A DNA stretch of 49,279 nt from a bacterium (GTDB taxonomy: Bacteria; Actinomycetota; Acidimicrobiia; Spongiisociales; UBA5794): the NCBI GenBank assembly GCA_024228555.1, contig JAAETI010000554.1:1-49279 (forward strand), read 5' to 3'. Every line of letters starts with the position of its first letter. The stretch's first letter is position 1. Under the pieces are notes generated by a model. That model ran no database searches. It had not been told where the DNA came from and saw only the letters and a program-made list of their open reading frames with translations. Below are positions 1 through 49,279 of this stretch, one piece after another. The position numbers and the translations under genes are program-made.

Positions 1-359
1 CACCCAGCGGTAATCCCCGCCGAAGCCAACGCCGCAATATCAGCCTTATGAATCGACGAATCAATATCAGTAAACGAAGACGAACCAGCAGGAAGATCCA
101 ACGCCCTCACCAAAAACGAAGCCATCTGCTCCCTAGTCACCGTCGACGTAGGGCAATACAACGTATTGGCAGGCGGATTACACCCCAACGTAATCCCCTC
201 ATCAGCAATCGCCTCGATCGCACCTTCATGGACTGATCCGTTGTCGTCGGAGAAGGTCCCTCCGGGGTCAAGAGCAAAGCTGGCAAGCGGGGTTGCGGCC
301 AGCATCCCAAGAACGACCGCACCTACAACCAAGCCTTTGGACAGACGACCCTGCGTCAT
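1..359 (-). CDS. S-layer homology (SLH) domain surface protein, N-terminal part (runs off the window)
   Basis: The reading frame stays open from an ATG at 359 to the window edge, giving 119 residues of N-terminus. An AGGAAG ribosome site lies about 5 nt upstream of the ATG. Residues 1-30 form a signal peptide (basic MTQGRLSKG, then a hydrophobic stretch ending ATPLASFA). After it come SLH-like repeats: GSVHEGAIEAIADEGIT, then a Cys-containing GCNPPANTLYC loop, then VTREQMASFLVRALDL, with a second repeat starting SFTDIDSSIHKADIAAL. SLH repeats usually tether exported proteins to cell-wall polymers, so this is probably a surface protein. What follows the repeats lies outside the window. Codon use changes sharply after the signal peptide towards T-ending codons and TTG, unlike all neighbours. 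Confidence 0.85.
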   Translation of the reverse strand, partial: MTQGRLSKGLVVGAVVLGMLAATPLASFALDPGGTFSDDNGSVHEGAIEAIADEGITLGCNPPANTLYCPTSTVTREQMASFLVRALDLPAGSSSFTDIDSSIHKADIAALASAGITAG

Positions 360-474
360 GGTGTCTTCCTTTCCATTCTCGACACCGCAACGAGATTAGT
401 GACCATCGGTGCGGTATGAGGAGCTTGGGCCCAAGCTCCTCAACAATGTCTCGCACCCGCCGACTGGATAGCTG

Positions 475-1206
475 ATGAGCAGCATCAATGAGATCCAGGC
501 GCGGGTGCAGGCCATTCAAGCTCGCGTGACGAGTCCCCCGGTCTCGGGTCAGTTCGGCGCGATCTTTCAAGCGCAGATGGCAGCTGCCAATGCCCAGTCT
601 GCCCAGCAGCCGGCACCAACCGCCGCACCGGTCGAGGGCGAGTTTGCGGTGACCCCGCAAGGAATGGCTGCAACACATATTGGCTCATCGGTCGTCACTC
701 TCGGCGTCATGCTTGGGATGACCAGCGGACCGACCTCCGCACCGCCATCACCAACAGTGCTCAGGACGTCGGGCCTCACCGAATACATGGCCGCACACAA
801 CATCGAAGCCCGCAACGGGCGGCTCAGCTCGAGAGAACTCGCCTCAGTCTCGGGAGCATGGAACGGAACCGGCTACCTGCTTCCTCCAGCAGCGGCGGCG
901 TGGGAAGAGATGAGGGTCGCAGCTGCCCGCGACGGTATCGATCTCCAGGCCATCGACCTGTACCGATCGTGGGAGTCACAAAACGGTGCCTACCAGGCGC
1001 ACCTGCGTGGCGACAAGGCTGCCAACGTTCTCCCCCCAGGCAAGAGCGAGCACGGCAACGGCCTCGCCGTCGACCTAACCAATGGAGATCTGGTCGGAGT
1101 CGGAGACCCGGAGTACACGTGGATGAGAACCCATGGTGCCGAGTTTGGCTGGCACCCAATTTCGAACGAGTCATGGCATTGGGAGTTCCGCGGCACCGCT
1201 GGCTAG
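475..1206 (+). CDS. M15 (VanY/D-Ala-D-Ala carboxypeptidase) family metallopeptidase with flagellar-type N-terminus
   Basis: A protein of 243 residues. The C-terminal half (about 110-243) is an M15 peptidase domain: SEHGNGLAVDL supplies the zinc His and Asp, and SWHWEF near the end supplies the HxH motif, so the zinc site looks intact. This family cleaves D-Ala-containing cross-links of peptidoglycan. The N-terminus (MSSINEIQARVQAIQARV, then an Ala/Gln/Pro-rich linker) has no signal peptide. From memory it resembles the start of peptidoglycan hydrolases encoded in actinobacterial flagellar operons, so it may be exported by the flagellar apparatus. That is inference, since the flagellar genes seen here lie 46 kb away. 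No clear ribosome site precedes the ATG. Its TAG stop overlaps the stop of the convergent exporter gene by three bases. Confidence 0.8.
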   Translation: MSSINEIQARVQAIQARVTSPPVSGQFGAIFQAQMAAANAQSAQQPAPTAAPVEGEFAVTPQGMAATHIGSSVVTLGVMLGMTSGPTSAPPSPTVLRTSGLTEYMAAHNIEARNGRLSSRELASVSGAWNGTGYLLPPAAAAWEEMRVAAARDGIDLQAIDLYRSWESQNGAYQAHLRGDKAANVLPPGKSEHGNGLAVDLTNGDLVGVGDPEYTWMRTHGAEFGWHPISNESWHWEFRGTAG

Positions 1207-4200
1207 AGGTCGGCCGCAGTCCCGATTTCCATCCGTTCATCAGCGGCGAGGGCCCGACTGAGAGCGACCACCAGGTTGAATACGTCGGGTTCAGTTGAAC
1301 CGGTCTTACTGGCAAGCAGAATCGTCTCGATAGTCTGCGGTGGCTGCAAAGTCCGCACTGGAAGCGATGAGCCCACCTCAGCCATCGATCGCGGCAGAAC
1401 CATCGTTCCTCCGGTCAGAGCGGCAACACGAAGACCTGTCACGACATCGGCAACCGTGTGGGCCAAGACCGGCGACTTCGCCTCCGCAGCCACCATGGTG
1501 CGCAAGCCGACCTCCGACTCGACATGTGGTCCAGCCACCAGCAAGCCGTGAGCCAACCCGTCGACGGGTGCGATCACTTCCCCGCTGCCCACGATGCCAC
1601 CAACGGCAACAAGATCCTCTTTGACAAGCGGAAGTGACTCCATGTCGGACCGGTCCAGTTCATCGGCTCCCGGCCATTGCACCATCAGACCTAGATCAAG
1701 GTCACCACTTCTGATCAGATCGGCGACGGCCGATCCTGCAACAGCCCGCAAGACAACCGAGCCATCACGCAACTCATTTTCGTACGTAGCCAGCAGATGA
1801 TCCACCACGCCATCGCTCAGATCACGAGCCATGCCGATCCGAATCGGTGTATCAGATGTCAGATCGACAACCCGATGCGGCTGCAACTTCTCCAGATGCT
1901 TCCCTGTCGCAACCACCAGCAGCGATGGCAGCACAAAGAGTGAGGCGACGAGGGCGAGAACGATCATGATTGCCGTCAGGAGACCGTAGGTCGCAAACAT
2001 CGGCATTGGGGCGAACGCCAGGATCCCAAAGCCGGCAAAGGAAGTAACGGCAGACCCGGTGAGTGCGGAGCCGGTGCCGGTTCCCGCCGCGGCGACTGCG
2101 ACCAACGGCGCCGACCCTGACCGCCTCTCTTCGAGGAAGCGCATTGTGAAATGTGTCGAGAAGTCGATCCCGATCCCGACCGATACTGCACCGATAATCG
2201 AGGTGACAACGTTGACAGCGAATCCGGCTTGATACATCAACCCGTACAACCATGTAACAACCAACAGAATCGGGACAACGCTCACCAGGGCATACCGAAA
2301 CGACCGCATAAAGGCAGCCGCAACCACAAAACACGCCAGCACGGCGAGTGGGAGAGCCAGCAACATCGAGCGGCGGATCCCATCGAGCTGATCGTCTCGA
2401 TAAACAGCCGACCCGGTGACGACCACCATGGCATCGGGATCGATCCGGGCCAGCGAACTCTCGAGTTCAGCGGCAAGCGGCTCAAGCGTTTCTCTGGTTC
2501 TGACCACATTCGCTTGGTTGCGGGTATCGGGGATTTGATAGGTCAGCACCGTCGCATATCGAGCCTCATCATCCGAGCGCCACAGCACGGTGCCAACGTC
2601 GTTGGGTGTCCACAACGGATTGCCAGCTGAGTCGGAGACGCCAGCCACCAACGCTTCGTCATAGAAGTCGACAAGCCTGCTGCGCCCTTCGACGCCAACG
2701 TCCTCGAGTAACCCGAGCACTCCAGGGTCGACCCGGACCACCCCATCGTTGTCTCGGGCCAGCGGGCTGTCGTCGACGGCCGCAACGCGGACGGTAAACA
2801 GACGCAGCGCATCAAGCGCCTCAGGTGAAGCAAGATCAGTCTCGACATAAACCTGAGCCGGCTCGCCACCTTGGTCTCCGAGATACTCAGCCGTCTTGTC
2901 GAGGCCAACAACGAAGTCGGAATCCGGGGAGAAGAAATCATTGACGTCAAACGTCACTTCGAGATGCAACGCGCCCCAGAAAGCAACGGCGGTGACGAGG
3001 GTGGCAGCTCCGATGGTTAGCCATGGCCTTGTCGCAAAGCCCGCGACGACCTCCCCAAGCCGCCGCGATCCCTTCCCGGACCGGTGCGCCGCAAAAGCGA
3101 TGCCGGAGGTGCGCTTGGCGACGAGCAGCGGCAGGCCCAACATCACCACTACATAGCCGAGCAACATCGCAAGCCCGAGGGCCTCTGAAACGAACACGAG
3201 AACCAGGACGGTCCCGGTAGCGAAGCCGGCCGCCACCAAGCTGAGGACCATGTCCATCCCACGACCCCAACCGGTGATCGTGCGGCTTCCGAGTTCCCCT
3301 TCGGTCAGTGAAAGCACCATGGGGGTTGCCACGCCCAGGAGGAGGAACGCTGCCACGGTGGCGAGCGCCGCCGCATAGCCAAATTGCACCACGGACTCGA
3401 TTCCTGCGGTTGTGTTCGCAAGAAATGCAGCCGCATCCGACGTAGCGGCGAGCGCCAATGCACCGAAGACTGAGCCCAAGCCGACGACAAAGGCGCGTTG
3501 ACCCACACGACCCCGTCTTGCCTCCTCACGGACCCTGCCGATGCCGTGGAACGCCGAGTCAATACCAAACGAAATCATGCTGATCGGCAGAATGGTGCTG
3601 AGTATCTGATCGCTCTTGAGGCCAATCAGGTTCGCTCCACCCCGCAACCACACCATGAGAATCGCCAGCGCGGCTCCTGCAATCGCCACCGCCCAGTAGG
3701 AACGGAAAGCAATCCCAACGATCAACAGCACGGCAGCGATCGTCAGGCCAACAAATGGCCCAGCTAGTTCACCCTGCTCGGCGGAAGTCAGGTTGACGTC
3801 CGAAGCCGGGGCCCATGCTGCGAGAACCCTGCCATCGCCCGCTATGGCGTCTTTGAGGTCCCTGGCGAACTGCTCCTTTTCAAGACTGTCCGTTCCGATC
3901 GTCACCAGGAAACCGCCCCCACCGAGCTTCTCGTTGTCTGCCGCCACGTTTACGAACAGAGCGGGGCTGTGCCAGGCACCCTCATCGTCTTGGGTTGCCT
4001 GTGCGGCGAGACCCCATTCGGTTGGCGAACTCTGCTGCAGAATCGCCGCAACTACGCCATCTACCTGATCCTGAGAGGCGTCGGCAAGACCCCCCGTCAC
4101 ACCAACGTCACGAAGCAATCGATCGACCGAGTCGGCTATGGACCAGATTCCGTGGACGTCGATGCCGAGGCTCGGGTCACGCACGGTGACCAAACGGTCC

Positions 4201-4538
4201 CCGAACGAATTGTCCTCCCGCATCGCTTGCGAGTTCGTCAACAGGGTGAGTAGGGCGTCTCTTGCCAGCATGTCGCCCTCGTTGGCCTCGACGAGGAGGA
4301 AATAACTGAACACCTCATCGGCGAACCGTTCCGCAACCAACTCCTGGGTGGTCGTGATCTGAGTCACAGGGCTTTGCGAAGCCGTCTCTTCGGGGGCCAA
4401 GAACAGCATCGGGTAGCTCAACGCAACAGTCGCCACCACCAGGGCGGCGATCACCATTCGTGAGTGTTTGGCGATGGTCGCGGCCAGCTTGATCCCCGGC
4501 GATCGTTGCCCTGAACTCAGGCGCGAGTCAGTAGCCAC
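1203..4538 (-). CDS. RND/MMPL-family exporter with a C-terminal LysR-substrate-binding-like domain
   Basis: A protein of 1111 residues from a GTG at 4538, chosen because GGAGGAG lies just upstream; an ATG 42 nt earlier has no ribosome site. The body has the two-fold RND/MMPL layout: a transmembrane helix, a large extracytoplasmic loop (MLARDALLTLL region), a block of five helices, then a second copy of the same arrangement. GIDFSTHFTMRFLEER in the second half is a typical RND helix-4 motif. After the last helix (LFVLPSLLVVATG) about 215 more residues follow. They begin PIRIGMARDLSDGVVDHLL and include GDLDLGLMVQW, PLVKEDLVAVGG and VAALTGGTMVLPRSMAEVG. This order matches the periplasmic-binding-protein fold of LysR regulators, without their DNA-binding helix-turn-helix. 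The substrate is unknown. Exporters of this class move lipids, hopanoids or drugs. Confidence 0.85.
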   Translation of the reverse strand: MATDSRLSSGQRSPGIKLAATIAKHSRMVIAALVVATVALSYPMLFLAPEETASQSPVTQITTTQELVAERFADEVFSYFLLVEANEGDMLARDALLTLLTNSQAMREDNSFGDRLVTVRDPSLGIDVHGIWSIADSVDRLLRDVGVTGGLADASQDQVDGVVAAILQQSSPTEWGLAAQATQDDEGAWHSPALFVNVAADNEKLGGGGFLVTIGTDSLEKEQFARDLKDAIAGDGRVLAAWAPASDVNLTSAEQGELAGPFVGLTIAAVLLIVGIAFRSYWAVAIAGAALAILMVWLRGGANLIGLKSDQILSTILPISMISFGIDSAFHGIGRVREEARRGRVGQRAFVVGLGSVFGALALAATSDAAAFLANTTAGIESVVQFGYAAALATVAAFLLLGVATPMVLSLTEGELGSRTITGWGRGMDMVLSLVAAGFATGTVLVLVFVSEALGLAMLLGYVVVMLGLPLLVAKRTSGIAFAAHRSGKGSRRLGEVVAGFATRPWLTIGAATLVTAVAFWGALHLEVTFDVNDFFSPDSDFVVGLDKTAEYLGDQGGEPAQVYVETDLASPEALDALRLFTVRVAAVDDSPLARDNDGVVRVDPGVLGLLEDVGVEGRSRLVDFYDEALVAGVSDSAGNPLWTPNDVGTVLWRSDDEARYATVLTYQIPDTRNQANVVRTRETLEPLAAELESSLARIDPDAMVVVTGSAVYRDDQLDGIRRSMLLALPLAVLACFVVAAAFMRSFRYALVSVVPILLVVTWLYGLMYQAGFAVNVVTSIIGAVSVGIGIDFSTHFTMRFLEERRSGSAPLVAVAAAGTGTGSALTGSAVTSFAGFGILAFAPMPMFATYGLLTAIMIVLALVASLFVLPSLLVVATGKHLEKLQPHRVVDLTSDTPIRIGMARDLSDGVVDHLLATYENELRDGSVVLRAVAGSAVADLIRSGDLDLGLMVQWPGADELDRSDMESLPLVKEDLVAVGGIVGSGEVIAPVDGLAHGLLVAGPHVESEVGLRTMVAAEAKSPVLAHTVADVVTGLRVAALTGGTMVLPRSMAEVGSSLPVRTLQPPQTIETILLASKTGSTEPDVFNLVVALSRALAADERMEIGTAADL

Positions 4539-4833
4539 GTCGGCTCCTCCGGGTGCCCAACGGGCGCGGCGCATCGGCAAGCGTTGTCAGCTTCACTCGT
4601 AAGACATCGGAGGTTTTCTGACAAACCTTGCACGCTTTGTCCATCACGCTGATAGGTTGTGAGTGTGCAGGATCCGCCAGCGTGTCGGGTCCTACGGAAT
4701 GGTCACCCGGTCCAAGGTGGGAGGGGCCCCACCGCCTCTCCCACCTGACCGGTCACTTCCTTGCATCAACACCTCCCCTCATCATTGATGGTTCTATTCT
4801 GAGGCTCGTTGCTTCGAGCCCCAGGGAGAGTCC
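4539..4833. other. Divergent intergenic region with a large bulged hairpin (4707-4752)
   Basis: This gap separates the RND exporter from the aminotransferase-like gene. It contains a strong inverted repeat. CCGGTC (4707-4712) pairs with GACCGG (4747-4752), and AGGTGGGAG (4715-4723) pairs with CTCCCACCT (4738-4746), leaving a 2-nt bulge and a 14-nt loop. A second small hairpin (GGCTCG/CGAGCC) lies at about 4802-4819, just ahead of the ribosome site AGGGAGAG. The large hairpin sits 80-125 nt upstream of the rightward start codon. It could be a leader structure or an operator. No coding sequence was found. Confidence 0.45.
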
Positions 4834-6063
4834 ATGACCGTCCTCAACACGTCGGCAATTCGCACCCAATTCCCCGCCCTGTGTCGCGAGGAGAACGGCT
4901 CGACGGTTGCCTGGTTTGACGGGCCCAGTGGCAGCCAGGTGCCGCACAGCGTGATCGACGCTATCTCTGAATTTCTGACGAGGGGCGGGTCCAACCACGG
5001 TGGGGCCTTTGCAGCGAGTCGCGACTCGGAAGCAACTCATGAAGGCGCTCGCACTGCCATCGCCGATCTATACGGAACCCGCAAAGACGACTACATCGCA
5101 TTTGGCATGAATATGACGAGTCTCAATTTTGCGCTGAGCAGGGCCCTGTCCTCGTCATGGGGCTCCGGCGACGAGGTTGTCGTCACCCGCCTTGACCATG
5201 ACGCCAATGTCTCACCATGGCTGCGCGCCGCAGCCGACAGCGGGGCCACAGTGAAATGGGTTCCGTTCAACACAGATACCTACCGACTCGACCTCGCCCG
5301 GCTCGCTGATGTCGTTGGGCCGCGAACAAGGCTCGTTGCCATCACTCATGCTTCGAACGCTATCGGCACCATCGTTGATGTAGCAGCCGCCACCCGGATC
5401 GCCCACGATGCCGGAGCGCTCGTGGCGGTGGATGCCGTTCACTACGCACCACACGGCCTCATCGACGTTGCCGCCATCGATTGCGACTTCCTGATCGCCT
5501 CTGCATACAAGTTCTTTGGCCCCCACATCGGTGCGATGGCTGGACGTGGCGCTCTGTTGGAGGAGCTCGACGCTTACAAGGTGCGCCCGTCACCGTCGCG
5601 GGGTCCCGACAAGTGGGAAACCGGTACCCAGAGCTTTGAGGCCCTGGCAGGAGTGGCAGCTGCCGTTGACCACATCGCAGACCTCACAGCAGCAAACGGA
5701 CCCCGACGTGGTCGCATCATCGCCGCCTACACCGCAATCCAGGACCACGCCATCAGCCTCGGCGAGCGTTTCTTGAGGGGGTTGCCCGACACCGCAACCG
5801 TATTCGGCATCACCGACGACCTGACTGCGAGGACACCCACCTTCGCCATTGAGCTGGAGGGCCTCTCTGCCCGACAGCTCGCAACCGAGCTTGGCAATCG
5901 GGGCATCTACGTCACCGACGGCGACTACTACGCAGTCGAGGTGATGAACGCCCTGGACCGCGCCGACGGCGGGCTGGTACGTATCGGTTTCCTGCACTAC
6001 ACCACTGAAGATGAGGTCGACCGCCTGCTCGGCGCCCTTGGAGAACTTGCCGGAAATGCCTGA
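4834..6063 (+). CDS. PLP-dependent class V aminotransferase, SufS-like (VC1184 family)
   Basis: A protein of 409 residues with AGGGAGAG 5 nt before its ATG. The fold-type I PLP site is clear: VAVDAVHYAPH supplies the Asp (D200) and His (H207), and SAYKFFGPH supplies the Schiff-base Lys (K226). Family members resemble cysteine desulfurases. However, the C-terminal region where SufS proteins carry the catalytic Cys (RxGHHCAQP) reads GDYYAVEVMNAL here, with no Cys. Desulfurase activity is therefore doubtful, and another lyase or transaminase reaction is possible. Its stop codon lies inside the start of the adenosine deaminase gene (8-nt overlap), so the two are probably translated together. Confidence 0.85.
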   Translation: MTVLNTSAIRTQFPALCREENGSTVAWFDGPSGSQVPHSVIDAISEFLTRGGSNHGGAFAASRDSEATHEGARTAIADLYGTRKDDYIAFGMNMTSLNFALSRALSSSWGSGDEVVVTRLDHDANVSPWLRAAADSGATVKWVPFNTDTYRLDLARLADVVGPRTRLVAITHASNAIGTIVDVAAATRIAHDAGALVAVDAVHYAPHGLIDVAAIDCDFLIASAYKFFGPHIGAMAGRGALLEELDAYKVRPSPSRGPDKWETGTQSFEALAGVAAAVDHIADLTAANGPRRGRIIAAYTAIQDHAISLGERFLRGLPDTATVFGITDDLTARTPTFAIELEGLSARQLATELGNRGIYVTDGDYYAVEVMNALDRADGGLVRIGFLHYTTEDEVDRLLGALGELAGNA

Positions 6064-7051
6064 TCTATTCGACCTTGCTCCCAAGGTGGAGTTGCACCTC
6101 CATCTCGAAGGCGCCATTCCGCTGCCCACACTATGGGACCTCATCGAGGGGTACGGCGGTGACCCGAGCGTGCCGACAGAGGCCGCTCTCGTCGACCGGC
6201 TCCAGTACTCCGACTTCCCCCAGTTCATTGACACGTGGTGGTGGATGACCGGCTTTGTGCGCAGCTACGAGGACTTCGAGAAAGTGGCTGAGAGTGTCGC
6301 AACAGACTTGGCGAGACAGAACATACTGTACGCCGAGGCGTCGTTCTCACCTACGGATTTCGAGCGCCACGGCTTGTCAGCACAGGGCATCGCCCTTTCG
6401 ATTCGCAACGGCCTGGACCGTGTGCGAGGCACCCAGGTCGTGTTGAACTGCGACCTTGTTCGCGACACGGGGCCCGATCGCGCCACGACGACCTTGCGGG
6501 CAGTGCTGGAGGTTGCCGCCAAGACCGACGTTAGGGGTATAACTATCGGCGGATCGGAGCAGACGTACCCCCCTGAGTTGTTTTCGTCCGTCTATCGGGA
6601 AGCCGCAGAGGGCGGATTGCGCCTCACCGCCCACGCCGGCGAAGCGGCGGGTCCCGATAGTGTTCGCGGGGCTCTGGATGAGCTTGGCGTTGAGAGGATC
6701 GGTCACGGTGTCAGGATCGTTGAAGACACCGACCTGATGGCTCGAGTCGTCGCCGATCAGATCCCACTCGAGGTTTGCCCAACCTCCAACATCCGAACCG
6801 GCGTCGTGTCGGGTTGGGATGCTCATCCCGTGGGAGTTCTTCTGGATTCGGGCGCCAATGTCACCATCAGCTCCGATGACCCGACCTTCTTCCACACATC
6901 GGTGGCTGAAGACCTGCGCAGGGTGGAGGGACTCTACGGCGCCCAGGCAGACACGCTCACACAAAGGGCCATCAGAGCATCGTGGATGACCAAGAAGGAG
7001 CAAGCATCCATAGCCACAACGGTCGATGAATGGTGGCTCGACCACCGCTAG
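6056..7051 (+). CDS. add: Adenosine deaminase family protein
   Basis: A protein of 331 residues from the ATG at 6056 (MPDLFDLAPKVELHLHLEG); this start puts the metal motif at the family's usual position. The zinc and catalytic residues of the amidohydrolase barrel are all present: HLHLEG near the N-terminus, HAGEAAG, GHGVRI, CPTSNIRTG, and SSDDP. The enzyme would hydrolyse adenosine (or a related aminopurine such as adenine) to inosine and ammonia in the cytoplasm as part of purine salvage. It overlaps the upstream PLP enzyme by 8 nt, which suggests co-translation. The sequence alone does not separate adenosine from adenine or 6-aminodeoxyfutalosine as the substrate. Confidence 0.88.
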   Translation: MPDLFDLAPKVELHLHLEGAIPLPTLWDLIEGYGGDPSVPTEAALVDRLQYSDFPQFIDTWWWMTGFVRSYEDFEKVAESVATDLARQNILYAEASFSPTDFERHGLSAQGIALSIRNGLDRVRGTQVVLNCDLVRDTGPDRATTTLRAVLEVAAKTDVRGITIGGSEQTYPPELFSSVYREAAEGGLRLTAHAGEAAGPDSVRGALDELGVERIGHGVRIVEDTDLMARVVADQIPLEVCPTSNIRTGVVSGWDAHPVGVLLDSGANVTISSDDPTFFHTSVAEDLRRVEGLYGAQADTLTQRAIRASWMTKKEQASIATTVDEWWLDHR

Positions 7052-7120
7052 GCGCTCGCCACTCGCCTCGCCTGAGTTGGTCTGCCACTCAACGGTGACT
7101 TCGCATTAGCCTTCCCTCTC

Positions 7121-8437
7121 ATGACCCGAGGCCCATCCATCACAGCGCTCGCCATTGGCGTGGTCTTCCTGCTGGCCGGATGTGACACCGCGTCGAGCGA
7201 ACCACCGACCACCGCTGCTGCGGTGACCTCGATCCCCCCGGTCACATCCACGACAACCACTAGCACCACCACGACAACAACAACCACTACCACAACCCTG
7301 CCGCCGACCTTTGACGTCGCCGTCCTCGTAGTCGGTCCCGATGGCATGGGCCTGCCTGATGCAATAGTGGCCGTCGGCGACGAGCAGGCCACAACACCCC
7401 CAGATGGGTTGGTCAACTTCACCGAGATGACGCCGGGCCCCATCGAGGTCACCCGATTCGGCTGGCTCCCCACCACGGTCAACTGGGAGGGCAGCGAAGG
7501 AACCGTGGAGATCGCAATGGAGCCCCGCTTGGTCAGAGGCCTCCGCGTCAGCAGCGACGTAGCCGCCGATCCGGAACAGTTCGCCGATCTTCTCGATCTT
7601 GCGGCAAGTAGCACCGTCAACGCACTCGTCTTCGACACCAAGGACGAGTCCAGCGACGTCTTGTACGAGTCAGAGTCGGAGTTTGCTGCCGATGTCGGTG
7701 CCGTCAACCCGATGTACGACCCGACCGAGCTCATCGCCATGGCCAAAGACCAAGGTCTGTACGCAATGACGAGGATCGTGACGTTCGAAGACAGCAGATG
7801 GGCCAAAGTGCTGCCGGAACACAAACTCGCCGGCAATTGGATCGATCCCACGATTGTGGAGGCCTGGGAATACCCGTTGCAGCTCGCGGTCGAGGCATGC
7901 CAACTCGGGTTCGATGAGATCCAGTTTGACTACGTCCGCTTCCCCGCAGGGCGCACCGCAACCTTTGCGCAGGCGCGCAAGCCGCTCACAGAAGAGGAAC
8001 GAGTCGCCGCGATCACCGCGTTCCTTACCGAAGCCAGATCACGGCTACATCCGCTCGGCTGTGCCCTATCCGCCGCTATCTTTGCCATCGTTCTTTCATC
8101 ACCAGATGATCAGGGCATCGGGCAACGCCCTGAAGACGTGTCCGCCATCGTCGATGCTGTCAGCCCGATGATCTACCCAAGCCACTACTCCGACGGCTGG
8201 CTCGGCTTCCCCAGCCCCAACGACCACCCAGGCCCGGTAGTCGCGGACGCTCTTGACGATGGGATTCCGCGCACGGCAACAGGAACACAGATGCGACCCT
8301 GGCTGCAGGCGTTCTACTACAACTCGAGCCAGATCCTTGCTGAGATATCCGAAGCCGAGGACCGCGGGGTAGGTTGGATCCTCTGGAATGCAAGGGGCAA
8401 CTACGCTCAGTCGGCGCTCCCGCCACTGGAGGAATGA
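7121..8437 (+). CDS. Lipoprotein with DUF4015 putative glycoside hydrolase domain
   Basis: A protein of 438 residues. The N-terminus is a lipoprotein signal (hydrophobic ALAIGVVFLLAGC, lipobox LAGC). A Thr/Pro spacer with a run of about 16 consecutive Thr or Ser follows, typical of a flexible stalk out of the membrane. Residues about 65-135 look like a small beta domain. The rest (about 140-430) is a TIM-barrel-like domain of the DUF4015 type, with FDTKDESSDVLYESES, a conserved FDEIQFDYVRFP strand (likely acidic catalytic residues), SPMIYPSHY and ILWNARGNY. It probably acts on an extracellular glycan, but the substrate is unknown. The stop overlaps the start region of the VOC gene. Confidence 0.82.
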   Translation: MTRGPSITALAIGVVFLLAGCDTASSEPPTTAAAVTSIPPVTSTTTTSTTTTTTTTTTTLPPTFDVAVLVVGPDGMGLPDAIVAVGDEQATTPPDGLVNFTEMTPGPIEVTRFGWLPTTVNWEGSEGTVEIAMEPRLVRGLRVSSDVAADPEQFADLLDLAASSTVNALVFDTKDESSDVLYESESEFAADVGAVNPMYDPTELIAMAKDQGLYAMTRIVTFEDSRWAKVLPEHKLAGNWIDPTIVEAWEYPLQLAVEACQLGFDEIQFDYVRFPAGRTATFAQARKPLTEEERVAAITAFLTEARSRLHPLGCALSAAIFAIVLSSPDDQGIGQRPEDVSAIVDAVSPMIYPSHYSDGWLGFPSPNDHPGPVVADALDDGIPRTATGTQMRPWLQAFYYNSSQILAEISEAEDRGVGWILWNARGNYAQSALPPLEE

Positions 8438-8829
8438 TGACTGTTCGCTTTGATGCAATCGGTATGGTTGTTACCGAAATGGCCGCCACCCTGGCCTTCT
8501 ATCGGATGCTCGATCTCGAGATCACAACTGCCGCAGACAACGAAGGCCATGCCGAGGCGGTGTTGCCAGGTGGCATTCGCTTGATGTGGGATACGGTCGA
8601 GGTCGTGCAGAGCTTCAGCGAATGGGAGCCACCTCAGGGTGGCCACAGGATGGCGGTCGCGTTCCTGTGCAACAACCCTGATGCGGTTGACGCCAAATAC
8701 CGGGAGTTGGTCGGTGCCGGTCATCGAGGACATGTAGCCCCGTTCGATGCATTCTGGGGACAGCGCTATGCAACGGTCCTCGACCCCGATGGCAATCCCG
8801 TCGACCTCTTTGCCGCCCTACCCACGTAG
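8437..8829 (+). CDS. VOC superfamily (glyoxalase/dioxygenase-like) protein
   Basis: A protein of about 130 residues. Two in-frame ATGs abut (8434 and 8437). The second is preferred because GGAGG (8428-8432) is then 4 nt away; the first gives an ATGA overlap with the preceding stop. It opens with the VOC strand FDAIGMVVTEMAATLAFYRML and ends with a second half-site ATVLDPDGNPVDLFA, the usual single-domain two-module layout. Members bind a metal or small molecule; some are isomerases and others resistance proteins. No specific reaction can be assigned. It is translationally coupled to the lipoprotein gene and followed by two inverted repeats. Confidence 0.8.
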   Translation: MTVRFDAIGMVVTEMAATLAFYRMLDLEITTAADNEGHAEAVLPGGIRLMWDTVEVVQSFSEWEPPQGGHRMAVAFLCNNPDAVDAKYRELVGAGHRGHVAPFDAFWGQRYATVLDPDGNPVDLFAALPT

Positions 8830-8875
8830 GAGTTCGCACAGCCAACTCCCAAGGAACTCACCTTTGGGGAGTTCC
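8829..8875. terminator. Tandem inverted repeats between convergent genes
   Basis: GGAGTT (8829-8834) pairs with AACTCC (8844-8849). Immediately after, GGAACTC (8853-8859) pairs with GAGTTCC (8869-8875) around a 9-nt loop. Both lie between the stop of the VOC gene and the stop of the leftward sigma-partner gene, where a bidirectional terminator is expected. There is no long T-run. Confidence 0.5.
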
Positions 8876-8882
8876 CATACTC

Positions 8883-9341
8883 TCAGATGATCGTCCACTC
8901 GGTCTGGACAACGGCACCATCGTCGCCGGCCAGTTTGCAGGTGAGTCGCACCGAACCGGTCGGGACGTCCTCAAAGGTGAACCGGCCCAGGCTGTCAGAC
9001 AGCGCGGTCCGTGTATCGTCTTCGTGGTGCAGCGTGATCTCGGCCGGTTGCGGCGGTACCAGCTGCCCAACCAACCGACGCGACGTTTCCGAGACGACTA
9101 CCAGCTCGATCTCCACGCCTGGCGTCCTAAAGGTCATCTGACGAGTTGCATCGGAGCTGCGCACGCCAGCCAACTCCTCCGCAGCGGAGTCAAACACAAG
9201 CGCGGCCAACTCGGCGTCGATGGTGCGCCAAGTGAACGTCTCCTTGGCGGCGGTGGTCACAGCCTCCGGCAGTGGGTCGGAGGCGTCCAATGCCGCGGCG
9301 AGCCGGGCCAGGAGCTCTTGGTCCTTCAGTTCATCAGTCAT
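8883..9341 (-). CDS. Small beta-rich partner of the ECF sigma factor (carboxypeptidase-regulatory-like domain)
   Basis: A protein of 152 residues whose ATG overlaps the sigma factor stop by 4 nt. The N-terminal half is helical (DQELLARLAAALDASDPLP, ETFTWRTIDAELAALVFDS). The C-terminal half is beta-strand rich and ends in a motif like the carboxypeptidase regulatory-like/Ig-like domain (DSLGRFTFEDVPTGSVRLTC). There is no transmembrane helix and no HxxxCxxC zinc anti-sigma motif. Its position directly behind an ECF sigma gene makes a role as sigma partner or anti-sigma plausible, but the sequence does not prove it. It belongs to the same locus as the S8 and CHAT proteases. If it restrains the sigma factor, proteolysis would be a natural release mechanism (hypothesis). 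Confidence 0.75.
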   Translation of the reverse strand: MTDELKDQELLARLAAALDASDPLPEAVTTAAKETFTWRTIDAELAALVFDSAAEELAGVRSSDATRQMTFRTPGVEIELVVVSETSRRLVGQLVPPQPAEITLHHEDDTRTALSDSLGRFTFEDVPTGSVRLTCKLAGDDGAVVQTEWTII

Positions 9342-9880
9342 CTTCGCTCCAAGAGCCGTCGCAGCCGGTCGATGCAGCGTGACCTTGTCGGTCCGATACT
9401 GCCGACCGGCATTCCGAGTATTCCCGAGATCGCTTCATAGTCAAGTGGGGGGTCGGTGCAGAGGAGTTCGAGGATTTCCCTGCACTTTGGTGACATCTCA
9501 TCAAAAGCACCCAGGACCTCGCGGAGTTGCTCGTCATCGAGAAGCCGTTCGTCGAGTGGTGGTGCCGTGTCATCGGGAACCTCGATTGAGAACTCCGTCG
9601 GGACCGCCCGCGCCAAGCGGCGTGAGGCCCGAATCGATTCGTTGCGGGCGGTGGTAGCCAACCATGAAGCCAGTCGATCGGGGTCGCGGATCCGATCGCA
9701 ATGCTCGACAAGACGCAGCCAGACGGTCTGGCTGACGTCTGCGGCGGTTGCGGAATCGAAGCGAAACCCGCGGACAACCGACCACACCAAGCGGCCATAT
9801 CTGTCTACGAGTGTGTTCCAAGCCTGCTGGTTGCCTGCCCCCGCAGCAACCAGTAGCTCGGCTACTGGTGTCTCTGTCAT
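9338..9880 (-). CDS. RNA polymerase sigma-70 family factor (ECF type)
   Basis: A protein of 180 residues from the ATG at 9880; a TTG directly before it is a less likely start. Region 2 spans about 14-75 (LVDRYGRLVWSVVRGFRF, then ADVSQTVWLRLVEH, with RLASWLATTARNESIR for the -10 recognition helix). Region 4 spans about 120-178 (MSPKCREILELL, then LDYEAISGILGMPVGSIGP and TRSRCIDRLRRLL), with a helix-turn-helix for -35 binding. Region 1 and region 3 are absent, as usual for ECF factors. It is the first gene of a two-gene operon with the beta-rich partner and is divergent from the S8/CHAT protease operon, which it probably controls. Confidence 0.9.
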   Translation of the reverse strand: MTETPVAELLVAAGAGNQQAWNTLVDRYGRLVWSVVRGFRFDSATAADVSQTVWLRLVEHCDRIRDPDRLASWLATTARNESIRASRRLARAVPTEFSIEVPDDTAPPLDERLLDDEQLREVLGAFDEMSPKCREILELLCTDPPLDYEAISGILGMPVGSIGPTRSRCIDRLRRLLERR

Positions 9881-9959
9881 CAAGGGGAACGATACCTCCG
9901 CTGCCGCTCGTTTCCGTTGAGTTTGTAACCATCACACGCACGGGCGCTCCTTGCTGTCA

Positions 9960-10033
9960 CATATAGGAGCCGCAACTGCGTCGCCTGATACAGCCAATAG
10001 GGTGGACGCGACAACCGCTCGATTGCCTATATG
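9960..10033. promoter_or_regulatory. Paired divergent promoter-like elements between the sigma and protease operons
   Basis: The same two-part element occurs once on each strand. On the plus strand GCGAC (10008-10012) is followed after 13 nt by CCTATATG (10026-10033), which lies 41 nt before the protease ATG. On the minus strand GCGAC (9984-9980) is followed after 12 nt by CCTATATG (9967-9960), 79 nt before the sigma ATG. A shared two-box element facing both operons is what an autoregulating ECF factor would leave. The assignment of the boxes to -35 and -10 is inference. Confidence 0.45.
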
Positions 10034-10074
10034 ATCCAAGTGAACGGCGGCGACAGACACTGCGGAGGGTGACG

Positions 10075-11307
10075 ATGGGTGCATTCGAAGGGACCGGCGA
10101 TCTGCTCAAGGGTGGGCGTGGAGCAACTATCGGCGGGATCGGGATCGCACATAGCGACTGCGGTAGCAACTACTACTTCCAGAAAGGCGTGCTGATCGTT
10201 CCCGAGGAAGCTCTCGACAAACTCCTCCAGGCGCTGGGACGTCTCGGCCTCGGACAGAAGGACGCTCGGATCGAACCCATTGAGGGCACCGGCATGGTCC
10301 AGGTGAGGATTCGAAGCAGACGACCGATCGACCGACTGATCGAGGAACTCGGGGGGACGCTCCCGGTCGAACCCAGCTATGTCCTATTACTGTCGATGCA
10401 CATCCAGGGTCTGGGTGCCAGACGGCCCGTGCCCGCTCCGCCAAACGTGGTTCCGCGCAACCCACTACGCGGCAAAGGCAAGAACGTCAACATAGGGGTC
10501 GTCGACCTTGGTTTCTTCGACCCGGCAAAGGCCGGCCATCCGCGTTGGGCCACTAGGGACGTCCTTTTGGACCAGACCATGAGTCTGCCGGACCCCAACA
10601 TCACTCACCTTCCGTTCGTCGGCCACGGCAACGCAATCATCGGGATCCTGAAGCAGCTTGCACCGGCTTCTACCGTTTGCACCAGCACTATCGAATCGCA
10701 ACCAAGCGACACCCCTGGGGGGACCACCGATCGACGCCTCGCTGAGGCCATCCAACGGCTGCTGAGCAGGAATCGGATCCACATTCTTGTTGTGCCGTTC
10801 GGCGGATCGACCCGGCACGGAGCGATGCCAATCACCGAAAGAGTTCTGGAGCCCTATCTTGGGTCGACTCTCGTCGTCGCTTCGGCAGGTAACGACGGAT
10901 TGGACCCGACCCTCTATCCGGCAACAGACCCTGACATTGTTGGGGCCGGTGCGTGGAAGCGAAAGGCAGCCGACCTTGGATGGCTTGGCAAAGCGTGCAG
11001 CACAGTGGCCTCGCCAGCCAACGCCATTGGTTCATTGGCGCTAGCCGACTGGTCCAACAAGGGTCTATCTGTGCAACTGAGTGCGGCAGGGGAACATGTT
11101 CCCGCTCCGTTTGTCGAAGCAAGTCTCAAGATTCGGTCGGGGGCTCAGGACAAACCGGCAGGATTGCGTCGCGCCAAGTTCGATGGCTGGGGCTTGTTTA
11201 CCGGCACCTCATTCTCAGCGGCTGTCGTGGCTGGATGCATCGCCGGTAAGGTCGGCGGGGATTCCCCTCCGACACCAGAAGTTCTCGGTGCCGCCGTTCT
11301 GCGATGA
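10075..11307 (+). CDS. Subtilisin-like serine protease (S8 family), predicted cytoplasmic
   Basis: A protein of 410 residues; the ATG at 10075 has GGAGG 6 nt upstream and is preferred to the GTG at 10069. The S8 catalytic set is complete: Asp144 in GVVDLGFF, His184 in VGHGNAI, the oxyanion Asn273 in ASAGNDG, and Ser379 in GTSFSAAVVAG. There is no signal peptide or membrane helix, which is unusual for subtilases and implies action inside the cell. The first about 130 residues (for example VLIVPEEALDKLLQALGRL and VRIRSRRPIDRLIEELGG) look like a propeptide or regulatory domain. The gene is coupled by ATGA to the TPR-CHAT gene and lies opposite an ECF sigma operon. Likely substrates are other products of the locus, but none is demonstrated. 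Confidence 0.88.
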   Translation: MGAFEGTGDLLKGGRGATIGGIGIAHSDCGSNYYFQKGVLIVPEEALDKLLQALGRLGLGQKDARIEPIEGTGMVQVRIRSRRPIDRLIEELGGTLPVEPSYVLLLSMHIQGLGARRPVPAPPNVVPRNPLRGKGKNVNIGVVDLGFFDPAKAGHPRWATRDVLLDQTMSLPDPNITHLPFVGHGNAIIGILKQLAPASTVCTSTIESQPSDTPGGTTDRRLAEAIQRLLSRNRIHILVVPFGGSTRHGAMPITERVLEPYLGSTLVVASAGNDGLDPTLYPATDPDIVGAGAWKRKAADLGWLGKACSTVASPANAIGSLALADWSNKGLSVQLSAAGEHVPAPFVEASLKIRSGAQDKPAGLRRAKFDGWGLFTGTSFSAAVVAGCIAGKVGGDSPPTPEVLGAAVLR

Positions 11308-13859
11308 CCGACAGGCTCCTTGAAGAGGCCGCCGCTGCGGTGGCGATGGCCAGGGAGGATCCTCATTCGGCGCTGCAACTGACCGAGCGAGTTATCGCTG
11401 CGAGCACAGACGATGACACTTTGGCGACCGCACACTTTGCGTGTGGTCTGGCCCATCGAGCTCTTGCGAACGGGGCTGAGTCGACGAAACACCTCGAAAT
11501 AGCCGGTTCTAGCGTGACCCCGCACACCGAGTTGCGCGGGCAAATCCTTCGCTCTCTTGCTTTCAACTATGCACAATCGGGGCGCAACGACCTCGCCGAC
11601 GCCACTATCGAAGAGTCGATAGCGCTCTTGATCGGGCACGAGCAGGACCTCAGTCGGGTTCAACACACCTATATCCTCATGATGCGAGGAGATCTTCAGG
11701 GTGCGCTGCCGGTACTGGACCAGGCAATCGAGTCCTTTGCAGCTAGCGGAGACGATGGGCACCTCGAGTTGCTCTACGGCAACCGAGCGCTCATCCACTT
11801 GGAGTCTGGCGACGCCGACATGGCGTTGCGCGATCTAGAGCGCAGGTACGAGATAGCGATGCGACTTGACCATCCAGTCTCTGCAGCTGACGCCGCGCTA
11901 CACCTCAGCCAGGCGTTGGGCTGGCTCGACGACATTCCCGGAGCAATGAAATGGCATGATCGATCCACAGCGCTGCGGGAATCGACCGGTGTCGAAAACC
12001 CAATCGCTGAGGCAGAACATGCATACCTCCTCATCCAGGCCCGGTTAATCCGGGAGGCCGAAGAGCTTCTGGTCTCCTGGATCCCCCGCCTTGAGGACGC
12101 GGGCGACCGAGCGGTCGTCGGTCAGGCGCATCTCCAACTTGCCGAAGTGCTGTTAGCCCGCGGTGCGTTCAAGGAGGCAGCAGAACAGGTTGCTCTGGCT
12201 CATGAGGCCACCCCTCCCGATGGACGCTACCGTTTCGATGTTGCCGCGGCTGGCCACAAGGTTCGAATCGCATTGGGCGACCTGACCCCTGCACTGCTCA
12301 AGTCCATGCTGAACACAGCCTCCGACATGGAGGCGAACGGCGAACGACACACTGCCGCTTCGGAACGGTTCCGGGCGGTCGATGTCGCACTCGCCATTGG
12401 CAACGTCTCCGCTGCCGCCAGCATGTGCGACGAGGCCGCCGCCATCGTCCGCTCCGGCCCGTTGTGGCTCCAGATCCAAGCGTGGACCGCACTTGCCAAG
12501 GTTCGCAAGGCAGCGGGAAATCGCCGCGGTGCGGCCGCCGCGGCGCGGGCTGGCTTTGGCCGCCTCGACGAATACCGCGGCGGTATCGGTGCGGCCGACC
12601 TCCGTATCCACGCCTCGGAGCTGGGCACCCAGCTCGCCGGTATTGGAATCGAACTGGCGCTCGAATCACGATCGGTTCACCGCATCTTTGACTGGTCGGA
12701 GAGACTCCGTACCGCATCAATGAGCAGCAGCAAGGACTCTGCACCAAACCCTGCGATTGGCGCTGCCTTGGTCCAGCTGCGCCACGCCACAGCGCGGCTA
12801 CGTAGCGCCAGCGGAGACCGGATACCGGCCCTACGTCGAGAGGCTGCTACCTGCGAGCGTGAGGTGCGACAGCTGGCGAGACAGGCCAGGGCATCACGTC
12901 GCACCTTCGCAACTCCCCGCCTGGCCGACATCCAAGCTCAGTTGAGTCAGCGGACACTTGTCGAGTTCGTGGAGACATCGGGACAAGTCGGAGCCATCAT
13001 TGCTACCAGCGAAACAGCCGGGTGGATCGACCTGGACGAGTCGCCACAGGCTCGTGAGTTGCTCGATCACCTTCGGTTTGCAGCAGAGCGAATCGCCCGG
13101 CCTTCAACCAGTGATGCCTCCCGAACGGCTGCGCTCGAGTCCGTGAGTCAGTTAGTCGGCCAGATCCGCGATCAGCTCATCGACCCATTGGAGATCGACA
13201 CCAATCGGGCGGTGGTCGTCCCCAGCACCGTTCTCCATGGGGTCCCCTGGGGACTGGTCCTCGACATCCCGGTTGAGGTTGCTCCGTCGGCGACTGTGTG
13301 GCTGGCCTCTCGTACGGCACCTCCTTCGTCACCGAGCACCCTCATAGTCCACGGTCCCGGCCTTGAACATGCCACAACCGAAGTCAATGAGATCAAGGCA
13401 ATCGCGGGAGGCACAGTCGCTTCAACGGTGCCCGAAACACTAGAGATGCTGTCAGGGGTGACCCTCGCCCACTTCGCTTGCCACGCCCGGCCCCGCCTGG
13501 ACAGCCCGATGTTCAGCAGCCTTGTGCTGGACGATGGCGAGCTGACGCTGTACGACATCGAAAGACTGCCGCAAGTCCCCAGCACGGTCGTTCTGGCCGC
13601 CTGCGACGGCGGGAGCGCCGTCATGGCCTCCGGGGACGAGGTACTCGGCCTCGCCAACGCATTTCTCAGCCTTGGCTCAACAACCGTCGTAGCTCCGCTG
13701 TTCACGGTGTCTGACGAGGCGACCGCATCGGTGATGCGATCAGTCCACCGCTCGCTGGCGGCCGGAAACGATGCAGCCACTGCCCTGCTTGCGGCCCGGC
13801 AAACGCCAGACGCGTTGATCGCTTTCACCGCGGGATCATTCGCCTGTTTCGGCGCATAG
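11304..13859 (+). CDS. TPR-repeat protein with C-terminal CHAT (caspase-like) protease domain
   Basis: A protein of 851 residues starting inside the S8 stop (ATGA). Residues about 1-430 are alpha-helical TPR-like repeats with many paired A-L-x-x-A motifs (ALQLTERVIAAS, ADAALHLSQALGWLDD). Residues about 540-851 form a CHAT domain. Its caspase-fold dyad is visible: His727 in HFACHARP and Cys767 in LAACDGG, followed by GDEVLGLANAFLSLGSTTVVAPL. CHAT proteins are cysteine proteases often activated by a partner that senses a signal, and some act in antiphage or cell-death circuits. Here the TPR half probably serves as the sensing or docking module. Co-expression with a subtilase and a dedicated sigma factor suggests a regulated proteolytic cascade (inference). 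Confidence 0.88.
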   Translation: MTDRLLEEAAAAVAMAREDPHSALQLTERVIAASTDDDTLATAHFACGLAHRALANGAESTKHLEIAGSSVTPHTELRGQILRSLAFNYAQSGRNDLADATIEESIALLIGHEQDLSRVQHTYILMMRGDLQGALPVLDQAIESFAASGDDGHLELLYGNRALIHLESGDADMALRDLERRYEIAMRLDHPVSAADAALHLSQALGWLDDIPGAMKWHDRSTALRESTGVENPIAEAEHAYLLIQARLIREAEELLVSWIPRLEDAGDRAVVGQAHLQLAEVLLARGAFKEAAEQVALAHEATPPDGRYRFDVAAAGHKVRIALGDLTPALLKSMLNTASDMEANGERHTAASERFRAVDVALAIGNVSAAASMCDEAAAIVRSGPLWLQIQAWTALAKVRKAAGNRRGAAAAARAGFGRLDEYRGGIGAADLRIHASELGTQLAGIGIELALESRSVHRIFDWSERLRTASMSSSKDSAPNPAIGAALVQLRHATARLRSASGDRIPALRREAATCEREVRQLARQARASRRTFATPRLADIQAQLSQRTLVEFVETSGQVGAIIATSETAGWIDLDESPQARELLDHLRFAAERIARPSTSDASRTAALESVSQLVGQIRDQLIDPLEIDTNRAVVVPSTVLHGVPWGLVLDIPVEVAPSATVWLASRTAPPSSPSTLIVHGPGLEHATTEVNEIKAIAGGTVASTVPETLEMLSGVTLAHFACHARPRLDSPMFSSLVLDDGELTLYDIERLPQVPSTVVLAACDGGSAVMASGDEVLGLANAFLSLGSTTVVAPLFTVSDEATASVMRSVHRSLAAGNDAATALLAARQTPDALIAFTAGSFACFGA

Positions 13860-14037
13860 CCGGCCGCAAGGAAGAAATCCGAGAATTGTTGTATCACGGA
13901 CCAACCTCCGCCCTCTTGTATATCAGCGAAGACTGCTGTGGCAGATGAGGTCACCAGTGACCCCATTCCCCCTGGGGGATAGTCACGGCTGGTTTGGCGG
14001 CGTGTTGGTGGGAACACAATGCTGCACAGCCAGGGGG

Positions 14038-14071
14038 GAACGAACAGAGGGCACAAACCCTCTGTTCGTTC
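14038..14071 (+). terminator. Perfect 14-bp hairpin downstream of the CHAT gene
   Basis: GAACGAACAGAGGG (14038-14051) and CCCTCTGTTCGTTC (14058-14071) pair perfectly around a CACAAA loop. It lies 179 nt after the CHAT stop and 40 nt before the HAD gene start. There is no T-run after it, so a terminator or an operator is possible. The rest of 13860-14110 holds no recognisable gene. Confidence 0.5.
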
Positions 14072-14110
14072 GCGTCACAGCCTTCCCTGGCTTCTGGCAC
14101 AATCGTGGAT

Positions 14111-14788
14111 GTGATTACCACTCTTGTGTTCGACGTCAACGAGACCATGTTGGATCTGGCCGATCTCGACCGGCATTTCCTCCGTGTCTTCGACGACGGC
14201 CGGGTACGGAAGGAGTGGTTCTCTCTGGTGCTGCGCAATGCACTCACGCTCACCATCATCGGGGATTACTCCGATTTCGCAGCGGTAGCCGGGACCTCGC
14301 TCGACATGATCGCCCGGATTCACGGAATCAGCCTCAGCGAGGAGGATCGAGCCGCGATTACGGGCCAGATGACCAAGCTGCGCCCTCACCCCGACGTGCC
14401 ACCCAGCCTTGCCTCCCTGAAGGAGTCCGGGCTCCGTCTCGTCGCGTTGACCAATTCACCACCCGACGTCGCCAACCGCCAGCTCGAAACTGCTGGTCTC
14501 GCCGGGTATTTCGATCACGCCCTATCGGTTCATGCCGCAAGGCGTTTCAAACCTCACCCTGAGGTCTACCTGTATGCCGCCGACTACCTCGACGCTAGAC
14601 CCGAAGAGATGATGATGGTGGCCGCCCACGACTGGGATATCGCAGGAGCAATGTCGGTTGGAATGAAGGGCGCCTATGTGCTTCGTCGCGGCATGACCCG
14701 CAACGCCCTATTCGTCGAACCCACGATCGTCTGCGGCACGATGACCGAAACAGCCGAGTCCATCCTGGAGCTGGCTAGAACGACGTGA
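14111..14788 (+). CDS. HAD-superfamily haloacid dehalogenase (type II) family hydrolase
   Basis: A protein of 225 residues if started at the GTG at 14111, which places the nucleophile motif FDVNETMLDL at the expected N-terminal position; a GTG at 14105 is equally possible and no ribosome site decides it. HAD motifs run in order: the Asp nucleophile (FDVNE), motif II TNSP, motif III Lys (RFKPHPEVY), and motif IV AAHDWDIAGA. The spacing fits (S)-2-haloacid dehalogenases, which displace halide from short haloacids, but the family also contains phosphatases and the substrate is not determined here. Its 3' end overlaps the convergent MBL/rhodanese gene by 14 nt. Confidence 0.82.
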   Translation: MITTLVFDVNETMLDLADLDRHFLRVFDDGRVRKEWFSLVLRNALTLTIIGDYSDFAAVAGTSLDMIARIHGISLSEEDRAAITGQMTKLRPHPDVPPSLASLKESGLRLVALTNSPPDVANRQLETAGLAGYFDHALSVHAARRFKPHPEVYLYAADYLDARPEEMMMVAAHDWDIAGAMSVGMKGAYVLRRGMTRNALFVEPTIVCGTMTETAESILELARTT

Positions 14789-16103
14789 AGCCTCGTCGCA
14801 TGACATCATTGACCCCATGACCGACGAGAACCGCAGGCTGCAGCCCTTTTCTCTCGAGAGCGGCAGAGGCGATCGTGGCACGATGACCCGTCCCACAGAC
14901 AAGCCAAGCCGGGTGAGCAGGATCGATTCCGCCAACATCGCCGAATAGATCCGGCGTATACGCATAGATGGAGCCCTCGATATGGCCACCGTCCCACTCG
15001 TTTGGCTGGCGCACGTCAACGATCTGTTCGATCTCGCCAGACTCGAGGCGTCGCATGAACTCACCAATCCGCACCGTCTCATATGAGACCAACTCGATGT
15101 CGTCGCCGAGTTCGTACACCACGCCACGGACCTTGTCGAAGCCAATCCGAGAGAACTGGCGATGCACTTCGTCGGCATCCTGTCCTCGGTCGGCGACGAG
15201 AACAACCTCGCTGTTGAATGGCAGGACCCAACCCGCCCAGACACCAACCTGCTCGCCGAACGGGATCCCGACCGATCCCGGTAGGTGCCCCGCCGCAAAT
15301 CGCTCGGCAGGCCGGATGTCAACCACGGTGGTGCCACCGATCTCTGCCACCGTCAGCTCACGGAGATTGTGGGTGGCCACCGGTTCGGGTCCTGCGAGGT
15401 TGGTGGGGCCCATGTGTGCGTAGTAGGCGGGATACGGTTGAAGGTCCGCGAGCTGCCCACATATGAACGACTCGAGATCCCGGTACTGCAACACAGGGTT
15501 ACTGGCTTTCTCGGCACCGATTGTCGACGTCGTCGAAGGGGCGGCACCGGCCGTGCAGAATGATCCCGCCCCATGGGTTGGATACAGCCCGACCTCATCG
15601 GGAAGCTCGGCAAGACGGTTCACCGAGATGTACTGCAGATGGGCAAGGGTGTGGGCGCGATCCATTCCCAGCAAATCGGGTCGGCCGGCCGAGCCAACCA
15701 GCAAGCTGCCCCCGCTGAATAGGGCTACCGGCTCGGCATCAATCTCGGCCAGATAGCTGAGGTGCTCAGGCGTGTGGCCTGGGGTATGGATGGGTCGGAG
15801 CGTCCAGGTCCCCTTGCCGATCTGCTCGTTGTGAAAGGCGGGCAGATGGTCAAAAGGAACCGCGGCCGACGCCGGCAACACCAGCTCGGCTCCGGTACGC
15901 GCCGCCAGCTCTCGACCACCCGAGACGTAGTCATTGTGGAGGTGGGTTTCCAAGACGTAGCGAAGTTCAACGTTGCTCTGATCGAGCACAAACAGGAATC
16001 GATCGATGTCACGTTGCGGGTCCACAACAATCGCCTGACCATCGTGGATAACAACGTATGTGTTGTCACCGAGACCAGGGGTACGAATAGTGGTGATATC
16101 CAT
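14775..16103 (-). CDS. MBL-fold (ETHE1-like) persulfide dioxygenase fused to two rhodanese domains
   Basis: A protein of 442 residues. Residues about 1-240 form a metallo-beta-lactamase fold with THLHNDYVSGG, IHTPGHTPEH, and LYPTHGAGSFC, matching ETHE1-like sulfur dioxygenases that oxidise glutathione persulfide to sulfite using iron. Two rhodanese domains follow. The first (about 245-335) has the fold (VVDIRPAERFAAGHLPGSVGI) but VADRGQ where the active-site Cys loop should be, so it is probably inactive. The second (about 345-440) has VCGTGHRA with an intact Cys. Fusion of an MBL dioxygenase with rhodanese is typical of sulfide detoxification proteins such as CstB. The protein has no signal peptide and is cytoplasmic. 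Confidence 0.87.
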   Translation of the reverse strand: MDITTIRTPGLGDNTYVVIHDGQAIVVDPQRDIDRFLFVLDQSNVELRYVLETHLHNDYVSGGRELAARTGAELVLPASAAVPFDHLPAFHNEQIGKGTWTLRPIHTPGHTPEHLSYLAEIDAEPVALFSGGSLLVGSAGRPDLLGMDRAHTLAHLQYISVNRLAELPDEVGLYPTHGAGSFCTAGAAPSTTSTIGAEKASNPVLQYRDLESFICGQLADLQPYPAYYAHMGPTNLAGPEPVATHNLRELTVAEIGGTTVVDIRPAERFAAGHLPGSVGIPFGEQVGVWAGWVLPFNSEVVLVADRGQDADEVHRQFSRIGFDKVRGVVYELGDDIELVSYETVRIGEFMRRLESGEIEQIVDVRQPNEWDGGHIEGSIYAYTPDLFGDVGGIDPAHPAWLVCGTGHRATIASAALERKGLQPAVLVGHGVNDVMRRGFTSF

Positions 16104-16124
16104 GAGACGGTTTCTATCGACGTA

Positions 16125-16742
16125 CTAGGTCAGTTCGATCGGTCCGTATGGTGAGTCGAGAATCGCAACCAGTTTGGGGACTTCAGCTACCCGGATCTCG
16201 AGTTCGGTCCCGAGAGCCTCCAACATCGGCTGCACGGATTCCGGAATCGGGTGATAGCCACGCAGCTGTACCAGCTCCACACCGCTCGGTGAGGTTGATG
16301 CGGGATGGGGGCATCCGTCATCCCATTCGATGAGGTTGGGGACGAGACCTTCCCCTGCCCCGGTTGGCCAAGTGAGACGCCACGACAGCTTGGTACCGTC
16401 GGGCAGTTCCCGAAACACGTTGTGCACGTCCCCTGGGTTGTACCCCTCGCCATGGGCGTGGGCGGCTACTCGTTCCAAGTGCTCCACCCGGGCAGTCCAG
16501 GTGACCAGGCGGGGGGTCACAATGTTCTCCACCCCGTACCAGTAACCCTGAGTGGGCCGATGCTGGCCCTCGTCGGGACCGATGATCTCGAGGTAGGAAG
16601 TCGGTCCCAAGGACAGCAGCGCATTGCGGGTTCCGAAACCGAGATGTCGTCCTCCGGCGGCCGCTTCTACGCCGAGCCGACGCGCCAGTTCCGCAACCGT
16701 TGCCTCAACATCATTTGTCGCATAAACCAGATGATCGATCAC
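16125..16742 (-). CDS. VOC-family protein with glyoxalase-like (Glyoxalase_3) domain
   Basis: A protein of 205 residues. It starts with MIDHLVYATNDVEATVAELARRLG, a typical first VOC strand and helix, and contains GTRNALLSLGPTSYLEIIGPD, the paired metal-side strand of Glyoxalase_3 proteins. The remainder holds a divergent second half (LPDGTKLSWRLTWPTG, HPASTSPSGVELVQL). The reaction is unknown. It lies 21 nt upstream of the leftward MBL/rhodanese gene in transcription order, so the two may be co-transcribed, but nothing links their functions directly. Confidence 0.78.
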   Translation of the reverse strand: MIDHLVYATNDVEATVAELARRLGVEAAAGGRHLGFGTRNALLSLGPTSYLEIIGPDEGQHRPTQGYWYGVENIVTPRLVTWTARVEHLERVAAHAHGEGYNPGDVHNVFRELPDGTKLSWRLTWPTGAGEGLVPNLIEWDDGCPHPASTSPSGVELVQLRGYHPIPESVQPMLEALGTELEIRVAEVPKLVAILDSPYGPIELT

Positions 16743-16778
16743 AAGCCAAGACTACCCGTCAACCGACCACGGTTCATG

Positions 16779-17189
16779 TCAGCCACAGGAGGCTCCCCAC
16801 GCCTCGGCGAGGGTCATGTGCGAGAGTTCGGTCGTCAGCGCATCCCGTGCCTTCTGCCATGCGCCGTGCAACGCACAGAGTTGATTCTGGGGACATTCCT
16901 CGCCATTGAGGACACAGGTGTCGTCGAGGGTCGGGCCTTCCATAGCCTCGATCAGCTGGAGGACGGAGATGTCTTCAAGCGCCACCAAGAGCTCATATCC
17001 ACCGTGGGGACCGGGTGTTGAATGCACCCACCTCGCCTTGACGAGCGGATTCATGATCTGGGGCAGATACTGGCGTGTTGTCTTCAGTTCGTCAGCGAGA
17101 ATGGGGCCGGCCACCCTTGTCTCTTTGACACAGAGTTCTTCCATTGCCCGTAGCGCCAAATCAGTTCTCTTGTTCAGGCCTAGTCGCAT
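16779..17189 (-). CDS. Rrf2-family transcriptional regulator with likely [2Fe-2S]/[4Fe-4S] site
   Basis: A protein of 136 residues from the ATG at 17189. The N-terminal winged helix is typical of Rrf2 (TDLALRAMEELC, then VAGPILADELKTTRQYLPQIM and the wing TPGPHGGYEL). Three Cys (C92, C99, C105: C-x6-C-x5-C) lie where IscR and NsrR bind their Fe-S cluster, so it probably senses iron-sulfur status, nitric oxide or redox state. It is divergent from aceE with 117 nt between the start codons, which makes pyruvate dehydrogenase a possible target. A longer form starting upstream at 17243 is possible but has no better ribosome site. Confidence 0.85.
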   Translation of the reverse strand: MRLGLNKRTDLALRAMEELCVKETRVAGPILADELKTTRQYLPQIMNPLVKARWVHSTPGPHGGYELLVALEDISVLQLIEAMEGPTLDDTCVLNGEECPQNQLCALHGAWQKARDALTTELSHMTLAEAWGASCG

Positions 17190-17306
17190 GGACCCAATGT
17201 AACCTGGAAATGCCAATCCAATGGTCACTCTGCGTAGGGCCAAACGTCACCAAGCTCGTTCCCACTCGGTAGTCTCGGCGGCATCACCGCAACGGAGCCA
17301 GCAGCC

Positions 17307-19997
17307 ATGATCATCGACGGATTCACCCATCAACTACCGGACAACGACCCTGACGAAACCACAGAGTGGTTGGAGTCGCTCGACGGGGTCATCAGTTCTG
17401 AGGGTCCGGCCCGTGCCCAATTCCTCATGGCAAAGCTCATCGAGCGGGCCCAGGCGCAGAACGTAGGTGTACCGGCTTCAGTAAGCACCCCATACATCAA
17501 CACGATTCCCCCTGAGCGGGAAGCATGGTTCCCCGGCGACGAGGATCTCGAAAGACGAATTCGCCGCTTCATTCGCTGGAACGCCGCAGTGATGGTCGTA
17601 AAAGCCAACCTGGCTGCCGACGGGATCGGCGGCCACCTCTCCACATTTGCCTCGTCGGCAGTGCTCTACGAGGTGGGTTTCAACCATTTCTTCCGTGGCA
17701 AGAGCGACGGCACCCCCGGCGACCAAGTCTTCTTCCAAGGTCATGCTGCCCCCGGCATCTATGCAAGGGCGTTTCTCGAGCATCGCCTCGAGGAAGAGGA
17801 TCTCGACAACTTTCGCCGCGAGATAGGCGGGGGCCTTTCCTCCTATCCACACCCGCGACTGATGCCTGACTTCTGGGAGTTCCCTACCGTTTCCATGGGG
17901 CTCGGACCGATCAACTCGATCTATCAGGCTCGCTTCAACAAGTACTTGGCCAACCGCAAGGTCGATATGACCGACCAGTCGCGAGTGTGGTCTTTCATCG
18001 GCGACGGTGAGACGGATGAACCGGAAACGCTCGGCTCGATCTCGTTGGCCGGTCGTGAGAAGCTCGACAACCTCACCTGGGTCGTCAACGCAAACCTGCA
18101 GCGACTCGATGGTCCCGTCCGCGGTAACGGCAAGATCATTCAGGAACTGGAGGCCATGTTCCGTGGGGCAGGCTGGAACGTAATCAAGGTGATTTGGGGC
18201 AATAGCTGGGATCCGCTTCTTGCCAACGATCACGATCGTGTCCTCGTCGAGAAGATGAACACAACCGTCGATGGCGAATACCAGCGGTACAAGGCCGAGG
18301 ACGGTGCATTCGTTCGCGAGCACTTCTTTGGCCCTGATCCCCGTCTCCGCCAGATGGTCGAGCACATGAGCGATGACGAAATATGGCTGCTCCGCCGCGG
18401 TGGCCTCGACTACAAAAAGGTCTACGCCGCCTACAAAGCTGCAACCGAGCTGAAGGGCGCCCCGACGGTCATCATCGCCAAGACCATCAAGGGTTGGACA
18501 TTGGGACCCGATGTCGAGGGCCGCAACGCAACCCACTCGATCAAGAAGCTGAGCAACCAACAGCTATTGACCTTGCGCAATCGGCTACACCTCGAGAACG
18601 ACATACCCGAGAAGGCTCTTGCGGAAGACGCCGATCCCCCGTACTTCCGACCCGCCGAGGACTCCCCCGAGCACAAGTACCTGATGCAAAGGCGAACCGC
18701 GCTGAATGGGCTGATGCCACGCCGTGTCGTCAACATTCGCAAACCCCTCGAGATGCCCGACGAGAGTGTGTACGGCGAATTCGATGCTGGATCTGGCACA
18801 TCAGAGGTGTCCACCACCGGTGCCTTCGTCCGCTTGCTGCGTTCGCTGGCCCGTGATGAGAAGTTCGGTCATCGGGTTGTTCCGATCATTCCCGACGAGG
18901 GACGCACGTTCGGGATGGACGCACTGTTCAAGGAACTGAAGATCTACGCATCGCAGGGTCAACTCTACGAACCGGTCGATCACAACATGCTGTTGTCGTA
19001 TGTGGAAGACACCGACGGGCAGATCCTCGAAGAGGGGATCACCGAGGCGGGCAGCATGGCCAGTTGGATCGCGGCGGCCACTTCTTATGCGACCCGTGGC
19101 GTTCCCATGGTCCCGTTCTTCACGTTCTACTCGATGTTCGGCTTCCAGCGAGTCGGCGATTCAATCTGGTCGGCTGCCGACTCCAGAGCGCGTGGTTTCC
19201 TGCTCGGTGGCACCGCCGGTCGAACCACCCTGCTCGGCGAAGGCCTCCAACATCAAGATGGGCACAGCCTGCTACTCGCTTCGACCGTTCCGGTGTGCCA
19301 GGCATACGACGCCGCCTTTGCGTACGAGGTGGCAACGATCATTCGAGCCGGCCTCAAGCGGATGTACGTCGACGGCGAAGACATCTTCTACTACCTCACG
19401 ATCTACAACGAGAACTATGTGCAGCCGGCCAAGCCTGCCGGCGTCGACGACGGGATCATCAAGGGTCTATATCGGTTTACCGACCGCCCCGAGGGTGGCT
19501 CGCACCAGGCAACGATCCTGTTCTCCGGACCTGCCCACGCTGCCGCCCGTCAGGCCCAGGTTGACCTTCTGGAGCACTACGACGTAGCCGCCGACCTGTG
19601 GAGCGCCACCAGTTACAAGAGACTGCGAGAGGAAGCGGTCGATGTGGAGCGGTGGAACCGGTTGCATCCGGCCGAACCCGCTCGCATCCCGTTTGTGACG
19701 GAGGCGTTGCAGGGGGGCACCGGCCCGATCGTTGCCGTATCTGACTTCATGAAGGCCGTTCCCGATCAAGTCGGCAGGTGGATTCCTCGACAGTTCGTCA
19801 CGTTGGGCACGGATGGCTTCGGCCGCTCCGACACCAGGGAGGCCCTACGCAACTTCTTCGAGGTCGACACCGGACATGTCGTCGTCGGAACGCTGTCGGG
19901 GCTAGCCGCCGAAGGTGTCATCGATGCCGGCGTCGTCCAAGACGCGATCAGGCGATATGAGATCGATACCGAGGTCGGCAACCCCTTCGATAGATAG
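17307..19997 (+). CDS. aceE: Pyruvate dehydrogenase E1 component, homodimeric type
   Basis: A protein of 896 residues, the normal length for homodimeric E1. It decarboxylates pyruvate with thiamine diphosphate and passes the acetyl group to the E2 lipoyl arm. The N-terminal domain has WNAAVMVVKAN, DGIGGHLSTFASSA and FFQGHAAPGIYARAF. The ThDP-binding motif GDGETDEPE is present (near residue 233), as are the middle-domain DEGRTFGMD and the substrate-loop EGITEAGSM. No E2 or E3 gene lies beside it, so the complex partners are encoded elsewhere. It is divergent from the Rrf2 regulator and followed after 25 nt by the FetAB-like transporter pair. Confidence 0.95.
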   Translation: MIIDGFTHQLPDNDPDETTEWLESLDGVISSEGPARAQFLMAKLIERAQAQNVGVPASVSTPYINTIPPEREAWFPGDEDLERRIRRFIRWNAAVMVVKANLAADGIGGHLSTFASSAVLYEVGFNHFFRGKSDGTPGDQVFFQGHAAPGIYARAFLEHRLEEEDLDNFRREIGGGLSSYPHPRLMPDFWEFPTVSMGLGPINSIYQARFNKYLANRKVDMTDQSRVWSFIGDGETDEPETLGSISLAGREKLDNLTWVVNANLQRLDGPVRGNGKIIQELEAMFRGAGWNVIKVIWGNSWDPLLANDHDRVLVEKMNTTVDGEYQRYKAEDGAFVREHFFGPDPRLRQMVEHMSDDEIWLLRRGGLDYKKVYAAYKAATELKGAPTVIIAKTIKGWTLGPDVEGRNATHSIKKLSNQQLLTLRNRLHLENDIPEKALAEDADPPYFRPAEDSPEHKYLMQRRTALNGLMPRRVVNIRKPLEMPDESVYGEFDAGSGTSEVSTTGAFVRLLRSLARDEKFGHRVVPIIPDEGRTFGMDALFKELKIYASQGQLYEPVDHNMLLSYVEDTDGQILEEGITEAGSMASWIAAATSYATRGVPMVPFFTFYSMFGFQRVGDSIWSAADSRARGFLLGGTAGRTTLLGEGLQHQDGHSLLLASTVPVCQAYDAAFAYEVATIIRAGLKRMYVDGEDIFYYLTIYNENYVQPAKPAGVDDGIIKGLYRFTDRPEGGSHQATILFSGPAHAAARQAQVDLLEHYDVAADLWSATSYKRLREEAVDVERWNRLHPAEPARIPFVTEALQGGTGPIVAVSDFMKAVPDQVGRWIPRQFVTLGTDGFGRSDTREALRNFFEVDTGHVVVGTLSGLAAEGVIDAGVVQDAIRRYEIDTEVGNPFDR

Positions 19998-20022
19998 TGG
20001 CGCGACGACTAACTTCGCGGAC

Positions 20023-20724
20023 ATGACACAGCTGTTCGAATTCAGCGACGTTCACGTTGCGGTCGAAGATGCTTCGATCCTGTCTGGAGTGACGACGACA
20101 ATCCCCGTCGACAAGCTGACCGTGATCGCCGGAGAATCCGGCTCGGGGAAGACAAGCTTGCTCCGCTTGTGTAACCGACTGGATGTGCCCACGTCGGGGA
20201 CCATCGGCTTCCGCGGTCGAGACTTGCTCGAACTCGACCCACAACAACTGCGCCGCCGTGTCGGGATGGTGTTCCAAAGACCGGTTCTCTTCGGCGGGAC
20301 GGTCCGTGACAATTTCCTCGTCGCAGATCCGACGGCCTCGGACGAAACGATGTGCGAAGTGCTGACGGATGTCCAGCTTGACCCGGCGTTCCTGGATCGC
20401 ATTGGTGACGAGTTGTCCGGAGGTGAAGCACAAAGGGTCTGTCTAGCCCGCACCCTGTTGTGCGAACCAGAAGTGCTTCTGATGGACGAAGCAACAGCGT
20501 CGCTGCACCAGGCTGCCACGAGAACCCTCGAGGAGACGGTCAGCCGGCTCCGCACCGACGCCGGCGTCGGAGTCGTCTGGGTCACTCACGATCTCGGCCA
20601 GATCGAGAGACTCGCAGAACACTTGATCGTCCTGACCGAGGGGCGGGTTCGCTACACCGGAGGCGCCGGCACTCCGGAAGCGAGAGCAGCACTCGCCTCG
20701 TTGGCAACGGAGGCCGAGGACTGA
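20023..20724 (+). CDS. ABC transporter ATP-binding protein, FetA/YbbL-like
   Basis: A protein of 233 residues from the ATG at 20023, which follows aceE by 25 nt. It has Walker A GESGSGKTS, Q-loop VFQRPVLF, signature LSGGEAQR, Walker B VLLMDEATAS and the switch His in VTHD. The D-loop reads SLHQ rather than the common SALD. Its stop overlaps the start of the permease by 1 nt (TGATG), and the partner is a UPF0014-type permease. This pairing is that of FetAB, implicated in iron export and peroxide tolerance in enterobacteria. Applying that substrate here is inference. Confidence 0.85.
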   Translation: MTQLFEFSDVHVAVEDASILSGVTTTIPVDKLTVIAGESGSGKTSLLRLCNRLDVPTSGTIGFRGRDLLELDPQQLRRRVGMVFQRPVLFGGTVRDNFLVADPTASDETMCEVLTDVQLDPAFLDRIGDELSGGEAQRVCLARTLLCEPEVLLMDEATASLHQAATRTLEETVSRLRTDAGVGVVWVTHDLGQIERLAEHLIVLTEGRVRYTGGAGTPEARAALASLATEAED

Positions 20725-21506
20725 TGCTCGAAGGTGACGTCGATGCGATCGGTCTCGCAACCTCTCTGATTCTGGTGGGTGTCGCTCTGGCGGTGTCGCT
20801 GAGCCAGCAACTGAGGCTCGAGAAGCAACTCATCTGGGCGACCGTCCGGGCGTTTGTCCAACTAGTCGTCATGGGATTCGTCCTCGCCTGGCTCCTCGAG
20901 CCGGGGCGAGGCGTTGCCTATTCATGGGTATGGGTTGCCTGCATGGTTGTGTTTGCTGGGTGGACCGTCCACAAACGCGCTCCTGAAGTGCCAGGGCTCT
21001 TCGGAATGGCAGTCGTCGCTCTAGCCGCTTCAACGCTTGTCACCATGGGCGTGATCTTCGGATTTGGGGTCTTCCCAATGGAAGCTCGCGCCATCGTGCC
21101 CCTCGGTGGAATGATGATCGGCAACTCTCTGAGCGGCACAGTGCTCGCCGCACGACGGGTCGCCGACGAGCTAACCGAAAAGCGACCCGAGGTCGAAGCG
21201 CGACTGGCTCTCGGTCACTCGTCACAGCAGGCCGGCCGACCATACGTCCGTTCCGCTATGCGCACCGCGCTCACTCCTCAGATCGAATCTACAAAGGCCG
21301 TTGGCCTCGTCTTCCTACCTGGTGCGATGACAGGGCTCATCCTCGCCGGTGTCGACCCTGTCGATGCTGTGCTGGTGCAGGCCGCGATCATGTATCTGAT
21401 CTTGGGTGCGGTTGCGACGACTTCCCTTGTTGTCGGACTCGGATCGGTCCGGCAGCTCTTCACGCCGGACCACCGGTTGCGCCGACTCACCAGAAGCAGC
21501 GACTGA
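20724..21506 (+). CDS. UPF0014/FetB-type ABC permease
   Basis: A protein of 260 residues with about seven hydrophobic helices (LATSLILVGVALAVSL, WVWVACMVVFAGW, VVALAASTLVTMGVIFGF and so on). The FetB signature region is present: GMMIGNSLSGTVLAARRV and STKAVGLVFLPGAMTGLILAGVDPVDA. It is coupled to the preceding ATPase gene by a 1-nt overlap, so the two form one exporter. Family members export iron or related metals. The C-terminal cytoplasmic tail is short and basic (DHRLRRLTRSSD). Confidence 0.87.
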   Translation: MLEGDVDAIGLATSLILVGVALAVSLSQQLRLEKQLIWATVRAFVQLVVMGFVLAWLLEPGRGVAYSWVWVACMVVFAGWTVHKRAPEVPGLFGMAVVALAASTLVTMGVIFGFGVFPMEARAIVPLGGMMIGNSLSGTVLAARRVADELTEKRPEVEARLALGHSSQQAGRPYVRSAMRTALTPQIESTKAVGLVFLPGAMTGLILAGVDPVDAVLVQAAIMYLILGAVATTSLVVGLGSVRQLFTPDHRLRRLTRSSD

Positions 21507-21577
21507 ACCGTCATCGCCGGGCCAATCCATCTGCTGTAATCGTCATGGGCCTGTCCCCCATCACAGCAAGGAACACA

Positions 21578-22429
21578 ATGAAGCTCGGCGTCAGCATCTT
21601 CCCGACCGACAAGACAATCGACCCCGGCGCTCTGGCCGCAGCGGCTGAGGATCTTGGCTTCGAGTCGCTGTGGTTCCCAGAGCACAGCCACATTCCGACA
21701 AGCCGGGAAACACCGTGGGGTGGCCGGGCCGGCGCACCACCGCTGCCCGAGATGTATTGGCGTACCTATGACCAGTTCGTAGCCCTCATGGCCTCGGCCG
21801 CTGCAACCAGCACACTGAAGGTCGCCAGCGGCATCACTCTCGTCGCACAGCGAGATCCGATCTGGCTGGCCAAGCAGGTGGCAACTGTCGATGCCCTCTC
21901 GGGAGGGAGATTGCTCTTTGGAGTTGGCTATGGGTGGAACAAGGAAGAGCTTGCTCACCACGGGGTGAAATACACCGAACGCCGCGCTCTCCTGCGGGAG
22001 AAGATCCTGATGATGAAAGAACTGTGGACCCAGGAAGAGGCAGCCTATTCGGGCGAGATGATCGAGCTAGAACCAAGCTGGTCATGGCCGAAGCCTGAAC
22101 AGCAACCGCATCCTCCAATCATCATGGGAGGTGCCGCCGGACCCAAGACCTTCGCCCACATAATGGAGTTCTGCGACGGCTGGATGCCGATCTACGGCGC
22201 CTATGAGTTCGTCAGCAAGCTCGGCGAAATGCGGGAGGCCGCTGAGCTAGCGGGACGTGATCCGGCGACCATCGAGTTGGGTGTGTTCAACGCACCGAGA
22301 GACGTGGAGAAGTTGGAGGAACTGCGGGCTGCCGGTGTGACCCGGGCGGTCTTCAATCTCCCCCCGGTGGAGGCACCGGTCGTTCTCAGCAAGCTCGAGA
22401 AGTACGCCGGGTTCCTCGACAAGGTCTAG
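21578..22429 (+). CDS. LLM-class F420-dependent oxidoreductase
   Basis: A protein of 283 residues from the ATG at 21578, preceded by AAGGA at 7 nt; an upstream start at 21545 is less well supported. It is a luciferase-like TIM barrel (MKLGVSIFPTDKTIDPG, SLWFPEHSHIPTS, SGGRLLFGVGYGWNKEE, PPIIMGGAAG). The Actinobacteria-type F420 subfamily is the best fit because of the FGVGYGWN turn and the neighbouring Ddn- and PPOX-type genes. It would transfer hydride between F420 and an unknown organic substrate. The gene is convergent with the VOC gene, leaving 12 nt between stops. Confidence 0.85.
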   Translation: MKLGVSIFPTDKTIDPGALAAAAEDLGFESLWFPEHSHIPTSRETPWGGRAGAPPLPEMYWRTYDQFVALMASAAATSTLKVASGITLVAQRDPIWLAKQVATVDALSGGRLLFGVGYGWNKEELAHHGVKYTERRALLREKILMMKELWTQEEAAYSGEMIELEPSWSWPKPEQQPHPPIIMGGAAGPKTFAHIMEFCDGWMPIYGAYEFVSKLGEMREAAELAGRDPATIELGVFNAPRDVEKLEELRAAGVTRAVFNLPPVEAPVVLSKLEKYAGFLDKV

Positions 22430-22441
22430 CCAGATTCCTGT

Positions 22442-22849
22442 TCAAGCCCCGTCGGGGAAGAGACAGAACGGGTGCCCCTCTGGGTCAAGCATGACTGTGA
22501 CGTCATCCTGCGGCTGATGTTCGGCGACCGTGGCCCCAGCTTCGACCGCCCATGCAACGCCTGCTTCCAGGTCATCGACACCGATATCGATGTGCATCAT
22601 CATCTGCTGGTCACCAGGGCTCGATAGCCAGGTCGGAGGCGAGTAGTGCTCCTCCCACTGGAACTCCATCTTGCGATCTCCGGCCGGTGAGCGCAGCCTG
22701 GCCCAACCGTCCTCAAGGGGGAATCCGGGCCGGGGCCCTTCGACCTCGACTATCTCCCATCCCAGCAATCGTGCGTAGAAGCGGGCCAACTCCACGGGAT
22801 TAGCCGCATCGAGGACAGGTCCGGCGATCCGCATCTCAGGCCTCGTCAC
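22442..22849 (-). CDS. VOC-family (glyoxalase/bleomycin-resistance-like) protein
   Basis: A protein of 135 residues with the usual two VOC modules: MRIAGPVLDAANPVELARFYARLLGW and, in the second half, MMMHIDIGVDDLEAGVAWAVEAG and VMLDPEGHPFCLFP. The reaction is unknown. It is the last gene of a leftward group (PPOX, Ddn-like, this gene) with gaps of only about 9 nt, so it probably belongs to the same transcript as those F420-type enzymes. Confidence 0.8.
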   Translation of the reverse strand: MTRPEMRIAGPVLDAANPVELARFYARLLGWEIVEVEGPRPGFPLEDGWARLRSPAGDRKMEFQWEEHYSPPTWLSSPGDQQMMMHIDIGVDDLEAGVAWAVEAGATVAEHQPQDDVTVMLDPEGHPFCLFPDGA

Positions 22850-22858
22850 CGTGTCCTC

Positions 22859-23215
22859 CTAGAGCCGTACCTCAACGAGCGGGCTCCCCTCAACCCAGTT
22901 ATCGAGCGAAGCGTCTGGAGCAACTCGCGACGTGATCTCGGCAAGAACCGGCCGGCGTCTCTCCTCACCAACGACGGGGATTGCCATTGCCGGCAGATCA
23001 CGCCGCAAGCTCTCTTTGAGGTGGATCGTGAATGCGGCGTTCCCCATCAGGTTGGCGTACCACGACCGCGGACCAGGGGTCCCGGTGATGTAGATGCGGC
23101 CCTCGACATTGTGGAACCATATCTCGATCCGGCGTTGCTCTCCCGAGTAGCGACCGATTGTGGTGATATCGATGACTCGATCGGTTTCAAGTGCCTGTTG
23201 AACATCCGCATCCAT
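22859..23215 (-). CDS. Deazaflavin (F420)-dependent nitroreductase-like protein (Ddn/DUF385 family), short form
   Basis: A protein of 118 residues. The split beta-barrel core typical of the Ddn/F420 group is visible: TIGRYSGEQRRIEIWFHNVEGRIYI, then TPGPRSWYANLMGNAAFTIHL. Members use reduced F420 to reduce nitro compounds or quinones, or act in menaquinone redox. This copy is short for the family (about 140-150) and ends right after VEGSPLVEVRL. It sits between the PPOX and VOC genes in a tight leftward operon. Confidence 0.78.
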   Translation of the reverse strand: MDADVQQALETDRVIDITTIGRYSGEQRRIEIWFHNVEGRIYITGTPGPRSWYANLMGNAAFTIHLKESLRRDLPAMAIPVVGEERRRPVLAEITSRVAPDASLDNWVEGSPLVEVRL

Positions 23216-23224
23216 CGTTCCTCC

Positions 23225-23650
23225 TCAGTCGGCGAGTCCTGACATGGCGACGATGCGGGTCGGGCGCAGTCGTGCCAAGTACTCCCCAGCAACCCCGTTT
23301 CTCACGCCATACTCCTCGGCTCGCTCGCGACCCATGTAGCGTGCTGCGATCGTGGTCCCCCAGCTGACGAGTTCCGAGATGTCCTCAGATACGCTCACAG
23401 TGCCCTCCACAAGCACAAAGGCGTAGGGGGCAATCTCTTCATCGACTACGAGGGACACACGATTGTCACGGCGGATTGCCCTCCCCTTGCCACTCGACTC
23501 GTGAGTCATGAAGACTATGTCCTCGCCATCGAGCACAAACCAGATCGGCGTCACATGGGCTCGGCCATTCTTGAGCACAACAGCCAGCTTCCCCGTTCTC
23601 GTTCCGTGCGAGAGGAAGCGGCGAGTCTGCTCCGGTGTCATTTTCTGCAT
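23225..23650 (-). CDS. PPOX-class F420-dependent oxidoreductase
   Basis: A protein of 141 residues with a flavin-reductase-like split barrel: MTPEQTRRFLSHGTRTGKLAVV, HVTPIWFVLDGEDIVFMTHESSGKG, DNRVSLVVDEEIAPYAFVLVEGT. These are features of the pyridoxamine 5'-phosphate-oxidase-like proteins that bind F420 in actinobacteria. It is the first gene of a leftward operon with the Ddn-like and VOC genes. The substrate is unknown. Confidence 0.82.
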   Translation of the reverse strand: MQKMTPEQTRRFLSHGTRTGKLAVVLKNGRAHVTPIWFVLDGEDIVFMTHESSGKGRAIRRDNRVSLVVDEEIAPYAFVLVEGTVSVSEDISELVSWGTTIAARYMGRERAEEYGVRNGVAGEYLARLRPTRIVAMSGLAD

Positions 23651-23808
23651 GAGTCCAACCTAGACCACGCCGCGGAACGCCGTCGACGCCTCCGGCGATT
23701 GCCCGTGGCGGGGGCCAAACGGCCTATGGATGCGAATACCTGAATGTGGTCCAATCGTTCACACAAGGGAGAGCAAACGTGAACGCGCCAGCGTTCGAGG
23801 AGGAGACC

Positions 23809-24795
23809 ATGAGTAGGCGTTTACCCGCGTTCGGAGTCATAGCAATTGGGGTGATAGTTCTTGTCGTGCTTTTCACCAACAGCCTGTTCAGCGTAGGGCC
23901 CGCATTCGAGGAGCTAACCGACTCATTCCGGCCGATCATGACCGAAGAAGCTATCGCAGCCGCGGAAGCTGACGTCGCCGGTCTCGGTGCGGTCAGCGAA
24001 GAGTTCAACACCATGTTGGCTCCGGCTCTCGCAGCGCAGTTGCAGATGTCCCCTGAGGACTTGAACGCCTTTATGGGAACCAACTTCCCCGCGGTCGCGG
24101 CCGGCGTTGAGGCACTGCCCGCGATCGTCCCTCAGTTCACCGACGTTGTCGGGTTGCTCTCTGAGCAGCAATCGAATTTCGAATCCGCCGATGCGATCCC
24201 AACCAGCTCGCTACCCGCCAGCTCGGTTCCGTGGATAATCCTTCTCATCGGCGTCGGGGCGATCGTGGTCGGCATCTTGATGCTGGGTAACACCAAACAG
24301 GCGTGGCTGATCGCCGTCGGCTTTGGCGTGCTGGTGGTCGTTTTCAACCTTGCATTGTCATTCCTGCCGAAGTCTTCAGCGGCAGATGACCTGAACGAAG
24401 CGTTGAAGCCGGTCTACACCGAGGAACTCGTGGCCAATTCGGCCGAAGCCCTTGGAGTTGTATCTGCCATGGGCAGCCAGATGCAGTCAGGAATGCTCCC
24501 GGCGCTCGCAGAGCAGCTCGGGCTCGGCGAAGCTGAGATGGCCGGCTTCCTTGGTCAATTCCCAGCAACCGCTGCCGCCCTCGAAGGACTCGGAGACTCG
24601 CTGGGTCGCTTCCAGACCATGATCACTGCGTTTGACAGCCAACTCGACAATTACGAGACGATCAAGGACACCTCGCTATACCCGATCGCTCTGATCGTGC
24701 TAGTAGCGGGCCTCGTGATCATCGTTCTTGGCGTGTGGAGCTTCATGGCGGGCCGCAAGGACGACGACCTCGTGGTCGAACGCCCGCAGGCATGA
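23809..24795 (+). CDS. Membrane protein with duplicated extracytoplasmic domain (unknown function)
   Basis: A protein of 328 residues from the ATG at 23809, with GAGGAGGAG just upstream; a GTG at 23779 is an alternative. The layout is one helix (FGVIAIGVIVLVVLFTN), an outer loop of about 115 residues, two helices (WIILLIGVGAIVVGILML, LIAVGFGVLVVVFNLAL), a second outer loop, and a last helix (PIALIVLVAGLVIIVLGVW). The two loops are homologous. Both open with a near-identical pattern (ELTDSFRPIMTEEAI versus DLNEALKPVYTEELV), then LAPALAAQLQMSPEDLNAFMG versus LPALAEQLGLGEAEMAGFLG. The gene therefore seems to have arisen by internal duplication. I do not recognise a named family. It is followed by a strong terminator. 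Confidence 0.8.
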   Translation: MSRRLPAFGVIAIGVIVLVVLFTNSLFSVGPAFEELTDSFRPIMTEEAIAAAEADVAGLGAVSEEFNTMLAPALAAQLQMSPEDLNAFMGTNFPAVAAGVEALPAIVPQFTDVVGLLSEQQSNFESADAIPTSSLPASSVPWIILLIGVGAIVVGILMLGNTKQAWLIAVGFGVLVVVFNLALSFLPKSSAADDLNEALKPVYTEELVANSAEALGVVSAMGSQMQSGMLPALAEQLGLGEAEMAGFLGQFPATAAALEGLGDSLGRFQTMITAFDSQLDNYETIKDTSLYPIALIVLVAGLVIIVLGVWSFMAGRKDDDLVVERPQA

Positions 24796-24811
24796 TCTAA
24801 CCAAACCGTTT

Positions 24812-24846
24812 AAGCAGAGAGCCCCCGCTCAGGGGGCTTTCTGCTT
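24812..24846. terminator. Bidirectional 15-bp terminator hairpin
   Basis: AAGCAGAGAGCCCCC (24812-24826) pairs with GGGGGCTTTCTGCTT (24832-24846), with one G-T wobble and a GCTCA loop. It lies between the stops of two convergent genes (duplicated membrane protein and GAF histidine kinase) and can end transcripts in both directions. Confidence 0.75.
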
Positions 24847-24856
24847 ATTGCGTTAG

Positions 24857-26326
24857 CTAGACGACGGCGACGGCTTGCTGCGCTGGTTCGACGACGTAGG
24901 GACGCAGGGTCAGCGTGAACACGGTCCATCCATCCTCGCGATTGAGTTCCAGATCACCGTCCATCATCTGTGCGAGTTTGCGAGCGACCGATAGCCCCAA
25001 ACCAACCGATGCCGGTTTCGAGGTGCCGTCATGAGCACGGGCGTACGGTTCGAAAACGTGCTGACGCAGATGCGACGGAACGCCGGTGCCATTGTCACGT
25101 ACCTCGAGCTTGATCCACTCGGCTCCCCCAATGGCGTGGATCTTGACGATGTTGCCACCGTGGCGGTCAGCGTTTGTCAGCAAGTTGCGCAGCACCTGAC
25201 GGACCCGGCCGGGATCCGCCCAGGTCTCGAGATCAGTGTCAGTCGCCATCGAGAAATCAACCCGGCCGGAGTGTGAGGACAGGACTTCGCCGATCACGTG
25301 TCGCACGGATACCACCTGCGGTGCGATGACAATCGTGCCCGCTTCGGTGCGTGCTGAGGTAAGCAAGTCGTCGACGATGTTGGCAACTTCCTGGCTTTGC
25401 TCTGCTATCAAACCGATCAGGTCACTACGTTCTGATTCGTTGAACTTCAACATATTCTCATCGAGTTCGTGGGCAAAGCCGAGAACCGCGGTCAACGGAG
25501 TGCGGACCTCATGGCTTACAGATGCGATGAATTCGTCCTTGGCGGCCAACAACTCCTCGAGCCGGCCTTTGGTGTCGCGACGTTCCCAGTAGGCCCCGAT
25601 CATCTCAGCGGCGAAGTGCAACAGTTGGATTTCCTCATCGTCCCACGGCCGAGTGGCGTCTTCGCTAGTGAAGCCGACACTGCCGACCCAGTCTCCCTCA
25701 GCAGTGATCGGCACCAGAACCTCTGTCCCGATCCGAGCGGCTCGATAGAAAGTGTTGGTCATCTTGTCGAGAGAACCGATCCTGGTGACAAACGAGCCAC
25801 CGGCATCGAGAGCCTCACGTGCGGCAGAACTGATCCTCCAGCCTGTCAATTCCCAACGCCCGGGGGTGCCGTCATGTCCAGTCGCATAGAGCACGTCGCG
25901 GACGGTCTGCTTGTTGCCGTGCTCGTCGGCCTCCTCATCGGTATTGGTCTCGAGAAACACATTGAAGACATCGACTCCGTCGACCAGCGCTGCCAGCGAC
26001 GATCCAACAGGATCGGTGATTTCACGCTTCAGCAATGCCTTCGATGCCGTCGCCGCCGCTCGTTCGATTCGGATGGTGCGCTCCCGCTGTGCGGTGAGAA
26101 CCTGCGCTCGTTTCATCAATCGGACTGAGATTGCGATCGCCACCGCGCCCAACGCAGCAATCATCGCCGGATACGCTGCCGCTGAACCCCAGAGAAGACC
26201 GAATACCACGCCCACTGCGGTTGGAACGGAGACCAGCCAGGCCACAATGAACGCGACGATACGCCAGCTGCGGGGGCCAGCCAGCGTCTGCGGTCCATCC
26301 ATGGCAATGCTGTCTTTGATAGTCAC
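24857..26326 (-). CDS. Sensor histidine kinase with GAF domain
   Basis: A protein of 489 residues from the GTG at 26326, chosen for the GGAGGAG just upstream; an ATG six codons earlier is weaker. Two to three N-terminal helices (IVAFIVAWLVSVPTAVGVV, PAMIAALGAVAIAISV) are followed by a GAF-like domain (about 95-245, with TEVLVPITAEGDWVGSVGF). Then come HisKA with the phosphorylated His in SVSHEVRTPLTAVLGFAHE, and an HATPase with LRNLLTNADRHG (N-box), VRDNGTGVP (G1), FEPYARAHD and VGLGLSVARKLA. No response regulator lies beside it, so it is an orphan kinase. The ligand is unknown. Confidence 0.9.
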   Translation of the reverse strand: MTIKDSIAMDGPQTLAGPRSWRIVAFIVAWLVSVPTAVGVVFGLLWGSAAAYPAMIAALGAVAIAISVRLMKRAQVLTAQRERTIRIERAAATASKALLKREITDPVGSSLAALVDGVDVFNVFLETNTDEEADEHGNKQTVRDVLYATGHDGTPGRWELTGWRISSAAREALDAGGSFVTRIGSLDKMTNTFYRAARIGTEVLVPITAEGDWVGSVGFTSEDATRPWDDEEIQLLHFAAEMIGAYWERRDTKGRLEELLAAKDEFIASVSHEVRTPLTAVLGFAHELDENMLKFNESERSDLIGLIAEQSQEVANIVDDLLTSARTEAGTIVIAPQVVSVRHVIGEVLSSHSGRVDFSMATDTDLETWADPGRVRQVLRNLLTNADRHGGNIVKIHAIGGAEWIKLEVRDNGTGVPSHLRQHVFEPYARAHDGTSKPASVGLGLSVARKLAQMMDGDLELNREDGWTVFTLTLRPYVVEPAQQAVAVV

Positions 26327-26417
26327 GACTCCTCCGTGAGTCATGGGCTTAGATAGGTTCTGCCCAGTCCCTGTCGGCCGCGACGCCGAATGATCAAGGA
26401 CCTGTGATAATCAGTCC

Positions 26418-26606
26418 ATGGGCAAACCAACCGGGTTCGAATTCCAACGTCGCAAGGACGGAACCGTCGTGATCACCCACCACGGACGGACCGCAGCCAC
26501 GCTTCGCGGCAAAAAGGCCGAGCAATTCATGGCCAAACTCGGTAGCGACGACCAAGGCCTCATGGCACGAATGACCGGCAACTACAAACGCGGCAACGAG
26601 CGCTAG
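26418..26606 (+). CDS. Small conserved protein (62 residues), unknown function
   Basis: A protein of 62 residues, mostly basic: MGKPTGFEFQRRKDGTVVIT, then a helix-rich tail ending MARMTGNYKRGNER. From memory, proteins with the same opening and ending occur widely in Actinobacteria next to unrelated genes. The start follows a divergent gap of 91 nt from the GAF kinase. Its TAG stop shares CTAG with the stop of the SpoU gene, so the two are convergent with overlapping ends. Basic composition hints at nucleic acid binding; nothing more can be said. Confidence 0.7.
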   Translation: MGKPTGFEFQRRKDGTVVITHHGRTAATLRGKKAEQFMAKLGSDDQGLMARMTGNYKRGNER

Positions 26607-27211
26607 ATGCTGGCGTGCTGGCGGATCCAGGTATGCATTGCGATTCCCGAAGCCACGCCGGCGTTGATAGATCTTGTCGATCCGAACTGGGCGATCGAAT
26701 AGACCGCAACGCAGTGCCGTTGCATGTCTGGCGACAGACCAGGGCCCTCCTGGCCAAACACGAGAACACAACGTTCAGGCAACTGGGCGCCCTCAAGCGG
26801 AATTGAGCCCGGGAGAATGTCAACACCAAGCACCGGCAAGCCCTCGTCATCGGCCCAAGCAGCAAACTCAGCGACGGTCGGATGGTGACGAACCTGAAGA
26901 TACCGATCGGTGACCATCGCACCTCGTCGATTCCAGCGTCGCTTGCCAATGATGTGTACTTCCGCGGCGAGGAAGGCGTTGGCGTTGCGGACGACCGTGC
27001 CGATGTTGAAGTCGTGCTGCCAGTTCTCGATGGCGACATGGAAGCCGTGCCGTCGCTTATCGAGATCGGCGACGATCGCTTCCCGCGTCCAATAGCGGTA
27101 CTCATCGAGGACGTTGCGTCGGTCGCCGTGCTGGAGTAGCTCCCGGTCAAGGCGGGCATCGTCGGGCCAGGGCTTGGGATGGGGACCGACACCCACTTCG
27201 TGATCGGGCAT
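26603..27211 (-). CDS. TrmH/SpoU-family RNA 2'-O-methyltransferase
   Basis: A protein of 202 residues. SPOUT motifs are present in order: NIGTVVRNANAFLAAEV (motif 1), CVLVFGQEGPGLSPDM (motif 2) and FGSTRSINAGVASGIAMH (motif 3), which form the knotted SAM site. It would 2'-O-methylate tRNA or rRNA ribose. The N-terminal about 50 residues form a short extension before the catalytic domain. The 329 nt ahead of its start are unusually structured. Its stop overlaps the small conserved gene by 3 nt. Confidence 0.87.
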   Translation of the reverse strand: MPDHEVGVGPHPKPWPDDARLDRELLQHGDRRNVLDEYRYWTREAIVADLDKRRHGFHVAIENWQHDFNIGTVVRNANAFLAAEVHIIGKRRWNRRGAMVTDRYLQVRHHPTVAEFAAWADDEGLPVLGVDILPGSIPLEGAQLPERCVLVFGQEGPGLSPDMQRHCVAVYSIAQFGSTRSINAGVASGIAMHTWIRQHASI

Positions 27212-27540
27212 GGTGCCAAGCCTAGGGGAACCCGCAAAGAGAGTTCGTCGTCTCCCGATCCCCCGACCTCGACAAAGCCGCGGGTTGCCACCGGCTTCTT
27301 GGCGCTAGCGGTGCTCGGTTCGGTGGGACCACCGGAGATCGGCTTTGTCGGGGTGTGGCAGTCGCCATCGTCGCCGGACCCCGCATGCTGGTTGGTTCGC
27401 GACGGCAGACCCTGCGCAAGCCGGTTCCAGCGGAGAACTCGCCATGAGCGGGAACGCCCAAATGGCGCTCCCGGAGTAGCCCCGAGTTTTGCGTTTCACA
27501 GGACTCGCAAGGTAGCCGAGTACCCGATGGGTGCGCCCGG
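27212..27540. other. Structured non-coding region ahead of the SpoU gene
   Basis: No believable gene is present in these 329 nt. A long-range stem pairs 27267-27280 with 27340-27353 (14 bp; core CGACAAAGCCG against CGGCTTTGTCG) around a loop that holds further short helices. A second hairpin at 27449-27473 pairs CGGGAACGCC with GGCGCTCCCG, with one mismatch. On the minus strand, transcripts from the HAD-IB side would run through both and into the SpoU gene, whose ATG is 56 nt below the big stem. A leader RNA or small RNA is possible. I could not match it to any riboswitch class I know. Confidence 0.4.
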
Positions 27541-27545
27541 CTACC
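27511..27545 (-). terminator. Hairpin at the 3' end of the HAD-IB gene
   Basis: GGTAGCCG (27511-27518) pairs with CGGCTACC (27538-27545), enclosing an inner ACCC/GGGT helix. The stem includes the TAG stop of the HAD-IB gene. It probably ends or attenuates that transcript. Confidence 0.45.
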
Positions 27546-28401
27546 CGATGATGGCGGCCCGTCTGCCATGACGTCGACCGAGAGCGTATGTGGCGACAGA
27601 GAGGCCAACTGCACCGACGCTTGCCGTAGTGGTGCGGATGACTCGACGTGCCGTACGGCTGAACTCCACAATGGGCCAACCGCGGGTCCGCGCCACCGCC
27701 TGCAGACCATTGTCCGGGTTCACAGCAACAGGATGCCCTACGACTTCGAGCATGGGGAGGTCGCTGAGGGAGTCGCTGTAGGCATAACAAATGTCCAGGT
27801 CGTATCCATCGCGCTCGGCGACCCTCCGGATTGCATCCGCCTTCGCCGGGCCATAACAAAATGGCTCAGCAAGACCCCCGGTGTAAACGCCATCAGCCGT
27901 CTCCGCAACGGTGGCAATAGCCCCGGTCATGCCTAGTTCTGAAGCCAGACTCGCCACAATCTCAATGGGCGAAGCTGTGACCATATAGGTGTCCCGCCCG
28001 GCTTCCGCATGAAGACCAAGAAACCCCTGTGACTCTTTGCGAACGTCGTCGAGGAGCTGGGGTATGACATCGTCGGCAAGCGTCATCAACTCATCAACGC
28101 TGTGCCCTGTGATGGCATCGAGAATCCGATCTCGAATTGCGTTCGCTTTGTCGTCGGAAGCACCCGTGAATCGGAACGTGATCGCCTTTCTGGCATCAGC
28201 CAGCAACTCACTAGTCGGAATCATGTCGGCCCGCCAAGCCGCCCTCCCGAAGACGAACGCGGATGAGCCGGCGATGAGTGTGCGGTCGAGATCAAAGAAT
28301 GCAGCTGCTCGTCTCGTATCGGCCAATGGAGCCCCTGGGATCGCTGCTGTGTACGTTACCGGCATCTCCGGCGAACGCCATCCCGCTTTGGGCTCCGGCA
28401 C
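27541..28401 (-). CDS. HAD-IB family phosphatase (SerB-like) with C-terminal hydrophobic helix
   Basis: A protein of 286 residues from a GTG at 28401, or 274 from an ATG at 28365; neither has a clear ribosome site. HAD motifs are intact: FFDLDRTLIAGSSAF (nucleophile Asp), VTASPIEIV (motif II), GPAKADAIRRV (motif III Lys), and CYAYSDSLSDLPML (motif IV). The layout is that of the HAD-IB/SerB2-like group, which includes phosphoserine phosphatases and lysophosphatidic phosphatases. A hydrophobic stretch near the C-terminus (VGAVGLSVATYALG) followed by a basic tail suggests membrane association. The substrate is not determined. Confidence 0.82.
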   Translation of the reverse strand: MPEPKAGWRSPEMPVTYTAAIPGAPLADTRRAAAFFDLDRTLIAGSSAFVFGRAAWRADMIPTSELLADARKAITFRFTGASDDKANAIRDRILDAITGHSVDELMTLADDVIPQLLDDVRKESQGFLGLHAEAGRDTYMVTASPIEIVASLASELGMTGAIATVAETADGVYTGGLAEPFCYGPAKADAIRRVAERDGYDLDICYAYSDSLSDLPMLEVVGHPVAVNPDNGLQAVARTRGWPIVEFSRTARRVIRTTTASVGAVGLSVATYALGRRHGRRAAIIG

Positions 28402-28467
28402 ACGGATGAGGGCTGAATCCGCCTCAGGGACGACGAATACGGCCTCTCCAGACAGTACGATTCGCCT

Positions 28468-29637
28468 ATGCGAATCGACGACCAGCGGCGCATGATGATC
28501 ACCGACGTCCTTCTTGGCGTCGGGATGTTTGGTCTGAGCCTTGGTGCCCTGTACATCTGGAAACTGGGAGACGAGACCAATGTCCGGCCGCTCGATCTCT
28601 GGGTAGTCCCCCTCGTTGGCCTACAGACGTTGTCCTTGATCTGGCGACGGAAGTTCCCCGTCACTGTGTTGTCTCTCACCATCATCGGTTTCGTAATCGA
28701 CCGCGGCCTCAACTACCCGAGTTCCTGGGCCTTCTTCGGAATCGCTTTTGCGATGTACACGGTCGGTGCCCAACTCGAGCCACGGCGCTCGCTGCTGATC
28801 GGCGGCATCACCCTCGACATCGTGCTGCTGTGGACCGTGGTCGGGATCATCGTAAATGACGTGGATCCGCTGGCCCTCCTCAGCGAACTAGCGGTCCTCG
28901 GGTTCCCGCTGATGCTCGGCCGTGAGTCGTACCACCGGCAACGCCGTATGGTCGAGCTCGAACGACGAGCTATTCGGGCCGAACATGAAAGAGAGCAGCG
29001 GGCTGCAGAAGCGGTTCGCAACGAGCGCGTCCGGATCGCCCGCGAGCTCCATGATGTGGTTGCCCACGAGATCACCGTGATGACATTGCAGACCACAGGG
29101 GCACGGCGCGTGCTCGAGACGGATTCCGATCGAGCTACCCAAGCGATGGTGGCCGCCGAGGCAGCCGGCCATCGTGCGCTGACCGAGATGAGACGGCTCC
29201 TCGGAATGCTGCGCACCTCAGATCCGAGAGCTACTGCACCGCAGCCGGGGCTCGACTCTCTTGAATCGCTCGTTGAACAGATGAACCTCGCCGGTCTCGA
29301 GACTGAACTCACCGTCCGTGGCGAAGCTAGGGCCGTGCCGATCGGTGTTGATCTCAACGCATACCGGATCATCCAGGAGTCGCTGACCAACACCCTCAAG
29401 CACGGCGGCCCCAATGTCAGCGCAGCCATCGAGGTGGCCTATGACAAGTCCTCGCTCTCGGTCCAGGTCACCGACGACGGACGCGGCGCCTCGACAACCC
29501 AACACCCGCAGAATGGGGAGGGACAGGGGCTAGTCGGAATGCACGAAAGGGTCGCTCTCCTCGAGGGATCTCTTTCCGCCGGCCCGAAGCCCGGTGGCGG
29601 CTATCGGGTCACCGCTGAAATCCCCATCCCGGCATGA
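28468..29637 (+). CDS. Sensor histidine kinase, NarL-type (HisKA_3)
   Basis: A protein of 389 residues. The N-terminal about 150 residues contain several hydrophobic helices (ITDVLLGVGMFGLSLGALYIW, WVVPLVGLQTLSLIW, VLSLTIIGFVI, LLIGGITLDIVLLWTVVGII) and no large outer domain. Then a coiled linker leads to the phosphorylation helix RIARELHDVVAHEITVM (His in ELHD), and an HATPase with IIQESLTNTLKHG, DDGRGA and GLVGMHERVALLEG. The short outer loops and NarL-type kinase core resemble membrane-stress sensors such as LiaS and DesK. It overlaps the response regulator gene by an ATGA. The divergent HAD-IB gene starts 66 nt away. Confidence 0.9.
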   Translation: MRIDDQRRMMITDVLLGVGMFGLSLGALYIWKLGDETNVRPLDLWVVPLVGLQTLSLIWRRKFPVTVLSLTIIGFVIDRGLNYPSSWAFFGIAFAMYTVGAQLEPRRSLLIGGITLDIVLLWTVVGIIVNDVDPLALLSELAVLGFPLMLGRESYHRQRRMVELERRAIRAEHEREQRAAEAVRNERVRIARELHDVVAHEITVMTLQTTGARRVLETDSDRATQAMVAAEAAGHRALTEMRRLLGMLRTSDPRATAPQPGLDSLESLVEQMNLAGLETELTVRGEARAVPIGVDLNAYRIIQESLTNTLKHGGPNVSAAIEVAYDKSSLSVQVTDDGRGASTTQHPQNGEGQGLVGMHERVALLEGSLSAGPKPGGGYRVTAEIPIPA

Positions 29638-30308
29638 GCAAGATCAGCGTTCTCATCGTCGACGACCAGGCCCTGGTGCGGACCGGGTTCTCAATGATCC
29701 TCGGAGCTGAACCCGACATCGAGGTGGTCGGGGAGGCCCACAACGGGATCGAAGCGCTGGCATTGGCCCGCCGGTTATCACCGGACGTTGTCCTCATGGA
29801 CATCCGTATGCCTGAGATGGACGGCATCACTGCAACGCGCAAGCTATGCGAGGACCGGCCTGCAGACCCAACCTACCCGCGTGTCCTGATCCTCACCACC
29901 TTCGATCTCGACGACTATGTCTATGACGCCATCCGCGCCGGAGCGAGCGGCTTCCTCCTCAAGGACACGCCACCGGACGACCTCGCCGAAGCCGTTCGAG
30001 TCGTAGCAGCGGGTGACGCCCTGCTCTCACCCTCGGTAACACGACAGTTGCTCGAGGAGTTCACGAAGACGCCGACTGCTCCTCAGCCCAATGCGGGCCT
30101 CACCGACCTCACAGACCGCGAGGAGGAAGTGCTCCGAGAGCTGGCAAAAGGACTCTCCAACTCGGAGATAGCCGAGGAACTGTACGTGTCGGAGACAACT
30201 GTGAAGACACATGTGTCGCACATCCTCACCAAGCTCGAGCTCAGGGACCGTGTCCAGGCGGTGGTAGTTGCCTACGAGTCTGGGCTTGTTGTCCCCGGCG
30301 ACGCATAG
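29634..30308 (+). CDS. Response regulator, NarL/LuxR family
   Basis: A protein of 224 residues. The receiver domain (1-120) has the acidic pair in LIVDDQALVRTGF, the phosphorylated Asp in VVLMDIRMPEMDG, and the Lys in GFLLKDTPPDD. The C-terminal LuxR-type helix-turn-helix (about 155-215) reads LTDREEEVLRELAKGLSNSE and TVKTHVSHILTKL. It is the cognate partner of the preceding kinase (ATGA overlap). Targets may include the small downstream gene or the exporter on the other strand, but no binding site was identified. Confidence 0.92.
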   Translation: MSKISVLIVDDQALVRTGFSMILGAEPDIEVVGEAHNGIEALALARRLSPDVVLMDIRMPEMDGITATRKLCEDRPADPTYPRVLILTTFDLDDYVYDAIRAGASGFLLKDTPPDDLAEAVRVVAAGDALLSPSVTRQLLEEFTKTPTAPQPNAGLTDLTDREEEVLRELAKGLSNSEIAEELYVSETTVKTHVSHILTKLELRDRVQAVVVAYESGLVVPGDA

Positions 30309-30424
30309 CCGCAGTATCGGCTGGATCGGGACCGTTTCGCAGATTCCTCGGCGTGCCTCATCCACCGTCTCACATCACCGATCTGGTCTCGGGCAAGTTG
30401 ACTCGATCACGGCTGAGGAGAGGA

Positions 30425-30577
30425 ATGGCCCTCTTTCCACGCCACGACCGGACCGTGGTCCCTCTCCATGAGCCGTCGGAGACGGTCTTGATCACTGGGC
30501 TCACCAAAAAGGCTGCAACCGATCAGCTCTTCCTGAATACGCCAGAGACCTGGCACGCGGCTGCGGGGACTCTGTGA
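30425..30577 (+). CDS. Possible small protein gene (50 residues) downstream of the response regulator
   Basis: A 50-residue frame starting MALFPRHDRTVVPLHEP and ending NTPETWHAAAGTL, with a strong purine-rich ribosome site (GAGGAGAGGA) directly upstream. The stop codon TGA is the loop and stem edge of a perfect 15-bp terminator. The protein has no transmembrane helix and no recognisable domain. The ribosome site and the terminator speak for a real gene, perhaps a target of the two-component pair; I know no homologue. The lead from the response regulator stop is 116 nt. Confidence 0.45.
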   Translation: MALFPRHDRTVVPLHEPSETVLITGLTKKAATDQLFLNTPETWHAAAGTL

Positions 30578-30591
30578 GTCCCCGCAGCCGA
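30559..30591. terminator. Perfect 15-bp terminator hairpin
   Basis: CGGCTGCGGGGACTC (30559-30573) pairs with GAGTCCCCGCAGCCG (30577-30591) around a TGT loop, without any mismatch. It lies 19 nt before the stop of the leftward ABC permease gene, so it can terminate transcripts from both strands. Confidence 0.8.
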
Positions 30592-30609
30592 TCGTTTGCC
30601 ATTCAGGCG

Positions 30610-33171
30610 CTAGTGGTAGGAGATCGCCTCCAGAATGTTCAGCTTCGATGCCCGCCGAGCCGGCAGGATCGCTGCCAGGAGTCCGGCGATTGCACCGAAG
30701 ATGACCAGACCGATGATCTGACCCAGCGGTATCGATAGGACATCGATACCCTGCGAGGCCAGCGCTGCGGTGACGGACACACCAAAGAACAGCCCAACGA
30801 CGATTCCCAGAACCGCACCGATGATCGCAACGATCATCGCCTCCCAGGTGATCATGCGGCGGATCTGCCACCGGCTCGTGCCCACTGCTCGGAGCAGACC
30901 GATTTCACGGGTCCGCTCGAAGATCGAAAGAGCAAGAGTGTTCACGATTCCGATGACCGCGATAATGACCGCCAGGAACAACAGCCCGTTGAACAGCACC
31001 AGGATCTGGTTGACCTGGTTCTCCTGTGACTCTCGGTACTCGACCTGGTCACGTACCGTCGCGCCTGCGTATTCGCTTGCGGTGGCGTCAACGACGGCTC
31101 GAGCGGAATCGGCATCTGCGCCGTCAGCTGCGTTCACCGCCAGCACGAAATCGAGATCGGCCCCGTACCCCGCGAAGTTCGCCTCGTGGAAGTCCATTCC
31201 GACCAGGTAGTTGGCTTGGACAACGTTGGCTTCGGTAAAGACGCCGACAATCTCAACATGCTGAAGTCCAGTTGCAACAAAGCCCATTGGGACGGTGTCG
31301 CCAAGCACCCAGTCGTTGTCATTGAAGATGTCCTCCTGGACGAAGACGCCGCCTTCGCCCAGTGCTTCGGTGCTGCCTTGGACGACGCCAAGGAAGATGG
31401 TTTCGTCCACCGTGTCGGTGTCGAGACCCATCACGAAGTCCTCGCTGCCGTCGTTGTCCCAGAAACCAAACCGCAACGATGTCACCGCACCGATCTCAGG
31501 CTGCTCCCGCAACTCATCGCCGAGGGCGGGGCTGAACCCACCGCTAAACCCGTCGATACTCACTACGTAATCGGCACGGAGACCCTCCTCGATCGAAGCG
31601 CTAGCGGACGACTTGATGGAATCGCCGAGAACGAAGAAGAACGTAACCAGAGCCAAACCGATCATGAGCGCCGAAGCAGTGGTCGCGGTGCGGCGTGGTT
31701 TCCGCACCGAGTTCTCAACGGCAAGGTTCCCTGTCATGTTGTCGAGCTTGATCATCGGCCATCCAAGGAACCTGGCGGCAGGCTTGACAACAAGCGAGCT
31801 AAGCATGCTCACGGCGAGGAACACGAGGATCGCACCCACACCGATTGCCGTTAGCTCGTCAAGCGGGCCAAAATCGACCACGTCGCCGAAGAGTCCGTTG
31901 AGTATCCCGCCCATACCCAAGACGAGCAGCACTACACCGATAGTGGTGCGGCGCCGGTCTGACATACGCAGCGTGATATCGACATCTTGCAGAGCGGCAA
32001 CCGGCGGAATCCGCGAGGCGCGAATGGCCGGCAGTACCGCCGACGCAATCGTGACCACGACGCCAACCGCCATGCCGACGATGATCGTTCTCGGCGCCAG
32101 TGTCGCTGCGGTCGAGGGCAGGTCGAAACCGACCGCCGACATTCCTGCCGTCAGCAAGCCTGCGATAACAAACCCGAATGCGAGGCCGAGTATCGACGCA
32201 ACTAGGCCGACCACGAGCGCTTCGATGACAACCATCCACACCACCTGAGATCCGGTGGCACCGACGGCCCTCATCAGCGCAAGTTCCTTCTGACGCTGTC
32301 TGACAATGATGCGGAAGGTGTTCTGGATGATGAACGTCGCCACAAACACGGCGACCAAGGCAAAGATCAGCAGAGCATTCTGCAGAAAGCCGAGGCTTTC
32401 AGATAGAGCTTCAGATTGCTCGGCGGCCTCGTCGGCTGCAGACACAGCTTCCACGCCTTCAGGAAGAGCGACGGCGATGCTGTTGCGCACCACATCCACG
32501 CTGGCGCCATCTTCCACGATGACGGTGATGGCGCTGTACTGGCCCTCCAAATCAAGAACCTGCTGCGCCGTTTCCAGCTCAAACCCAGCAAAGGTTGCAC
32601 CTGCGAGATTGTCAGAGTCGCCAAACCTGATGATTCCAACGATCTCGTAGGTGTCTGTGACTACCGGGGTTTCGATCTTGACGACGTCGCCGACCACCAG
32701 GTCATTGGAGTCTGCGGTTGCCGCATCGATCGCCACCTCGCTGCCGGTTTCGGGCACACGACCTTCGCGCAAGCCGGCGTTGCCGGCTAGCCGAAGATCA
32801 TCGGTCAAGGAGGCGCCAAGGGTTGGTGGACCGGTGGGGATAATGCCCTCGTCGTCCTTGTCGAAGATGGTGGCGCTGCTTTGGACGCCTCCTTCGGCGA
32901 CCTCAACACCGGGAACCGCCACGACTAGGTCGAGCACTTCCTCGTCGATTGGTGGTGGTCCGCTGAAGCCAACGTCGAATTCGGTGCTGGCCTGGACAAT
33001 GATGTCCTGGCCCTCGTAGATATCGTCAAACAGCTGACCAAACGTATCGTTGATCGTGTCCGTGAAGATGAAGGTGCCGGCGATGAAGGCAACGCCCATC
33101 ATCACCGAAAGCGCCGTGAGCGCCAGGCGCAGCTTGTGCGCAAACACCGTTTTGAGTGCAGTGCGAATCAT
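30610..33171 (-). CDS. MacB/FtsX-type ABC transporter permease
   Basis: A protein of 853 residues with two FtsX-type modules. The first starts with a helix (ALTALSVMMGVAFIAGTFIF), a large outer domain (about 50-240), and helices such as ALLIFALVAVFVATFIIQNTF, followed by the FtsX motif RQRQKELALMRAVGATGSQV. The second half repeats this: an outer domain (about 500-720) and FERTREIGLLRAVGTSRWQIRRM near the end. Such fused permeases work with the MacB/LolD-like ATPase of the following gene and usually export lipids or peptides or release lipoproteins. The gene lies 3 nt after the ATPase stop, in the same leftward operon. The substrate is unknown. Confidence 0.92.
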   Translation of the reverse strand: MIRTALKTVFAHKLRLALTALSVMMGVAFIAGTFIFTDTINDTFGQLFDDIYEGQDIIVQASTEFDVGFSGPPPIDEEVLDLVVAVPGVEVAEGGVQSSATIFDKDDEGIIPTGPPTLGASLTDDLRLAGNAGLREGRVPETGSEVAIDAATADSNDLVVGDVVKIETPVVTDTYEIVGIIRFGDSDNLAGATFAGFELETAQQVLDLEGQYSAITVIVEDGASVDVVRNSIAVALPEGVEAVSAADEAAEQSEALSESLGFLQNALLIFALVAVFVATFIIQNTFRIIVRQRQKELALMRAVGATGSQVVWMVVIEALVVGLVASILGLAFGFVIAGLLTAGMSAVGFDLPSTAATLAPRTIIVGMAVGVVVTIASAVLPAIRASRIPPVAALQDVDITLRMSDRRRTTIGVVLLVLGMGGILNGLFGDVVDFGPLDELTAIGVGAILVFLAVSMLSSLVVKPAARFLGWPMIKLDNMTGNLAVENSVRKPRRTATTASALMIGLALVTFFFVLGDSIKSSASASIEEGLRADYVVSIDGFSGGFSPALGDELREQPEIGAVTSLRFGFWDNDGSEDFVMGLDTDTVDETIFLGVVQGSTEALGEGGVFVQEDIFNDNDWVLGDTVPMGFVATGLQHVEIVGVFTEANVVQANYLVGMDFHEANFAGYGADLDFVLAVNAADGADADSARAVVDATASEYAGATVRDQVEYRESQENQVNQILVLFNGLLFLAVIIAVIGIVNTLALSIFERTREIGLLRAVGTSRWQIRRMITWEAMIVAIIGAVLGIVVGLFFGVSVTAALASQGIDVLSIPLGQIIGLVIFGAIAGLLAAILPARRASKLNILEAISYH

Positions 33172-33174
33172 GAT

Positions 33175-33924
33175 CTACGCCCCGAACTGCCGCATGCGAT
33201 CAATCACACTGTCGGTGGTCGGATTGTGCAACTCGTCGACGATTTTGCCGTCCTCGAGAAACACGACCCGGTCGGCGTAGGAAGCCGCCACCGGATCATG
33301 CGTGACCATGACGATTGTCTGTCCGAACTCTTTCACGGCACGTCTCATAAAATCGAGAAGCTCAGCCGCCGACTTCGAATCGAGGTTGCCGCTCGGTTCA
33401 TCTGCAAAGATGATCTCCGGGCGCGACACAAGGGCGCGCGCCGCGGCCACCCGCTGCTGCTGTCCACCTGACAACTCGCTGGGGCGGTGGCTGAGGCGGT
33501 CGCCGAGACCGAGAATGCCGACCACCTGCTCAAACCAGGCATCGTCGTGATCCTCACCTGCGATCAACATCGGCAGAAGTACGTTCTCCCGAGCATTGAG
33601 CGTTGGAATGAGGTTGAAGGCCTGGAACACGAATCCGACCTTCTCTCGGCGCAACAAGGTCAGATCCTTCTCTTTGAGCGAACCGAGTTCGACATCACCG
33701 ATGTAGACCCGTCCGTCACTGAGGTCGTCCAGACCGGCGGTGCAATGTAGCAATGTCGACTTGCCGCTACCCGATGGTCCCATGATGGCGGTATAGCGAC
33801 CGGCTTCGAATTCGACCGTGACGTTGTCCAGAGCCCGGACCTCGGTATCTCCGGCTCCGTAGATCTTCGACCCGCCGTCGAGTCGTGCAGCTGTGGTGCC
33901 ACTGATGGCTTGCATGGTTGTCAT
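33175..33924 (-). CDS. ABC transporter ATP-binding protein, MacB/LolD-like
   Basis: A protein of 249 residues from the ATG at 33924, with GGGGAG upstream; a much longer frame extending to 34206 would run into the candidate promoter and is not supported. It has Walker A MGPSGSGKSTLL, Q-loop VFQAFNLIPTLNARENVLLP (typical of the MacB/LolD group), signature LSGGQQQRVAAARAL, Walker B IIFADEPSGNLDS and H-loop VTHDPVAAS. Together with the double FtsX permease it forms one exporter. A MerR-type promoter appears to lie just upstream. Confidence 0.92.
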   Translation of the reverse strand: MTTMQAISGTTAARLDGGSKIYGAGDTEVRALDNVTVEFEAGRYTAIMGPSGSGKSTLLHCTAGLDDLSDGRVYIGDVELGSLKEKDLTLLRREKVGFVFQAFNLIPTLNARENVLLPMLIAGEDHDDAWFEQVVGILGLGDRLSHRPSELSGGQQQRVAAARALVSRPEIIFADEPSGNLDSKSAAELLDFMRRAVKEFGQTIVMVTHDPVAASYADRVVFLEDGKIVDELHNPTTDSVIDRMRQFGA

Positions 33925-33971
33925 AGATGGGGCTCCCCTCAGAATCCTGATATGGAATTGGTCTCGGTTCG

Positions 33972-34002
33972 ACCGTAAACCCTCACGTTGCATGAGAGTC
34001 AA
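33972..34002 (-). promoter_or_regulatory. Candidate MerR-type promoter for the ABC exporter
   Basis: Reading leftwards, TTGACT (34002-33997) and TACGGT (33977-33972) are separated by 19 nt. The spacer is filled by a near-palindrome CTCATGCAACGTGAG (33996-33982), whose dyad continues by two further matched pairs outside one mismatch. A 19-20 bp spacer carrying a dyad is characteristic of promoters activated by MerR-family regulators. The likely start point is 40-45 nt above the ATPase ATG. No MerR gene lies in the window. Confidence 0.5.
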
Positions 34003-34101
34003 TAGCCAAGCTATGCGACAAGCCGTGGCTTGGCGTCGGCCGGAAGACGGATTGCCGGTCATCCGAGGGAATGATTGCCCTGTGCCCCTAAGATCGACCG
34101 C

Positions 34102-34812
34102 ATGAGCGCAATTGTCTTTGTCCATGGAGCCGGAATGAGCGGATCCTCGTGGCGATACCAAACCAAGTACTTCGAAGGCGCAGTCGCCGTCGACCTCCCG
34201 GGGCACGGAGAATCACCGGATTCCTCCCACGACAACGTCGCCGCGTATGCATCGTGGCTGGGTGAAACTATCCGGCGCATGGGTTCAGAGCCGGTGACAC
34301 TTGTCGGGCACTCCATGGGCTCACTTGTCGTTTTGGAGACGGCAGCCCGCAACCCCGACATGGTCGCCAAACTGGTGCTCATTGCCACATCGGCAACGAT
34401 GCCGGTACATCGCGATTTATTAACTGCCGCCGCCAAGAAGGACCCAGAAGCTGCTGCGATGGTCATCAAATGGAGCTTGCCGACCGGCGGCGGCTACGGA
34501 CGGCCCAAGAAATGGGTCCAAGTGGCAACAGCAGCATTCGTGGCGGCGGCAGAATCGGGACTCATGAGCGATGACTTCCAAGCCTGCGACTCCTATGACG
34601 ACGCGTTGACAATGGCAGGGAAGATTCGATGCCCAACGTTGCTCATCCTCGGCGAACATGACGTCATGACCCGGCCGACGGCCGCACAGCCCCTGGCAGC
34701 CGCCATCGATGACGCTCGTATCGTGGTGATCGAAGGCGTCGGACACATGCTCCCATTGGAGAAACCGGCCGAGATCAACGAAGCAATCAGCCTGTTCCTG
34801 AGCATCGACTGA
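34102..34812 (+). CDS. Alpha/beta-hydrolase
   Basis: A protein of 236 residues from the ATG at 34102, chosen because it puts the oxyanion strand IVFVHGAGMSGSSW at the N-terminus. The nucleophile elbow GHSMGS holds the catalytic Ser, LILGEHDVMT the Asp, and VEGVGHMLPLE (IEGVGHMLP) the His. Likely substrates are esters or lactones, but the sequence gives no specificity. It is divergent from the ABC exporter operon and upstream of the M15 lipoprotein gene on the same strand, with 36 nt between them. Confidence 0.87.
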   Translation: MSAIVFVHGAGMSGSSWRYQTKYFEGAVAVDLPGHGESPDSSHDNVAAYASWLGETIRRMGSEPVTLVGHSMGSLVVLETAARNPDMVAKLVLIATSATMPVHRDLLTAAAKKDPEAAAMVIKWSLPTGGGYGRPKKWVQVATAAFVAAAESGLMSDDFQACDSYDDALTMAGKIRCPTLLILGEHDVMTRPTAAQPLAAAIDDARIVVIEGVGHMLPLEKPAEINEAISLFLSID

Positions 34813-34848
34813 ACCGCTATTCCTGATGGTGCACTACCTTGTCCGGTG

Positions 34849-35676
34849 ATGAGGAATCACCGATTGATTATCGCGATCTCGCTGCTCGCCGTGGCAGCTG
34901 CCGCGTGCGGAACGAGCGACGCGGTGACACCCGAATCCGTGGCTCCGACCACCACAGCAACCGCCGCACCCTCGACCACGAGCTCCGCAGCGCCATCGAC
35001 GACCCTCATCGACTCAGCCGGGCCAGAGGCGAAATCGCCGCCTACCACGAAGGTTCCGGTTCCTCCCTCCACAACGAAGCCTCCCCCGCCACCGTCGACC
35101 ACCACAACCGCTCCACCGACCTTCGCCTACACCGTCAGTCCGGTGAACGCTGAGACAGTGTGGGCCACCTGGAACGAAGGGTGCCCGCTCCACTTCGATG
35201 ATCTGTCGCTGCTCACTCTGACCTATTGGAATCTGGGTGGCACCGCAGTAACGGGCCCGCTAATCATCAACTCAACGCTGGTCGACGACGTCATCGTGGC
35301 ATTTAAGGGGCTATTCGAGATCGGGTTCCCGATTGAACGCATGGCGTTGGTCGATGACTACGACGGCGACGACAAAGCCGCGATGGCCGCCAATGTCACA
35401 TCGGGTTTCAATTGTCGATTCGTAGACGGGACCGATCGTTGGTCGAACCACGCTCTTGGCCTCGCCATCGACATCAACCCCCTCGTTAATCCCTGGGCTC
35501 GTGAAGGCAACGTGCTGCCACTCGAAGGCACCAAATACACCGACCGTGAGGTCGTCGTCCCGGGGATGATCAATCTCGGTGATGAGGCGATCACGATCTT
35601 TGCCGATCTTGGCTGGAGCTGGGGTGGTGCGTGGCAAACAGCCGACTACATGCATTTCTCTCAACCCGGCAACTAA
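34849..35676 (+). CDS. M15-family (VanY-like) peptidase lipoprotein
   Basis: A protein of 275 residues from the ATG at 34849; an adjacent GTG is also in frame. The N-terminus has a lipoprotein signal (LIIAISLLAVAAAAC), then a Thr/Ser/Pro-rich stalk of about 70 residues. The C-terminal domain carries the M15 zinc motifs SNHALGLAIDINP (His and Asp) and ADYMHFSQ (last His), as in D-Ala-D-Ala or L-Ala-D-Glu endo/carboxypeptidases of the Peptidase_M15_4 type. It would trim peptidoglycan outside the membrane. It is a second M15 enzyme in the window, unlike the one at 475-1206, which lacks a signal peptide. Confidence 0.85.
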   Translation: MRNHRLIIAISLLAVAAAACGTSDAVTPESVAPTTTATAAPSTTSSAAPSTTLIDSAGPEAKSPPTTKVPVPPSTTKPPPPPSTTTTAPPTFAYTVSPVNAETVWATWNEGCPLHFDDLSLLTLTYWNLGGTAVTGPLIINSTLVDDVIVAFKGLFEIGFPIERMALVDDYDGDDKAAMAANVTSGFNCRFVDGTDRWSNHALGLAIDINPLVNPWAREGNVLPLEGTKYTDREVVVPGMINLGDEAITIFADLGWSWGGAWQTADYMHFSQPGN

Positions 35677-35684
35677 GAAGCCTC

Positions 35685-35714
35685 GTGACAAACGAACGTT
35701 CGTTTGCCTAGTAT
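35685..35714 (+). promoter_or_regulatory. paaABCDE promoter with palindromic TetR/PaaR-type operator
   Basis: A -35 box GTGACA (35685-35690) and a -10 box TAGTAT (35709-35714) are 18 nt apart. The spacer is almost filled by CAAACGAACGTTCGTTTG (35689-35706), a perfect 18-bp palindrome. It contains two overlapping matches to CNAACGNNCGTTNG, the pattern I recall for the TetR-type phenylacetate repressor PaaR of Thermus. A repressor bound there would block polymerase. Phenylacetyl-CoA is the usual inducer in such systems. No TetR gene lies in this window. Confidence 0.65.
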
Positions 35715-35739
35715 TCCTGCCTGTCACGGAGGGAGAGCT

Positions 35740-36669
35740 ATGACTGATGAAAGCCGGTTTGACGCGATCATCGCGGCCGACGACAAGGTGGAACCGGGCG
35801 ACTGGATGCCCGAGGGCTACCGGAAGACGCTCATCCGCCAGATTGCCCAGCATGCTCACTCTGAAGTCATCGGGATGCAGCCGGAGGGCAATTGGATCAC
35901 GCGAGCACCCAGCCTCAAGCGCAAGGCCATCCTCATCGCCAAGGTCCAGGATGAAGCCGGTCACGGTCTCTACCTCTACTCGGCAGCTGAAACGCTTGGC
36001 GTATCCCGCCACGAGTTGGTCGACCTCCTCCATCAGGGCAAGCAGAAGTACTCATCGATCTTCAACTACCCAACCCTCAACTGGGCAGATATGGGGACTA
36101 TCGGTTGGCTTGTCGATGGAGCAGCAATCACGAACCAGGTGATGCTGACCCGCACCTCCTACGGACCGTACGCCCGAGCCATGCACCGCATCTGTCGCGA
36201 GGAGAGCTTCCATCAGCGTCAGGGCTACGAGCTGATCTTGACCCTCATGCGGGGATCCGAGGAGCAACGCCAGATGGCACAAGACTCCATGAACCGATTC
36301 TGGTGGCCGGCGCTAATGATGTTCGGGCCAACCGACGGAGACTCTCCCCACACCCAGCAGTCGATGGCATGGAAGATCAAGCGAATCAGCAACGACGACC
36401 TCCGACAGAAGTTTGTCGATGCCACGGTCCCCCAAGCTGAATTCGCCGGTATCACCATCCCCGACCCCGACCTGCGCTGGAACGAAGAGCGTGGCCACTA
36501 CGACTTCGGTGAAATCGATTGGGATGAGTTCTGGGACGTCGTCGGTGGCAACGGGCCGTGCAATCGAGAACGAATGGATCACAAGAACAAGGTATGGGAC
36601 GACGGCGCCTGGGTACGAGAAGCCGCAGTTGCCTATGCGGCCAAGCAATACGCCAGGAAGAGCGCATGA
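35740..36669 (+). CDS. paaA: 1,2-phenylacetyl-CoA epoxidase, catalytic subunit A
   Basis: A protein of 309 residues, the family's length, with GGAGGGAGAG just before the ATG. It is the di-iron oxygenase subunit that inserts oxygen into the ring of phenylacetyl-CoA. Diiron ligands are visible in the helices [17 protein letters not shown] (Glu and ExxH) and [13 protein letters not shown] (second ExxH). Conserved segments include [20 protein letters not shown] and [16 protein letters not shown]. The stop overlaps paaB by ATGA, so the operon is translationally coupled from A to D. The upstream palindrome is its likely operator. Confidence 0.96.
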
Positions 36670-37229
36670 GCTACGAAGTACCCCACATGGAAGGCGACGA
36701 CAAGATCCAGTTTGGATCTCATCGTGAGGGCGGCTGGCCACGCTGGGAGGCGTTCGTCCGTCAGAGAGGTGGCCTCGCCCACATCCATTCCGAGTCGGTG
36801 CACGCACCGGATGCCGAAACCGCACTACTCAATGCACGAGATGCGTATCTGCGTCGCGTTGAGGGAGTCAGCCTTTGGGTGGCTCCGGCAGACCAGGTCA
36901 CCCGATGGGAGTCAGACGCTCCGGAAGCTGCCTCAAAGGACATCGCCCCCCGCCCATCTGCCCTGTGGGAGGTCTTTGTCCGGCACCGTCGCGGTCTCGC
37001 CCACGCGCATGCCGGGTCGATGGCAGCGACCGGCCCTTACGATGCCATCGAGAAGGCTCGGCGCGTGTATGTGACTCACGAAGAGGGCGTCGGCGTTTGG
37101 GTCGTGTCGGCCGCAACAGTGGTTGCGGCCGACCCCGAGGAGGCAGAGGCTCTCTTCGAGCCCTTCGCTGACAAGGACTACCGATACCCGACCTACTACG
37201 AAATCCCCGACGAAGTGGGGCACATGTGA
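36666..37229 (+). CDS. paaB: Phenylacetyl-CoA epoxidase subunit B, tandem double-domain form
   Basis: A protein of 187 residues, about twice the usual PaaB size (about 95). It contains two PaaB-like domains. The first has [20 protein letters not shown], then [25 protein letters not shown]. The second has [19 protein letters not shown], then [23 protein letters not shown]. The C-terminus [16 protein letters not shown] is the typical PaaB end. PaaB bridges the PaaAC heterodimers in the epoxidase complex, so a fused pair may replace two separate copies. It overlaps paaA and paaC by 4 nt each. No frameshift is evident between the repeats. Confidence 0.9.
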
Positions 37230-37978
37230 GCAATTCGCACCACCGCTACCTGCTCCGCCACGCCGACGACAACCTGATCTTGTCGCAACGACTCTCGGAG
37301 TACATCTCGTACGCACCAGAGCTCGAGGAGGATCTCGCGGTTGCCAACATCGCCCTCGATCATCTTGGGGTCGCCATGCATCTTCTCGAGCACGCCGCCT
37401 CTCTCAACGGTCAAGGCCAAACCGGCGACGATCTGGCCTTCCTGCGCTCAGAGCGCGAGTACGTCAATCTGCTGCTTGTTGAGCAGCCCAATGAGGACTT
37501 CGCCCACATTGTCACCAGACAGTTCTTCTTCGATGCCTATCAGGTGGTTTTGTGGCGAGCTCTCAGTGAATCCCAGGATGAGACGCTCGCCGGAATCGCC
37601 GCCAAGGCGGCAAAAGAAGCCGACTATCACCTGCGCCACTCCAGCAGTTGGATGGTCAGGCTCGGAGACGGGACTTCGGAAAGCCACACCCGGACTCAAG
37701 CTGCCATCGACGCGCTGTGGAGGTATGTCGGCGAGATGTTCGAGTCAGATGAGCTCGTCGCCGAAATGTCCGCAGCGGGCATCGGGGTCGACCCTGGCGA
37801 CTTGCACACGGCGTGGGAACAGCACGTGGAGAGCACCCTCGAACAAGCAACACTTGCCAAAAGTGCCGACGACTACCAGCGTCGTGGTGGCCGTGACGGT
37901 TTCCACACCGAGCACCTTGGCCACCTCCTCGGCGAAATGCAGTGGATGCAGCGCTCCTACCCTGGCCTGCAGTGGTGA
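37226..37978 (+). CDS. paaC: Phenylacetyl-CoA epoxidase, structural subunit C
   Basis: A protein of 250 residues from a GTG overlapping the paaB stop (GTGA). It is a ferritin-like, non-catalytic partner of PaaA: RYLLRHADDNLILSQRLSEY, LEEDLAVANIALDHLGVAMH, DFAHIVTRQFFFDAYQVVLW, AAKEADYHLRHSSSWMVRLG and GFHTEHLGHLLGEMQWMQR are family segments. It binds the CoA ester substrate side of the complex. It is coupled to paaD by a second GTGA overlap. Confidence 0.93.
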   Translation: MSNSHHRYLLRHADDNLILSQRLSEYISYAPELEEDLAVANIALDHLGVAMHLLEHAASLNGQGQTGDDLAFLRSEREYVNLLLVEQPNEDFAHIVTRQFFFDAYQVVLWRALSESQDETLAGIAAKAAKEADYHLRHSSSWMVRLGDGTSESHTRTQAAIDALWRYVGEMFESDELVAEMSAAGIGVDPGDLHTAWEQHVESTLEQATLAKSADDYQRRGGRDGFHTEHLGHLLGEMQWMQRSYPGLQW

Positions 37979-38439
37979 CCGCGGTGACGACCGAACTGCG
38001 CGAGATCCTTGCCGAAGTGGTCGATCCGGAAATCCCCGTCCTCTCGATTGCCGATCTCGGCATCTTGCGGAATGTTGAAGAGTCACACGACGGTGCGGTC
38101 ATCGTCACAATCACACCGACCTACTCGGGTTGTCCGGCAATGGACCACCTCCGCACCGAGATCGAACGGGTGCTTCACGAGAACGGAAGAGACCGCGTAG
38201 AGGTGGTCACGACGTTCCAACCGGCGTGGACAACCGACTGGATGACCACCACCGGCAAGACCAAGCTGGCTGAGTACGGCATCGCCGCTCCTCGCACCGA
38301 TGCTACCGCTCCAATCCGGTGTCCCCGGTGCACCGCAGACGACAGCCGATTGGTTTCCGAGTTCGGGGCGACGGCGTGCAAAGCGCTGCGAGTCTGTACG
38401 AGCTGCGGAGAACCCTTCGACCATTTCAAAGAGATCTGA
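37975..38439 (+). CDS. paaD: PaaD-like Fe-S assembly/maturation protein of the phenylacetyl-CoA epoxidase
   Basis: A protein of 154 residues from a GTG overlapping the paaC stop; a second GTG nine nt later is possible. The N-terminal MIP18/DUF59 domain has VDPEIPVLSIADLGILRNV and TPTYSGCPAMD, with the conserved Cys. The C-terminus holds two pairs of Cys (CPRC and CTSC) as a zinc ribbon. PaaD is needed for an active epoxidase, probably by maturing a metal or Fe-S centre of PaaE or PaaA. It sits between paaC and paaE in the standard order. Confidence 0.93.
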   Translation: MTAVTTELREILAEVVDPEIPVLSIADLGILRNVEESHDGAVIVTITPTYSGCPAMDHLRTEIERVLHENGRDRVEVVTTFQPAWTTDWMTTTGKTKLAEYGIAAPRTDATAPIRCPRCTADDSRLVSEFGATACKALRVCTSCGEPFDHFKEI

Positions 38440-38447
38440 GGACACCC

Positions 38448-39530
38448 ATGACTATCGACACCAAGGCTGTTGAGTATCACCCTCTGACCGTCAGCAACGT
38501 CGAAACGCTCACCGATGATGCAGTAGCAATCACCTTCGATATTCCCGCATCGTTGGCCGACCGCTATCGCTACCTGCCCGGTCAGCACATTGCCGTTCGC
38601 ACCGACATCGCAGGCGAGGATGTCCGTCGCACCTATTCGGTTTGTGCGAACGCCTCCAGCAACCGACTCCGCATCGGTGTGAAGCGTCTCGAAGGTGGGG
38701 CTTTCTCGACTTACGCCACGACACAGTTGGCGGTTGGCGATCAACTCGAGGTCACTCCGCCACACGGCGACTTCACCATCCTCCCCGATGCCGAGAATGT
38801 CCGACACTACGGCGCCGTGGCTGCAGGCAGCGGGATCACCCCTGTCATCTCAATGATCGCCACTGTGCTCGACCAGGAACCGCACAGCAGATTCACACTC
38901 ATCTTCGGGAACCGCTCCTCGGCCTCCATCATGTTCCTCGAGGAGCTCGAGGGGCTCAAGGACCGCTACCCGGCTCGTCTCCATCTGGTTCACGTTCTGT
39001 CACGCGAGGCGCAGATCATTCCGGCTCTGTCCGGTCGCCTCGACGAGGAACGCCTGACTGCACTCCTCGAGACGGTCGTTGCTGTCGACTCAATCGACAG
39101 CTGGTACCTGTGTGGCCCTTACGAAATGGTCGAAGCCGCCCGAGCCACTCTCGCCGGTTATGGCGTCGCCGCGGATGCCATCAACGACGAGCTGTTCTTC
39201 GCCGAGCCCACCCCCCCGCCGCCTCCAGCGGCCCCTGTAGACCGAGCGGGGATGAGTGAGGTCACGTTCAGCCTGGATGGGCGCAGCTCCTCGGTCCTGG
39301 TGGACCCGGACGGACCGGCCATCCTTGCCTACGCACTCGAGGAACGACGCGACACCCCTTTCAGCTGCAAGGGCGGCATGTGCACCACGTGCAAGGCACA
39401 GATTGTTGCGGGCACAGCGACGATGGACCTCAACTTCGCCCTCGCCGACGACGACCTGGCAAAGGGCTACATCCTGACCTGCCAAGCCCACCCAACGTCC
39501 GACGAGCTAACCATCACCTACGACGTCTGA
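38448..39530 (+). CDS. paaE: Phenylacetyl-CoA epoxidase, reductase subunit E
   Basis: A protein of 360 residues from the ATG at 38448, with GAGGACA upstream. It passes electrons from NADPH to the PaaA di-iron centre. The FAD-binding part has YLPGQHIAVRT and RRTYSVCANAS; the NAD(P)-binding part has VAAGSGITPVISMIATVL, LIFGNRSS and YLCGPYEMVEAA. A Pro-rich linker (TPPPPPAAP) leads to a plant-type [2Fe-2S] ferredoxin domain (about 275-360) with CKGGMCTTCKAQ and LTCQAHP. Domain order is flavodoxin reductase then ferredoxin, as usual for PaaE. It is followed by two strong hairpins. Confidence 0.95.
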   Translation: MTIDTKAVEYHPLTVSNVETLTDDAVAITFDIPASLADRYRYLPGQHIAVRTDIAGEDVRRTYSVCANASSNRLRIGVKRLEGGAFSTYATTQLAVGDQLEVTPPHGDFTILPDAENVRHYGAVAAGSGITPVISMIATVLDQEPHSRFTLIFGNRSSASIMFLEELEGLKDRYPARLHLVHVLSREAQIIPALSGRLDEERLTALLETVVAVDSIDSWYLCGPYEMVEAARATLAGYGVAADAINDELFFAEPTPPPPPAAPVDRAGMSEVTFSLDGRSSSVLVDPDGPAILAYALEERRDTPFSCKGGMCTTCKAQIVAGTATMDLNFALADDDLAKGYILTCQAHPTSDELTITYDV

Positions 39531-39532
39531 GA

Positions 39533-39585
39533 CCGTTCCTACGTATCGAAATGCCGCATATGCGGCCTGAGGTACGCAGGAACGG
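39533..39585 (+). terminator. Nested hairpin after paaE
   Basis: CCGTTCCT (39533-39540) pairs with AGGAACGG (39578-39585), with a further CGTA/TACG helix inside, and the loop holds the palindrome GCCGCATATGCGGC. It begins 2 nt after the paaE stop. Confidence 0.6.
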
Positions 39586-39601
39586 ATCTTGTGGTCACGT
39601 A

Positions 39602-39635
39602 AATGGACCCGACCCCAATTGGGGTCGGGTCCATT
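39602..39635. terminator. 17-bp perfect palindrome, probable bidirectional terminator
   Basis: AATGGACCCGACCCCAA (39602-39618) and its exact complement (39619-39635) form an uninterrupted palindrome between the convergent paaE and 5'-nucleotidase genes. The stem is GC-rich with AATT at the tip. A shorter TCCCTT/AAGGGA hairpin overlaps the nucleotidase stop just beyond. Confidence 0.7.
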
Positions 39636-39654
39636 GCGCTACCAAGGGTCCCTT

Positions 39655-41457
39655 TTAAGGGAGTTCGTTCACCCTGTCGGTGCTCGGGGGTGCTACCGGG
39701 CCGAATGTGCCCAGGTAGTTAACGAGCGCCTGCAGATCGACACCACCGTCAATGCGTGGTGCGGTGATCGTGGCAAACGTGCCGAAGTTATCCCCGCCGT
39801 CGGCAAGGAAACTATTCACCGTCACGTTGTAGGTGGCTGTTGGGTTGAGCGGAGCTCCATCCAACACCACGTTCGAGATCGTCACGGATGTGCAGTCACC
39901 GGCGGCAACAGTCGTGGCGAGATCGTAAGTGAACCCTTCTGACACACCGAGGTGTAGGAAGGGACGACTCGATCCGGCCGGCTGGCACTGCTCTTCGAGA
40001 ACAGAGACAATCTCGGCACCGCTCATCGGGAACGTAACAAGCGTGTTGCCGAATGGCTGGAACGTGAACGCCTCGCCAAAGGTAACGACGCCATCGCCCT
40101 CACCCGCCGAGTCGGCGTACGTCAGATCCGATCTCACGCCACCCGGGTTCATGAACGCCACATCCGCACCGTTCGCCGATGTCGCCCACTGCTGAGCGTC
40201 AGCAACCAAGTTGCCTGCCGGAGACTCGACACCACGATCGCTGCCCGTCGGGTCACCGCCACGGTTGATATCCGCAGTGATGGTTCCGACCGGAATATCG
40301 CCTGCAGCGTCAACCAGCGGCTGCCACTTGCTGATGATCTTGGTGATCTTGCGATCCGGCGTCAGCTGTGACTGATCCACAACGTGGTTCTCGGAGTAAC
40401 TCAGATCACGACGCACCTCTTTGGTGCGCTTGTCCATGACAAGGTGAATCTCAGAAACGACTCTGCCAAAGGAATACGCACTGGTGACGATGCGGGGATG
40501 ACCGTCCGCATCGTCCAACATGCAGTTGTAGGGCAGGTGGGTGTGACCGGTGATCAGCACATCGATCTCAGGGTCGAGCGCATCATTGATCGCAACGACT
40601 GGACCGGAGATACCAACACAGGCATCGACATCACCAGGAGGTGGTGTCTGCGATCCACCCTCGTGCAACAAGACAACGATCGCCTCGATGCCCTGGGCCT
40701 TGAGAATCGGAACGAGCGCATTGGCGGTCTCAGCTTCATCGAGGAAGTCATAGCCTTGGATACCGGCTGCGGCGACGAGCGTGTCGGTGGCCTCGAGGGT
40801 CATACCGATGAACGCAACCTTGACGCCGCGGACCTTCTTGATCTCGTATTCGGGAAGTGGGGTTTCGCCAGTCGCGGTCTCGACGACGTTGGCCGCGAGC
40901 CACTGGAACTTCGCACCCTTGAACGGCTTGTCGAAGTAACAGCCATCAACCGGATGACAACCACCGTTCTGCATGCGCAGCAACTCGTCGACACCTTCGT
41001 CGAATTCGTGGTTGCCCACGCTTGCGATGTCGAGCTTCATCTTGTTGAGTGTCTCGACAGACGGCTCGTCGTGAAAGAGACCGGAGAACGCAGGCGAACC
41101 ACCGATGACGTCACCAGCTGCAACTGTCACGCTCGTCTTGTGGCCCTTGCGCAGCTCCTTGAGTTTTGCGGAGAGGTATTCGCCTCCACCCGCAGCAACG
41201 CCGGCGACCGTACCTGCCGTTCCAGCTTCCACGTGACCGTGATAGTCATTGAAAGCAAGAATCTGCAGCTCGACGAGCTTCTCCTTGCGGTGCTTGGGCC
41301 ACCAGCCCTCGGCATCGTCCTCTTCGTTGGCCGACGCCGATCCGGCGGTGGCAGCAAGCGATGCGATCGCAATCACAAGAGCGGCGAACAGCGCGATGAT
41401 GCGACGACGCCTCCCCGACCGCAAGTCGCCCGCGTTCAATACAACGGGTCCTGACAT
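39655..41457 (-). CDS. Secreted bifunctional UDP-sugar hydrolase/5'-nucleotidase-like metallophosphatase
   Basis: A protein of 600 residues with a signal peptide (RRRRIIALFAALVIAIASLAA, cleavage near ASA). The calcineurin-like domain has LQILAFNDYHGHVE (metal Asp and His), AAGDVIGGSPAF, SVGNHEFDEGVDELL, and LITGHTHLPY, which supply the two-metal site. The C-terminal 5'-nucleotidase domain (about 390-590) has SPAGNLVADAQQW, ADVAFMNPGGVRSDL, and FTFQPFGNTLVTFPMSG. It would hydrolyse nucleotides outside the membrane for phosphate or nucleoside supply. The start has GAGGGAGGGG 6 nt upstream. It is the last leftward gene after the fdhD group, 122 nt downstream. Confidence 0.93.
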   Translation of the reverse strand: MSGPVVLNAGDLRSGRRRRIIALFAALVIAIASLAATAGSASANEEDDAEGWWPKHRKEKLVELQILAFNDYHGHVEAGTAGTVAGVAAGGGEYLSAKLKELRKGHKTSVTVAAGDVIGGSPAFSGLFHDEPSVETLNKMKLDIASVGNHEFDEGVDELLRMQNGGCHPVDGCYFDKPFKGAKFQWLAANVVETATGETPLPEYEIKKVRGVKVAFIGMTLEATDTLVAAAGIQGYDFLDEAETANALVPILKAQGIEAIVVLLHEGGSQTPPPGDVDACVGISGPVVAINDALDPEIDVLITGHTHLPYNCMLDDADGHPRIVTSAYSFGRVVSEIHLVMDKRTKEVRRDLSYSENHVVDQSQLTPDRKITKIISKWQPLVDAAGDIPVGTITADINRGGDPTGSDRGVESPAGNLVADAQQWATSANGADVAFMNPGGVRSDLTYADSAGEGDGVVTFGEAFTFQPFGNTLVTFPMSGAEIVSVLEEQCQPAGSSRPFLHLGVSEGFTYDLATTVAAGDCTSVTISNVVLDGAPLNPTATYNVTVNSFLADGGDNFGTFATITAPRIDGGVDLQALVNYLGTFGPVAPPSTDRVNELP

Positions 41458-41579
41458 GGGATTCCCCTCCCTCTAGGGCCGGCGCCAACCCGCGCACCGG
41501 CAGTTGGAACCGTTTTCTAGCACAATGAAGGGCCCTAATGGCGAGGGGATTGTCCGACTCTGTGTCGATTACCTCTGGG

Positions 41580-42158
41580 TTAGGTCACCGGAGGTGGGTA
41601 CTCAACAGCCCATTCCTCCGAGCCCTCTACCAGATAGTCGCTGACCTCACGGCAACGATCGAGGATGCCACACAGCTGTTCTTGGCCCATCATCACATCG
41701 ACAAGCGAGAGCTCGACCCTGCCCACCAGCGACAGCCGTCTGTCGGCTCCCGTTGATAGGGCCCCAGTCGATTCGACGCCTGATACCTCGATGGGTAAGT
41801 CGACGCCACCGATTCCGGCCAGCTCAGCCGCAAGCACAACAAGGTCCGGCGGTGTGGCCATCTTGGGTAGAGCCCAATTGAAGTAGATCGGGAGCTCGAA
41901 GTTCTCGGTGGCTTCCGACAGGTCTTCCTCGTGCTCCTTGACCCAGTCCTCAAGGCGAAGCAGCACCCGAGGCTCGACATCGAAAGCGAGATTCAGGTCC
42001 AAAGGACCGTCACACGCCGATTCGGGGTGGAGATCGATCTCAAAGGACTGGCGTAGCGAGAACGTCTCTATGAAGTGACGTTCGTCATGGACGTGGAAAC
42101 CGTGCTCGATTGCATGGTCTTTGACGTAGGTGATGAATCCGGCGATGTCGATAGCCAT
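41580..42158 (-). CDS. Uncharacterised protein (192 residues), downstream of fdhD
   Basis: Starts MAIDIAGFITYVKDHAIEHG and has no signal peptide or membrane helix. The middle is acidic (DWVKEHEEDLSEATENFELP) and the end is Pro-rich (EWAVEYPPPVT). I do not recognise a family. The frame is flanked by fdhD 18 nt upstream in the same direction, and the codon use is normal for the window, so it is a real gene probably transcribed with fdhD. Nothing in the sequence assigns a function. Confidence 0.65.
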   Translation of the reverse strand: MAIDIAGFITYVKDHAIEHGFHVHDERHFIETFSLRQSFEIDLHPESACDGPLDLNLAFDVEPRVLLRLEDWVKEHEEDLSEATENFELPIYFNWALPKMATPPDLVVLAAELAGIGGVDLPIEVSGVESTGALSTGADRRLSLVGRVELSLVDVMMGQEQLCGILDRCREVSDYLVEGSEEWAVEYPPPVT

Positions 42159-42176
42159 ATGGGAATGGTAACGGTC

Positions 42177-42974
42177 TCAACCGACAAGACGATCGGCGCC
42201 CGAGTAGACATTGAAGCCACCCCCACGGAGAAACCCGATCACAGTCATCCCCATCTCGACTCCAAGATCCGCCGCGAGGGAGGAGGCAGCCGACACCCCG
42301 CAAATCACTGGGATGCCGACGACGGCGGCTTTCTGCACGATTTCAAAGCTGATCCGGCCCGAAACCATCATCACGATGCCATCCAGTGGCCAACGGTCAC
42401 GGGCCAGCTCGCCGATGAGCTTGTCGACCGCATTGTGCCTGCCAACGTCTTCGCACGACGCAAGCAACTCGCCGTCTGCGGAGAAGGCGGCCGCAGCATG
42501 GATCGCCCCGGTCAGCTCGAACTCGGGTTGCGTCGCCCGCATCAACTCCGGCAGGCGCATGATGGTTTCGGCATCCAGCTTTGGTCCAGGAGCCACCATG
42601 CGAGCCGCTATTCGAACAGCATCTATGGACGCCTTCCCACAAACACCGCACGATGACGTCGTGTAGGTGTTTCTCCGAAACTGCTCAGCATCGACGGTCA
42701 CACCGTCGGCCAAGATGATCTCCCAACGATCGTCCTCGTCCGCAGGCATCACCGCCTCGATCGTCACGAACTCATGAGGGTGCAACACGATCGACTCGCT
42801 GAGAACGAACCCTCGAGCCAACACCTCGTCATCACCGGGCGACCGCATCAGAACAGCAATCGGAACGCCGTTCAGTCGAAACTCGACCGGACCTTCAACA
42901 ACGACAATGTCGTCGAATGGCCGAGCGCCATCAGCTCCGTGCTTCACGATGTGTCGTTCGATCGATCTGCTCAT
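42177..42974 (-). CDS. fdhD: Formate dehydrogenase accessory sulfurtransferase FdhD
   Basis: A protein of 265 residues from the ATG at 42974; a TTG two codons earlier is unlikely. It has the catalytic CxxC in TYTTSSCGVCGKASIDA and the conserved AAAFSADGELLASCEDVGRHN, which leads into DKLIGELARD and MMVSGRISFEIVQKAA. FdhD transfers sulfur to the molybdopterin (or tungsten) cofactor of formate dehydrogenase. Its presence near the diaphorase/Fe-S module supports a formate dehydrogenase in this organism, although the catalytic subunit itself is not in the window. Confidence 0.94.
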   Translation of the reverse strand: MSRSIERHIVKHGADGARPFDDIVVVEGPVEFRLNGVPIAVLMRSPGDDEVLARGFVLSESIVLHPHEFVTIEAVMPADEDDRWEIILADGVTVDAEQFRRNTYTTSSCGVCGKASIDAVRIAARMVAPGPKLDAETIMRLPELMRATQPEFELTGAIHAAAAFSADGELLASCEDVGRHNAVDKLIGELARDRWPLDGIVMMVSGRISFEIVQKAAVVGIPVICGVSAASSLAADLGVEMGMTVIGFLRGGGFNVYSGADRLVG

Positions 42975-43019
42975 TCGCAACAGGCTACGAGGATCGACTT
43001 CCCCTTGCTGACGATGACA

Positions 43020-43178
43020 CTATCCGCAGGCAGGCAGGGTCAGCCTGAACACCGATTCGTTGCCGTCGTGAACATAGGTGATGTCGTCATCCACTCGACA
43101 TGTGTCCCGAGCTGCTGGACATCGGCCCACCACCTCCGGTGGCTGTGGGATATCGATACTCGCTTCGATACTGGCCAT
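43020..43178 (-). CDS. Possible small protein (52 residues) or SRPBCC remnant upstream of fdhD
   Basis: This leftward frame starts with an ATG at 43178 and reads MASIEASIDIPQPPEVVG, then ends FRLTLPACG with TAG at 43020. The first residues resemble the opening strand of SRPBCC (polyketide cyclase-like) proteins, which normally continue for about 140 residues, so it may be a truncated remnant. Alternatively it is a small protein of unknown role. There is no clear ribosome site, and the spacing to fdhD is 45 nt. Confidence is low. Confidence 0.35.
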   Translation of the reverse strand: MASIEASIDIPQPPEVVGRCPAARDTCRVDDDITYVHDGNESVFRLTLPACG

Positions 43179-43209
43179 GTTGGTCAAACTACCTATCTAC
43201 TCTGACGGT

Positions 43210-43683
43210 ATGAGCAAGTTCAACTTCAAACAGAAGCCGACTGGTCTGTTCAAACAGATACTGCATGCGCCGGTCTGGGTGTTCCGAGCCCGTTTGGGTT
43301 TTCTGCTTGGCAAACGAATCGTCATGCTGGAACACATCGGCCGCCGTAGCGGGAAGATCCGGCAGACCCCACTCGAAGTCGTTCACCATGATGGCGACGC
43401 TTTCGTCTTGTGTTCGGGCACAGGGCCCGATGCGGATTGGTACCGTAACTTGAAGTCGAATCCAGCCACAGCACTGTGGGTCGGCTCAAGCCGCCACGAA
43501 GTCGAGCAGCGGTTCCTCGACGACTCAGAAGCGGCAACCACCTTCGCCGTCTACGAGCAGGCCCACCCCAAAGCTGCCGAGCGACTGACCGAGCTGATAG
43601 GTGTATCTCATGATCGCACTCACAAAGGCCGCATGGATATGGTCGCCAGGATCCCGATGGTCGAGCTGAGACTGTGCGACTGA
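43210..43683 (+). CDS. Deazaflavin (F420)-dependent nitroreductase-family protein (Ddn-like)
   Basis: A protein of 157 residues from the ATG at 43210. It matches the Ddn/DUF385 fold: VFRARLGFLLGKRIVMLEHIG, RRSGKIRQTPLEVVHHDGDA, GTGPDADWYRNLKSNPATALW, then FAVYEQAHPKAAERLTELIG. Members bind F420 in a split barrel and reduce quinones or nitro compounds. This is the second Ddn-like protein in the window (the other is the short form at 22859-23215). It is convergent with the iron-sulfur subunit gene; 14 nt separate the stops. Confidence 0.85.
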   Translation: MSKFNFKQKPTGLFKQILHAPVWVFRARLGFLLGKRIVMLEHIGRRSGKIRQTPLEVVHHDGDAFVLCSGTGPDADWYRNLKSNPATALWVGSSRHEVEQRFLDDSEAATTFAVYEQAHPKAAERLTELIGVSHDRTHKGRMDMVARIPMVELRLCD

Positions 43684-43697
43684 CCTCAGGCAGATCT

Positions 43698-44558
43698 CTA
43701 CCGATTCTGCACGTGCTCGTAGCCAAACCGCCCTTTGATACACAAGTGACCGCTGGTCACATCGTGATCAATTGGTGAAGTCACCTTGACGATCTCGTTG
43801 TCTTGCACGTGCAATTCGAGATTGCAGCCGACACCACAGTATGGACAGATGGTTGTGGTCACCGACTGTGCGGATTCATCCCAACTGCCTTCCGCCCGCA
43901 TGTCGTACTCGGTCTTGAACATCAGGGCACCAGTGGGGCAAACAGCGACACAGTTGCCGCAATAGACACAGGCCGATTCGGGTAGTGGCGTATCGAACTC
44001 GGTGGAGATTCCGGAGTCGAAGCCACGACCGGCCACCGCGATAGCAAAGGTGTTTTGGGCGTCCTCCCCGCATGCCTCAACGCACTTGTAGCAAAGCATG
44101 CACTTGCCATAGTCACGGACGTAGAGGTCGTCCTGGATTTTGACTTCCTGGTCGACCGTCTTTGCCGCCGAGCCGAACCGTTCGGCGTCTACTTCGTAGT
44201 GATTCATCCACCCCAGGGTTGGAGCGTCTACCAATGACATATCGATCGATGAAACCAACAGTTCGAAGACGAGCTTGCGGCTGGTGGCGACCCGCTCGCT
44301 GTCGGTGCGTACCTCGAGCCCCTCAGTGATCTCACGCGAACAGGAGGGAACCAAAGTCCGCGACCCCTCAACTTCCACCATGCACACTCGACAAGTGTTG
44401 ACCGGAGTCAAATTCTCCAGGTAGCAGAGGGTCGGCACGTCGATGTCCTGCCGTCGACACGCATCAAGAACCGTCGACCCCTCAGGTGCGGTGACCTCTT
44501 GCCCATCGATCGTCAGGCTGACCAGTCGGCGCGGTTCGCCGAGCGGGACCGCCGTCAT
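43698..44558 (-). CDS. Iron-sulfur subunit resembling the N-terminal part of formate dehydrogenase alpha (no catalytic domain)
   Basis: A protein of 286 residues. It has a [2Fe-2S] ferredoxin domain (C45, C56, C59, C73), two [4Fe-4S] motifs (CMLCYKCVEAC at 153-163, CVYCGNCVAVC at 197-207), and a further site of molybdopterin-enzyme type (CPYCGVGC at 238-245 plus C273). It ends at GRFGYEHVQNR just after that site, exactly where FdsA-type subunits continue for some 600 residues into the molybdopterin domain. The His-x3-Cys cluster motif of NuoG/FdsA is also absent. The region just downstream belongs to another gene, so no broken remainder follows. It is coupled to the upstream NuoEF-like gene by ATGA. 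A split formate dehydrogenase or another electron-transfer module is likely. Confidence 0.85.
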   Translation of the reverse strand: MTAVPLGEPRRLVSLTIDGQEVTAPEGSTVLDACRRQDIDVPTLCYLENLTPVNTCRVCMVEVEGSRTLVPSCSREITEGLEVRTDSERVATSRKLVFELLVSSIDMSLVDAPTLGWMNHYEVDAERFGSAAKTVDQEVKIQDDLYVRDYGKCMLCYKCVEACGEDAQNTFAIAVAGRGFDSGISTEFDTPLPESACVYCGNCVAVCPTGALMFKTEYDMRAEGSWDESAQSVTTTICPYCGVGCNLELHVQDNEIVKVTSPIDHDVTSGHLCIKGRFGYEHVQNR

Positions 44559-46342
44559 GACGATCCTCCAATCAACCCGGACCGCAAAGCGGATTGCACC
44601 GCCCAAGATGCGGCATGGCCAAACCCGCAGATCGATGAGTCACTCATCACCTGGGCTACATCAGCCAACAAGCTCCCCTCATCGCCGCTTCCCGCCGCAA
44701 GGCGAAGCAAAGACTCCTCCTGACGCATCGTCCCAACTCGGCACGGCACGCACTGGCCGCATGACTCGTCCCTGAAGAACGCACCAATGCGCAGCACCAG
44801 ATCCACGAAATCCGTATCCGAATTGAAGGCCATGATCACGCCTGATCCGAGCGACGCCCCCGCGTTGCGGGTTGCCTCGAAGGTGAGGGGCAGATCCAAG
44901 CGGTCACCCATGAGAAACGATCCCGCCGCACCCCCGACGAGTGCGGCCTTGAAGTCGCCGACGACTCCGCCCGCCATTGCCAGCAACTCTCCGAGCGACG
45001 CCCCGAACTCAACCTCGTAGACACCGGGGCGATGCACATGCCCCGACAGGCAGAAGACTTTGGTCCCTGTCGACTCCGCAGACCCAGTCCCGGCAAACGT
45101 ATCGCCACCGGCCGTGACAATGGCCAACACGTTGATCAGGGTTTCAACGTTGTTGATGACCGTCGGCTTTCCAAATAGCCCAGCCTGGGTCGGAAACGGT
45201 GGTTTCTGCCGAGGTTCCCCGCGGAAGCCTTCGATCGAGTTGAAGAGAGCGGTCTCCTCCCCGCAGATGTAGGCGCCGGCGCCTCGCCGCACCTCGATAT
45301 CAAACCCAAAACCGGATCCTTCGATGTCGGCGCCAAGCAACCCGGCGCGGCGGGCCGACTGCACAGCCTCTTCGAAGCTGCTCTGGGCGTCCGGATATTC
45401 GCCCCGTATGTAGAAATAGCCAGTCCCGGCCCCGACTGCGTACCCCGCGATCGTCATCGCCTCGACGATCGCAAAAGGATCGCCCTCAATCAGCACTCGG
45501 TCCTTGAACGTCCCTGGCTCCGATTCATCCGCGTTGCAGACCACGTACTTGTCCGCAGCAGGCTCAGCAGCGACTGCTTCCCACTTGATGCCCATCGGGA
45601 ACGCGGCACCGCCCCGCCCCCTGAGCTTTGACTCCTTCACCTCTGTGACGACGGCTTGCGGGCCCATCGTCAGCGCCCTACGCAGCGCGATGTAGCCGCC
45701 ATGGGCGAGGTAACTGTCGAGACTCAGCGGATCGACCCGGCCTACCCTTGCCATCACCGACAGGTCTTGCGCACCGTTGCGGAGCTGAGGAGTCGACTCC
45801 GCTACAGGCGTCGGCTCCGCCACACGATTTAGGTCGAGAACATCTTGGATCGCCGACGTGGTGGCCGGAGCGACCACTCGGTCACGCTGGCCTGCCAGTT
45901 GAAAGAAGGCCGCGGGAGCCCGTTCGCACTGGCCAAGGCAGGGCCCGGTATGCACGTCGGCCCTGTCCGACAACTCTTCGAGGATCTCGGTGGCACCTGC
46001 GTTGCGGCAGGCGATGTCGTCGCAGACATGGGCGATCCGGCTCGATCGATCCGACGTCGCAAGTAGCGAATAGAACGAGGCAACTCCGTATGCATCGGCA
46101 GGGGGCACGCTCAACCGCTCGCAGATGTAGTTCATCGCCCCTTTGCTGATATGGCCTATCTGATCCTGGATCTCCCAGAGAGCAGGCAATAGGAGATGGC
46201 GGTCGGCTGCGGCCCCATGGAGTCCGCCAAAGGCGACATGGCCATCGAGATCGGTCCTCGTCCCACCGTCCCAGCCAGAGGCGGGTGGCCCCAGAAGGGC
46301 GTCGATTGCAGCACGTTCCGCGGGATTGGCGGCTTGCGGCAT
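44555..46342 (-). CDS. NuoE-NuoF fusion: NADH-binding diaphorase of a formate dehydrogenase-like complex
   Basis: A protein of 595 residues from the ATG at 46342; a TTG 48 nt earlier is possible. The N-terminal NuoE/FdsG-like part has a [2Fe-2S] site (HVCDDIACRNAG, then TGPCLGQCERAPA). The C-terminal NuoF/FdsB part has the NADH site RGRGGAAFPMGIKW, the FMN site YVVCNADESEPGTFKDRVL, GAGAYICGEETALFNSIEG, and a [4Fe-4S] site (ESCGQCVPCRVGT and ICGFGH). It would reduce NAD+ with electrons from the iron-sulfur subunit. Its stop overlaps that subunit's start by ATGA. The catalytic molybdenum/tungsten subunit must be encoded elsewhere. Confidence 0.92.
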   Translation of the reverse strand: MPQAANPAERAAIDALLGPPASGWDGGTRTDLDGHVAFGGLHGAAADRHLLLPALWEIQDQIGHISKGAMNYICERLSVPPADAYGVASFYSLLATSDRSSRIAHVCDDIACRNAGATEILEELSDRADVHTGPCLGQCERAPAAFFQLAGQRDRVVAPATTSAIQDVLDLNRVAEPTPVAESTPQLRNGAQDLSVMARVGRVDPLSLDSYLAHGGYIALRRALTMGPQAVVTEVKESKLRGRGGAAFPMGIKWEAVAAEPAADKYVVCNADESEPGTFKDRVLIEGDPFAIVEAMTIAGYAVGAGTGYFYIRGEYPDAQSSFEEAVQSARRAGLLGADIEGSGFGFDIEVRRGAGAYICGEETALFNSIEGFRGEPRQKPPFPTQAGLFGKPTVINNVETLINVLAIVTAGGDTFAGTGSAESTGTKVFCLSGHVHRPGVYEVEFGASLGELLAMAGGVVGDFKAALVGGAAGSFLMGDRLDLPLTFEATRNAGASLGSGVIMAFNSDTDFVDLVLRIGAFFRDESCGQCVPCRVGTMRQEESLLRLAAGSGDEGSLLADVAQVMSDSSICGFGHAASWAVQSALRSGLIGGSS

Positions 46343-46438
46343 TAGGTGTAGCTCGATGGGGATCCCTCTCTTCCCGCGCTGAAAGCACAAGATAACCGGG
46401 AGGGCGAGGGAGTGCTGGCTGAATAGCGGCGAGCCCCG

Positions 46439-46741
46439 CTAGATGCTGGCTTCGATCCGGGCGTATGCAGTCGTACCGCGCCGCACCTGCGATGCAGCGT
46501 CGATGTCGGCCTGAACGTGCGTCATGTAGTTGGCAATGAGTCGCTGCAGGCGGTCTGCTTCAGCTATCAGCCGACACAATTCCTGCTCATCCTCCGGCGC
46601 TGTCTCCAGCTCGACAGGAGCGGACTGGCTGAGACGGTCCCAGTCGCCTTCAGCGAGGGACTCCTCGATGCTGGTAAACAGCTCGGCGACAGACTCGAGT
46701 CCGATGACTACTCCCCTGACTCCGCAGCTATGTGGGCCCAA
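46439..46741 (-). CDS. FliT/FlgN-like small flagellar chaperone
   Basis: A helical protein of at most 100 residues, LESVAELFTSIEESLAEGDW, LCRLIAEADRLQRLIANYM and TAYARIEASI at the end. Its position directly after fliS in a fliD-fliS order is the usual place of FliT/FlgN-like chaperones, which hold unassembled filament-cap or hook-junction proteins. The start is uncertain. The only standard codon is a TTG at 46741 that overlaps fliS by 34 nt. An ATC at about 46698 has GGGGAG 5 nt upstream, and if used would give a shorter protein. Confidence 0.6.
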   Translation of the reverse strand: MGPHSCGVRGVVIGLESVAELFTSIEESLAEGDWDRLSQSAPVELETAPEDEQELCRLIAEADRLQRLIANYMTHVQADIDAASQVRRGTTAYARIEASI

Positions 46742-47112
46742 GCCTCACGGAGATCGGTCAGGCTCTTCGTGACGAAGGGCAACGAAGTTGCGTCTTTGTT
46801 GAGATTGGCCTGAGTAAGGCGTTCGAGACAGAACTCGTAGATGGCGTTGAGGGAAGTGGAGATTTCTCCGCCCTTGTCGTGATCCAGCGAGAGCATCAAC
46901 TCGGTGACGATGTCCTGGGCACGGGTGAGTTCCTTGTGAGCCAGCTCGATCGAGCCAAGCTCTGAGTTCGTCAACGCCCACTCTGAGCGGGCGATAGCGG
47001 CAAGAGCGCGATCGTAGAGCATCAGCACAAGCTGTAGCGGACCAGCGGTTCCTACTGACTGACTCTGATAGGCGTCGCCAGCAGCCTGATATGAAACAGC
47101 CAGACTCGTCAT
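46708..47112 (-). CDS. fliS: Flagellar export chaperone FliS
   Basis: A protein of 134 residues from the ATG at 47112, chosen because it matches FliS length and has AAAGGA upstream; a GTG at 47142 gives an ATGA-like overlap with fliD. The family start is seen: SYQAAGDAYQSQSVGTAGPL and QLVLMLYDRALAAI. The rest is helical (ELTRAQDIVTELMLSLD, LNAIYEFCLERLTQANL, VTKSLTDLREAW). FliS binds the disordered flagellin C-terminus and keeps it unfolded before export. It follows fliD and precedes the FliT-like gene. Confidence 0.9.
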   Translation of the reverse strand: MTSLAVSYQAAGDAYQSQSVGTAGPLQLVLMLYDRALAAIARSEWALTNSELGSIELAHKELTRAQDIVTELMLSLDHDKGGEISTSLNAIYEFCLERLTQANLNKDATSLPFVTKSLTDLREAWAHIAAESGE

Positions 47113-47138
47113 AGACTCATTCCTTTGTCCTTCATAGC

Positions 47139-49034
47139 TCACTCACCGCCGCCGTTGAGAGATGCAATCTGTTGGGAGAGCCATGAAGACTGGGTCTGCA
47201 TGCTGGCCATCGCCGTCTCCAGGGCTGCGTATTGACGAATCAACAACGCCTCCCGACGGTCAAGCCGATCCTCCAGGATCTCTATGCGGTCATCTATCAA
47301 ATCAATCTGGGAGGCGGTCAGGTCTTGAGCCCTGGCAATGCGCCCGGCGCTGCCCTCGGCATATCCGATCGTCGTGTCAAGAGAGCCGAACACGCCTCGG
47401 GAGAACGAGACCTGGCCAAGGGACAGACTGCCGCCTGCTCCGCTCACTGCAGAGGCCGTAGCCGTGATCCTCAGAATCAAGCCGGTAGGGTCGCCGGCGG
47501 CACCACTCAGCGATTGACCGCTGCCGGTTGCCGCTTGGCCTCCGATGGTGCCTGCAACATCAGTTCCGGCATAGGTTCCGGCCAACCCAAATGGGTCTCC
47601 GATGACCTCAAATCCGGCACCAGATCCATACGCGGTGTGGCTCAGCTCGATGTAGTCATTTCCTGACTGATTCGTTGCGCTCGCGATGACGCTGGTAACA
47701 CCGGCCGTCGTGAGTGCTGTGTTTATGGCACTGGCGACGTCGGTAACGTTCTGGCCTGCGGTGACGCTCACGTCGACAGTCGTGGACCCGACAACAACCT
47801 GGAATGTCGAATCCGACCCGGGTGCGGCAAAGATTGAGGAGGTAGCCTTGGCTTGGGCCGCGGCTTGGGTAATGACGACGTCGTAGTCGCCCTCGACTGT
47901 TGCACTGCTTGAAGCGACAAATCCGACCCTGGCGTCGGCGGTCGATCCGCCCTCTACGAGAAGGTCGACGACATCGTCGAAGTTGGTCTCGAGCGCGGTC
48001 CGCAGCTTGGACTCGTCGACATCGAACGTGCCGTCACGATTCAGGCTGATACCCACCGTGCTGGCCATCGGATAGTCGGAGCTCGCGTTGACCGTCGAGG
48101 AGATGGACGAGCGGAGCTCGAGAGCAAGGGTGCGTGCGGTGCTGTTGCCGACGAGCGGCCCGCCTGCGTCAGCCTCCGGGCTGTACTTGGTCAGGTCAGC
48201 GATTGTGTTGAGAGTCGAGTTGACCTCTTCCATCAAGGCGCTAATCGCCTCGACCGTGCCGTCGACATCGCGGGTCGTGGAGACGGTCACCGCGGATGAG
48301 GTGGTCTGGGTGAGCTCGATGTTGACCCCGTCGATGAGATCGCTGATCGTGTTTGTTGACCGGCTCAGAGTCAGGGCGGAGGCACCGGAGCCGATGCTGA
48401 TCTCGGAGTCCTGGCCTTGCTGGATGACGTCCATTGTCCCCAATGCGGTGACGGTTCCGGACGTTGAAAAAGTGTTGGCATCGCCGGTCGCATCCGACGA
48501 GAGCAGAAGTTTGTGGTCCGTCCCATCGACGGAAACGACAGATGCGGAAACACCGATCCCGAGGTTGTTGATCTCATTGACCAGCTGGTCCAGCGTTGTG
48601 GATGCGGTGAGGTTGATCGTCGAGTCGACCCCTCCTTTGGTGATTGTGAAGTCCCCTGCGCCAACGAGGGCTGCGCCGCCACTGAAGTTGGAGTCGGACG
48701 CGACCTGATGGTTGGCGGCCAGTTGGTCGACGGTGAACGAAGTCGAGCCGGCACCGGGGGTCCCGGTGACGGTCGCAGAAACAGCAGTGCTGGAAGAAGA
48801 CGCAAGCGCAAAGCCGTTCAGCTCGGACTGCGTGTCGATTGCGTCGAGCGCGCTGCGGATTGCCGAGTAGCGAGTATTGATACTCGACCAAGCGTTGTCC
48901 TCGATCTGATGATCGATTCGCCGCGATTGCAGCTGATTGATCGGAAGCCTTTCGACATCCATGACGCTCGAAATGATTGCATCGGTGTCGAGGCCCGAAG
49001 CTAAGCCGCCTATGTTGAAGAGGGGAATTGCCAT
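47139..49034 (-). CDS. fliD: Flagellar hook-associated protein 2 (filament cap)
   Basis: A protein of 631 residues. The N-terminal FliD domain begins IPLFNIGGLASGLDTDAIIS, and the C-terminus is coiled (DLTASQIDLIDDRIEILED, RLDRREALLIRQYAALE, ending WLSQQIASLNGGGE). Between them are beta-rich repeats with Thr/Ser/Ala-rich strands (FLAGELLIN_IN-like; STNTISDLIDGVNIELTQT). No signal peptide, as expected for type III export. FliD caps the growing filament and guides flagellin folding. It is followed immediately by fliS and preceded by a hairpin and the flagellin gene. Confidence 0.95.
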   Translation of the reverse strand: MAIPLFNIGGLASGLDTDAIISSVMDVERLPINQLQSRRIDHQIEDNAWSSINTRYSAIRSALDAIDTQSELNGFALASSSSTAVSATVTGTPGAGSTSFTVDQLAANHQVASDSNFSGGAALVGAGDFTITKGGVDSTINLTASTTLDQLVNEINNLGIGVSASVVSVDGTDHKLLLSSDATGDANTFSTSGTVTALGTMDVIQQGQDSEISIGSGASALTLSRSTNTISDLIDGVNIELTQTTSSAVTVSTTRDVDGTVEAISALMEEVNSTLNTIADLTKYSPEADAGGPLVGNSTARTLALELRSSISSTVNASSDYPMASTVGISLNRDGTFDVDESKLRTALETNFDDVVDLLVEGGSTADARVGFVASSSATVEGDYDVVITQAAAQAKATSSIFAAPGSDSTFQVVVGSTTVDVSVTAGQNVTDVASAINTALTTAGVTSVIASATNQSGNDYIELSHTAYGSGAGFEVIGDPFGLAGTYAGTDVAGTIGGQAATGSGQSLSGAAGDPTGLILRITATASAVSGAGGSLSLGQVSFSRGVFGSLDTTIGYAEGSAGRIARAQDLTASQIDLIDDRIEILEDRLDRREALLIRQYAALETAMASMQTQSSWLSQQIASLNGGGE

Positions 49035-49080
49035 CGGTTGGCCTATCCAGTCTTTCTAATCGTTGTCGGTTTCCCTTGTA

Positions 49081-49112
49081 GGAGGGGATGCCCCATTGGG
49101 GTCACCCCCTCC
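49081..49112 (-). terminator. Nested hairpin after the flagellin gene
   Basis: GGAGGGG (49081-49087) pairs with CCCCTCC, with an inner CCCC/GGGG helix around an ATT loop. It lies about 20 nt below the flagellin stop in the leftward direction and about 50 nt ahead of fliD, so it probably ends the flagellin transcript. Confidence 0.6.
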
Positions 49113-49131
49113 CTGTCGGTCGTTTGCCTAC

Positions 49132-49279
49132 CTACTGAAGGAGCGAGAGGACGCTTGATGGGACCTGATTGGCCTGGGCAAGCATTGCGGTGCCTGCTTG
49201 GACCATGATCTGATGACGTGTAAACGACACCATCTCTTCAGCCATGTCAGTGTCACGAACCCGAGACTCAGAAGCAGTC
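49132..49279 (-). CDS. Flagellin, C-terminal end (runs off the window)
   Basis: The last 48 residues read leftwards to a TAG at 49134-49132. They show the flagellin D0 C-terminal helix: [19 protein letters not shown], then [20 protein letters not shown] and the final VLSLLQ. The rest of the gene lies beyond the window end. It is followed leftwards by the hairpin at 49081-49112 and then fliD. Confidence 0.92.

Follow-up and report, generated by a model that had tools for sequence, protein, structure and literature searches.

The window, as we call the whole 49,279-nucleotide stretch of DNA analysed here, carries on its minus strand a gene of 1125 codons that reads from 4580 to 1203, uninterrupted by stops or frameshifts, and that encodes an RND/MMPL exporter joined to a LysR-type effector-binding domain. 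Its 3' end meets that of a convergent gene, and a divergent gene lies upstream. The features of the locus, in window coordinates, are these:

475..1206, plus strand: VanY-type D-Ala-D-Ala carboxypeptidase gene, convergent with the fused gene and overlapping its end by 4 bases
1203..4580, minus strand: gene for the RND/MMPL exporter with the LysR-type effector-binding domain, 1125 amino acids; the TTG start, as listed, is putative
1257..1847, minus strand: LysR substrate/effector-binding domain, residues 912-1108 (PF03466, hhalign, Foldseek)
1848..1895, minus strand: linker of 16 residues from exporter core to effector domain, with no helix-turn-helix (Pfam, hydropathy)
1896..4502, minus strand: RND/MMPL/SSD exporter core, residues 27-895, with two MMPL halves and large extracytoplasmic loops (Pfam MMPL, AlphaFold2, Foldseek)
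2163..2165, minus strand: Asp806 in helix 10, the second proton-relay Asp, an invariant alignment column
3117..3248, minus strand: extra membrane helix pair, residues 445-488, between helices 6 and 7 (hydropathy and model)
3558..3560, minus strand: Asp341 in helix 4, where MmpL-type transporters have their proton-relay Asp, a nearly invariant alignment column
4834..6063, plus strand: gene for a cysteine desulfurase-like class V aminotransferase (TIGR01976), divergent from the fused gene

At the edge of the window, a minus-strand gene for a secreted S-layer homology protein is cut short (3-359); a similar gene occupies the same place in G002, a genome of the same genus. Further along, positions 8883-13859 hold in tandem an ECF-type sigma factor, a small protein bearing a carboxypeptidase-regulatory-like domain, an S8 subtilase and a TPR-CHAT protein that is possibly a caspase-like protease (Pfam Sigma70_r2, Peptidase_S8 and CHAT).

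The exporter core

Pfam MMPL (PF03176, E 1.8e-21) matches the fused protein in two stretches, revealing two MMPL/SSD-type membrane halves, and the sterol-sensing domain profile matches with E 5.6e-4, just below its cut-off. A full-length AlphaFold2 model built from 28 sequences reached a mean pLDDT of 78, with most of the core at 85-95 and with high confidence in the loops between helices 1-2 and 7-8, which measure 210 and 200 residues. The best Foldseek matches of the core model were MmpL5, MmpL4, NPC1L1, NPC1 and Patched. This likeness places the protein in the structural class whose members transport lipids, sterols and further hydrophobic compounds, and export of a hydrophobic cargo is predicted. 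The protein scored below the cut-off of every NCBIfam model searched, including that of HAE3 (TIGR00921), where it gained 117.6 bits against a curated cut-off of 351.9. Both proton-relay aspartates are intact, their conservation having been judged in an alignment of 28 homologues.

Hydropathy and the model together give 14 membrane helices, namely the 12 canonical ones and the hairpin at residues 445-488, which also occurs in most of the unfused relatives examined. Since the number of helices is even, both termini should face the cytoplasm. The predicted topology thus places the tail in the cytoplasm, in agreement with the earlier note, which had regarded RND C-termini as cytoplasmic.

The C-terminal tail

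Residues 912-1108 align with positions 7-204 of the 209-position LysR_substrate profile (PF03466), with E 1.4e-9 in a search with the whole protein and 3.6e-11 with the tail alone (43.3 bits, cut-off 28). For comparison we assembled the effector domains of 30 LysR regulators from the same order as the window genome. When the tails of the window protein and of G002 (described below) were aligned to this set with hhalign, the match was collinear (12-201 versus 2-195), with probability 95 and E 4e-8. The same two tails matched the helix-turn-helix half of LysR-type transcriptional regulators with a probability of 0.1, and ModA-type binding proteins, whose broad fold class is common with LysR effector domains, with a probability of 1.7. 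A model of the same-order LysR effector domains gave the window tail 20 bits, the maximum for 200 shuffled sequences being 6.4. Searches of the PDB by sequence, either with the window tail alone or with a profile of seven related domains, returned no match.

The DNA-binding half of a LysR regulator is missing. A LysR helix-turn-helix takes up about 60 residues and is accompanied by a linker helix; the exporter ends near residue 895 and the tail starts within 16 residues, which leaves no room for these elements. A Pfam search of the fused protein detected no helix-turn-helix domain. The earlier note had described just such an exporter, fused to a LysR-type ligand-binding domain and devoid of a helix-turn-helix, and both parts of this description hold. 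All three tail motifs that it quoted are present, and its coordinates, 1203-1860, were right; the residue numbers that it gave, 895-1111, were slightly off. Its further proposal, that the domain might sense the substrate of the pump or a metabolite and gate export, is plausible.

Structure prediction contributed less. AlphaFold2 modelled the tail with a pLDDT of 46 from only five aligned sequences, and the same region of the full-length model had values of about 30-60; these low values stem from the scarcity of related tails (3-5 for the alignment). Nearly all of the 50 best Foldseek matches of this weak model were nevertheless LysR effector domains, among them those of RipR, ITCR, OxyR2, CatM and CynR, with a best E of about 8e-4 but a TM-score of only about 0.27. 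With structure prediction of such low confidence, sequence is the basis for assigning the tail as LysR-type; a two-lobed PBP type 2 fold is likely.

Distribution of the fusion and of free domains

Homologues were sought in 138 genomes of the order and, by a peptide-pattern scan, in 84,980 species represented by one genome each; together these searches yielded about 60 homologous exporters. In four of these the reading frame continues for 228-235 residues past the exporter: the window protein and those of G028 (JALVQZ010000088.1), G011 and G021 (DRQR01000013.1). The remainder stop near residue ~893, with at most about 55 residues of tail. This holds also for very long exporter frames of up to 1260 amino acids, which were considered as further fusions and rejected, as none has a tail of over about 55 residues. 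Two exporter paralogues in the window genome lack a LysR-type tail. The fused exporters come from one family of genomes and represent three genera. They are monophyletic in the exporter tree (support 1.0), so that a single fusion event, in the ancestor of the four-genome clade, is most likely. Simple comparison with the window tail retrieves those of G028 and G011 (E 1e-7 and 4e-6), and profile comparison matches it to the fused tails of all three relatives (probability 96). A domain-alignment search through 395 genomes from the class and 396 from the phylum added no fusion among the best six candidates per genome; its lone extra match in the phylum was an ordinary LysR-type regulator of 313 residues.

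Thus, the architecture that the earlier note had suggested seeking elsewhere exists in three further genomes. The note had also considered that a sequencing error might have joined two genes. The window does come from a fragmented draft of 1027 contigs, but the same in-frame junction recurs in three independent assemblies, and the G+C content by codon position is alike in exporter core and tail and continuous across the junction. An assembly or sequencing artefact is therefore extremely improbable. The exporter itself is of a known kind; its union with a LysR-type domain is real, conserved and unusual. Our searches of the openly licensed literature found no RND-LysR fusion, although such absence is weak evidence.

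In G002 the exporter is gone, and it must be dispensable there. The VanY and aminotransferase genes are in place, and between them lies a relic of the LysR-type domain, an open frame without a clear start that corresponds to the last ~180 residues of the domain at 51 percent identity. The three other genomes with a fused exporter also encode a free LysR-type domain lacking a helix-turn-helix. The relic and the free domains, each in the coordinates of its own locus, are located as follows:

L002 1173-1715, minus strand: relic of the LysR-type domain in G002
L006 9318-10022, plus strand: free LysR-type effector domain
L039 5127-5831, minus strand: free LysR-type effector domain, G011
L009 11621-12349, plus strand: free LysR-type effector domain

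In G011 and G028 the free domain follows on the same strand, starting 59-60 bases after the fused gene's stop codon; its counterpart in G021 is 3.8 kb downstream of the fused gene. The free domains are homologous to one another, with identities of 90 and 52 percent, and profile comparison shows them to be homologous to the window tail as well (probability 95). With PF03466 they score 34.6, 30.7 and 25.7 bits, the last value falling just under the cut-off. In these three genomes the fused tails show no match to PF03466 at all and have lost the LysR signature, the LPRS/MPRT motif for instance being gone; their probable membership in the LysR family derives from their homology to the tail of the window protein. 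For G028 compared with G011, dN/dS amounts to 0.19 in the exporter core, 0.37 in the fused tail and 0.17 in the free domain. Where a free domain is present, it is therefore the free copy that is conserved and LysR-like, and the fused tail has diverged. In the window genome we detected no free partner, and the fused tail is canonical. This reciprocal pattern would be accounted for by a division of labour after duplication. The free domains and the divergence of the fused tails beside them lay outside the sequence on which the earlier note was based.

Frames of ~250 amino acids in G001, G004 and G044 were considered as further free domains and set aside; they match PF03466, yet, judged by eye, bear a lipoprotein-like signal and ModA-type motifs. 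A candidate in G095 is a similar lipoprotein-like binding protein. In G011, the free domain adjoins a gene for a Rieske domain fused to an FMN-binding glutamate synthase region (L039 3475-5100).

The neighbours of the window gene differ from those of the fused genes in G028, G011 and G021, where an AMP-binding acyl-CoA ligase and a GPH-type transporter are encoded divergently beside the fused gene; G011 and G021 also have a YbgC-type thioesterase gene nearby. Because of this company, acyl or aryl acids suggest themselves as cargo or ligand in these three genomes.

Possible roles of the tail

We see about an even chance that the tail works as a ligand sensor in the cytoplasm, adjusting export by allostery, and that this sensor is divided over two chains in the relatives. 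A proton-driven RND/MMPL exporter would carry at its cytoplasmic C-terminus a LysR-type domain able to bind a small cytoplasmic molecule, perhaps the cargo of the pump, a precursor of the cargo or a metabolite of a CoA pathway. The tail would close around its ligand and dimerise with another such domain, and the dimerised tail might then alter the conformational cycle or the assembly of the pump, letting export track the level of the metabolite without transcription. Effector domains of LysR regulators dimerise, so a free domain could also pair with a fused tail. In G011, G028 and G021, the free domain retains the signature of a ligand-binding domain, and the fused tail would serve as its docking half. 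In its most specific form, which we advance tentatively and consider possible rather than probable, the exporter is ligand-gated through a LysR effector domain and the sensor of the sister lineages is a heterodimer of a signature-less fused half and a ligand-competent free half whose gene lies beside that of the exporter.

A tail that has lost ligand binding and acts as a docking or oligomerisation module, its LysR dimer surface assembling the pump or recruiting the free domain or an enzyme, would explain why the fused tails of the three relatives have lost the LysR signature and yet are constrained (dN/dS 0.37), and why a potential partner is encoded next door; a cytoplasmic protein, AcpM, is known to dock on MmpL5 (PMC11633376). 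The window tail, however, has a canonical effector-domain sequence from end to end and no detectable partner in its genome, and signature loss in the other tails need not imply a docking role. We regard this alternative as unlikely, albeit worth retaining. The same loss of signature could be read as decay of an evolutionary passenger, a functionless gene remnant, as could the faster evolution of the tail relative to the core and the relic left in G002 after loss of the exporter. Yet three genera have kept about 230 residues in frame, dN/dS is below 1, the window tail has a canonical sequence, and even the G002 relic is still open at 51 percent identity; a mere passenger is thus quite improbable.

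It is also conceivable that the tail picks up cytoplasmic cargo and passes it to the pump, in the manner of a fused cytoplasmic substrate-binding protein. Capture is what the type 2 periplasmic-binding-protein fold class does elsewhere, and an acyl-CoA ligase gene adjoins the fused gene in G028, G011 and G021. In contrast, LysR effector domains act in sensing, mostly of small polar or aromatic acids, and MMPL exporters are thought to take up their cargo from the side of the membrane or the periplasm. Direct capture of the cargo therefore seems to us rather improbable.

Control of RND and MmpL-type exporters is generally attributed to transcription, partner proteins and phosphorylation. If the proposed sensing role of the tail is correct, a fused metabolite-binding domain would provide direct post-translational control of such exporters, and the sensor of a transcription factor would have been reused as the sensor of a transporter. 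The two-chain version in the relatives would make gating by an effector-domain heterodimer directly testable. The tail would also offer a natural route to the identity of the cargo, because what it binds may be that cargo or a precursor of it.

Channels and carriers with fused cytoplasmic CBS, ACT or RCK ligand sensors exist, and they resemble the protein described here in design, a transporter whose cytoplasmic end carries a ligand-binding domain; the domain family is a different one, and here the transporter is an RND exporter. With LysR-type transcriptional regulators the tail has in common a full-length effector domain (PF03466), but it lacks the helix-turn-helix and is attached to a transporter, and is presumably not a transcription factor. 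The MMPL/RND lipid exporters (MmpL3, MmpL4, MmpL5 and HpnN; HAE3) share with the fused protein the two MMPL halves, the large extracytoplasmic loops and the proton-relay aspartates, and differ from it in having 12 rather than 14 membrane helices and in lacking a LysR effector domain as the C-terminal domain. Among the nearest precedents for the tail are the sizeable cytoplasmic C-terminal domains borne by MmpL3 and MmpL11 (PMC6463170). Another is the acyl carrier protein AcpM, a soluble cytoplasmic partner of an MmpL-type exporter, MmpL5 (PMC11633376); AcpM, however, is a separate chain unrelated to LysR, whereas the domain described here is either fused to the exporter or is a free domain of the LysR type.
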